DNA of 41,734 nt from contig JAISFO010000034.1 in the NCBI GenBank assembly GCA_031263535.1, forward strand, positions 1 to 41,734, written 5' to 3'. Shown in pieces: positions 1 to 41,734 of the stretch (within the stretch, counting starts at the first letter, position 1; each line of letters begins with the position of its first letter). A program made the translations under genes and the position numbers. This DNA comes from Holosporales bacterium. Its GTDB lineage: Bacteria > Pseudomonadota > Alphaproteobacteria > UBA3830 > JAIRWN01. The notes under the pieces are model-generated. The model was given only the letters and a program-made list of their open reading frames with translations. It was not told where the DNA came from and ran no database searches.

Positions 1-150
1 ACGGCAATCTACAGAATAAATCTCCTCAAGGCAAACTCAATTCAACAACTACATCCCTCACTCATAAAACGTGGGACCTCAGTGGGATAAATCTTCAATA
101 TCCCTACAATTATAAAAAAACAAAACCTTCAGCAAACTAAGTAATTTCAA
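1..150. other. A+T-rich stretch without a recognisable gene
   Basis: I see no open frame of useful length, no tRNA and no clear terminator here. It lies downstream of the minus-strand tRNA-Thr gene. Confidence 0.4.
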
Positions 151-226
151 TGGTGCCGGGCGTCGGAATTGAACCAACGACCTACTGATTACAAATCAGC
201 CGCTCTACCAACTGAGCTAGCCCGGC
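151..226 (-). tRNA. tRNA-Thr (anticodon TGT)
   Basis: The reverse complement folds as a 76-nt cloverleaf. The 7-bp acceptor stem GCCGGGC/GCCCGGC is followed by discriminator A and an encoded CCA. The D arm, the TTTGTAA anticodon loop (anticodon TGT, reading ACA) and the GGTTCAATTCC T arm are all visible. It starts 43 nt after the stop codon of the arnA-like gene on the same strand, so it may be processed from arn operon read-through or have its own promoter. Confidence 0.96.
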
Positions 227-269
227 ATTCGACCAGCAAAATCTACTGTGCCAGGGGATTTGTTGCAAT

Positions 270-1277
270 CTAAAAATAGAACTCTAAGGTACGTTTTATG
301 GCCTCAGTAAGCCCGGTCACAGGCTGCCAGTTAAGATACTTTTTGGCGTTTTCGATCGACGGTACCCGGTGATTGGTGTCCTGATAAGACCCTCCGTAAT
401 AATCATTGCCTGGCACAGAGATAATCTTTGTTCGCGACGCCTTATCCTTCAATTGCGGAACGGTAACGGCAACCTCTAACAGCTTCTCAGCCAGCTCGGC
501 AATTGAGTATCTTTCATGCGGGTTGCCTATATTGAATATCCTGCCTTTGGCGCAGTCGTCTTTGTTTTCTATAATTTTCATCAAGGCAGACACGCCGTCA
601 TCAATGTAAGTGAAGCAGCGCTGCTGTTTTCCTCCATCGACCAGCTTAATTTCACCGTCATAAAGGATGTTGCTTATAAACTGACTAAGCGCGCGCGATC
701 CGCCTTCTTTTTGCTTACCAATAGAATCAAGCCTGGGGCCGATCCAGTTGAATGGACGAAATAAAGTATAACTAAGTCCATCCCTGATTCCATAAGCATA
801 TATCACGCGGTCAAGTAGCTGCTTGCAGCAGGAGTATATCCACCGCTGTTTGTTGATAGGACCTACGATAAGGTTGGACTCTTCTTCCTTGAACTCTGAG
901 TCCTGGCACATGCCGTAAACCTCGGAAGTAGACGGGAAAATGATGCGCTTTTTATATTTGGCTGCCAGTTTGATTACTTCAAGATTGGCGGCAAAATCCA
1001 AATCAAATACGCGTAAGGGGTCGCTGACATAGGTCGCTGGAGTAGCGATGGCCACCAAAGGCAAGACAACGTCGCATTTTTTAATATGATACTCAATCCA
1101 TTCTTTGTGTATGGTTATGTCGCCCTCCTGAAAGGTAAGGCGTGGATGGGAAAGGTAATCTTTAAGCCAATTGCACCTTAGGTCCATGCCATAAAGCTGC
1201 CAGTCGGTGTCCTTAAGGGCCTTTTCTGTCAGCGTGCTGCCGATAAAGCCGTTAATACCAAGTATCAAAACCTTCAT
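270..1277 (-). CDS. arnA: UDP-glucuronate decarboxylase, ArnA dehydrogenase half only
   Basis: This 335-residue protein matches the C-terminal half of E. coli ArnA, which oxidatively decarboxylates UDP-glucuronate to UDP-Ara4O in the cytoplasm. The Rossmann motif GINGFIG lies at residues 7-13. The catalytic STSE is at 116-119, and the YxxxK pair is Tyr148/Lys152 in WIYSCCKQ. The long conserved stretch through CDVVLPLVAIATP is typical of ArnA rather than of generic epimerases. The N-terminal formyltransferase half of bifunctional ArnA (about 300 residues) is absent, and no separate copy is in the window. AAGGA lies 8 nt before the ATG. It is the last gene of the arn operon, 10 nt after arnC. 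Confidence 0.93.
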   Translation of the reverse strand: MKVLILGINGFIGSTLTEKALKDTDWQLYGMDLRCNWLKDYLSHPRLTFQEGDITIHKEWIEYHIKKCDVVLPLVAIATPATYVSDPLRVFDLDFAANLEVIKLAAKYKKRIIFPSTSEVYGMCQDSEFKEEESNLIVGPINKQRWIYSCCKQLLDRVIYAYGIRDGLSYTLFRPFNWIGPRLDSIGKQKEGGSRALSQFISNILYDGEIKLVDGGKQQRCFTYIDDGVSALMKIIENKDDCAKGRIFNIGNPHERYSIAELAEKLLEVAVTVPQLKDKASRTKIISVPGNDYYGGSYQDTNHRVPSIENAKKYLNWQPVTGLTEAIKRTLEFYF

Positions 1278-1287
1278 GTGCTAATCC

Positions 1288-2229
1288 TTATTTCTCAATT
1301 ATTTTTTTTATTACGTATCGCGGATGGTTACACAGCGAAAGATAAGCCCTTCCCACGTATTCCCCTATAAGACCTATGCCGGTTATCAGAACGCTCATCA
1401 TAAAAAACAAAAGGGCAAATAAGGTAAAAACTCCTTCGACCTCAGGGCCGATGAAAATACGCCTAATCACCAGGTAGACAACTAATGTCCCGCTAAGTAG
1501 GGATGTAAGTACCCCGACCAAGGTGAACACTTGCAAGGGAATCAATGAAAACCCAGTCAACAAATCAAATCCAATTCTGATTAATTTGTATGGGTTATAT
1601 TTCGATATTCCACGCTTACGCTCACTGTGGCGGACGGGAATATCGATTGGGTTTTTGGAAAATTTTTGTGCCATAGCCGTTATAAACGTAAAGGCTTCAC
1701 GGGTTTTTATTACCTGGTCGACGATATCACGGCTGTAGGCGCGAAGCATACAGCCATGATCACGCATATGAAGGCCAGTCAGCTTATCTCGCATTCCGTT
1801 TACAAACTTGGACACATAGGTCCTGTATAAGCTGTCCTGACGATGTTCTCGATACCCGCCCACAAGGTCGTAACCTTCGTCAATTTTTTTAAGTAATTTT
1901 GATATATCCTCAGGTGGATTTTGAAGATCGGCGTCCAAGCTGATTATGACCTGACCACGGACATGCTCAAACCCAGCAAAAATGGCGATATACTGGCCAT
2001 AGTTATTGTTAAACTCTATTACCCGTACGACATCTTTGTGTTTTTGAAAGATGTCTGCAAGTATCTGTGCAGAGCGGTCTTTACTGCCGTCGTTTACGAA
2101 GATTATCTCATAACTCTTGCCCGTAGAGTTCAAAGTTCCGAACAAGCGGTCAAACAACTCACTTATGCTTTCTTCCTCGTTATATATGGGTATTACTACA
2201 GAGATATAAGGCGTTTTCCTAAGCATCAT
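1288..2229 (-). CDS. arnC: ArnC-type undecaprenyl-phosphate aminoarabinose transferase
   Basis: This is a 313-residue family 2 glycosyltransferase close in layout to E. coli ArnC (322 aa). ArnC moves Ara4N (the formylated form in E. coli) from UDP to undecaprenyl phosphate on the inner face of the cytoplasmic membrane. Visible features are the nucleotide-binding start VVIPIYNEEES (about 11-21), NDGS (46-49), the DAD metal site (99-101) followed by LQNPPE, the acceptor-side DHGCMLRAY, and two C-terminal membrane helices at about 230-290 ending in GLIGEYVGRAY. The ATG overlaps the arnB stop in ATGA, with GGAAG just upstream, which suggests translational coupling. Dolichyl-phosphate-type transferases share the fold, but the operon and the motifs point to ArnC. 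Confidence 0.92.
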   Translation of the reverse strand: MMLRKTPYISVVIPIYNEEESISELFDRLFGTLNSTGKSYEIIFVNDGSKDRSAQILADIFQKHKDVVRVIEFNNNYGQYIAIFAGFEHVRGQVIISLDADLQNPPEDISKLLKKIDEGYDLVGGYREHRQDSLYRTYVSKFVNGMRDKLTGLHMRDHGCMLRAYSRDIVDQVIKTREAFTFITAMAQKFSKNPIDIPVRHSERKRGISKYNPYKLIRIGFDLLTGFSLIPLQVFTLVGVLTSLLSGTLVVYLVIRRIFIGPEVEGVFTLFALLFFMMSVLITGIGLIGEYVGRAYLSLCNHPRYVIKKIIEK

Positions 2230-3386
2230 TCTTCCAGGATCTTTTTAAATGTGTCGATGACAAGATCCTGCTGATCTTCTGTCATATCAGGGTAGACTGG
2301 CAAGCAAATTACCCTACAACCAGCGTCCTCAGCCTCAGGAAAATCATTTAGTTTATAACCGAATTTCTCTCTGTAGTAAGTGAACAGATGTACTGGATAG
2401 TAGTAGGCTATGCTGCCGATATTGTGTTTTTTCAGGCGAGCTATGACCTCATCCCGACTGAGGCTGATTTTTTTAAGATCCAACAGTACCGGAAACAAGT
2501 GACCTGAACGCGTAAAATCGTACAGAGCTTTATCTGGCACAAAGACTTTATCCCAGCCCTCGAAGGCAGAAGAATACTTAGCGGAGATTTCACGGCGGCG
2601 GTCGTTCATTTCATCAACTCGCTTGAGCTGATACAGCCCAATAACAGATTGTATGTCAGACATGTTCAATTTATAGCCTGGACACACAACGTCATAATCC
2701 AGCCTTCCACTTTGCTTTTTGAATCTGTCCCAGATAGAGCGATTGATGCCATGAAACCGTATCTGGGCAAACAGGTCGGCCTCTTGCTCGTTGCGGAAAA
2801 CTACGCACCCTCCCTCGCCAGTGGTTATGTTTTTAATTGGATGAAAGCTGAATACCTGAATATCGCCAAAGCTGCCAATCTTTTTGCCTTTATAGCTTGT
2901 GCCAAAGGCGTGGGCGCTGTCCTCGATAACCCTAAGGTTATGTGATGCGGCGATTTTATAAACAGCGTCCATATCTACTGGAACGCCAGCATAATGAACA
3001 GGTATGATTGCTTTGGTCTTGCTGGTAATTTTATCCTCAATGGCTTTGGGAGAGATATTCAAAGTATTAAGGTCGATATCAGCAAACACCGGCACACAAC
3101 CTGCATGGACAATCGCATTAGCGGTTGCGACAAAAGTAAATGGTGTTGTGATGATTTCACTGCCTGGCTCTATACCGGCCGCCATAATCGCCAGATGAAT
3201 CCCAGCCGTCCCAGAAGTTACCGTCATAGCAAGAGGTGCCCCCATATAGTCAGCCAAAGCACGCTCAAAACGCTCATTAATCGACCCGGTCGTTAACCAA
3301 CCAGATCGCAAGACTTTGGCGACTTCCTCTATGGTTTCCTCATCTATTGACGGGATTGCAAGAGGAATAAAGTCTTCGTTATGCAT
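2226..3386 (-). CDS. arnB: UDP-Ara4O aminotransferase (PLP-dependent)
   Basis: This DegT/DnrJ/EryC1-family aminotransferase converts UDP-Ara4O to UDP-Ara4N with glutamate as amino donor. The PLP lysine lies in SFHPIKNITTGEGG (Lys185 from the chosen start), nearly identical to the E. coli ArnB site. IEDSAHAFG supplies the cofactor-binding aspartate. The frame is open upstream to a TTG at 3410, but the ATG at 3386 gives 386 residues and an N-terminus that lines up with E. coli ArnB. Neither start has a strong ribosome-binding site. It overlaps arnC by 4 nt and follows the small flippase gene closely. Related aminotransferases (PseC, WecE) have the same fold; the context favours ArnB. Confidence 0.92.
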   Translation of the reverse strand: MHNEDFIPLAIPSIDEETIEEVAKVLRSGWLTTGSINERFERALADYMGAPLAMTVTSGTAGIHLAIMAAGIEPGSEIITTPFTFVATANAIVHAGCVPVFADIDLNTLNISPKAIEDKITSKTKAIIPVHYAGVPVDMDAVYKIAASHNLRVIEDSAHAFGTSYKGKKIGSFGDIQVFSFHPIKNITTGEGGCVVFRNEQEADLFAQIRFHGINRSIWDRFKKQSGRLDYDVVCPGYKLNMSDIQSVIGLYQLKRVDEMNDRRREISAKYSSAFEGWDKVFVPDKALYDFTRSGHLFPVLLDLKKISLSRDEVIARLKKHNIGSIAYYYPVHLFTYYREKFGYKLNDFPEAEDAGCRVICLPVYPDMTEDQQDLVIDTFKKILEE

Positions 3387-3396
3387 ATTTTGTCTT

Positions 3397-3768
3397 TTAG
3401 CTTTTTGCAACTAAACACACCCCAATAACTATTACTAATATGCCGGCAATTCTTACGGGCGAAAGATCTTCTTTAAGTAAATAGTATCCCGCCACAGCCG
3501 CAATAACATAAGATATGCTTCCCATCGGGTAAAGGTAGCTGACTTCTAGCTTGGAAAGTAAATAAAGCCAAATACCAAAGCTTAAGCCGTAGCAAAGCAC
3601 GCCAATCACAACATACCAATTAGTGATGGTTTCAAACAAAATCTGAGCTAAACTGCGCTTAGTAAGATCGAATGACAGCGAATTAACCCCGCTCTTCAGA
3701 ATAATCTGTGTTCCCGCATTCAGCGTTATCTGAAACATAAGCAAACAGATAAGAAACAATTTCTCCAT
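3397..3768 (-). CDS. Small EamA/SMR-type membrane protein, probable Ara4N-undecaprenyl-phosphate flippase
   Basis: This 123-residue protein has four predicted membrane helices (about 3-20, 43-66, 73-95, 100-121), the size and layout of ArnE or ArnF, which together flip undecaprenyl-phosphate-Ara4N to the periplasm in E. coli. The segment SKLEVSYLYPMGSISYVIAA resembles the conserved core of EmrE-like proteins. Only one such gene is present between arnT and arnB, so it may act as a homodimer, or a partner may lie elsewhere. It begins 2 nt after the arnT stop. The assignment rests on topology and operon position rather than on a diagnostic residue. Confidence 0.75.
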   Translation of the reverse strand: MEKLFLICLLMFQITLNAGTQIILKSGVNSLSFDLTKRSLAQILFETITNWYVVIGVLCYGLSFGIWLYLLSKLEVSYLYPMGSISYVIAAVAGYYLLKEDLSPVRIAGILVIVIGVCLVAKS

Positions 3769-3770
3769 TG

Positions 3771-5435
3771 TCAGCGATTAGTTAAGACTATGTTTCTTTT
3801 ATCACAAGCTAGTACGTGATGTCTTCGGTTTTTCCAGAACATCTCGTAATTTCGCATTTTCATAATCACGAAAATCCTTTTTTCCCCATCCCAAAGGTCC
3901 CAAAACTGTTGAAAAGTTAAGAACCTGTCGAATACTTTTTCTGAACAAGCCCCGAATTCAAGCTCGTCCCAGCTTTCAACAAGGCCGACAAATTCTTTCA
4001 TGTAAAGCGGAAGCTCCTGGTAATAGCCATAAAAACAAAATACTAAATCGCCGTTTGCTTTGTTTGCTTGTATGGTCCTTATCAGAGGTATGATGTTCGG
4101 CTTATTATTTTCCTGAACAGAAGGAATCGCGTAATTTAGGAAAGCGTACGCACAGCATACAAAAATCAGTCTGCACGTTACGAAAGATCTGGACTTTTTG
4201 GTGAAATACGGAACAGCGGCGGTCAGTAAAACGCTTCCGCCAAAAACCAACATATATATAAGCTCTGGCGGCTTATAGTCCTGAAATCCCTCGCGTGCCA
4301 GAAAAAATAAGGCCCCGCACCCCAGCGTCACATCAATCAGTACGCACCACCAGGGAATGTTCAGGATCTGGCGTTCAATTAACCTGTCCAGCCTTATAGC
4401 GATAATGATACTTGCAGCAGGAATTGCCGGTAGTATGTAAGGGATTAGCTTGGATCCAGAGAACGAAAAGAAAACAACCGGTGCCATAAACCATATCAGC
4501 AGGAACAACATGTTTTTATCGACAGTCTTTATCTTTGTTACGGCGCCTGAGCACTCCGCCAGTAAGATCCCTGTCCATGGCAAAATCCCTATCGCGGTTA
4601 TCGGCAGGAAAAACCACCATGCCTGAAAACGGTTGTGGATCGTGGTTGTATAGCGAATAAAGTGCTCATAAATAAAATACTGATAATTAAAGTCTGGATT
4701 CCTCATCGCTACAGCTACATGCCAAGGTAGGGCTATCGCCAAAAACAGCAGTACGCCGGGATGCTTGATAAGCTTAAGGTATTTCCATTGACGAGTAACG
4801 CATATAAAAGCGCCCAGAATAATGCCAGGAAGCACAACTGCAATCAGCCCTTTGGTTAGGAAAGCAAGCCCCATGCAACCAAAGCCGCCATATACCAGTG
4901 TGTTAAATAGACGTCTATCCTCGCTGGCTTTATTAAAGGCCGACATAAAACAAAGCAGCGAAATGGTGAAGAAAACCGAAAATATCATATCCAGGCAAAC
5001 GAATTTCGCCAGCGCATAGTAGATAATACAGCTGGCCAAAGTCGCAGCCGAAAGCATGCCTGCGCGCCATGAAAGCAAAAATTTGCCGGCCAAAAACACC
5101 GCAAAACAGCCTAAAACACCAATGACCGCATGCCATAACCTGGTTGACCAATTGTTTATGCCGAACAATTTTATCGCACCGGCCTGCATCCAGTAGAAAA
5201 GCGGAGGTTTTTCGAAATACTTAACTCCATTAAGTCGCGGCGTTATAAAATCACCAGAAACCAACATTTCACGTGGGATTTCCGTGTAACGCGCCTCATC
5301 AGGCGAGTTTAGTGGTCGCAACGCATTGCCCATCAAAAACATAGCCGCAATAGCCAAAAACATCAGCAAAGTTTGTATGCCGCGCTGTGTACAAAGCTTG
5401 GGCGCGTTAAGACTTTTATTATCTTTGCTGCTCAT
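3771..5435 (-). CDS. arnT: Lipid A 4-amino-4-deoxy-L-arabinose transferase
   Basis: This polytopic GT83/PMT-type glycosyltransferase transfers Ara4N from undecaprenyl phosphate to lipid A phosphates on the periplasmic side of the inner membrane, lowering negative surface charge and giving resistance to cationic peptides. The conserved SPDEARY loop (about residues 44-50, Asp46/Glu47) follows the first membrane helix, then YFEKPPLFYW at 73-82, then many hydrophobic helices and a soluble C-terminal domain. The frame is open for 66 more codons upstream (to 5633), but those residues are polar and unlike the family. The ATG at 5435, with AAGG 7 nt upstream, gives 554 residues against about 550 in E. 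coli. It is the first gene of the arn operon. Confidence 0.92.
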   Translation of the reverse strand: MSSKDNKSLNAPKLCTQRGIQTLLMFLAIAAMFLMGNALRPLNSPDEARYTEIPREMLVSGDFITPRLNGVKYFEKPPLFYWMQAGAIKLFGINNWSTRLWHAVIGVLGCFAVFLAGKFLLSWRAGMLSAATLASCIIYYALAKFVCLDMIFSVFFTISLLCFMSAFNKASEDRRLFNTLVYGGFGCMGLAFLTKGLIAVVLPGIILGAFICVTRQWKYLKLIKHPGVLLFLAIALPWHVAVAMRNPDFNYQYFIYEHFIRYTTTIHNRFQAWWFFLPITAIGILPWTGILLAECSGAVTKIKTVDKNMLFLLIWFMAPVVFFSFSGSKLIPYILPAIPAASIIIAIRLDRLIERQILNIPWWCVLIDVTLGCGALFFLAREGFQDYKPPELIYMLVFGGSVLLTAAVPYFTKKSRSFVTCRLIFVCCAYAFLNYAIPSVQENNKPNIIPLIRTIQANKANGDLVFCFYGYYQELPLYMKEFVGLVESWDELEFGACSEKVFDRFLTFQQFWDLWDGEKRIFVIMKMRNYEMFWKNRRHHVLACDKRNIVLTNR

Positions 5436-5687
5436 AATGGCCTTGTTAACACGGGTTAAATGTAGTTCGCACTTTATACAATGCTCTCGGTAATTAGTAT
5501 ACTTGCCACTACGGCTCTTTTGTCGTACCTGGTTTATCGGGGAAACACAATACTGCTGTTCTCTGCTTTCTGCACGCTTCTGTTGGTCATACTGAGCGGA
5601 AGAAAAATCACCGGCGAAGTTAAGTATATTCAAGTGTTGCTGTTTGCTCAGTAATGTAAAATCCGTATACCAATTTATTGACCAGCT
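5436..5687 (-). promoter_or_regulatory. Intergenic region between recN and arnT, probable arn operon leader
   Basis: This 252-nt stretch precedes the arn operon on its own strand. TATACT-like and TATAAA-like hexamers occur near 5475-5503 on the minus strand, but I cannot pair either with a convincing -35 box. A TTAA-N6-TTAA element sits at about 5446-5459. It is one base shorter in spacing than the usual CtrA site, so no regulator is assigned. Confidence 0.3.
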
Positions 5688-7328
5688 TTAAGCTTTACGT
5701 GCAAAAAACAGTGTGTTTGCCGCAGAGCAGGCTTCGTTCGTAACTTTATCATCCATGGTCAGCATTTTCGCAACAGCCTCCAGCCTGTCTTGCCCATCGA
5801 CGTAACCTATGGTGGTTATGTTTTGATGATCAGACATAGACTTCTTGACCAGCAAATGTCTTTCAGCATGTACAGCGACTTGTGGCGAGTGCGTTATCGC
5901 AAACACTTGCTTGTACTTGGACATAGAATTCAACATAGAACCAATAGCAGAAGAAGCAACCCCACTGGTACCGGAATCGATTTCATCGAAAACGAAGGTT
6001 GGGATATCCATGGTTTTGGCTAAAGCTACTTTGATCGCCAGCATAATGCGCGCAGCTTCCCCGCCTGAGGCAATTTTGTCGAGCTTGGTCATTGGCAGCC
6101 CAGGATTGGTACTCGTCAAAAAGGTAATTGTATCCTTGCCCGTTGCCGTCGCTTTTTGTGTATCTTCCACCAAAACCTGAAACCGACATTGGGCAAGCCT
6201 TAATGCTGATAACTTAGCGTTAACAAGGCTGGATAACGTCAATGCCGCCTCTTGCCTTTTTGCTGTAATCTTGTCCGCCAGCTCGTTGTATTGGCTGATT
6301 ATATCGCTCAGCGTAACTTTTATCCGATCGCGTTTTTTTGTAAGGGCCGTAATCTCAAAAGCTTTTGCCTTCATGTCTTTAAGAGCTTGGGACAGCGAGC
6401 TTATGTTGCAATTATGCTTACGGGCAAGATCTCTTAAAAGCATCAAACGCTCTTCGATATCATCCGCGGATTTATCTTGCGAATCAACCTCGCGGCGTAT
6501 TGCCTCAAGCCCTACCAGCACCGCATCAACCGAAGCAACGGCTGCTTCAATTGCTTCAAACGTATTTTTTAGGCCTGGATGAAGCTCAATACTCCTGGCG
6601 ACAAGTTTTTGCGCCTCTATAAAGTTGTTGATACCGCAAAGGTTTTCGGTCGCCAAAACAAGTTCTTGAAGTTTTGCAGAATTTTTTATTGCTAAGCGTT
6701 TTTGAAGTAGTTCCGCCTCTTCATTTTCGCTCAGATTTGCGCTTTCTAGTTCTTCTATGCAGGACGCTATATAGTCTTGCTCTTTAGCAATCTGCTCAAG
6801 CTCGTCATTAACAGAATCGAGCTCGTTTTGCGTTTGGCTTTTTTTGGTATAGATATTAGTCAGATTTTTTCGCTCACAGCTGACGCCAGCAAACTGATCC
6901 AGTACCATAAGCTGCGTATCGGCGGACAGTATACTGTCGCGCTGTCCATGAACTTCCAAAAGATCGGCAAATATGCTTTGGGCAAATTTGGCACTTATAA
7001 CCTGATCGTTTATAAATACTCTGCTTTTGCCGTCTGAAGACAGCGTTCTTCTTATGATCAGATTGCCTTCCACGTCAATATCGACGCTACTTAGTAAATC
7101 CGCAGCGGAGCGTGGTAAATCATCAAACTCAACCGTGACCGATGTATTATCACACCCTTGGCGGATTAGCTTGGTTTCAATCCTCGCGCCCAGGGCAAAC
7201 TCAATCGCGCTAAGCAACATAGATTTCCCAGCGCCAGTCTCGCCGGTTATAACGGTCATACCATAATGAAAATCTAACAAAACCTCATCTATTAAGATGA
7301 AGTCTCGTACAGCTATGCTTCTGAGCAT
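5688..7328 (-). CDS. recN: DNA repair ATPase RecN
   Basis: This is a 546-residue SMC-like ATPase for double-strand-break repair (E. coli RecN has 553 residues). Walker A is GETGAGKS at residues 29-36. A long central region is rich in Glu, Lys and Leu, as expected for the coiled coil. The ABC signature SGGE is at about 421-424, and Walker B (FVFDEIDSG) at about 445-453. An ITHSPQVA switch segment follows. It starts 3 nt after the bamD stop. bamD-recN adjacency is common in alphaproteobacteria, where ligA often follows; here ligA is 31 kb away. Confidence 0.96.
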   Translation of the reverse strand: MLRSIAVRDFILIDEVLLDFHYGMTVITGETGAGKSMLLSAIEFALGARIETKLIRQGCDNTSVTVEFDDLPRSAADLLSSVDIDVEGNLIIRRTLSSDGKSRVFINDQVISAKFAQSIFADLLEVHGQRDSILSADTQLMVLDQFAGVSCERKNLTNIYTKKSQTQNELDSVNDELEQIAKEQDYIASCIEELESANLSENEEAELLQKRLAIKNSAKLQELVLATENLCGINNFIEAQKLVARSIELHPGLKNTFEAIEAAVASVDAVLVGLEAIRREVDSQDKSADDIEERLMLLRDLARKHNCNISSLSQALKDMKAKAFEITALTKKRDRIKVTLSDIISQYNELADKITAKRQEAALTLSSLVNAKLSALRLAQCRFQVLVEDTQKATATGKDTITFLTSTNPGLPMTKLDKIASGGEAARIMLAIKVALAKTMDIPTFVFDEIDSGTSGVASSAIGSMLNSMSKYKQVFAITHSPQVAVHAERHLLVKKSMSDHQNITTIGYVDGQDRLEAVAKMLTMDDKVTNEACSAANTLFFARKA

Positions 7329-7331
7329 GAC

Positions 7332-8081
7332 CTACTTACGAAGAAGTTTTTTGGCTTTAGCGGTCCAAATTGACTCTTTTGTGTTTCTGATCATCTCTTC
7401 ATAGTAACGATGAGCCTCTTCGATTATCCCGAGGCAAAGATAGCACTCCATCACACGAAAATAGGCCTCGCTGGCTTGATCAGTATGCGAAAACGAATTT
7501 ATAGTCACCTTAAAGCGCTCTAACGCCGCCATAGCGTTACTTCGACCTTGATAATACCTGCCGACATGCATCTCGTGTGCAGCCAGGATATTGTCCAACA
7601 GCTCAACGTTCCTAATTGCCTGTTGAGCATATGTGCTGTTTGGGTAACGCTTAGAAAGCTCGATAAAACTGTCACGCGCCCTTATTGCATCTGCAACATC
7701 TCGGTCTGCGGTTGGAACCTGCTGAAGATAATTCGTTGCCAGCAGATACTGCGCATAGTCTATATACCTGTAGTTTGGGTAATAGCTGATCAGCGCGTTT
7801 AAAATACGGATCGAGTCATCATATTTCCGGTCCATATAGTAGCAAAAAGCCGACATCAGCTGAGCCTTTGGCGCCCAGTCAGAGTACGGATGCTGACGCT
7901 CAATTTCTTGAAATGCTTTGGCTGCGTCGTAGAAGTCTTTCTTTTTATAGGCTTCTAAGCCTTCTCTGTAGATGGCATAGACTGATTTTTCTTCATAAGG
8001 CTTTTCTTTGCTGCAAGCGCTTAAGAATACAAGCGCAAACATAAGATAAAACAGGAAATTCTTCGCTTTCATTACTGGCAT
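7332..8081 (-). CDS. bamD: Outer membrane assembly lipoprotein BamD
   Basis: This 249-residue lipoprotein belongs to the BamD/YfiO/ComL family, the essential lipoprotein of the complex that folds beta-barrels into the outer membrane. The N-terminus is a lipoprotein signal with lipobox LSAC and lipidated Cys23. Tetratricopeptide-like repeats follow, including YKKKDFYDAAKAF, NALISYYPNY and FIELSKRYPNS. Met4 is an alternative start. The gene lies directly upstream of recN and 88 nt downstream of the secretion ATPase gene on the same strand, so it probably has its own promoter. Confidence 0.93.
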   Translation of the reverse strand: MPVMKAKNFLFYLMFALVFLSACSKEKPYEEKSVYAIYREGLEAYKKKDFYDAAKAFQEIERQHPYSDWAPKAQLMSAFCYYMDRKYDDSIRILNALISYYPNYRYIDYAQYLLATNYLQQVPTADRDVADAIRARDSFIELSKRYPNSTYAQQAIRNVELLDNILAAHEMHVGRYYQGRSNAMAALERFKVTINSFSHTDQASEAYFRVMECYLCLGIIEEAHRYYEEMIRNTKESIWTAKAKKLLRK

Positions 8082-8169
8082 TTAAATAAAACCGCTTAAT
8101 GATACACAATTGTGCGCTTTAAGCCCAGAGGTAAATTTAAACCTTTTTGACCTGCAGTATGAAATGGTT

Positions 8170-9732
8170 TTAGGCGCCAAACACACGGTCTATTTCGCTT
8201 TGATCTGTAACGCCTTTGTCCTTAAGACTTAGGGCGAAGCTCATCATGCTGTCAAAGTATGTGCATATTACGCCGGCAAATGCTTTCATTTCAAAATTTG
8301 GCTGAACCATAATTCTTCTTACATCATCGTTTATAATAAGTAGTTCTGGTATAGCTGCACGTCCTGAATACCCAGATCCATGGCAAGCGGCGCAATCTTG
8401 GCCGCCCTTTTGACAATTTTGGCACAGCTTTCGCAAAAGGCGTTGAGACATCACGCCTACTAAGCAACACGACAAATCGTGCAGGGTTACCCCTAAATCC
8501 ATCAGCCTAGGGAAAACGCCTAGTATATCGACAGAGTGAATAGTCGCCATAACTAACCTTCCGGTTAAGGCTGCCCTCACCGCCATCGCGGCAGTGTTTT
8601 CATCCCTGATTTCCCCTATTAATATAACGTCAGGGTCTTGTCGTAGAATCGATCTTATACCTTCCGCAAACGTCAATATTCCTTCCTCGCGTAGGTCTAA
8701 TTGACGCAGTCCTGGCATTTGGTATTCCACCGGATCTTCAAGCGTCATGATGTTAAGCTTCTTGCCCTTCAGTTCATGTATCAAAGCATAAAGTGTTGTC
8801 GTCTTACCGGCCCCAGTTGGCCCAGCGATGATAAACAGCCCAGAAGGCTTGAAAATGATACGCTTTAAAGCCGCGGTTATATCATCCGGAAAGCCTAGCT
8901 TTGATAAAGACAGCAAGTCGTTATTAAGATCCAACAACCTTACCACAACCGCCTCGCCAAACACGCTGGGGTGTGTGGCTATGCGTAAGTTGACGCTGCG
9001 GTTACTTAAGATAACGTTAGCGTGACCACTTTGGGGCATGCGGCATTCAGTAATATTAAGGTTGCCCAAAACCTTGATCCTTCCTTTGATTTGCGGCCAG
9101 GATTCTATGTGTATCTCTTTGTATAGAGCAAGAATGCCGTCTATTCGTACTCGTATGCGAACTACATCTTGCAATGGCTCAAAGTGAATGTCGCTGGCAT
9201 TATTCTTCGATGCATATACCAAGATTTCATCCACAGTTTTTGATGCATTTTTATGACTAAGCTTTAAGTACCTGGCACGCTGACCATCAAGCGCGTGTTT
9301 TATTTGCGCCGTTGATGCGCAAAAGAACTTAACAGATCTGTCGGGCAAAAGCTGTTCGATTTCATTTTTGGCAACTACATTTCCAGGATCGGACAGCGCT
9401 ATGCACACAGCGTCGTATTCAAAAGCAAAAGCAACCGCCTGATGCCTACGCGCAAGCGGCTCTGTCAATATGCATGACGATTCATCATCTATAGGTTGCT
9501 TATCCAGGTCAACAAACGGCAACCCAAAATACCGAGCAGTTGCTTTGGTCAGCCGAGGCTCATCAATGAAGCCAAGCTTAACCGCCAAATCCCCGAACAA
9601 CTGGCCTTCTTTCTTCTGTTCAAGCAAGATGGCGTCAACCTGATCCTGCCTTATAAGGTCCCACTCAACCAAACACTGCCCAAATCTGTCCCAAGTTATG
9701 TAAGGTGTGTGGGCGGCCTTTTCAGCGCTCAT
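8170..9732 (-). CDS. GspE/PilB-family secretion or pilus-assembly ATPase
   Basis: This 520-residue ATPase would drive a type II secretion or type IV pilus machine from the cytoplasm. An MshEN-like N-terminal domain (about 20-150) precedes the ATPase core. Walker A GPTGAGKT is at 304-311. An arginine-rich Asp box follows (LRQDPDVILIGEIRDENTA), then the His box (MATIHSVD). A four-cysteine zinc site near residues 430-450 (CQNC, then CAAC) is typical of GspE and PilB. Its ATG overlaps the stop of the prepilin peptidase frame in ATGA, so the two are co-translated. No pilin, secretin or inner-membrane platform gene is in the window, so GspE and PilB cannot be told apart. Confidence 0.9.
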   Translation of the reverse strand: MSAEKAAHTPYITWDRFGQCLVEWDLIRQDQVDAILLEQKKEGQLFGDLAVKLGFIDEPRLTKATARYFGLPFVDLDKQPIDDESSCILTEPLARRHQAVAFAFEYDAVCIALSDPGNVVAKNEIEQLLPDRSVKFFCASTAQIKHALDGQRARYLKLSHKNASKTVDEILVYASKNNASDIHFEPLQDVVRIRVRIDGILALYKEIHIESWPQIKGRIKVLGNLNITECRMPQSGHANVILSNRSVNLRIATHPSVFGEAVVVRLLDLNNDLLSLSKLGFPDDITAALKRIIFKPSGLFIIAGPTGAGKTTTLYALIHELKGKKLNIMTLEDPVEYQMPGLRQLDLREEGILTFAEGIRSILRQDPDVILIGEIRDENTAAMAVRAALTGRLVMATIHSVDILGVFPRLMDLGVTLHDLSCCLVGVMSQRLLRKLCQNCQKGGQDCAACHGSGYSGRAAIPELLIINDDVRRIMVQPNFEMKAFAGVICTYFDSMMSFALSLKDKGVTDQSEIDRVFGA

Positions 9733-10880
9733 AATCGATGGCTGTTTTTAAGAAAATCACAAGCTGTTCTTAAAGCGGTCTGAGTAATAGAATGCCCGAA
9801 GCCTTGCGAAATAATCGCCTTTACCGAAATATTGGCCCTTTTAAGGCAGTTTTCTGCTTTGGTGCAGAATGAAACTGGCACGACCATATCTTGACTGTCG
9901 TGCAAAAGCAAAACCGAGGTTCCTGCGGTATTTTCGCCACCGACTACGCTTTCGTCTAATAATATTCCTGAAAAGCCGATAATGCCGGCTACTTTGCGCT
10001 GTAATCCTATATGCAAAGCCATCATAGCTCCTTGCGAGAAACCGACGAGGTAAAGGTTAGAGTCATCAAGCTTATATTCCTTAAGCAGAGCGTCTATTTT
10101 GGCATTCATTTTTTTGGCCGCTTCATTTATGCCGATTTTCAATTCCTCTAAATCGCCCCAGTCTTTTGACCTGAACCATTGATAGCCTGTCGGATTTTCT
10201 TCACAGGGATCAAAGCCGTCCGGCACAAATACGTCTGCGTCGTCTATCGCATCGGCCATTGCTTGGGCGACCGGCGCAATATTATCCGCATCTGCCCCAT
10301 ACCCATGCATAACAATAATGATTTTTTTAGGCGGTTGGCTTTTTGCTTTTATGTATAAGCAATTAAATTTGTCTTCTTTTTTCATATCGCCTCTTTTACT
10401 AACAAAGTTTATGTCGGTACGATCAGCACTTTTCGCGCAAGCCAGCGAAGGGGTGTAATCCAAGACGCTAAAATTAGCGATAGTTAAGGTCAAAATCAAC
10501 CCTCCGCCTATTGCCGGGGCAAAAGGGAAGACTTTTGATCTGTAGATAAGCGCAAGCAGAACGCCAAAAGCGCCAGTTATAACTAAGAACAAAGGAATAT
10601 TGCCAGGATCCAACCAAACAGAACTTGCAATAAGCATTTTTATATCGCCTCCTCCCAACAGCCAATTTTTGCCAAGATACCTGAACAGCAGAAAGATGAC
10701 AGCTAATGCGGCGGTTACTAATAAGGGTGAAATCAAACCTGCCCAATTGCTTTGTAAATATCTGTAAGTAAGGGCAAGGCCAGCCAACATTAATGTTAAT
10801 ATATTCGGAATTCTGCGTGTTGTTAAATCACAAACCGCCGCACAAACCCAAATAACAGTCAGTAAAATAAAACCCAACAC
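9729..10880 (-). CDS. In-frame prepilin peptidase (A24) plus serine carboxylesterase
   Basis: One uninterrupted 383-codon frame carries two unrelated proteins. Residues 1-140 are a CpaA/TadV-like aspartic prepilin peptidase with several membrane helices and both active-site aspartates (Asp18 in AVCDLTTRRIPN, Asp79 in GGGDIK). Residues 166-383 are a phospholipase/carboxylesterase of the acyl-protein-thioesterase type. Its catalytic serine is in GFSQG, the aspartate in HDSQD and the histidine in FGHS (Ser117, Asp166, His198 counting from Met166). The frame opens with GTG at 10880. Met166 (ATG, 10385-10383) has its own AGAGGCG 2 nt upstream, so the esterase may also be made alone. It is followed by the GspE-type gene with a 4-nt overlap. 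The fused state could be real or a lost stop codon between two genes. Confidence 0.85.
   Translation of the reverse strand: MLGFILLTVIWVCAAVCDLTTRRIPNILTLMLAGLALTYRYLQSNWAGLISPLLVTAALAVIFLLFRYLGKNWLLGGGDIKMLIASSVWLDPGNIPLFLVITGAFGVLLALIYRSKVFPFAPAIGGGLILTLTIANFSVLDYTPSLACAKSADRTDINFVSKRGDMKKEDKFNCLYIKAKSQPPKKIIIVMHGYGADADNIAPVAQAMADAIDDADVFVPDGFDPCEENPTGYQWFRSKDWGDLEELKIGINEAAKKMNAKIDALLKEYKLDDSNLYLVGFSQGAMMALHIGLQRKVAGIIGFSGILLDESVVGGENTAGTSVLLLHDSQDMVVPVSFCTKAENCLKRANISVKAIISQGFGHSITQTALRTACDFLKNSHRL
10388..10394 (-). promoter_or_regulatory. Internal ribosome-binding site before the esterase part
   Basis: AGAGGCG precedes an in-frame ATG at 10385 inside the prepilin peptidase-esterase frame. 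The AGAGG core is 4 nt from the ATG. It is the reason to suspect a separate esterase start. Confidence 0.5.
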
Positions 10881-10900
10881 GTAATATTACCGCTCCAAAA

Positions 10901-10977
10901 TGGTCGGAGCGGCGGGATTTGAACCCGCGACCACCGCACCCCCAGCGCGATGCGCTACCAGACTGCGCTACACTCCG
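10901..10977 (-). tRNA. tRNA-Pro (anticodon GGG)
   Basis: The reverse complement is a 77-nt cloverleaf. Acceptor strands CGGAGTG and CGCTCCG pair with one G-T, followed by discriminator A and an encoded CCA. The anticodon loop is CTGGGGG (anticodon GGG, reading CCC), and the T arm contains GGGTTCAAATCCC. It lies 20 nt upstream of the GTG of the prepilin peptidase frame on the same strand. Confidence 0.95.
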
Positions 10978-11103
10978 CTTAAAACAAAAACAAGAGAGTC
11001 GCCGGATTTAGGTAGCCGCCACCCCCTGTATACAGCTTATATTATGGCCTCTGCGCGTTATAAAGTAAATGTTATAATTACGAAAGCTTAGTTACTACAG
11101 ATT

Positions 11104-11127
11104 ATAAAAATCGCCTGGATTCAGGCG
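11104..11127 (-). terminator. Rho-independent terminator of the candidate ncRNA
   Basis: On the minus strand CGCCTG-AATC-CAGGCG forms a perfect 6-bp hairpin followed directly by ATTTTTAT. It ends the transcript that starts near 11321. Confidence 0.75.
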
Positions 11128-11321
11128 TATTATGACTTGTTAAGGTTAGGTATTTTGAAAAGCCCGTGCCTGGTTTTAAAATACCCGCCCTAACCTAATT
11201 ATGTCAGTTTTTGCTCTGCAAGACATTTAGTTGCCTAAGCCCCAAAAAGGACGGCTCTTCAGTCTACTATTGGCGCTACCCCTTTCTTCCTAGGGTAAGA
11301 ATCTTTACTCAGCATTCTGTA
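11105..11321 (-). ncRNA. Candidate structured non-coding RNA, about 217 nt, family unknown
   Basis: No frame is open here, yet the minus strand has a promoter, dense secondary structure and a terminator. Going 5' to 3': a bulged CTTACCC/GGGTAG hairpin near 11280-11300; AGCC/GGCT; an ATGTC/GACAT hairpin enclosing TTGC-AGA-GCAA near 11201-11230; a large hairpin at 11140-11198 whose arms GGTTAGG/CCTAACC and TATTTT/AAAATA pair around a 5-nt bulge; then the terminator. I looked for tmRNA tag codons and a T arm, the SRP GGAA core, RNase P core motifs and 6S end pairing, and found none convincing. It could instead be a long 3' UTR of the upstream MscS gene, but the promoter argues for a separate transcript. 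Confidence 0.5.
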
Positions 11322-11327
11322 TATCTG

Positions 11328-11356
11328 CTTATACTAGTTCTAGATCATTTCCTCAA
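11328..11356 (-). promoter_or_regulatory. Candidate sigma-70-type promoter for the ncRNA
   Basis: On the minus strand TTGAGG (11356-11351) and TATAAG (11333-11328) are separated by 17 nt. The predicted start is near 11321. It lies between the stop of the MscS-family gene and the structured region. Confidence 0.5.
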
Positions 11357-11445
11357 GGGAGGTTCCTAGCACTTTAAAGCCTTCCATCAACCTTATTTGT
11401 ATTGACGATATAACAGCGTGATTTATATTTAACGGGTTTTGTCTG

Positions 11446-13398
11446 CTACTTCTTCTTACTTCCGCTGCCTGTATCTTTATCCACCATATGCAGGCAAAGT
11501 GGATTGTTTTTATCAAAGTATAAGAAGTGGCCATCTGCTGGCAAACTTATGCCCTCCTCAATCAATTTTGCCCTAAGCATTTTATTCATGCTCAGGCCAA
11601 TATATCCAAATGGGTCTGGAGAGGTCTTTATGGCCCACTGAAGGATAATATCTCTGCCTTCTATTGACTTTACGCCCAAGATGCGGGCTGGCTCTATGAT
11701 TTTTAAATTGTGCCCAGGGTCTTTTGATATGCATTTGCTGCATTCATCCAAAATCGAAGCAACTTTGTCAATGTTTGCGTCCATGCTCAACTGCAAATTA
11801 AATATATTAAATTTAAAGTCCCGTGACAGATTACAGTAAGTAACAATGGTGTTATATGGAATGATATTGAGTTTACCAGTTCTCTCTCTCAAATGAACGG
11901 TTCTAATTGTCAAATTTTCTACAAAACCTTCAAAATCATTAATTCTGATAAGATCGCCCACAAGAAAATTATCTTCAGCTAAGATAACAAGCCCTTGAAT
12001 AAACGACTTTATTATATCCTGAGTGGCAAAGCTGGCTGCCAATCCAAATACACCAAATCCAGCGATAAGCGGTGCGATATTTACCCCAAAGTTCGACAGT
12101 ATAACAAGCGCACCGAGGACAAATACGACTATACGCATCGTGTTTTTAAACAAAGGCATAATGGTTTTGCTGTGCAAATCCGATTTACGGCCGCGTTTTA
12201 TATGAACTTTGTAATCCAAAATCAACTCAAGCCCCATGTACACTAGATAAATGGCAACGGCCACAATGACGTTTGCTATGATTAGGCTAACAGTTTTACA
12301 AGTGTGATAATTTACAGCCAACGAAATCAAGTCTATTCCAAACAATTTTGAGGCAAGCAGTACTGCTGCAGACCAAAACAACGCCATAAAAGCAAATTCT
12401 AGTTGTTTAGAATATGAGGAAAACTTAGTGCCCAAAATTCCACGGGCAGATTTCCTAATTATTTCATCCTTTTTTAAAATTAGCGAAGTCAGCAAATATT
12501 GTAAGTAGAACAGCAAAAAAAGCGTCAATGAGAGATTAATAACAAAGTATATTGCCGAAACACTTCTGTTAAAGCACCAAGATGCTCCGCCAATCAATGT
12601 CACCAACGCCAGCATGTGTCCCCAATATTTGTTCACATAGTACAGGGTGCTGAGCAGAGTTTTTTGTTTGCTTAACTTATCTATGCTTATTTTGCGATTA
12701 AGCCAATCGCCTATGCTTCGTTGGCTACAGCTGTAGGCAACTAATATGATATATACGCACACCGATACAGCATATATGATGCTGAAAGTTTCTAAAAACC
12801 ATGAGCAAGTTCGGCTAATCACGTCGTGAGACAGATGACCTGTGGCGACGATAGCTAAAAAGACATTTATGGTTGTGCTTGTTATTTTGGCTATTTTATC
12901 ATCAAGTCTAATAAGGCGCTCGCTAGCATGATTTGGCGCAAAAATCCTGTGAACCAACAGACAACTGAAAAGCAGTACAGCGCACGTGCGGACTGCGGAC
13001 ATGATAATTAAACTGGCTGTATATGTGCAAAACACATGTGCGATCAGGAAAACCGTCACCACCAGCGTCAACGCTGGCAAGAAAGCGATCGCCGCATCCT
13101 TACAAGCGATAAAAAACTCTTCGACTATATGCGTTCGACGAGCATTCGTTTTGACTCGCGCATCAAGACGTTTTTTTATAATAAGCTTTGAGATAAGCCA
13201 GAAAAAAACAGTTCCACACAGCGCCACAACGATAAAAAAGACAGTCATCAAGTGGCTGTAGACAAAACCGGAAAAGCCAATCAATTCGTTTTCCACTATC
13301 GCTTCAATTGGCTGATTTGCCGATGCAAAATGAGGGAGAGTTAACAACACTAAGAAACTGACAAAAAACTTAAACACAACAACCACTCTTACTGCCAT
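11446..13398 (-). CDS. MscS-family mechanosensitive channel
   Basis: This membrane protein of about 650 residues has an N-terminal signal-like helix ending near HFASANQ and roughly ten further hydrophobic segments. The MscS core is in the C-terminal half. The pore-lining helix is seen in AGFGVFGLAASFATQDIIKS, and the beta domain contains the typical run from GDLIRINDFEG to RTGKLNIIPYN. Channels of this family open under membrane tension and release solutes during hypo-osmotic shock. The frame can start at 13422, but the ATG at 13398 has AGGA 4-5 nt upstream while the earlier ATG has no ribosome-binding site. The protein is much longer than E. coli MscS (286 aa), as in the multi-helix subfamilies. 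Its C-terminus is basic (GSGSKKK). Confidence 0.87.
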   Translation of the reverse strand: MAVRVVVVFKFFVSFLVLLTLPHFASANQPIEAIVENELIGFSGFVYSHLMTVFFIVVALCGTVFFWLISKLIIKKRLDARVKTNARRTHIVEEFFIACKDAAIAFLPALTLVVTVFLIAHVFCTYTASLIIMSAVRTCAVLLFSCLLVHRIFAPNHASERLIRLDDKIAKITSTTINVFLAIVATGHLSHDVISRTCSWFLETFSIIYAVSVCVYIILVAYSCSQRSIGDWLNRKISIDKLSKQKTLLSTLYYVNKYWGHMLALVTLIGGASWCFNRSVSAIYFVINLSLTLFLLFYLQYLLTSLILKKDEIIRKSARGILGTKFSSYSKQLEFAFMALFWSAAVLLASKLFGIDLISLAVNYHTCKTVSLIIANVIVAVAIYLVYMGLELILDYKVHIKRGRKSDLHSKTIMPLFKNTMRIVVFVLGALVILSNFGVNIAPLIAGFGVFGLAASFATQDIIKSFIQGLVILAEDNFLVGDLIRINDFEGFVENLTIRTVHLRERTGKLNIIPYNTIVTYCNLSRDFKFNIFNLQLSMDANIDKVASILDECSKCISKDPGHNLKIIEPARILGVKSIEGRDIILQWAIKTSPDPFGYIGLSMNKMLRAKLIEEGISLPADGHFLYFDKNNPLCLHMVDKDTGSGSKKK

Positions 13399-13494
13399 AT
13401 TTCCTAAAAACTTATACAACATTTATTTACTTAATGTTAATGCGACGTTGATGCTTAAATCTGTACTTTTGCCGAGCGGTAGCAAATTTTTCAA

Positions 13495-14319
13495 TCAAAC
13501 TTCGCCGCAAGAAGCCAATATCCCGCCAGAGCGGATTGGGGTGATAGAGGTCGCCAGCCCAGATTTATCGTCTATCTCGACCATTACGCAGCATACAGTC
13601 GCTTCGCCATCTGCAATGGTCAGGCGGTTATAAGGAAGGCTGAACTGCTTTGCCATACGGTTAATTGAGATCTGTTTTTCCATACCAAGGATTGAATCAT
13701 AATTTCCGCACATACCTACGTCGGTCATGTATGCAGTTCCGTTGGGTAAGATTCTGTGATCAGCGGAGGGAACATGAGTGTGAGTACCTATAACAGCTGA
13801 GACTTTACCGTCCAAAAAATTCCCTAAACACAATTTTTCGGACGTCATCTCTGCATGAAAATCCACAAAAATCGCATCGACTTTTCCTTTTAAAGCGTAT
13901 TTTTCCAGAATTTGTTCGGCGCAACTGAACGAACTGTCCAACTTTTGAGGCATCTCATACTGCCCTTGAAGATGCAGAACCAAAACCTGGCCAGTACTGT
14001 TGTGTGTTTGCGCAAAGGCATATCCTGCCCCTGGAGTACCGTTTGGGTAGTTAAGAGGGCGAAGCACCCTTTGAGTTTGAGCAATATAGCCGATCGAATC
14101 TTTTTGATCCCAAATGTGATTGCCGCCCGTTAAAACATCTATACCTAAAGCAAACAGCTCTTCAGCAACGCTTTTGCTGATACCAAATCCATGGGCTGCA
14201 TTGTCTGCATTGGCGATTATCAGGTCGGGTGAGAATTTACTCTGCAGCTTAGGCAGAATCCGCTTCACCCCATCGCGTCCGCCACGCCCAACTATGTCGC
14301 CGAAAAACAGTATCCGCAT
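13495..14319 (-). CDS. YmdB-family metallophosphodiesterase
   Basis: This 274-residue protein matches the TIGR00282/YmdB family of dinuclear-metal phosphodiesterases, which hydrolyse 2',3'-cyclic nucleotides. Metal-site motifs are GDIVGRGG (Asp8), ADNAAHG (Asp39, Asn40), GGNHIWD (Asn67, His68), DFHAEMTSEK and GTHTHVPSAD. Family members usually have Glu at the position of Asp39 (ENAAHG), so this is a conservative change in a metal ligand. The gene starts 6 nt after the thymidine kinase stop on the same strand and is probably co-transcribed with it. The biological role in alphaproteobacteria is not settled. Confidence 0.9.
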   Translation of the reverse strand: MRILFFGDIVGRGGRDGVKRILPKLQSKFSPDLIIANADNAAHGFGISKSVAEELFALGIDVLTGGNHIWDQKDSIGYIAQTQRVLRPLNYPNGTPGAGYAFAQTHNSTGQVLVLHLQGQYEMPQKLDSSFSCAEQILEKYALKGKVDAIFVDFHAEMTSEKLCLGNFLDGKVSAVIGTHTHVPSADHRILPNGTAYMTDVGMCGNYDSILGMEKQISINRMAKQFSLPYNRLTIADGEATVCCVMVEIDDKSGLATSITPIRSGGILASCGEV

Positions 14320-14325
14320 TCAGGT

Positions 14326-14913
14326 TCAGATTTCGCTGATTACTTTTTCTTTAAAGTGCCTGCGACACAGGCTTATATACTTGTCTTCTGCGCCTATGTC
14401 GATTTGCTTACCTTCTATAACCGCTTTGCCGTTTTTGTCCTGACGCATATTCATGCTCGCTTTCTTGCCACAGAAGCATATGGCCTTAAGCTCACGCAAT
14501 TCATCCGCCCAGGCCAGCAGCCACTTACTTCCTTCAAATAATTGCCCCAGAAAGTCCGTCCTAAGGCCATAGGCCAGAACCGGAATATTCAATATATCAG
14601 AAATATCAGTCAATTGGCGCACTTGCTCACGCGTAAGGAACTGGGCCTCGTCAACCAACACGCAAGCCAAATTCTGCGAAGAAGCTTGCTGATCTTGAGT
14701 GTAGGTAAATAAGTCGAAACTTTTGTTTACAGGTATAGCTGGGGATGAGAGGCCGATTCTGGATGCAATTACTCCTTTACCGAACCGGTCATCAAGCTCG
14801 GGAGTGAAAAGTATGCACTCCATCCCGCGCTCGTTATAGTTATATGCAGACTGCAAAAGATTGGTCGATTTACCTGCGTTCATCGATGAGTAGTAGAAAT
14901 ATACCTTAGACAT
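14326..14913 (-). CDS. tdk: Thymidine kinase
   Basis: This 195-residue type II thymidine kinase phosphorylates thymidine to dTMP in the salvage pathway. It is very close to E. coli Tdk throughout. The P-loop SSMNAGKS is at residues 9-16, the catalytic acid lies in LVDEAQFLTREQ, and the lasso region contains GLRTDFLGQLF. Zinc-binding cysteines are in ICFCGKKA and CRRHF. It is divergent from mutS, with 82 nt between the starts. Salvage of host thymidine would suit an intracellular bacterium, but that is inference. Confidence 0.96.
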   Translation of the reverse strand: MSKVYFYYSSMNAGKSTNLLQSAYNYNERGMECILFTPELDDRFGKGVIASRIGLSSPAIPVNKSFDLFTYTQDQQASSQNLACVLVDEAQFLTREQVRQLTDISDILNIPVLAYGLRTDFLGQLFEGSKWLLAWADELRELKAICFCGKKASMNMRQDKNGKAVIEGKQIDIGAEDKYISLCRRHFKEKVISEI

Positions 14914-14995
14914 TTGCCGCGCCTTGGAAATTATACTAGAATGGTTATCAGCATACCGCTAGCATCAGCGGTTATCAATTCGTAATTTTTGTGAA
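14914..14995. promoter_or_regulatory. Divergent promoter region between tdk and mutS
   Basis: This 82-nt gap lies between two divergent starts. A TATACT hexamer is present on the plus strand near 14930, without a clear -35 partner. No Shine-Dalgarno sequence is obvious before the mutS ATG. Confidence 0.35.
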
Positions 14996-17665
14996 ATGAG
15001 CAACGATTTACTACTGTTTCAAGATTCATCAACCGATACGCCGATGATGCAGCAGTATTTTGAGGTTAAGTCGCAATACTCTGACTGCTTGCTTTTATTT
15101 CGCATGGGCGAATTTTTTGAGCTGTTTTTTGAAGATGCCAAAGTCGCGTCAGCCGCCCTTGATATAGTTTTGACCCATCGCGGTAAACACCGAGGGCAAG
15201 ATATTCCGATGTGCGGTATTCCGGCTATACATTTGGATACTTATATGCAGCGCCTTATAAAGATGGGGTTCCGCCTGGCCATTTGCGACCAGCTAGAGAC
15301 CCCGCAGGAGGCAAAAAAACGCGGATCAAAAGCGGTGGTGAACCGCGGAGTTGTAAGAATTGCGACCTCTGGCACAATCACCGAAGATGGGCTGCTGCAG
15401 GCTAAGGTCAATAACTTTTTGATCTCGATTATGCCATGCAGCTCTGACGCAAAGGTTATAAACATTGCAGAATCCTTTGGCTTGGGGGTTATCGATATTT
15501 CTACGGGAACGTTTCTGGTTGAGACGGTAAAAAAAGATGACCTGCTAAGTGAACTTACAAGGTATATCCCCAGCGAAGTCATCTGCCCTCAAAGCATATC
15601 CGATAACCCGTGGCTAAGCGAAGTTATGGCGACGATTAGGGTACGCATCACCCCTATACCAGACACGAAGTTTGCACCGATTACAGAGCGGTCTAGGCTA
15701 GAGAAAGTGTTTGGCGTCAAAACACTCGACAGCTTTGGCCAGTTTAGTGAGGCGGAAATCTCTGCAAGTGGAGCGTTGATTGAGTATCTCACTATTACCC
15801 AGCGCTCACAATTTCCGCGGCTTAGCCCGCCGCTTAAAGCTCATCTTGACCGTATGGTACAGATTGACGCAGCTACGCGTAAAAATCTTGAGATTTTGGC
15901 CCCCAACCAGCCTGGGTCAGCCAGTCTTGTAGATTGCATTGACGAAACCGCTTATGCAGGAGGTGGAAGGCTTTTAAGATCTAGGCTTTCAAGCCCCATC
16001 TTCGATGTGCAAGAGCTGAATCGTCGTCTGGATGGAGTTGAGTTTTTTGTAAGCAGCCCAGACCTTGCCGGCAGTATACGAGAATCCCTTAAAGTATGCC
16101 CTGATGTAGAACGTGCCTTGTCCAGAGTTCTGTTCATGCGCGCCTCGCCAAAAGATCTTTGTAGCATCAAGGGGGCCTTAGAAATCTTTAATGGATTTCA
16201 TAAAAAGCTGACAGAAGCTGTTGATGTTTATGAGAAAGACGCCGGAGAGGTTGGTGACTTTGTTAGGTCTGTCCCAGATATTTCCAATATTCAAGAGATG
16301 CTTCAGCAAGCTCTTGTCGATATACCGCCATACTTGACCAAAGATGGCGGGTTTATACGCCAGGGATACAACACTGAGCTTGATGAGCTTAGGTCCCTGA
16401 AGGACGAGTCGCATAAACATATAGAAAAGCTTAAGGAAAAATATGTACACATGACCGGAATCTCGTCGCTTAAGATCCGGCAAAATAATATCTGGGGCTG
16501 GTATGTGGAGGTCCCGTATACTCAAAAAGACTATATGCCTGAGGATGTATTTACTCACCGCCAGACGTTAGCTAATGCGGTTAGGTATGTAACCACTGAG
16601 TTGGCTGAGCTTCAGTTCAAAATAGAGCAATCGCATGAGGCTTCGATAATCTTAGAACTAAAAATATTTGACGATATAATCAGGATGATTGCCGAGCGCG
16701 CAGAAGACCTAAGGAAATTGGCCTATACGCTGGCTGTGTTGGATCTGTCGTCTATGACGGCTTTGGTTGGCAAGAAAAAAGACTACTGCCGGCCTGTATT
16801 AACCGATGATTTATCCCTATATATCAAGCAAGGCCGACATCCGGTTGTAGAAGCTGTCTGCCGAGACAACATATCCGGCAATTCGTTCGTGCCGAACGAT
16901 TGCTATTTTGATGACAAAACGAGGGTCAGCCTGCTTACTGGTCCCAACATGTCCGGTAAAAGCACTTATCTCCGGCAAAATGCGCTTATAATAATTATGG
17001 CTCAGGCCGGCCTGTTCGTTCCAGCCAAACAAGCCCACATTGGCGTTGTTGATAAACTATTCAGCCGTATTGGCGCCAGCGACGAGCTAGCCCGCGGCCG
17101 ATCCACCTTTATGGTAGAGATGATTGAGACGTCTGCCATTTTGCATCAAGCTGGACCGCGTTCGTTTGTGATTCTTGACGAGGTGGGGCGCGGCACGTCA
17201 ACGTTTGACGGGCTGTCTTTAGCTTGGGCAATCCTTGAGCAAATACACAACAAAAACCGCTGCAGAGCTTTGTTTGCAACGCATTATCATGAGCTTGTCA
17301 ATGCGGCGCAGCATCTAAGCGGAGTAAAATGTCAAACCCCTAAGATACAAGATTGGAACGGCAAGATTATCTTTCATCATGAGATTTTGGAAGGGGTCGC
17401 AAGCAAATCATACGGCCTTCATGTTGCGGAAATGGCCGGCATTCCGTCAGAGGTTATTAAGCGCGCAAGGGATATTCTGTCGCAGATAGAAAACGATAAA
17501 TCAGTCTCAGTTTCAACCGAAGTATCTGAGCCGCAAGACAAAGACGATCAGTACAACAACTCTGAAATAATAGGAATGCTTGAAATGTATGATTTAAATA
17601 ATTTATCCCCAAAGCAAGCGCTTGATGCTTTGTACGAAGTTAAAAATAAACTGGCGACAAAGTAG
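14996..17665 (+). CDS. mutS: DNA mismatch repair ATPase MutS
   Basis: This 889-residue protein binds mispaired or unpaired bases and starts methyl-independent or MutL-dependent repair. The N-terminal mismatch-binding domain has the Phe-x-Glu element in GEFFELF (about residues 41-47). The connector, lever and clamp domains follow. The ATPase domain contains Walker A GPNMSGKST at about 649-657 and Walker B FVILDEVGRGTSTFDG near 725-740, with a helix-turn-helix end. The length is normal (E. coli 853). In many alphaproteobacteria glnD lies between mutS and murJ; here murJ follows after 29 nt. Confidence 0.97.
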   Translation: MSNDLLLFQDSSTDTPMMQQYFEVKSQYSDCLLLFRMGEFFELFFEDAKVASAALDIVLTHRGKHRGQDIPMCGIPAIHLDTYMQRLIKMGFRLAICDQLETPQEAKKRGSKAVVNRGVVRIATSGTITEDGLLQAKVNNFLISIMPCSSDAKVINIAESFGLGVIDISTGTFLVETVKKDDLLSELTRYIPSEVICPQSISDNPWLSEVMATIRVRITPIPDTKFAPITERSRLEKVFGVKTLDSFGQFSEAEISASGALIEYLTITQRSQFPRLSPPLKAHLDRMVQIDAATRKNLEILAPNQPGSASLVDCIDETAYAGGGRLLRSRLSSPIFDVQELNRRLDGVEFFVSSPDLAGSIRESLKVCPDVERALSRVLFMRASPKDLCSIKGALEIFNGFHKKLTEAVDVYEKDAGEVGDFVRSVPDISNIQEMLQQALVDIPPYLTKDGGFIRQGYNTELDELRSLKDESHKHIEKLKEKYVHMTGISSLKIRQNNIWGWYVEVPYTQKDYMPEDVFTHRQTLANAVRYVTTELAELQFKIEQSHEASIILELKIFDDIIRMIAERAEDLRKLAYTLAVLDLSSMTALVGKKKDYCRPVLTDDLSLYIKQGRHPVVEAVCRDNISGNSFVPNDCYFDDKTRVSLLTGPNMSGKSTYLRQNALIIIMAQAGLFVPAKQAHIGVVDKLFSRIGASDELARGRSTFMVEMIETSAILHQAGPRSFVILDEVGRGTSTFDGLSLAWAILEQIHNKNRCRALFATHYHELVNAAQHLSGVKCQTPKIQDWNGKIIFHHEILEGVASKSYGLHVAEMAGIPSEVIKRARDILSQIENDKSVSVSTEVSEPQDKDDQYNNSEIIGMLEMYDLNNLSPKQALDALYEVKNKLATK

Positions 17666-17694
17666 GCGGGTGTATCACATATGAGGCGGATTTA

Positions 17695-19278
17695 GTGGAT
17701 GTAATCAAGTCGATATTTACCGTAGGCGGTTATACAACGCTCTACAGAATAACCAGCGTTATAAGGGACGCTCTGCAGACGGCTGTATTGGGGGCTGGGC
17801 CGATTACCGACGCATTTGCAGTTGCGTTCAAGCTTGCCAATCTGCTGAGGAAGTTATTCGCTGAGGGCGCATTTAACGCCGCTTTTCTGCCAAGGTTTAC
17901 CAACGTCCTTAGCAAGGACGGTAAGATTGCCGCCTCTGTATTAGCTTCGCAAGTCCTGTCCCAATTGGCGCTGATATTAACAATCTTTGCTGTATTCTTC
18001 CTGTCTTGCTTTCCCAGCATTATAAAGGCGCTTGCGCCAGGATTTGCCGTTGGCAGTGTGCAGTACAGCTATGCGGTAGAGTTTGGGTATATATGTTTTC
18101 CTTTCGCCATTACATCGTTCATTGCGGCTTTGTTTGGCGGAATACTGAACGCATTCAATAAATTCGCTGTACCAGCCGCTGTTCAGATGACGCTGAACAT
18201 ATGCCTGATCATAGCGCTGCTTTTTGGCTATTTCGGATTACCAAGGGTTGGGCATATGATGGCTTGGGCGACAATGACGGCCGGTATTCTTCAGGTAATG
18301 ATACTCTGGATCAATGTCAACATGTACGGAATCAATGTCAGAATAACGACCAGAAGGCCTTCGGCGGAAGCTTTCGCGATAATCAAGCGCATTATACCTG
18401 GCGCAGTGGGCGCTGGCGTTTGGCAGATCAACGTTTTTATCGGCTGTATCAGCTTGGCGTCGTTTTTGCCATCAGGATCTGTTTCATATGTGTACTATAC
18501 CGATCATATTAATCAGATTCCCCTTGGGATTATGGGGGTATCTCTTGGTATTGTGCTGTTGCCGCCGCTGACAAAATTTTTGCAGAGCAAAGACCTAAAG
18601 AGAGGCAACGCTCAGTTCAATATGGGGATTATTTTTGGGCTGGCCCTGATTCTTCCGGCGACAGTTGTGCTGTCAGTTTTGGCCGAGCCAATTACCGCGG
18701 CTTTTTATGGACACGGCAAGTTTGGCTCAGCCGAGATACGAAACGCCGCGCCAGTTTTGACCGCCTTTGCCTTGGGATTGCCGTCTTATATACTGACCAA
18801 AATATTTTCCACTGCCTTTTTTGCTCAGAAAAATGTTCAAACCCCGGTTATAGCTGGCGGTATCGCTCTGGCGGCCAACCTTGTATCCGCCTTCTTTTTT
18901 ATTCAGGCTTTTAACCAAATCAACCTTGGACACGTTGGTATTGCGGCTGCTATATCGGCTTCCTCCTGGATAAACGTAGCAGTTTTATATGCCGCAATGG
19001 TGCGCCGTAAACAGCTGCACATTCTTAGCAAAAGCTGGATCGTCTGCCTGAAGTTATTGCTTGTTTCGGGTGTTATGGCGGTAAGCGCATATATGATGGA
19101 TTTATACACGAACAACGCTTATTCACATGGCAGCTTAGGGCAAACTGTGATAATAATTACAATTATAGTAATCAGCGGGCTGATTTTCTGGATACTAGGA
19201 AAATCGCTTGGCTGTTTTAAGGCGATTACAGAACTTCAGGCAGTCGCTAGCTATAGCTCAGTCAAAGAAGAAGAGTAG
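17695..19278 (+). CDS. murJ: Lipid II flippase MurJ
   Basis: This 527-residue MOP-superfamily membrane protein has about 14 helices and moves lipid II across the inner membrane for peptidoglycan synthesis. The start segment TVGGYTTLYRITSVIRD matches the family N-terminus. Other conserved pieces are GPITDAFAVAFKLANLLRKLFAEGAF and, later, GIMGVSLGIVLLPPL. The GTG start at 17695 has AGGCGGA about 5 nt upstream. It is followed by trpS after 7 nt, a pairing common in alphaproteobacteria. The presence of MurJ implies that peptidoglycan is still made. Confidence 0.95.
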   Translation: MDVIKSIFTVGGYTTLYRITSVIRDALQTAVLGAGPITDAFAVAFKLANLLRKLFAEGAFNAAFLPRFTNVLSKDGKIAASVLASQVLSQLALILTIFAVFFLSCFPSIIKALAPGFAVGSVQYSYAVEFGYICFPFAITSFIAALFGGILNAFNKFAVPAAVQMTLNICLIIALLFGYFGLPRVGHMMAWATMTAGILQVMILWINVNMYGINVRITTRRPSAEAFAIIKRIIPGAVGAGVWQINVFIGCISLASFLPSGSVSYVYYTDHINQIPLGIMGVSLGIVLLPPLTKFLQSKDLKRGNAQFNMGIIFGLALILPATVVLSVLAEPITAAFYGHGKFGSAEIRNAAPVLTAFALGLPSYILTKIFSTAFFAQKNVQTPVIAGGIALAANLVSAFFFIQAFNQINLGHVGIAAAISASSWINVAVLYAAMVRRKQLHILSKSWIVCLKLLLVSGVMAVSAYMMDLYTNNAYSHGSLGQTVIIITIIVISGLIFWILGKSLGCFKAITELQAVASYSSVKEEE

Positions 19279-19285
19279 GCAGGGT

Positions 19286-20287
19286 ATGGGCAAGATAATC
19301 CTAACTGGCGACAGGCCGTCTGGTCGTCTGCATCTTGGGCACTACATCGGGTCGCTGCTAAACCGGATAGATCTTCAAAATCAATATAAGCAGTACGTGA
19401 TGATCGCTGATGTTCAGGCGCTAACTGATAACTTCGACAATCCCGATAAAATACGTAGCAGTATATATGAGCTTGCTTATGACTATCTGGCGGTTGGCCT
19501 TGATCCTAAAAAAACGACTATATTCATACAGTCCCAGATTCCTGAAATCGCTGAGCTAACGATATATTTCCTTAATTTGGTCAACCTTGGAAGACTTAAG
19601 CGCAATCCAACAGTTAAGGCGGAAATACAGCAGAAGGGTTTTGGCAACACCATCCCAGTTGGGTTTTTGTGTTATCCCATAAGCCAAGCGGCCGATATTG
19701 CAACATTCCAGGCAGAGCTGGTGCCCGCAGGTGAAGATCAAATCCCTATAATCGAGCAAGCCAACGAGATTGTTAGGCGGTTTAACAGCATTTATAATAC
19801 CAATTGCCTAAAAGAATCTAAGCCGCTTTTAAGTAAGACCCCAAGGCTGGTTGGCACTGATGGACAAAACAAAGCCAGTAAGTCTTTGGGTAATGCTATT
19901 TTCCTTTCTGACGAGCCAGGCGTGATAAAAGAGAAAGTCTTTTCTATGTTCACCGACCCTGATCATATACGCGCCAGCGACCCAGGAAAGGTCGAAGGTA
20001 ACGTCGTGTTTACTTACCTTGACGCCTTTCATCCGGACGAAAATGAGTTGGAGGACCTAAAAGTCAAATACAGGCGTGGCGGCCTTGGGGATACGGTCAT
20101 AAAGGGCATTTTGAATGATGTTTTGCAGAATCTGCTAACCCCGATTCGCGGAAAGCGCCTAAGCCTGAAAAAAGAGTATATCCTTGACGTGCTTAGGACG
20201 GGAACCAACGAGGCTAAGCTTGCTGTAGCCGAAACCATGGCCCAGGTCCGCGCTGCAATAGGCGTTAATTATTTGGATAATAAATAA
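19286..20287 (+). CDS. trpS: Tryptophanyl-tRNA synthetase
   Basis: This 333-residue class Ic synthetase charges tRNA-Trp. The HIGH-type motif is PSGRLHLGHYIGS (His16 to His19), and the KMSKS-type loop is ASKSLGN near residue 195. An in-frame ATG exists 78 nt earlier inside murJ, but the ATG at 19286 gives the family N-terminus (MGKIILTGDRPSG) and has AGG upstream. It converges with the glycosylase-like gene, with 9 nt between the stops. Confidence 0.97.
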   Translation: MGKIILTGDRPSGRLHLGHYIGSLLNRIDLQNQYKQYVMIADVQALTDNFDNPDKIRSSIYELAYDYLAVGLDPKKTTIFIQSQIPEIAELTIYFLNLVNLGRLKRNPTVKAEIQQKGFGNTIPVGFLCYPISQAADIATFQAELVPAGEDQIPIIEQANEIVRRFNSIYNTNCLKESKPLLSKTPRLVGTDGQNKASKSLGNAIFLSDEPGVIKEKVFSMFTDPDHIRASDPGKVEGNVVFTYLDAFHPDENELEDLKVKYRRGGLGDTVIKGILNDVLQNLLTPIRGKRLSLKKEYILDVLRTGTNEAKLAVAETMAQVRAAIGVNYLDNK

Positions 20288-20296
20288 CAACCGCTT

Positions 20297-20779
20297 TTAG
20301 TTGAGTATCTGACTCCACGCGGTAATTAACATTTCGATATTATACTTTGCGTTGGCAGTGCTTGTCGAAGGCAGTTTTATAATATTTTGTAAAGTTTTGC
20401 CGTAATACTTGAGAAGTAATCGATAGGCTTTATCTCCATTCGCGAAGATATTTTTAATGCTTGCGTTACTTAGTATCTTTGACAGGTCGGTTGGCGTTGG
20501 ATTTTTTATACTGCCGTCGTCTGAGCCTTCAATATCACAGCTTTGTAATATATCCCCAAGAGCGATTTTATTCGCAAGAAGCATTTGTTTTTTATCGGCG
20601 ATTGTTTCCGGAAAAGGATTGGTGTTTGTAACGCTTGCAATTATTTTCCAAAACCTATTCTGCGGATGCCCGTAATAGAAACCTTCTCCACGCGATTTTA
20701 CCGACGGGAACGTTCCTAGTATCAAGATGGATGAGCTTTTATCAAAAACCGGATTGAAAGGATGATCTAAGCGCGCCAA
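20297..20779 (-). CDS. DNA-deoxyinosine (hypoxanthine) glycosylase-like protein
   Basis: This 160-residue protein belongs to the uracil-DNA-glycosylase superfamily, family 6 (hypoxanthine-DNA glycosylase, TIGR04274-like). The nucleotide-pocket motif GTFPSVKSR lies at about residues 22-30 and is followed by EGFYYGHPQNRFWKII, a hallmark of the family. The C-terminal LPSTSTANA matches the DNA-intercalation segment. It would remove deaminated adenine from DNA. It is 15 nt downstream of the methyltransferase gene on the same strand and converges with trpS. Confidence 0.85.
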   Translation of the reverse strand: MARLDHPFNPVFDKSSSILILGTFPSVKSRGEGFYYGHPQNRFWKIIASVTNTNPFPETIADKKQMLLANKIALGDILQSCDIEGSDDGSIKNPTPTDLSKILSNASIKNIFANGDKAYRLLLKYYGKTLQNIIKLPSTSTANAKYNIEMLITAWSQILN

Positions 20780-20794
20780 CTCACTGATTTTAAA

Positions 20795-21283
20795 TTATTC
20801 GGGCTTCCAGGCTGTAAGCCTTGGGATCCAGCGAGGCACGTTGCATTGATAGTTTAGATAATCCACGCCAAAGCTTTTCTCTAATTTTTTCTCTTCAACC
20901 AAGGGGAAATAGACCAAATTTCCTGCTAAAAACACAACCGACCAAATGAAAATATGCCAGGAATTCAGCAGTAACGACTCGGCGGTTAGCATGATTATCA
21001 CGCTTACTATCATTGGATTTCTGACATAACAATATGGGCCAGCAACGACTAATTTCTTAGGCGGATCCCATGGGGCGGCGGTTCCCTCCCCCTTCTGGGC
21101 GAAAAGCCGCATAGTCCATCCGGCTAAAAACAACCCGATCGTCAACAACGTTGCGCCAATAATCATTAAATACATCTCGTTAAGTTTCCAATGATAACCG
21201 GCAAAGAAAAGTATAATCGCGGGCGCTACTACCAAGACATTAAACGGCAACGCAATAACAGCCTTTATCCATCTCCAGAGCAT
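20795..21283 (-). CDS. ICMT/PEMT-like membrane methyltransferase
   Basis: This protein of about 162 residues has four or five membrane helices and belongs to the isoprenylcysteine carboxyl methyltransferase/phospholipid methyltransferase superfamily. The SAM-binding signature GPYCYVRNPM is clear, as is the C-terminal EEKKLEKSFGVDYLNY, which closes the active site in this fold. The substrate is unknown; bacterial members methylate lipids or small molecules. The frame can start at 21301, but the ATG at 21283 has GAGGA about 5 nt upstream. It is divergent from the atp operon. Confidence 0.82.
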   Translation of the reverse strand: MLWRWIKAVIALPFNVLVVAPAIILFFAGYHWKLNEMYLMIIGATLLTIGLFLAGWTMRLFAQKGEGTAAPWDPPKKLVVAGPYCYVRNPMIVSVIIMLTAESLLLNSWHIFIWSVVFLAGNLVYFPLVEEKKLEKSFGVDYLNYQCNVPRWIPRLTAWKPE

Positions 21284-21388
21284 ATCTTTCCTCATGCACA
21301 TTTCTTAATAGTAATATTCTTATAATTTTACTTCAACTCTTCGTTGCATTTTTATGGCTAAGCCACCTTAAGTCGTAGTTTTGGCCTT

Positions 21389-21417
21389 TTGATTGGTTAT
21401 TTTTAGCATACTAAATT
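21389..21417 (+). promoter_or_regulatory. Candidate promoter of the atp operon
   Basis: TTGATT (21389-21394) and TAAATT (21412-21417) are 17 nt apart, about 60 nt upstream of the atpH ATG. Each matches the consensus at four positions or so. The left arm of the inverted repeat lies inside the spacer. Confidence 0.35.
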
Positions 21418-21446
21418 TGCAAAAGTCTGATTAAATATGCTAAAAA
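21400..21446. repeat. Perfect 11-bp inverted repeat upstream of atpH
   Basis: TTTTTAGCATA at 21400-21410 is exactly repeated in inverse as TATGCTAAAAA at 21436-21446, with 25 nt between. It sits between the divergent starts of the methyltransferase and atpH genes. It could be an operator for a dimeric regulator or a stem in the atp leader. Confidence 0.6.
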
Positions 21447-21477
21447 GACGCAAGCGTTTTTCGTATCATAAGCAGCA

Positions 21478-22041
21478 ATGTCATTCGAAAAATCCGTTAT
21501 CAGCAATTATGTAAGCGCGCTCAGTAAACTTCTTACGGAAGAGATGATCGCAAATCTAGACACTAACGTTGAGTATATGGCTGAGTTGCTTGATTTATTT
21601 AAGGCCGACGACGGCGCTTCCCCAAGCATGACTCAAATATTTCGCGCAGCAGACCTGTATGATGAGATGTTTGACGCAGTAAAAGGCGCGCTTAAAGACC
21701 TGCCAGAGGTTTTCCGCAATCTAATAGGTGTTATGCATGAAAACCAAAGGCTTGGATTTTTCCCGCAGGTAATCGAAAAGGCCTACGAGATATGTCTGGT
21801 TGCGCAAGAAGTCAGGCGTGTAGAAGTCATATCGGCTGAAGAAGTTAAAGGCAAAGAACTGGCTGATTTGAAGGTCAATCTTGAAAAACTGTTTGGCAGG
21901 AAATTGCTGATTGACTGGCGACGAGACAGCGAGTTGGTTGCCGGGTTCACTTTGAAGATCGGGTCATGCTTGATCGACGCCTCGCTTAAGAACAAATTAC
22001 AGCGTGTTAAGAACGCAATAACAGGAGAAGCCTATGCTTAA
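21478..22041 (+). CDS. atpH: F1 ATP synthase delta subunit
   Basis: This 187-residue OSCP/delta subunit connects F1 to the peripheral stalk. It shows the family N-terminus ([14 protein letters not shown]) and the C-terminal segment [22 protein letters not shown] that defines the family. It is first in the atpHAGD cluster and overlaps atpA by 8 nt. The Fo genes are not in the window, consistent with their separate location in alphaproteobacteria. Confidence 0.93.
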
Positions 22042-23587
22042 CACAGCAGAGATATCGTCCAAACTGAAGGAGCGTTTGGCCGACCTGAACAAGAAGTTCG
22101 ATCTGTCTGAGATTGGCAAAGTCATATCCGTAGGCGATGGAGTTGTGCACGCAACTGGGCTTGATAACGTGCAGTACGGCGAGATGTTGCAATTTAATTC
22201 TGGCGTAAAAGGAATGGCCCTTAACCTGGACAGCGACTCTGTTGGAATCGTGCTGTTTGGCGAAGATAGTAAAGTAAAAGAAGGCGACGAGGTCAGTCGC
22301 ACCGGCCAAATCGTCGAGGTTGGCGTGGGAAAGGCTCTTTTAGGGCGAATTGTTGACGGCCTTGGTAACCCAATCGATGGTAAGGGGCCGATTGAGACGT
22401 CAGAGCGCCGTCGCGTTGAAACAAACGCCCCGGGCATTATTGTAAGAAAGTCTGTTCATGAGCCTATGCAGACCGGAATAAAGGCCATTGACGCCCTGGT
22501 GCCCATAGGACGCGGGCAGAGAGAGCTTATCATAGGCGATCGCCAAACCGGTAAAACCGCAATAGCCATTGACGCGATTATAAATCAGCGTGAAGCGTTC
22601 AAGAACGGCGCAGAAAACGAGAAACTCTATTGCATTTATGTGGTAATAGGACAAAAGCGTTCATCAGTGGCTCGGGTCGTTAAGGTCCTTGAGGACACTG
22701 GGGCGATGGAGTATTCCGTCGTAGTAGCGGCTACGGCTTCGGATCCAGCGCTCATGCAGTTTATGGCCCCTTATACCGGATGCGCGATAGGCGAGTATTT
22801 CCGCGATAATGGTATGCATGCTTTGATTGTTTATGATGATTTGTCCAAGCATGCAGTTGCTTATCGTCAGATGTCGCTGCTTTTGCGTCGTCCGCCTGGA
22901 AGAGAGGCGTATCCAGGGGATGTGTTCTTCATTCACTCTAGGCTGTTAGAACGGGCGGCTAAGCTTGATGATAAGCATGGGGGCGGGTCACTCACGGCCC
23001 TGCCGATTATAGAAACCCAGGCCGGAGATGTATCCGCATATATTCCGACCAACGTTATATCAATCACTGATGGTCAGATTTTTCTGGAAACCGAGCTGTT
23101 TTTCAAAGGCATAAGACCGGCGGTAAATATCGGAATTTCCGTAAGTCGCGTGGGGTCTGCGGCTCAGCCTAAATCAATGAAAAGCGTAGCATCTGGTATC
23201 AAAATGGATTTGGCGCAGTACAGAGAGATGGCCGCTTTTTCCCAATTTAGCTCAGACCTTGACCAGTCCACCCGAAAGCTGCTGGAGCGTGGCGAACATC
23301 TGACTATGCTGCTTAAGCAGGATCAATACCATCCGCTTAGCATGGAAGACCAGGTGATCAGTATCTTCAGCGGCGTGCATGGATACCTGGACAACGTTCC
23401 AGTCAATCTTATCCAGGGCTTTGAGGAACAATTGCTGCAAAAAATCAGGACCGCCCATCCTGAAATTGTAGAATCAATCAAAAAAACCAAGACTTTAAGC
23501 AAAGAAACAGCCGAGGTATTGGATTCTTTCTTGAAGGATTTTACCGAAGATTACCTTAAGAAACTGAAAGCTGACGAGTCTTCCTGA
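22034..23587 (+). CDS. atpA: F1 ATP synthase alpha subunit
   Basis: This 517-residue subunit carries the non-catalytic nucleotide sites of F1. Walker A GDRQTGKT lies near residues 169-176, [16 protein letters not shown] contains the Walker B strand, and [22 protein letters not shown] is the typical signature. The length equals that of other alpha subunits (about 510). The start ATG lies within the last codons of atpH, so translation is probably coupled. atpG follows after 1 nt. Confidence 0.98.
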
Positions 23588-23588
23588 G

Positions 23589-25905
<2,317 letters not shown>

Positions 25906-25913
25906 GTTTTTAC

Positions 25914-28826
25914 ATGGATTATAAATCAACGGTTTTCCTGCCTAATACATCGTTTTCAATGAAAGGTGCTCTGCCAAATAAAGAGCAGGAAATCTTCGAC
26001 CGTTGGGAAAAGACTGGTTTATACCAGAAGATTCGGGCTAAATCTAAAGGCTGGCCAAAGTTTATTCTGCACGACGGCCCTCCATTCGCTAATGGATCGC
26101 CGCATGCAGGCACAGCCTTGAATCGCATTCTTAAGGATGCGGTGATAAAGTTCAAGCAAATGCAGGGATATGACGCTCCGTTTGTACCGGGATGGGACTG
26201 TCACGGCTTACCGATCGAGTGGAAAGTAGCAGAGCAACTTAAGGACGAAAAGCAAGATAAGCCAGATACAATTAAATTTCGCAAGATGTGCCGCGATTTT
26301 GCAAGCTACTGGATCGATGTCCAAAGAAACAGTTTCAAGCGTTTAGGGTCGCTGGGCGATTGGGAAAATCCATACTTAACCATGGATCCCAAAAACGAGG
26401 CGATTATGGTTCGCGAGTTCGGCAAGCTGCTTATGAGCGGGGCCATATATCGCGGCGAGCGACCGGTTTTATGGTCTATAGTTGAAAAAACCGCCCTGGC
26501 CGAAGCTGAGCTTGAGTATAAAGACAAAAAGTCCGCAAGCATATATGTGGCCTTTAAGATCAAAAAGGCTTCGTCGAGCAACCTGCTCGATGCGTCTTGT
26601 GTTATATGGACCACTACGCCTTGGACTTTACCGGGTAACAGGGCGATATCGTTTTCCGATAAAATCAAGTACTTACTTATCTCGGTTAACGGCTGTTTAG
26701 AGGATAGAAACTTAAACACCAAACTGATCATCGCAGAGGAATTGAAAGACAATTTCCTTAAGGATATCGAGGCAAGTGACCATACTGTAATTCGGCAGGT
26801 AAGACACGACGAGCTAAAACAGGTTGTCTGCCAGCATCCTTGGGCAGGAATGGGGTATAACTTTGACGTTGCGTTGATTGACGGCAAGCATGTTACCTCT
26901 GACCCTGGCAGGGGCTCAGGACAGATGGAGCCCAATGACAATGGACCTGATGACTTTTACGATCAACATCCTTGGGCAGGTATGGGATATGATTTTGACA
27001 TACTTTTACTTGAGGGCCAGCACGTAACCGCAGATTCAGGTACTGGCTTGGTTCATACTGCCCCAGGACATGGCTTGGATGACTTTTACGTTTGCAAGAA
27101 ATATGGCGTTCCGGTAGTGCAAACGGTGGACGATGGTGGCTGCTATTACGACTATGTGCCAATATTTGCCGGAAAGCATATCTTTAAGGTAGAGCAGGAT
27201 ATCCTTGATCAACTGCGCAAGCGCCCTGGGACTTTGCTGGCAGCAAAGGAAATATTGCACAGCTATCCTCATTCGTGGCGATCGAAGGCTCCGCTTATAT
27301 ACCGCACAACCAAACAGTGGTTTATAAGTTTGGACAAAACTAATCTACGTGAAAAAGCCCTTAAGGCGATTGAAAATGTAAGATGGCTGCCGAGTCAGGG
27401 GTATAACAGGATAAAATCGTTCGTAAGTTCTCGCGGTGATTGGTGTATATCAAGACAACGCGCTTGGGGTGTGCCTCTGACGATGTTTATCGACAAAAAA
27501 ACTGGCGACATACTAAAGGACCAGTCCGTAATAGACACAACAGCCTCGATAATAGAAAAAGAAGGGACTGACGCTTGGTACAGCCACCCGGCGCAAGATT
27601 TTCTTGGTGATAAATATAAGGCCAGCGATTTTGAGCAAGTATTCGATATAGTCGATGTTTGGCTTGAAAGCGGAAGTACTCATGCCTATGTCCTTAAAAA
27701 CCGCGAAGAACTTGCGTGGCCGGCCGATCTTTACCTTGAGGGCTCGGACCAACATAGGGGGTGGTTTCAAGCGTCGCTTTTACACGCTTGCGCGACTTAT
27801 GACAGCGCTCCATATAAGTCTGTGCTCACGCACGGATTTGTGGTGGATGAGCAGGGCTATAAGATGTCCAAGTCGCTTGGTAACGTTATTGACCCAATGG
27901 ACATTGTTACCAAAAACGGAGCCGATATAATGCGGCTTTGGGCCATCAACAACGAATACACTGAGGATATGAAGTTCGGCCCGACTATTCTTAAGCAGCA
28001 AGAGGATATATACCGACGGATTAGGAATACTTTGCGTTATATGCTGGGCGCGCTGGATCAGTTTGATGATGGTCCGTTTAACTATGATTTGCTGACGGAG
28101 CTGGATAAGTGGGTACTGCACAAAGTCTCATACTTAGATAAGTTTATTCGAGAGCAGGTTGAAACCTTTTCCCTTAACCGTATTGTTACCGAGATTCACA
28201 ATTTTTGCAGCGCCGATTTGTCAGCGTTTTATTTCGATGTAAGAAAAGACTGTTTATATTGTGACGGCGATAACGACCCTAAGCGTAAGGCATATCGTCA
28301 AACTTTATCGATTCTGTTCGAAATTGTTGTTAAATGGCTGGCCCCGATAGTGTCTTTCACAGCAGAGGAAGCTTGGTTGACCAGGCATCCTGAGGCAGAC
28401 AGTATCCATATGCAGGATATGCCGGTAATCCCTGCGCAATGGCATAGCCCAGAACGTGACGCAAAGTGGAAACTGATAAAGGCTTTTCGTGCAACAGCAA
28501 CGGCCGGACTTGAGCGCGCCAGGGAAAACAAAGTAATTGGCTCAAGCCTTCAGGCCAGTGTGATTCTATATGATCCAGAGGCAACTGCTTCTGGTTTAGG
28601 TCTTTCGGCAAAAGATTGGGCTGAGCTGTTTATTACCTCCTCAGTCGATATCAAAAACTCTAAACCTCCGACAGATGCTTATGTTGTAGATGGGGCGATT
28701 TCTTGTGGCATTGAAGTTGTTCCGGCCAATGGCAAGAAATGCCAGCGTTGCTGGAAGGTCTTGCCGGAAGTTGAACAAAATCCTGAAGAGATATGCGACA
28801 GGTGCGCAGCAATACTTCGTGTCTAA
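25914..28826 (+). CDS. ileS: Isoleucyl-tRNA synthetase with duplicated editing segment
   Basis: This 970-residue class Ia synthetase charges tRNA-Ile and hydrolyses mischarged Val-tRNA-Ile. The HIGH element is read as HAGT at residues 64-67, and the KMSKS loop is KMSKSLGN. The C-terminal zinc module has CQRCW and CDRC. The CP1 editing domain contains two adjacent copies of a 44-residue segment starting at His308 and His352. The second copy keeps the conserved GTGLVHTAPGHG core; the first copy is diverged there. This accounts for the length above the usual 930-940 residues. It directly follows atpD and overlaps lspA by 8 nt. Confidence 0.96.
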   Translation: MDYKSTVFLPNTSFSMKGALPNKEQEIFDRWEKTGLYQKIRAKSKGWPKFILHDGPPFANGSPHAGTALNRILKDAVIKFKQMQGYDAPFVPGWDCHGLPIEWKVAEQLKDEKQDKPDTIKFRKMCRDFASYWIDVQRNSFKRLGSLGDWENPYLTMDPKNEAIMVREFGKLLMSGAIYRGERPVLWSIVEKTALAEAELEYKDKKSASIYVAFKIKKASSSNLLDASCVIWTTTPWTLPGNRAISFSDKIKYLLISVNGCLEDRNLNTKLIIAEELKDNFLKDIEASDHTVIRQVRHDELKQVVCQHPWAGMGYNFDVALIDGKHVTSDPGRGSGQMEPNDNGPDDFYDQHPWAGMGYDFDILLLEGQHVTADSGTGLVHTAPGHGLDDFYVCKKYGVPVVQTVDDGGCYYDYVPIFAGKHIFKVEQDILDQLRKRPGTLLAAKEILHSYPHSWRSKAPLIYRTTKQWFISLDKTNLREKALKAIENVRWLPSQGYNRIKSFVSSRGDWCISRQRAWGVPLTMFIDKKTGDILKDQSVIDTTASIIEKEGTDAWYSHPAQDFLGDKYKASDFEQVFDIVDVWLESGSTHAYVLKNREELAWPADLYLEGSDQHRGWFQASLLHACATYDSAPYKSVLTHGFVVDEQGYKMSKSLGNVIDPMDIVTKNGADIMRLWAINNEYTEDMKFGPTILKQQEDIYRRIRNTLRYMLGALDQFDDGPFNYDLLTELDKWVLHKVSYLDKFIREQVETFSLNRIVTEIHNFCSADLSAFYFDVRKDCLYCDGDNDPKRKAYRQTLSILFEIVVKWLAPIVSFTAEEAWLTRHPEADSIHMQDMPVIPAQWHSPERDAKWKLIKAFRATATAGLERARENKVIGSSLQASVILYDPEATASGLGLSAKDWAELFITSSVDIKNSKPPTDAYVVDGAISCGIEVVPANGKKCQRCWKVLPEVEQNPEEICDRCAAILRV
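26835..27098 (+). repeat. Tandem duplication inside ileS (two 132-bp units)
   Basis: Unit 1 is 26835-26966 and unit 2 is 26967-27098. Both begin HPWAGMGY and carry a DDFY near the end, with about 57% identity at protein level by eye. DNA third positions have diverged, so the duplication is not recent. Unit 1 lacks the HTAPGHG editing motif. Confidence 0.88.
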
Positions 28827-29322
28827 GAAATTAAAAGCCTTATCGTTTGCGGTATTAATAACGGCGGCAGTGTTATTTTTAGATCAATGGACCAAGCATA
28901 TTGTCGTGGATTATTTTAATAACTCTTTGCCGCCCAAAGAATTGTACTTAACTTCATGGTTTAACATATGTCTGGTCTACAACCGCGGTATAAGCTTTGG
29001 TCTTTTGCAAAATATGCAGATTGACGGGTCGCTGATATTGGCTTTTTTAGCTATAACAGCCGCCATCGCGCTTCTTGTTTGGGTAGTATGCAACCCTCAG
29101 TCTGCGATATCCGTATCTGCTGGACTAATTGCTGGCGGCGCTGTGGGAAATGCGATTGACCGCCTTAGTATTGGGGCGGTTGTCGACTTTATCGATTGGC
29201 ATATTCTTGAATATCACTGGCCGGCGTTTAATTTTGCTGACTCGTCCATATGTGTTGGCGCTGCTGTAGCGTTTCTTTACACGCTTATTCATAACAAATG
29301 TCACAGCAAGATAACCTTATAG
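28819..29322 (+). CDS. lspA: Prolipoprotein signal peptidase (signal peptidase II)
   Basis: This 167-residue aspartic protease removes the signal peptide of lipidated prolipoproteins such as BamD. The catalytic aspartates are Asp114 in GNAIDR and Asp141 in FNFADS, and NRGISFGLL matches the conserved loop. Four membrane helices are visible. The frame is open far upstream inside ileS, but the GTG at 28819 gives the normal length and N-terminus (SKKLKAL, then the first helix with FLDQWTK). It overlaps ileS by 8 nt, so translation is probably coupled; no Shine-Dalgarno is seen. It overlaps xerD by 25 nt. Confidence 0.94.
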   Translation: MSKKLKALSFAVLITAAVLFLDQWTKHIVVDYFNNSLPPKELYLTSWFNICLVYNRGISFGLLQNMQIDGSLILAFLAITAAIALLVWVVCNPQSAISVSAGLIAGGAVGNAIDRLSIGAVVDFIDWHILEYHWPAFNFADSSICVGAAVAFLYTLIHNKCHSKITL

Positions 29323-30188
29323 AGCTGTTTACCGAAGCCCTTACAGGTCAATATGGAAGTGCAGAAAACACCGTCAAGTCCTATGTTATGGATCTGCGGG
29401 CGTTTATGCAGTTTATCGGCTCTATACCGCTTACATCCGTTACAGCGGTGGATATTTCAAACTACATGGGAATGCTTTACGATCAAAAGAAGTCTAATAG
29501 GACCATTTGTCGACGCCTATCTGCATTAAGGCAATTCTATAATTTCCTAACAGAAGAGCAAATAGTAATCCTGAATCCTACGCTGCATATCGATAATCCG
29601 AAAATCGCCAAAAACTTGCCGAAATTCCTGGATACGCAGTCTATTTTTAATATGCTTCAAGCGGCCGATACGCTGGAATATCCGGAGTCGCTGCGCACTA
29701 AACTGATCGTGCATTTTCTTTATGGAAGCGGGCTTCGGGTAAGCGAGATGCTTAACCTTAAGGTAAATTCAATCGCTTTTGATGGGCAGTACGTTTTGGT
29801 GTACGGTAAGGGCGGACGAGAGCGTATCGTCCCAGTTCCCGAACAGCTTCTGTTTCTGCTAAAGGAATGGAAATTACACCAGAATCTTACCAGCATCAGC
29901 TGGCTTTTCCCATCGACTCACCCTAAAGGAAGACTGACCAGACAGCGTATATTTCAAATTATCAAAGCTTTGGCTTCTACATCGGGAATAGACCTAAGCC
30001 TAGTATCGCCGCATGTGATGAGGCATGCATTTGCCACTCACCTTATAAACAACGGCGCAGATATTCTAAGTGTGAAAAAGATGTTGGGACACCAAAGCAT
30101 CGTAACCACCGAGATCTATACCCACCTAACTAATGATAAAATCAGGGAAGAACTGCTGGCCAACCATCCTCTTTCGAAAAATAAGTGA
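29298..30188 (+). CDS. xerD: Tyrosine recombinase XerD (or XerC)
   Basis: This 296-residue site-specific recombinase resolves chromosome dimers at dif. The N-terminal SAM-like DNA-binding domain (about 1-100) is followed by the catalytic domain with Arg147 (GLRVSE), Lys171 (GKGGRER), His239 and Arg242 (HVMRHAFATH), His265 (LGHQS) and the nucleophile Tyr274 (IYTH). The full set is intact and the length is that of housekeeping Xer proteins, so it is unlikely to be a phage integrase. XerD is preferred to XerC by overall similarity, with some uncertainty. The gene starts inside the end of lspA. Confidence 0.88.
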   Translation: MSQQDNLIELFTEALTGQYGSAENTVKSYVMDLRAFMQFIGSIPLTSVTAVDISNYMGMLYDQKKSNRTICRRLSALRQFYNFLTEEQIVILNPTLHIDNPKIAKNLPKFLDTQSIFNMLQAADTLEYPESLRTKLIVHFLYGSGLRVSEMLNLKVNSIAFDGQYVLVYGKGGRERIVPVPEQLLFLLKEWKLHQNLTSISWLFPSTHPKGRLTRQRIFQIIKALASTSGIDLSLVSPHVMRHAFATHLINNGADILSVKKMLGHQSIVTTEIYTHLTNDKIREELLANHPLSKNK

Positions 30189-30234
30189 TAAGTTCCCACA
30201 GTAATCCGCGTTGTATGATAAGACTCAATAGGGT

Positions 30235-30264
30235 TTGCAAAATCAGGTGCGCAGGCTGTAAGAT
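30235..30264 (+). promoter_or_regulatory. Candidate promoter for the zinc-ribbon gene and kdsA
   Basis: TTGCAA (30235-30240) and TAAGAT (30259-30264) are 18 nt apart, in the 109-nt gap after xerD and about 34 nt before the next ATG. Confidence 0.35.
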
Positions 30265-30297
30265 AAAGCCATACAGGATCACAGGTATATTAGCGCT

Positions 30298-30717
30298 ATG
30301 ACAGTTACATGCCCGAATTGCAGCAAGAAATACAGGTTGGATATCAGCAAACTAAGTCCAAGCCGCAAAGTAAGGTGCAAAGCCTGCAGGCATGTTTGGC
30401 CTCTAGCTCTAGATAGTGATAAAAAAGAGGCAATCTCAGAGGTCCGCAGTTGCGCGTGCACAACTCCACCATGCCAAGACAAGTGCCTTAAAAAAAGCCG
30501 CCTTCTGAAGGTTATAAAATTTTTCATATGGATCGTTGTGTTTTGTGCATGTGTTTTTGCTGGTTATTTGTTTTTGGAAGATGAGACGCCGTTCTCGCCA
30601 GGCCATACTAATGCGTTTTACGAAAATAAGCATTATGACATATTCAAGCCATCATATTTTTCTTCTACAGATGGACATTTAGCGGAATCGAATCTCCTAA
30701 ATTTCTATGCAAACTAA
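30298..30717 (+). CDS. MJ0042-type zinc-ribbon membrane protein
   Basis: This 139-residue protein starts with a zinc ribbon, VTCPNCSKKYRLD...VRCKACRHVW, with cysteines 5, 8, 27 and 30 (TIGR02098/MJ0042-like). A second cysteine group follows (52, 54, 59, 63), then one membrane helix at about 72-92 and a short outer tail. Alphaproteobacteria often carry such proteins with an N-terminal cytoplasmic ribbon and one helix; their function is unknown. It overlaps kdsA by 11 nt, so the two are co-expressed. Confidence 0.8.
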   Translation: MTVTCPNCSKKYRLDISKLSPSRKVRCKACRHVWPLALDSDKKEAISEVRSCACTTPPCQDKCLKKSRLLKVIKFFIWIVVFCACVFAGYLFLEDETPFSPGHTNAFYENKHYDIFKPSYFSSTDGHLAESNLLNFYAN

Positions 30718-31543
30718 CAAGCAGAAAATTGTCGACGTAAGTGGGGTTAAGTTTGGTAACGAACTGCCATTATCCCTTATACTTGGGCCTTGCGTTGTTG
30801 AAAGTCGCGATCATGCTATGTTTATGGCCGATCACCTGTGCAGTATAACCAAAAAGCTCGGTTTTAGCTTTGTATTTAAAAGCTCTTTTGACAAGGCTAA
30901 CAGGACTAGCATTAATTCTGGTCGGGGGATGGGGCTGGAAAAAGCGCTGAAAATATTTCAAGAGATCAAGTCCGAGTTTAAATGCCCGATCGTAACAGAT
31001 GTGCATTTGCCGGATCAGTGCGCGCCAGTTGCGGAAGTGGTGGATATGCTTCAGATTCCGGCGTTCCTGTGTCGCCAGACCGACTTGTTAGTTGCAGCGG
31101 CTAAAACTAAAAAGCCTTTGAACATCAAAAAAGGCCAATTTTTGGCCCCTTGGGATATTATTCAGGCCACGGAAAAGGTCGCCAAGAGCGACAATGATAG
31201 CGTCATGCTTTGTGAACGCGGAGCCATGTTCGGTTACAATAATTTAGTTGTAGACATGAGGTCCTTCCCCATAATGTCGGCAACTGGCTATCCAGTAATA
31301 TTTGATGGCACGCATTCTGTACAGATCCCAGGGGGGCTTGGTGTCAAAAGCGGCGGGCAGCGTGAGTTTATTCCAACCCTGTCGCGTGCCGCTGTTGCGG
31401 CCGGTGTTGCTGGCGTTTTTCTTGAGGTTCATAACGACCCAGATCAGGCCCCCTGCGACGGGACAAATATGCTAAGGCTCGATGATTTGGAAGGCCTACT
31501 AACGCAACTAAGGGCAATCGACCGCACTGTTAAGGGGTATTAG
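30707..31543 (+). CDS. kdsA: 3-deoxy-8-phosphooctulonate synthase (KDO-8-P synthase)
   Basis: This 278-residue enzyme condenses phosphoenolpyruvate with arabinose 5-phosphate to give KDO-8-phosphate for the LPS inner core. Family motifs are LILGPCVVES, FKSSFDKANRTS, CERGAMFGYNNLVVDMR and FDGTHSVQIPG. The cysteine in GPCVVES (Cys29) marks the metal-dependent class II type; the E. coli enzyme has Asn there. It implies that LPS is made, which fits the arn operon. In many alphaproteobacteria eno and ftsB follow; here ftsB follows directly after 4 nt. Confidence 0.97.
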   Translation: MQTNKQKIVDVSGVKFGNELPLSLILGPCVVESRDHAMFMADHLCSITKKLGFSFVFKSSFDKANRTSINSGRGMGLEKALKIFQEIKSEFKCPIVTDVHLPDQCAPVAEVVDMLQIPAFLCRQTDLLVAAAKTKKPLNIKKGQFLAPWDIIQATEKVAKSDNDSVMLCERGAMFGYNNLVVDMRSFPIMSATGYPVIFDGTHSVQIPGGLGVKSGGQREFIPTLSRAAVAAGVAGVFLEVHNDPDQAPCDGTNMLRLDDLEGLLTQLRAIDRTVKGY

Positions 31544-31547
31544 GGCT

Positions 31548-31862
31548 GTGAGTACAAGTGCTCATCCTTTAAAAAAAGTCTGGTTACCGCTGTTTTGCTT
31601 AGGGCTGACGGCGTATTTTGCCTATCACATTCTTTGCGGAAAGCGGGGGATATTCTCCTGGCGGCAGGTGAACAGCAAGATCACAGTTCTAAACGATCGT
31701 TTGAGCAACTTAAAACAACAAAGCGCTGCGCTTGAAAACAGTGTAAGCAGGCTGAGAAGTCGCTCCCTCGATCCAGATCTTCTAGACGAGCAAATCAGGA
31801 AAATACTTGGCTGGAACGAAAAGGACGAGATCGTAATAGTAGACCCAAGCTATAAATTCTGA
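31548..31862 (+). CDS. ftsB: Septum formation initiator family protein (FtsB/DivIC-like)
   Basis: This 104-residue bitopic protein has a membrane helix at about residues 11-29 and a periplasmic coiled coil at about 38-72 (VNSKITVLNDRLSNLKQQ). It then has the short C-terminal region typical of FtsB, which joins FtsL and FtsQ in the divisome. The start is GTG at 31548 with AGGG just upstream. Its place after kdsA fits alphaproteobacterial order with eno missing. Confidence 0.83.
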   Translation: MSTSAHPLKKVWLPLFCLGLTAYFAYHILCGKRGIFSWRQVNSKITVLNDRLSNLKQQSAALENSVSRLRSRSLDPDLLDEQIRKILGWNEKDEIVIVDPSYKF

Positions 31863-31875
31863 CTGTACGCCCCAA

Positions 31876-31897
31876 AGCCTTGTTATGTATCAAGGCT
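31876..31897 (+). terminator. Weak hairpin after ftsB
   Basis: AGCCTTG and CAAGGCT form a 7-bp stem with an 8-nt loop, 14 nt after the ftsB stop. There is no following T run, so termination is uncertain. Confidence 0.35.
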
Positions 31898-31965
31898 AGC
31901 TCTTGAATAAACAACAGCATATCTGCGCCTTTGCCAAGCGTCAGGATAAATTTTTTAAAAAAGTG

Positions 31966-31994
31966 TTGACTTCTGAAAAATTTTTTTGTAAACT
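31966..31994 (+). promoter_or_regulatory. Promoter of the orphan secreted protein gene
   Basis: TTGACT (31966-31971) and TAAACT (31989-31994) are 17 nt apart in very A+T-rich DNA. The predicted transcript would start near 32001 and carry a short leader with AGGAG before the ATG at 32029. Confidence 0.65.
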
Positions 31995-32028
31995 ATTAAC
32001 GGTTATTGGAATTTATATAGGAGAAATT

Positions 32029-32718
32029 ATGATTACTAAAAAAACTTTGTTGATTGGTAGTATTGCTTTATTAGGTTTAGGTGGAGCTTTTGATAGTAAC
32101 GCTGCTCTGGACACTGTCCTGTTTGTAGATTTGACATTTACTGATACACAGGGACAAAAGACACGCCAGCATATAACGAATCGAGGCTTTGTAGGTGTCT
32201 TGAAAGACACAGCGGATGAAGCTGTCGGGACTGGTGAAGGAACATATTCAAATTATTTTGATTGTTCTAAGCTTACGCATATGAGGCCATTTGTGGAAAA
32301 AGGCCCACACGGCTTTATGGCAGAATACCATCACTCTTACCTGTCTGATATGATACAACGTTCTCTTGATACGCACTTTGAGCCAGGAACTTTAGGCACA
32401 TTCAATTTTTTATGTGATGTCGCAAATTCGGAAGATAAGAAGGTATATAAGGCGATGCTTCACAATTCATTTGATGAATACTGCATGGGTGATATTTCCG
32501 ATACTCAGTTTTTCATGCAAGTTTATGGAATTCTTTGTCTTTTGGATCCTGGAGAGCCGGAGTTTGGTCGCATTGATTCGTTGATGAAGAAAAGAGATCA
32601 ATCTCAGGAGCACAGTGACATGTGGAGACAAATATTTCAGATATTGCGTCAGTGCAGGCGAGATATGGACAGCGGTCATACGGAAATCGACGGATTATTT
32701 GACGATATGGATGAATAA
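32029..32718 (+). CDS. Orphan secreted acidic protein
   Basis: I do not recognise this 229-residue protein. The first 26 residues are a typical Sec signal peptide (positively charged ITKK, hydrophobic LLIGSIALLGLG, probable cleavage after SNA). The mature part is acidic, rich in Asp, Glu and His, with five cysteines and no membrane helix, and ends in DGLFDDMDE. The frame is open upstream to 31903, but AGGAG lies 8 nt before the ATG at 32029 and the signal peptide begins there. It is a single-gene unit with its own promoter and terminator. Its leader DNA and codon use are richer in A+T than the neighbours. A secreted or periplasmic role in host interaction is possible but unproven. Confidence 0.82.
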   Translation: MITKKTLLIGSIALLGLGGAFDSNAALDTVLFVDLTFTDTQGQKTRQHITNRGFVGVLKDTADEAVGTGEGTYSNYFDCSKLTHMRPFVEKGPHGFMAEYHHSYLSDMIQRSLDTHFEPGTLGTFNFLCDVANSEDKKVYKAMLHNSFDEYCMGDISDTQFFMQVYGILCLLDPGEPEFGRIDSLMKKRDQSQEHSDMWRQIFQILRQCRRDMDSGHTEIDGLFDDMDE

Positions 32719-32770
32719 GGTTAGTCGATTGAGAATCAAATATTGAAATTTAGTTTTTGAGAGCAAAGAT

Positions 32771-32794
32771 GAGGGCCTCGGCCCTCTTTTTATT
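32771..32794 (+). terminator. Rho-independent terminator of the secreted protein gene
   Basis: GAGGGC-CTCG-GCCCTC is a perfect 6-bp stem followed by TTTTTATT, 52 nt after the stop codon. Confidence 0.85.
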
Positions 32795-32853
32795 GTTCTG
32801 AGGTAATATTTCGAAATGTACCTTCTCTGCAGCTTCCCAGACACACTAACAGA

Positions 32854-33060
32854 TTATGTAGATTGCCAAAGTTCGTTAAAATGCTTTGGGCTCAGAAGAA
32901 TACTATCTATAACTTTGTTGGCCACATCTATAATGCCTATCTCCTTACTCTTACAGGAAGTTTCCAAATAATCAACAACGCTCAAGCGTCTTCTTCTCTT
33001 TTAATGAAGGTAGATCAAAATACTCGGTAAAACGTTGGCAGTTTGCACCTTAAAGTACAT
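32854..33060 (-). pseudogene. Possible degraded reading frame with one in-frame stop
   Basis: On the minus strand a frame runs from ATG at 33060 through 19 codons, a TAA at 33003-33001, and then 48 more codons to TAA at 32856-32854. The second part (including IIDVANKVIDSILLSPKHF) looks like an amphipathic protein segment. There is no ribosome-binding site and I cannot name a family, so chance is a real alternative. The rest of the 32795-33117 gap shows nothing else convincing except a possible TAAGAT -10 box for hppA near 33090. Confidence 0.25.
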
Positions 33061-33129
33061 AAAATTTTTTGTAATAGCTTCTGTTGTGATAAGATCCATT
33101 AGTTATTTACATTTTGTGTGAGGAACGTA

Positions 33130-35217
33130 ATGGCTAATTATTATATCGTCTGCTTTCTGGCTGTGTTGGCTTTATTGTACGGCCTTGCTTCGGCCTATTT
33201 AGTTTTCAAAGCTGGTACGGGCAACGCCCGTATGAAAGAGATTGCCGCGGCAATACAAGAAGGAGCCAAGGCCTACTTAAGCAACGAATATCGTGCCATC
33301 TTGGTTGTAGGGACGGTGGTGGCAATGGCGGTTGGCTATTTCATGGGGACTTATTCCGTCATTGGATTTATTATAGGTGCGACGTTCTCAGCGCTAGCGG
33401 GCTATATAGGCATGATGGTGTCCGTTCGGGCCAATGTTCGCACGGCAGAGGCCTCACGCGGCGGGATTGCGGCTGGGCTGTCGCTGGCATACAGGGCCGG
33501 ATCTGTAACCGGATTTTTGGTTGTAGGCTTGGGGCTGTTAGGCATAACCGGGTACTATATTTATCTACGCAGCGCATTTTTAGATGACCACAGCATATCA
33601 GAGGCCCTGCTAGCGTTCAGTTTTGGCGCTTCGCTTATATCCATATTTGCACGACTTGGCGGCGGCATATTCACCAAAGGCGCCGATGTGGGTGCAGACT
33701 TGGTTGGAAAAGTAGAGGCCGGTATTCCAGAGGACGACCCAAGAAACCCAGCGGTTATTGCAGATAACGTAGGCGATAATGTAGGCGACTGCGCAGGCAT
33801 GGCGGCGGATCTTTTTGAGACGTATGTTGTTACGACAACCGCCTCTATGGTGCTGGCAGGGATATTCTTTGCCGACATTCATTTAGAACTTTTGACGCTT
33901 TATCCCTTGGCGATATGTGGGGTCTGCGTTGTCAGCTCTATCCTTGGGACGTTTTTTGCCCGCCTGGGTAACGGCAAGAATATTATGATGGCGCTGTATA
34001 AAAGTCTGTTTGCGACTGCTCTGTTCTCACTCTTGTCAATTGTTGGGGTGACGTACTATCTTATTCCGCCAGACGAAGTGTTTTTCGTTAATAACCTAAC
34101 TTTCGGGGCGACGAGTTTGATTGTTTGCTGCTGTGTAGGACTGGTCGTTACGACCTTAATCGTATGGGTTACCGAGTATTATACCTCATCGTCCTATCGC
34201 CCTGTGCGGTCCATCGCCAAAAGCTCTGAGACTGGGCACGGCACCAACGTAATTCAGGGGCTTGCGGTTTCGATGGAGTCTACGGCAATTCCGGTAATTA
34301 TCATCAGTGCAGGTATTATCGTGTCCTATATAACAGCTGGGCTTTATGGCGTTTCTATCGCAGCGACAAGCATGTTGGCGTTGGCAGGAATAGTTGTAAC
34401 AATTGATGCCTATGGCCCAATAACCGACAACGCAGGAGGGATCGCCGAAATGGCTGAGCTGCCCGCGAATGTAAGGGAAACCACCGACGCTCTGGACGCA
34501 GTAGGCAATACTACAAAGGCCGTGACTAAGGGATATGCCATTGGCTCAGCGGCGTTGGCGGCGCTGGTTTTGTTTTCAACCTATACCCAAGACCTGCAGC
34601 GTTTGTTTGAGCATGTTGCTGTCAATTTCAGCCTGGAAAACGCGTATGTAGTGATTGGCCTGTTTATTGGCGGACTGCTGCCATATCTGTTCGGCTCATG
34701 TGGGATGACTTCGGTTGGGCGTGCTGGTGGAGCGATCGTGATGGAGGTCCGCCGGCAATTTAAGGAAAAACCTGGTATCATGAAGGGTACGGATAAACCT
34801 GATTACAGTTTGGCTGTCGGAATACTTACCAAATCGGCAATCAAAGAGATGATCTTGCCGTCTTTGTTGCCGGTATTTACGCCTATATTACTGTTTACGG
34901 TCGTATACTATGTAGCTGGTTTAGCCGAAGCTTTCAGCGCGCTTGGTGCTATGCTGCTTGGGACCATAGTCACTGGCATTTTTGTGGCAATTTCAATGAC
35001 CTCAGGTGGCGGAGCTTGGGATAATGCCAAAAAGTATATTGAGGCAGGAAATTATGGCGGCAAAGGCTCAGATGCTCATAAAGCTGCGGTTACCGGTGAT
35101 ACGGTAGGCGATCCATATAAAGATACAGTCGGTCCAGCCATAAATCCGCTGATCAAGATCGTCAACATCATCGCCCTGATAATGCTGGCAGCATTGTCTA
35201 AGATAATTGTTCAGTAG
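33130..35217 (+). CDS. hppA: K+-independent membrane-bound proton-pumping pyrophosphatase
   Basis: This 695-residue protein has about 16 membrane helices. It couples pyrophosphate hydrolysis to proton transport across the inner membrane. The catalytic region [20 protein letters not shown] lies near residues 184-203, followed by the [19 protein letters not shown] acid cluster, with a second set near the C-terminus ([15 protein letters not shown]). The segment [11 protein letters not shown] (about 459-469) has Lys and Thr at the two positions that are Ala in K+-dependent enzymes, marking the K+-independent class. A GTG at 33118 is in frame, but the ATG at 33130 has GAGGA 6 nt upstream. Confidence 0.97.
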
Positions 35218-35232
35218 GCCCAAATATCTTAG

Positions 35233-35257
35233 AGAAAAGGATTTGCTCGCCTTTTCT
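35233..35257. terminator. Hairpin between convergent hppA and tRNA-Ser
   Basis: AGAAAAGG and CCTTTTCT form a perfect 8-bp stem with a 9-nt loop, 15 nt after the hppA stop. The T run lies within the stem, so it is only a possible terminator for either strand. Confidence 0.4.
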
Positions 35258-35293
35258 GTGCGGCTTTGGCTCTTATCCGTATAAAAAAATACT

Positions 35294-35383
35294 TGGCGGA
35301 AGGGGTGGGATTCGAACCCACGGTACACTTGCATGCACAACGGTTTTCGAGACCGCCCCGTTCAACCACTCTGGCACCCTTCC
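35294..35383 (-). tRNA. tRNA-Ser (anticodon CGA)
   Basis: The reverse complement is a 90-nt class II tRNA. The acceptor stem GGAAGGG/CCCTTCC is followed by discriminator G and an encoded CCA. The anticodon loop is CTCGAAA (CGA, reading TCG), a long variable arm contains GTGCATGCAAGTGTAC, and the T arm is GGGTTCGAATCCC. It converges with hppA. Confidence 0.95.
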
Positions 35384-35547
35384 GTGTAGCTAGTCCGATG
35401 CTGATTTTTACACGAAACGCCCATTTCATCAATTCCAGTTTCGGCCAAACTATAGCCAATAGTCGCATCCAGCGCTTGCTTTCAATACCAGACTGATTTA
35501 GCGTTGTCACAGGTGATAGATTTGTCAAAGCCGTGGTATAGTTGGCG

Positions 35548-36186
35548 ATGAAGCAATCGATGGATATGGAGTTACTGTTCTCGCGCTTGCTGTCAAACAC
35601 TAACAAGCCAGAGATAGAGCTGAAGTATTTTGACGCCTATACGTTGTTAGTAGCGGTGGTTTTATCTGCGCAAACTACAGATAAAGCCGTCAATCTTATC
35701 ACGCCTAAGCTTTTTTCGCTTGCGAAAACCCCAATAGAGATGGTTCAGCTTGGCGAAGAGAAAATTGCCTCAATCATCAAATCCATTGGACTTTACCGGA
35801 CTAAGGCGAAAAATCTTGTGGCTTTAAGCAGGATTTTGGCAGATAGCTATAACTCAGAAGTTCCCGACTCTCTAGACCGGCTGACAGCGTTACCCGGCGT
35901 TGGTACTAAAACGGCGAAGGTCGTGCTTGCTTGCGCATTTGGCAAACCCTACATCGCCGTTGATACCCATGTTTTTCGGGTGGCGCACCGCCTGAGTATA
36001 TCGGATGGGCGTACGCCGGATGCTGTCTCTAAACAACTGGAGAGTATTATTCCAACGCATATGGCGGCAAAAGCAAATTCTTTGTTAGTGCTACACGGAC
36101 GCTACGTATGCAAAGCCAGAGCACCGCTGTGCAAACAATGTTGCTTATCCGATATGTGCCCTAAACTGATAGAGCCAAAAAAATAA
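35548..36186 (+). CDS. nth: Endonuclease III
   Basis: This 212-residue bifunctional DNA glycosylase/AP lyase removes oxidised pyrimidines. The helix-hairpin-helix LPGVGTKTAKVV contains catalytic Lys121, and Asp139 lies in AVDTHVFRV. Four cysteines (188, 195, 198, 204) in the C-x6-C-x2-C-x5-C pattern bind the [4Fe-4S] cluster. An in-frame TTG lies two codons earlier (35542); the ATG at 35548 is preferred, though no strong ribosome-binding site is seen. Confidence 0.95.
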   Translation: MKQSMDMELLFSRLLSNTNKPEIELKYFDAYTLLVAVVLSAQTTDKAVNLITPKLFSLAKTPIEMVQLGEEKIASIIKSIGLYRTKAKNLVALSRILADSYNSEVPDSLDRLTALPGVGTKTAKVVLACAFGKPYIAVDTHVFRVAHRLSISDGRTPDAVSKQLESIIPTHMAAKANSLLVLHGRYVCKARAPLCKQCCLSDMCPKLIEPKK

Positions 36187-36263
36187 AACATGAGTTTAAG
36201 GAGAAACATCTTTAAATAACCTCATTATTTGCTTAGGATGTGTTGGATTTATAAGCCTATTGT

Positions 36264-37340
36264 ATGAAGTGGTTTTTTTGCATCCTGCTTGTTTTAGTGC
36301 TCATTGTGATTGGTCATGTCAATTCTACGAAGTTTGGATGGCTGCCAAGCGGGGCAAGTTTGGAAAGGATTCACAGCTCGCCAAACTATAAAGACGGTCA
36401 GTTTAGGAACATTGAGTCTGACGCCTCAGATTACAGTATGAGCTGGAGCAAGTTTGTCAGTATAATCAAGGCGCTTCGTACCATCTTCGCCGGACAAAAT
36501 TGTGTTATTCCGTCCGTAAAAACAGATCTGATGAAATTGAAGGCGAACGAGGACGTTCTGGTGTGGTTCGGTCATTCGTCTTATTTTATTCAGCTTGACG
36601 GCATAAAAATATTGGTCGATCCGGTGTTCAGCGAAGTATCGTCCCCAATTCCATTCTTCCCAAAAGCCTTGCCTGGGTCAAATGTGTATAAGCCACAGGA
36701 TATGCCAGAGATAGACTATTTAATCATCACGCACGATCACTGGGACCATCTTGACTATGAGACGGTCAAAAAGCTTAAGGTCAAAACAGCCATTTGTCCG
36801 CTTGGGGTGAGGGCACATCTTGAGCGCTGGAGGGTTCAAAATATAATTGAAATGGATTGGAATGAAAGTATAGAGCTTGATCGTGGACTTAGGATACATT
36901 GCTTGCCCTCCAAGCACTTTTCTGGTCGCAGTTTTTTCAGGAATAAAACACTGTGGGCGTCATTTTTGCTTGAGACTATATCGCGGTTCAAAATATTTAT
37001 TGGTGGAGACGGCGGGTACAGCGGCCGATTTGCCGATTTCAGCAAAAGGTTTGGGCGCGTTGACCTTGCCATTCTGGAAAACGGGCAATACAACGAAAAC
37101 TGGCAGAGCATTCACATGCATCCAGGGGAAACTTTACGCGCCGCTGAAGATCTTCACGCCAAAGCTTTACTTCCGGTTCATTTCGCGAAATTTACCTTGG
37201 CGCCTCATAAGTGGAACGAGCCTTTGTGTAAGATCAGCAAACTTCCGCGCAGCAAGGATCTTCGGCTTTTAACGCCAATGATTGGGCAGAAGGTTAATCT
37301 TAGGGATGCTGATCAGACGTTCAATAAATGGTGGGAGTAG
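36264..37340 (+). CDS. Membrane-anchored metallo-beta-lactamase-fold hydrolase (NAPE-PLD/UlaG-like)
   Basis: This 358-residue protein has an N-terminal hydrophobic anchor (FFCILLVLVLIVIGH, residues 4-18) and then a metallo-beta-lactamase domain. Metal ligands are His157, His159, Asp161 and His162 in ITHDHWDHLD, with later ones in IGGDGGYSG and LPVHFAKF. WFGHSSYFIQLDGIKILVDP at 101-120 is typical of the NAPE-PLD/UlaG-like branch, which includes phospholipase D-type enzymes acting on N-acyl phosphatidylethanolamine. The domain would face the periplasm or outer surface. The exact substrate cannot be told from the sequence. Confidence 0.85.
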   Translation: MKWFFCILLVLVLIVIGHVNSTKFGWLPSGASLERIHSSPNYKDGQFRNIESDASDYSMSWSKFVSIIKALRTIFAGQNCVIPSVKTDLMKLKANEDVLVWFGHSSYFIQLDGIKILVDPVFSEVSSPIPFFPKALPGSNVYKPQDMPEIDYLIITHDHWDHLDYETVKKLKVKTAICPLGVRAHLERWRVQNIIEMDWNESIELDRGLRIHCLPSKHFSGRSFFRNKTLWASFLLETISRFKIFIGGDGGYSGRFADFSKRFGRVDLAILENGQYNENWQSIHMHPGETLRAAEDLHAKALLPVHFAKFTLAPHKWNEPLCKISKLPRSKDLRLLTPMIGQKVNLRDADQTFNKWWE

Positions 37341-37437
37341 TTGCGTTTTAAAGAGCTGCCTTCCATAAAAAACTTAAGGTATGTTAATATCTTGCTTGAG
37401 AATGCAGAATTATCCGTAAGCCGCTTCACAAGAGGGA

Positions 37438-38844
37438 ATGTTGTTTAAACTTGATAAGCTTTTGATGTCGGGCAAAGAAGTCCTGCCGATAGTTGAAGGG
37501 GGCAAGGGAATTGCCGTATCAACTGGCGTGACTGCCGGCAATTGGGCAAAATCCGGAGGGATTGGGACGTTTTCTGGTGTAAATGCTGACTTTCAGGATG
37601 AGAATGGTAAGATAATAAAGCCGGTTTATAAAGGTAAAACCAGGCTGGAACGCCATGTCGAGATGATAAAGTTTGCCATAAAAGGGGGCGTCTCGCAGGC
37701 CAAGATTGCTCATGATATCGCGGGCAAAAATAATGGGCGTATTCACATGAACGTTATGTGGGAAATGGGCGGGGTAGAAGAAATTCTGGACGGCATTTTA
37801 AGCGGCGCCAAAAACCTTATCCATGGGATTACTTGTGGGGCGGGGCTGCCTTATAAAATCGGGGAAATTGCCGCCAAGTACGGCGTGTTTTATCACCCTA
37901 TTGTCTCTTCCGTCAGAGCGTTTCAAGCCCTTTATAAGCGCTCTTTCCACAAGGTAAAAGAGCTGCTTGGCTCAGTCGTTTATGAAGATCCATGGCTGGC
38001 GGGTGGGCACAACGGAATATCCAAAGCAGAGTCAGCTGACGTACCTGAAGAGCCTTATACTCGTGTAAAAAAGCTGCGAGAGGCCTTGCGCGAATTTGGA
38101 CTTAATTGTGTTCCAATAACAGTAGCCGGCGGTGTTTGGTGGCTTAACGAATGGAAGGATTGGATCAATAATCTGGAAATAGGGAAAATTGCATTTCAGT
38201 TCGGAACCAGGCCTTTGCTAACCAAAGAAAGCCCCATCTCTGATGCTTGGAAAAGATTACTGGTTAAACTAAAGTCGGGCGATGTAGCGTTGAATAAATT
38301 CAGTCCAACTGGCTTTTATTCCTCGGCAGTTAAGAACAATTTTATCGCTGAACTGAGCGCCAGAAACGAGCGACAAGTAAAATTCGCCAAAGCGTCAAAT
38401 GATGATCAAAGTGCTGAATTTGTATACAATGATCGTGGCAATAAGGTCTATCTGAGTGAAAAAGACACAAGGTTGGCGCAAGGTTGGATTGCTGACGGAT
38501 ATAAGGTCGCGCTTAAGACGCCAGACGATACTTTGGCTTTCGTAACCGAAGAAAAAGCGCAGGAAATATCAGAAAATCGCGGTCAATGTATAGGGTGCCT
38601 GAGCGCATGCAAATTCAGTGGTTGGGCCCAGAATTTGCAAAACAACCTTCTTGATACGCTGCCTGATCCAAGGTCGTTCTGTATACAAAAAACGCTGCAA
38701 GCCGTCGCCCATGGCGGAAGTGTTGAGGACAACTTGGTTTTTGCCGGGCACAAGGCATTTAGGTTTGCCGAAGATCCTTTTTATCTTAACGATTTTATTC
38801 CAACGATAAAGCAATTGGGGGACAGGATTCTAACCGGCTTTTAG
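37438..38844 (+). CDS. Nitronate monooxygenase-like FMN protein with C-terminal cysteine region
   Basis: This 468-residue TIM-barrel flavoprotein is related to nitronate monooxygenase (2-nitropropane dioxygenase). FMN-site motifs are AVSTGVTAGNWAKSGGIG near the N-terminus, LAGGHNG at 188-194, VAGGVW at 229-234 and QFGTRPL at 254-260. The protein is longer than the usual 320-360 residues. The extra C-terminal part holds a tight cysteine group, CIGCLSAC (384, 387, 391). The ATG at 37438 follows AGAGGG with only 2 nt between; the next codon is TTG, which would have better spacing. It lies between the hydrolase and ligA. The physiological substrate is unknown. Confidence 0.8.
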   Translation: MLFKLDKLLMSGKEVLPIVEGGKGIAVSTGVTAGNWAKSGGIGTFSGVNADFQDENGKIIKPVYKGKTRLERHVEMIKFAIKGGVSQAKIAHDIAGKNNGRIHMNVMWEMGGVEEILDGILSGAKNLIHGITCGAGLPYKIGEIAAKYGVFYHPIVSSVRAFQALYKRSFHKVKELLGSVVYEDPWLAGGHNGISKAESADVPEEPYTRVKKLREALREFGLNCVPITVAGGVWWLNEWKDWINNLEIGKIAFQFGTRPLLTKESPISDAWKRLLVKLKSGDVALNKFSPTGFYSSAVKNNFIAELSARNERQVKFAKASNDDQSAEFVYNDRGNKVYLSEKDTRLAQGWIADGYKVALKTPDDTLAFVTEEKAQEISENRGQCIGCLSACKFSGWAQNLQNNLLDTLPDPRSFCIQKTLQAVAHGGSVEDNLVFAGHKAFRFAEDPFYLNDFIPTIKQLGDRILTGF

Positions 38845-38860
38845 TCTCACAACGTTTTGA

Positions 38861-40897
<2,037 letters not shown>

Positions 40898-40933
40898 TTT
40901 TTTATGGCTGCCGTCTCCCCTACACTTGCGACA

Positions 40934-41551
40934 TTAATGCAATACTTCCCCTCCCCCCATTCGCATCACTTCTCTGCCTGGGACGGTGATGTAGGCGGGA
41001 CCTATTCCTCCTTTACAGTTGTAGTTGATAAACCTAGGCAGACGAAGATTGTTCATGTTGCCCGGTATTGTCAGGAACTGCAATCCTACTGAATTAACCA
41101 AGTCCAAATCTGAAAACTTAGAGTCGCCTACATCCAACGTGATCAGTCCTGTCAACCCTGAACAACCTTTTATTTCCGACAGCTCCGTACAACCAGAGGC
41201 ATTAAGCGCAGCAAGATCTGCACATTCTTCAAACTCTAACGTATTCAGCACAGCTAGCCCACTAACGTCTACGTTACTTACACCACTTAGGTCGCTTAAC
41301 TTCAGATAACTCAATCCCACACATCTTTTAAGGTCAAGAAGGTCTTTATGCCCGCTGATGGTCAAACTAGTTATACGTCCAGCCATAGCGGCTATGCTTG
41401 CCATCCGAACCGATTGCCCAACGTTCAACCTAACTTCCACTGCTTGAAATAGAGATAAAAGATTAAGCTTTGACAGTTCATCCTCAGGTTTCAAACCGTA
41501 ATTGCCTGGAGATAAATCTAATGTGAGCGACGAGGTGTCTGTAACGAACAT
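40934..41551 (-). CDS. Leucine-rich-repeat protein, possibly a C-terminal fragment
   Basis: This 205-residue frame has a run of irregular leucine-rich repeats of about 20-23 residues, for example ITSLTISGHKDLLDLK, LSYLKLSDLSGV, LNTLEFEECADL and LITLDVGDSKF. It has no signal peptide or membrane helix. Such proteins are common as host-interacting or secreted proteins in intracellular bacteria, but nothing here proves that. The ATG at 41551 has GAGA close by. The same frame continues upstream through a single TAG into another open frame that leaves the window, so this may be the downstream half of a broken larger gene. Confidence 0.65.
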   Translation of the reverse strand: MFVTDTSSLTLDLSPGNYGLKPEDELSKLNLLSLFQAVEVRLNVGQSVRMASIAAMAGRITSLTISGHKDLLDLKRCVGLSYLKLSDLSGVSNVDVSGLAVLNTLEFEECADLAALNASGCTELSEIKGCSGLTGLITLDVGDSKFSDLDLVNSVGLQFLTIPGNMNNLRLPRFINYNCKGGIGPAYITVPGREVMRMGGGEVLH

Positions 41552-41563
41552 AATCTCTGGCCT

Positions 41564-41734
41564 CTAGTTTATAAGTAAAGGTATAGCCGTCAACTCTGTC
41601 CTAGTCCAATTTTGAGCATCCGTTGCGCATTCGACCTTAGCGATCGAAGGAAGATCGAGTATCTCCTGATGAGAAAACGTTCTAGGTTTGTTGCAGCGAT
41701 CTACGACTGCTTGGCAGATTGATTTCACATCAGG
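41564..41734 (-). CDS. C-terminal end of a gene entering from outside the window
   Basis: On the minus strand 56 codons are open from the window edge to TAG at 41566-41564, with no ATG inside the visible part in this frame. The product includes FSHQEILDLPSIAKV and ends in LTAIPLLIN. It is in the same frame as the LRR protein that starts 12 nt later. It may be a separate gene of the same unit or the N-terminal half of one LRR protein cut by a nonsense codon. Confidence 0.5.
   Translation of the reverse strand, partial: PDVKSICQAVVDRCNKPRTFSHQEILDLPSIAKVECATDAQNWTRTELTAIPLLIN

Follow-up and report, generated by a model that had tools for sequence, protein, structure and literature searches.

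What does a degenerate second copy of the editing segment do in an isoleucyl-tRNA synthetase (IleRS) that keeps an intact one? The question arises from the ileS gene of a Holosporales bacterium, located on a contig of 41,734 nts (hereafter the window; G000:C34) of a draft genome of 0.91 Mb. From the sequence alone, the original prediction had read in the CP1 editing domain a tandem duplication of 44 residues with one degenerate copy, either affecting proofreading or kept as a neutral insertion.

The ileS frame is open from end to end, and its product scores 875.4 bits against the TIGR00392 equivalog cut-off of 621.4, with a C-terminal zinc finger (PF06827) recognized at aa 940-965 (28.7 bits, threshold 21.3). 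Both class I signatures, HAGT (a variant of HIGH) and KMSKS, were found, and the closest solved relative, by sequence and fold alike, is 8c9e, the IleRS1 of P. megaterium. The gene lies between atpD and lspA, gene names other than ileS and atpD (e.g., lspA) having been assigned by reading the translations. The HAGT variant (26103-26114, aa 64-67), in which the second His is replaced by Thr, is also present in many other Holosporales of families f3 and f4, hence it is not genus-specific. It was also observed that ileS is immediately 3′ of atpD (window 25905-25914); a gene matching the F1 epsilon family (atpC) is not at this site but at G000:C23:78105-78326.

The duplication is in-frame and spans 44 codons, with units of 44 and about 41 residues (Table 1). 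At the DNA level, it appears as a direct repeat (26832-26916 and 26964-27048) with a spacing of 132 bp and 72% identity over 85 nts, and an identical 13-mer, GATGACTTTTACG, closes both units. The exact boundary of the insertion is undefined because the repeat is tandem. In the whole window, only one other direct repeat of at least 25 nts with copies no more than 600 bp apart was detected, a 26-nt pair at 31945-32000. Over their first 25 residues, the two units are identical at 17 positions, while the best score in 100 shuffles of the protein, at offsets from 10 to 199, was 11 out of 25. The two units are not equivalent, as had been predicted: the GTGLVHTAPGHG core is lost from unit 1, where GRGSGQMEPNDNG stands instead, and the tested editing residues of this segment are all in unit 2. 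When unit 1 was inspected for a second site, i.e., a GTGxVH core with the His and Asp of the catalytic pocket, it was found to read GRGSGQMEPNDNGPDDF, in which T and H are lost and the DDF end alone is kept. The silent divergence within an open frame was confirmed as well, since 7 of the 17 same-residue codons of the two cores differ.

Table 1. Features of the ileS gene and of its tandem repeat (window coordinates; pN and pS were computed against L008, a member of the same genus)
Feature	Position	Residues	Strand	Remarks
ileS, isoleucyl-tRNA synthetase, bacterial type	25914-28826	970 aa	+	TIGR00392; PF00133, Anticodon_1, zf-FPG_IleRS
Threonine-rich editing motif WTTTPWTLPGN	26607-26639	232-242	+	T233/T235/T238 = E. 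coli T241/T243/T246; present in genus
Unit 1	26835-26966	308-351	+	First copy of tandem repeat
Unit 1 first half, conserved duplicated core, HPWAGMGYNFDVALIDGKHVTSDPG	26835-26909	308-332	+	pN 0.05, pS 0.81; 23/25 residues kept
Unit 1 second half, degenerate ex-catalytic loop, linker-like, RGSGQMEPNDNGPDDFYDQ	26910-26966	333-351	+	pN 0.31
Unit 2, canonical editing segment	26967-27089	352-392	+	Aligns with outgroup single copy; pN 0.011
Unit 2 editing core GTGLVHTAPGHGLDD	27039-27083	includes H381 (= E. coli H333) and D390 (= E. coli D342)	+	H381 and D390 invariant in 45 outgroups; both present in 3/3 genus members

Tandem repeats are a known assembly hazard and the genomes concerned are draft metagenome-assembled genomes, but the probability of an assembly or chimera artefact is negligible given the limited DNA identity of the units and the presence of orthologous units in three separate genome bins: the window genome and its close relatives, the Holosporales MAGs Gsp477_bin58 and Gsp477_bin113 (94% and 79% IleRS identity to the window, respectively). 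The same insert, diverged, in three genomes rules this explanation out. While both units are present in all three members of the genus, the 45 other Holosporales with a match all align solely from query residue 46 onward, i.e., with one unit, the counterpart of unit 2. In the alignment, a clean gap of 44 residues is seen in every outgroup read in the correct frame (the outgroup genes L058 and L059 were left out of this reading). The outgroups thus rule out that unit 1 is an ordinary part of alphaproteobacterial IleRS, and the predicted clade-specificity of the insertion holds.

Sampling was extended to 385 Alphaproteobacteria, 358 of which have a match; among the matches listed, which are the best ones, all but those of the window genome and one congener cover essentially one unit. 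Partial upstream extensions in a few of these matches (e.g., G063, query 15-99) were considered as candidate inserts and rejected, the G063 gene (L050) showing none in the alignment. In 399 Pseudomonadota, no second strong match was found, although the threshold may have been too strict for a duplication in a remote lineage. At the sensitivity used in both samplings, no independent duplication was found outside the genus; two contaminated genomes, G148 and G378, have two matches each. The IleRS tree, computed with unit 1 removed, follows the order: the genus is monophyletic (support 1.0) on a stem of 0.34 substitutions per site, and its sister is family f4 inside Holosporales (support 0.95), which does not have the insert. 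A horizontal origin of ileS finds no support in this tree. Because the insert is present in 3/3 genus members and absent in the 45 other Holosporales and in both samplings, the duplication would have arisen on the genus stem, the simplest account being one duplication followed by vertical inheritance. The insertion was also predicted to be old, in agreement with the diverged units in three species and the near-saturated synonymous sites. No literature on such an IleRS insertion was found. The genus is probably termite-gut-associated because the sample code of two of its genomes, Gsp477, also designates a bin obtained from Glyptotermes, a lower termite (PMC11707648). As a side observation, IMG/VR contigs classed as viral (L060-L076, some longer than 500 kb) also carry IleRS genes, the majority of which are complete and have one copy of the editing motif; these contigs may derive from very large viruses or, through misassignment, from bacteria.

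In E. coli IleRS, Thr241 and Asp342 serve in hydrolysis, Thr246 and His333 reject the cognate product, and the T243R/D342A variant is editing-deficient (PMC9023258). The five corresponding residues (T233, T235, T238, H381 and D390) are present in 3/3 genus members; among the 45 outgroups, T238 is either T or S and the other four are invariant. Hence the native site, in unit 2, is intact, and the enzyme does not belong with the degenerate-editing synthetases, whose own editing site is inactivated. Judging from these residues, the IleRS of the window is predicted to be editing-competent, and proofreading of Val-tRNAIle is expected to be much as usual. A general loss of editing in this genome was also considered and rejected, since its ValRS keeps RPET and PAHDFND and the RPET motif is present in its LeuRS, the gene of which runs off the contig end. 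There is no indication here of the proofreading loss that PMC7373986 describes in other host-restricted organisms.

Selection on the two units was estimated by pairwise codon counts between the window and L008, the most distant species compared. Unit 1 core is close to saturation at silent sites and, with a fourfold divergence of 0.63, its pN is nevertheless well below that of the whole gene (0.129), while the pN of the unit 1 tail exceeds it. In a neutral simulation calibrated on fourfold sites, a mean of 2.9 of the 25 core residues stayed unchanged, with a maximum of 8 in 600 runs, versus 23 observed; that the simulation uses a simple mutation model and one lineage pair should not matter given this margin. 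The tail keeps 10 of 18 residues against a neutral expectation of 1.7, and its length in L008 differs by one residue. Six residues that set unit 1 apart from unit 2 (N316, V319, I322, D323, K325 and P331) are shared by all three species, hence gene conversion from unit 2 alone is no explanation for the conservation. In the first 24 nts, the units within L008 are alike at 23 positions versus 21 between species, which are too few data to claim gene conversion. The low pN and the retention of unit-1-specific residues together indicate strong purifying selection on the first half of unit 1, while the second half, far less constrained and fast-evolving, looks like a linker.

These values weigh heavily against the suggestion that unit 1 is a surface loop without any role, a neutral insertion that a relaxed symbiont genome tolerates. 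The small genome of a host-restricted order (PMC11909080) would suit such tolerance, as would the frequent degeneration of synthetase editing sites in small-genome host-restricted bacteria (Melnikov et al. 2018, as far as summarized in PMC7373986), the fast and length-variable tail, and the AlphaFold2 models described below, in which the extra segment is pushed out at low confidence. However, the core is retained at near-saturated silent divergence, even the tail is kept above neutral expectation, and neither IleRS nor ValRS has lost its editing site. This part of the original prediction is not supported for unit 1 first half: neutrality is largely refuted there and, as an account of the whole insertion, it is improbable.

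In the AlphaFold2 model of the whole enzyme (mean pLDDT of 86), the block containing the unit 2 strand (aa 362-367) reaches about 91, while the extra segment (aa 316-347) is below 50. A CP1-only model agrees, with aa 306-315 fairly confident (block pLDDT of 85) and aa 316-352 extruded. In both models, the editing domain looks normal and is confidently predicted, the unit 2 strand occupies its usual place and the extra segment is extruded. Only three sequences in the AlphaFold2 input cover the extra segment, so that a low pLDDT is expected and is no proof of disorder. The 45 outgroup IleRS have 195 invariant or near-invariant positions; the genus deviates from them at 5, two of which fall within unit 2 (P about 0.05, a weak signal). 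These are the adjacent, genus-specific V363I and P364L of the unit 2 strand; unit 1, too, has lost this Pro. The loss of this Pro and of the V363/P364 pair hints that the packing of the native strand was adjusted. Prolines in edge strands often block further strand pairing. As a conjecture, the loss of Pro from both copies would fit a pairing of the two strands.

The same data bear on the identity of the native strand, since unit 1 first half might occupy the ancestral strand position with unit 2 first half as the extra one, or the two might interchange. The invariant V is kept in unit 1 (V319) and replaced in unit 2 (I363), unit 1 also has the original upstream VC context, the boundaries of a tandem repeat are inherently ambiguous, and the CP1-only model places the start of unit 1 rather than its remainder. 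However, this placement is partly due to MAFFT putting the HP of the outgroups on unit 1, and the unit 2 strand runs directly into the catalytic loop and is confidently modelled, which makes such an exchange unlikely. An effect on proofreading, by which unit 1 would flank the editing pocket and modulate Val-tRNAIle hydrolysis, the rejection of the cognate product Ile-tRNAIle or the way in which the tRNA 3′ end docks, is about equally doubtful. It would be in line with the position of unit 1 immediately before the catalytic segment, with its conserved specific residues and with the replaced V-P pair of unit 2. On the other hand, every tested catalytic and negative-determinant residue is unchanged, and unit 1, which has neither an H333 equivalent nor the GTG loop, cannot provide a second site by known chemistry. 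The bolder proposal, that one symbiont genus recruited a dead tandem copy as a modulator of proofreading or tRNA 3′-end docking, is a shade less probable still.

We consider it probable that this IleRS is editing-competent and carries an add-on that is catalytically dead but structurally retained. A single tandem duplication in ileS, in frame and ~132 bp long, would have reached fixation on the stem of one genus of Holosporales. Unit 2, still joined to the catalytic strand-loop, would have kept the ancestral editing function, while the GTGxVHTAPGHG loop of unit 1 would have decayed into a linker rich in Gly, Ser, Pro, Asn and Asp. Purifying selection would maintain the strand-forming first half (HPWAGMGYNFDVxLIDGKHVTxDPG) as an additional structural element of CP1, probably one more beta-hairpin or edge strand that packs onto the editing domain, and the enzyme would proofread Val-tRNAIle about as usual. 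The duplication, its distribution, the selection pattern and the intact editing residues are direct observations. Against this reading, AlphaFold2 predicts no confident fold for the extra segment, so that the packed hairpin is a candidate structure, and the purifying selection on unit 1 could instead reflect tRNA contact, oligomerization or solubility.

The duplication is genuine, clade-specific and ancient; it is novel as an instance and ordinary as a type of event. In T4 lysozyme, a secondary-structure element was duplicated in tandem by engineering. Here too, a structural element is repeated in frame and either copy could fill the native position, but the repeat is natural, ancient, diverged and located in a beta-rich editing domain. 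Compared with bacterial IleRS with a canonical CP1 (8c9e; 1ffy/1qu2 of S. aureus; E. coli, PMC9023258), the full class Ia architecture, all tested editing residues and the C-terminal zinc finger are alike, with 39% identity to 8c9e in the fold alignment. The differences are the 44-residue tandem duplication before the GTGxVH motif and, relative to alphaproteobacterial IleRS, the change of V-P to I-L in the preceding strand. The degenerate editing domains of synthetases in host-restricted organisms such as Mycoplasma (Li et al. 2011; Melnikov et al. 2018; to the extent covered in PMC7373986) share a small host-associated genome and an editing segment whose catalytic core has degenerated, but here the native editing site persists beside the degenerate copy and no loss of editing is indicated. 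The locus offers a phylogenetically bounded natural case of an internal duplication that survived next to the active centre of an enzyme both essential and highly conserved. It would become testable whether a proofreading segment, once dead, acts only as structural ballast or tunes fidelity, in a host-associated lineage for which PMC7373986 would rather suggest proofreading loss.

Elsewhere in the window, the ORFs at 31903-32718 (+) and 40934-41551 (-) have no Pfam match. The ORF at 9729-10880 (-) combines a prepilin peptidase domain (Peptidase_A24, aa 6-111) with a phospholipase/carboxylesterase domain (Abhydrolase_2, aa 174-380), and is either a gene fusion or two genes sharing one open frame.
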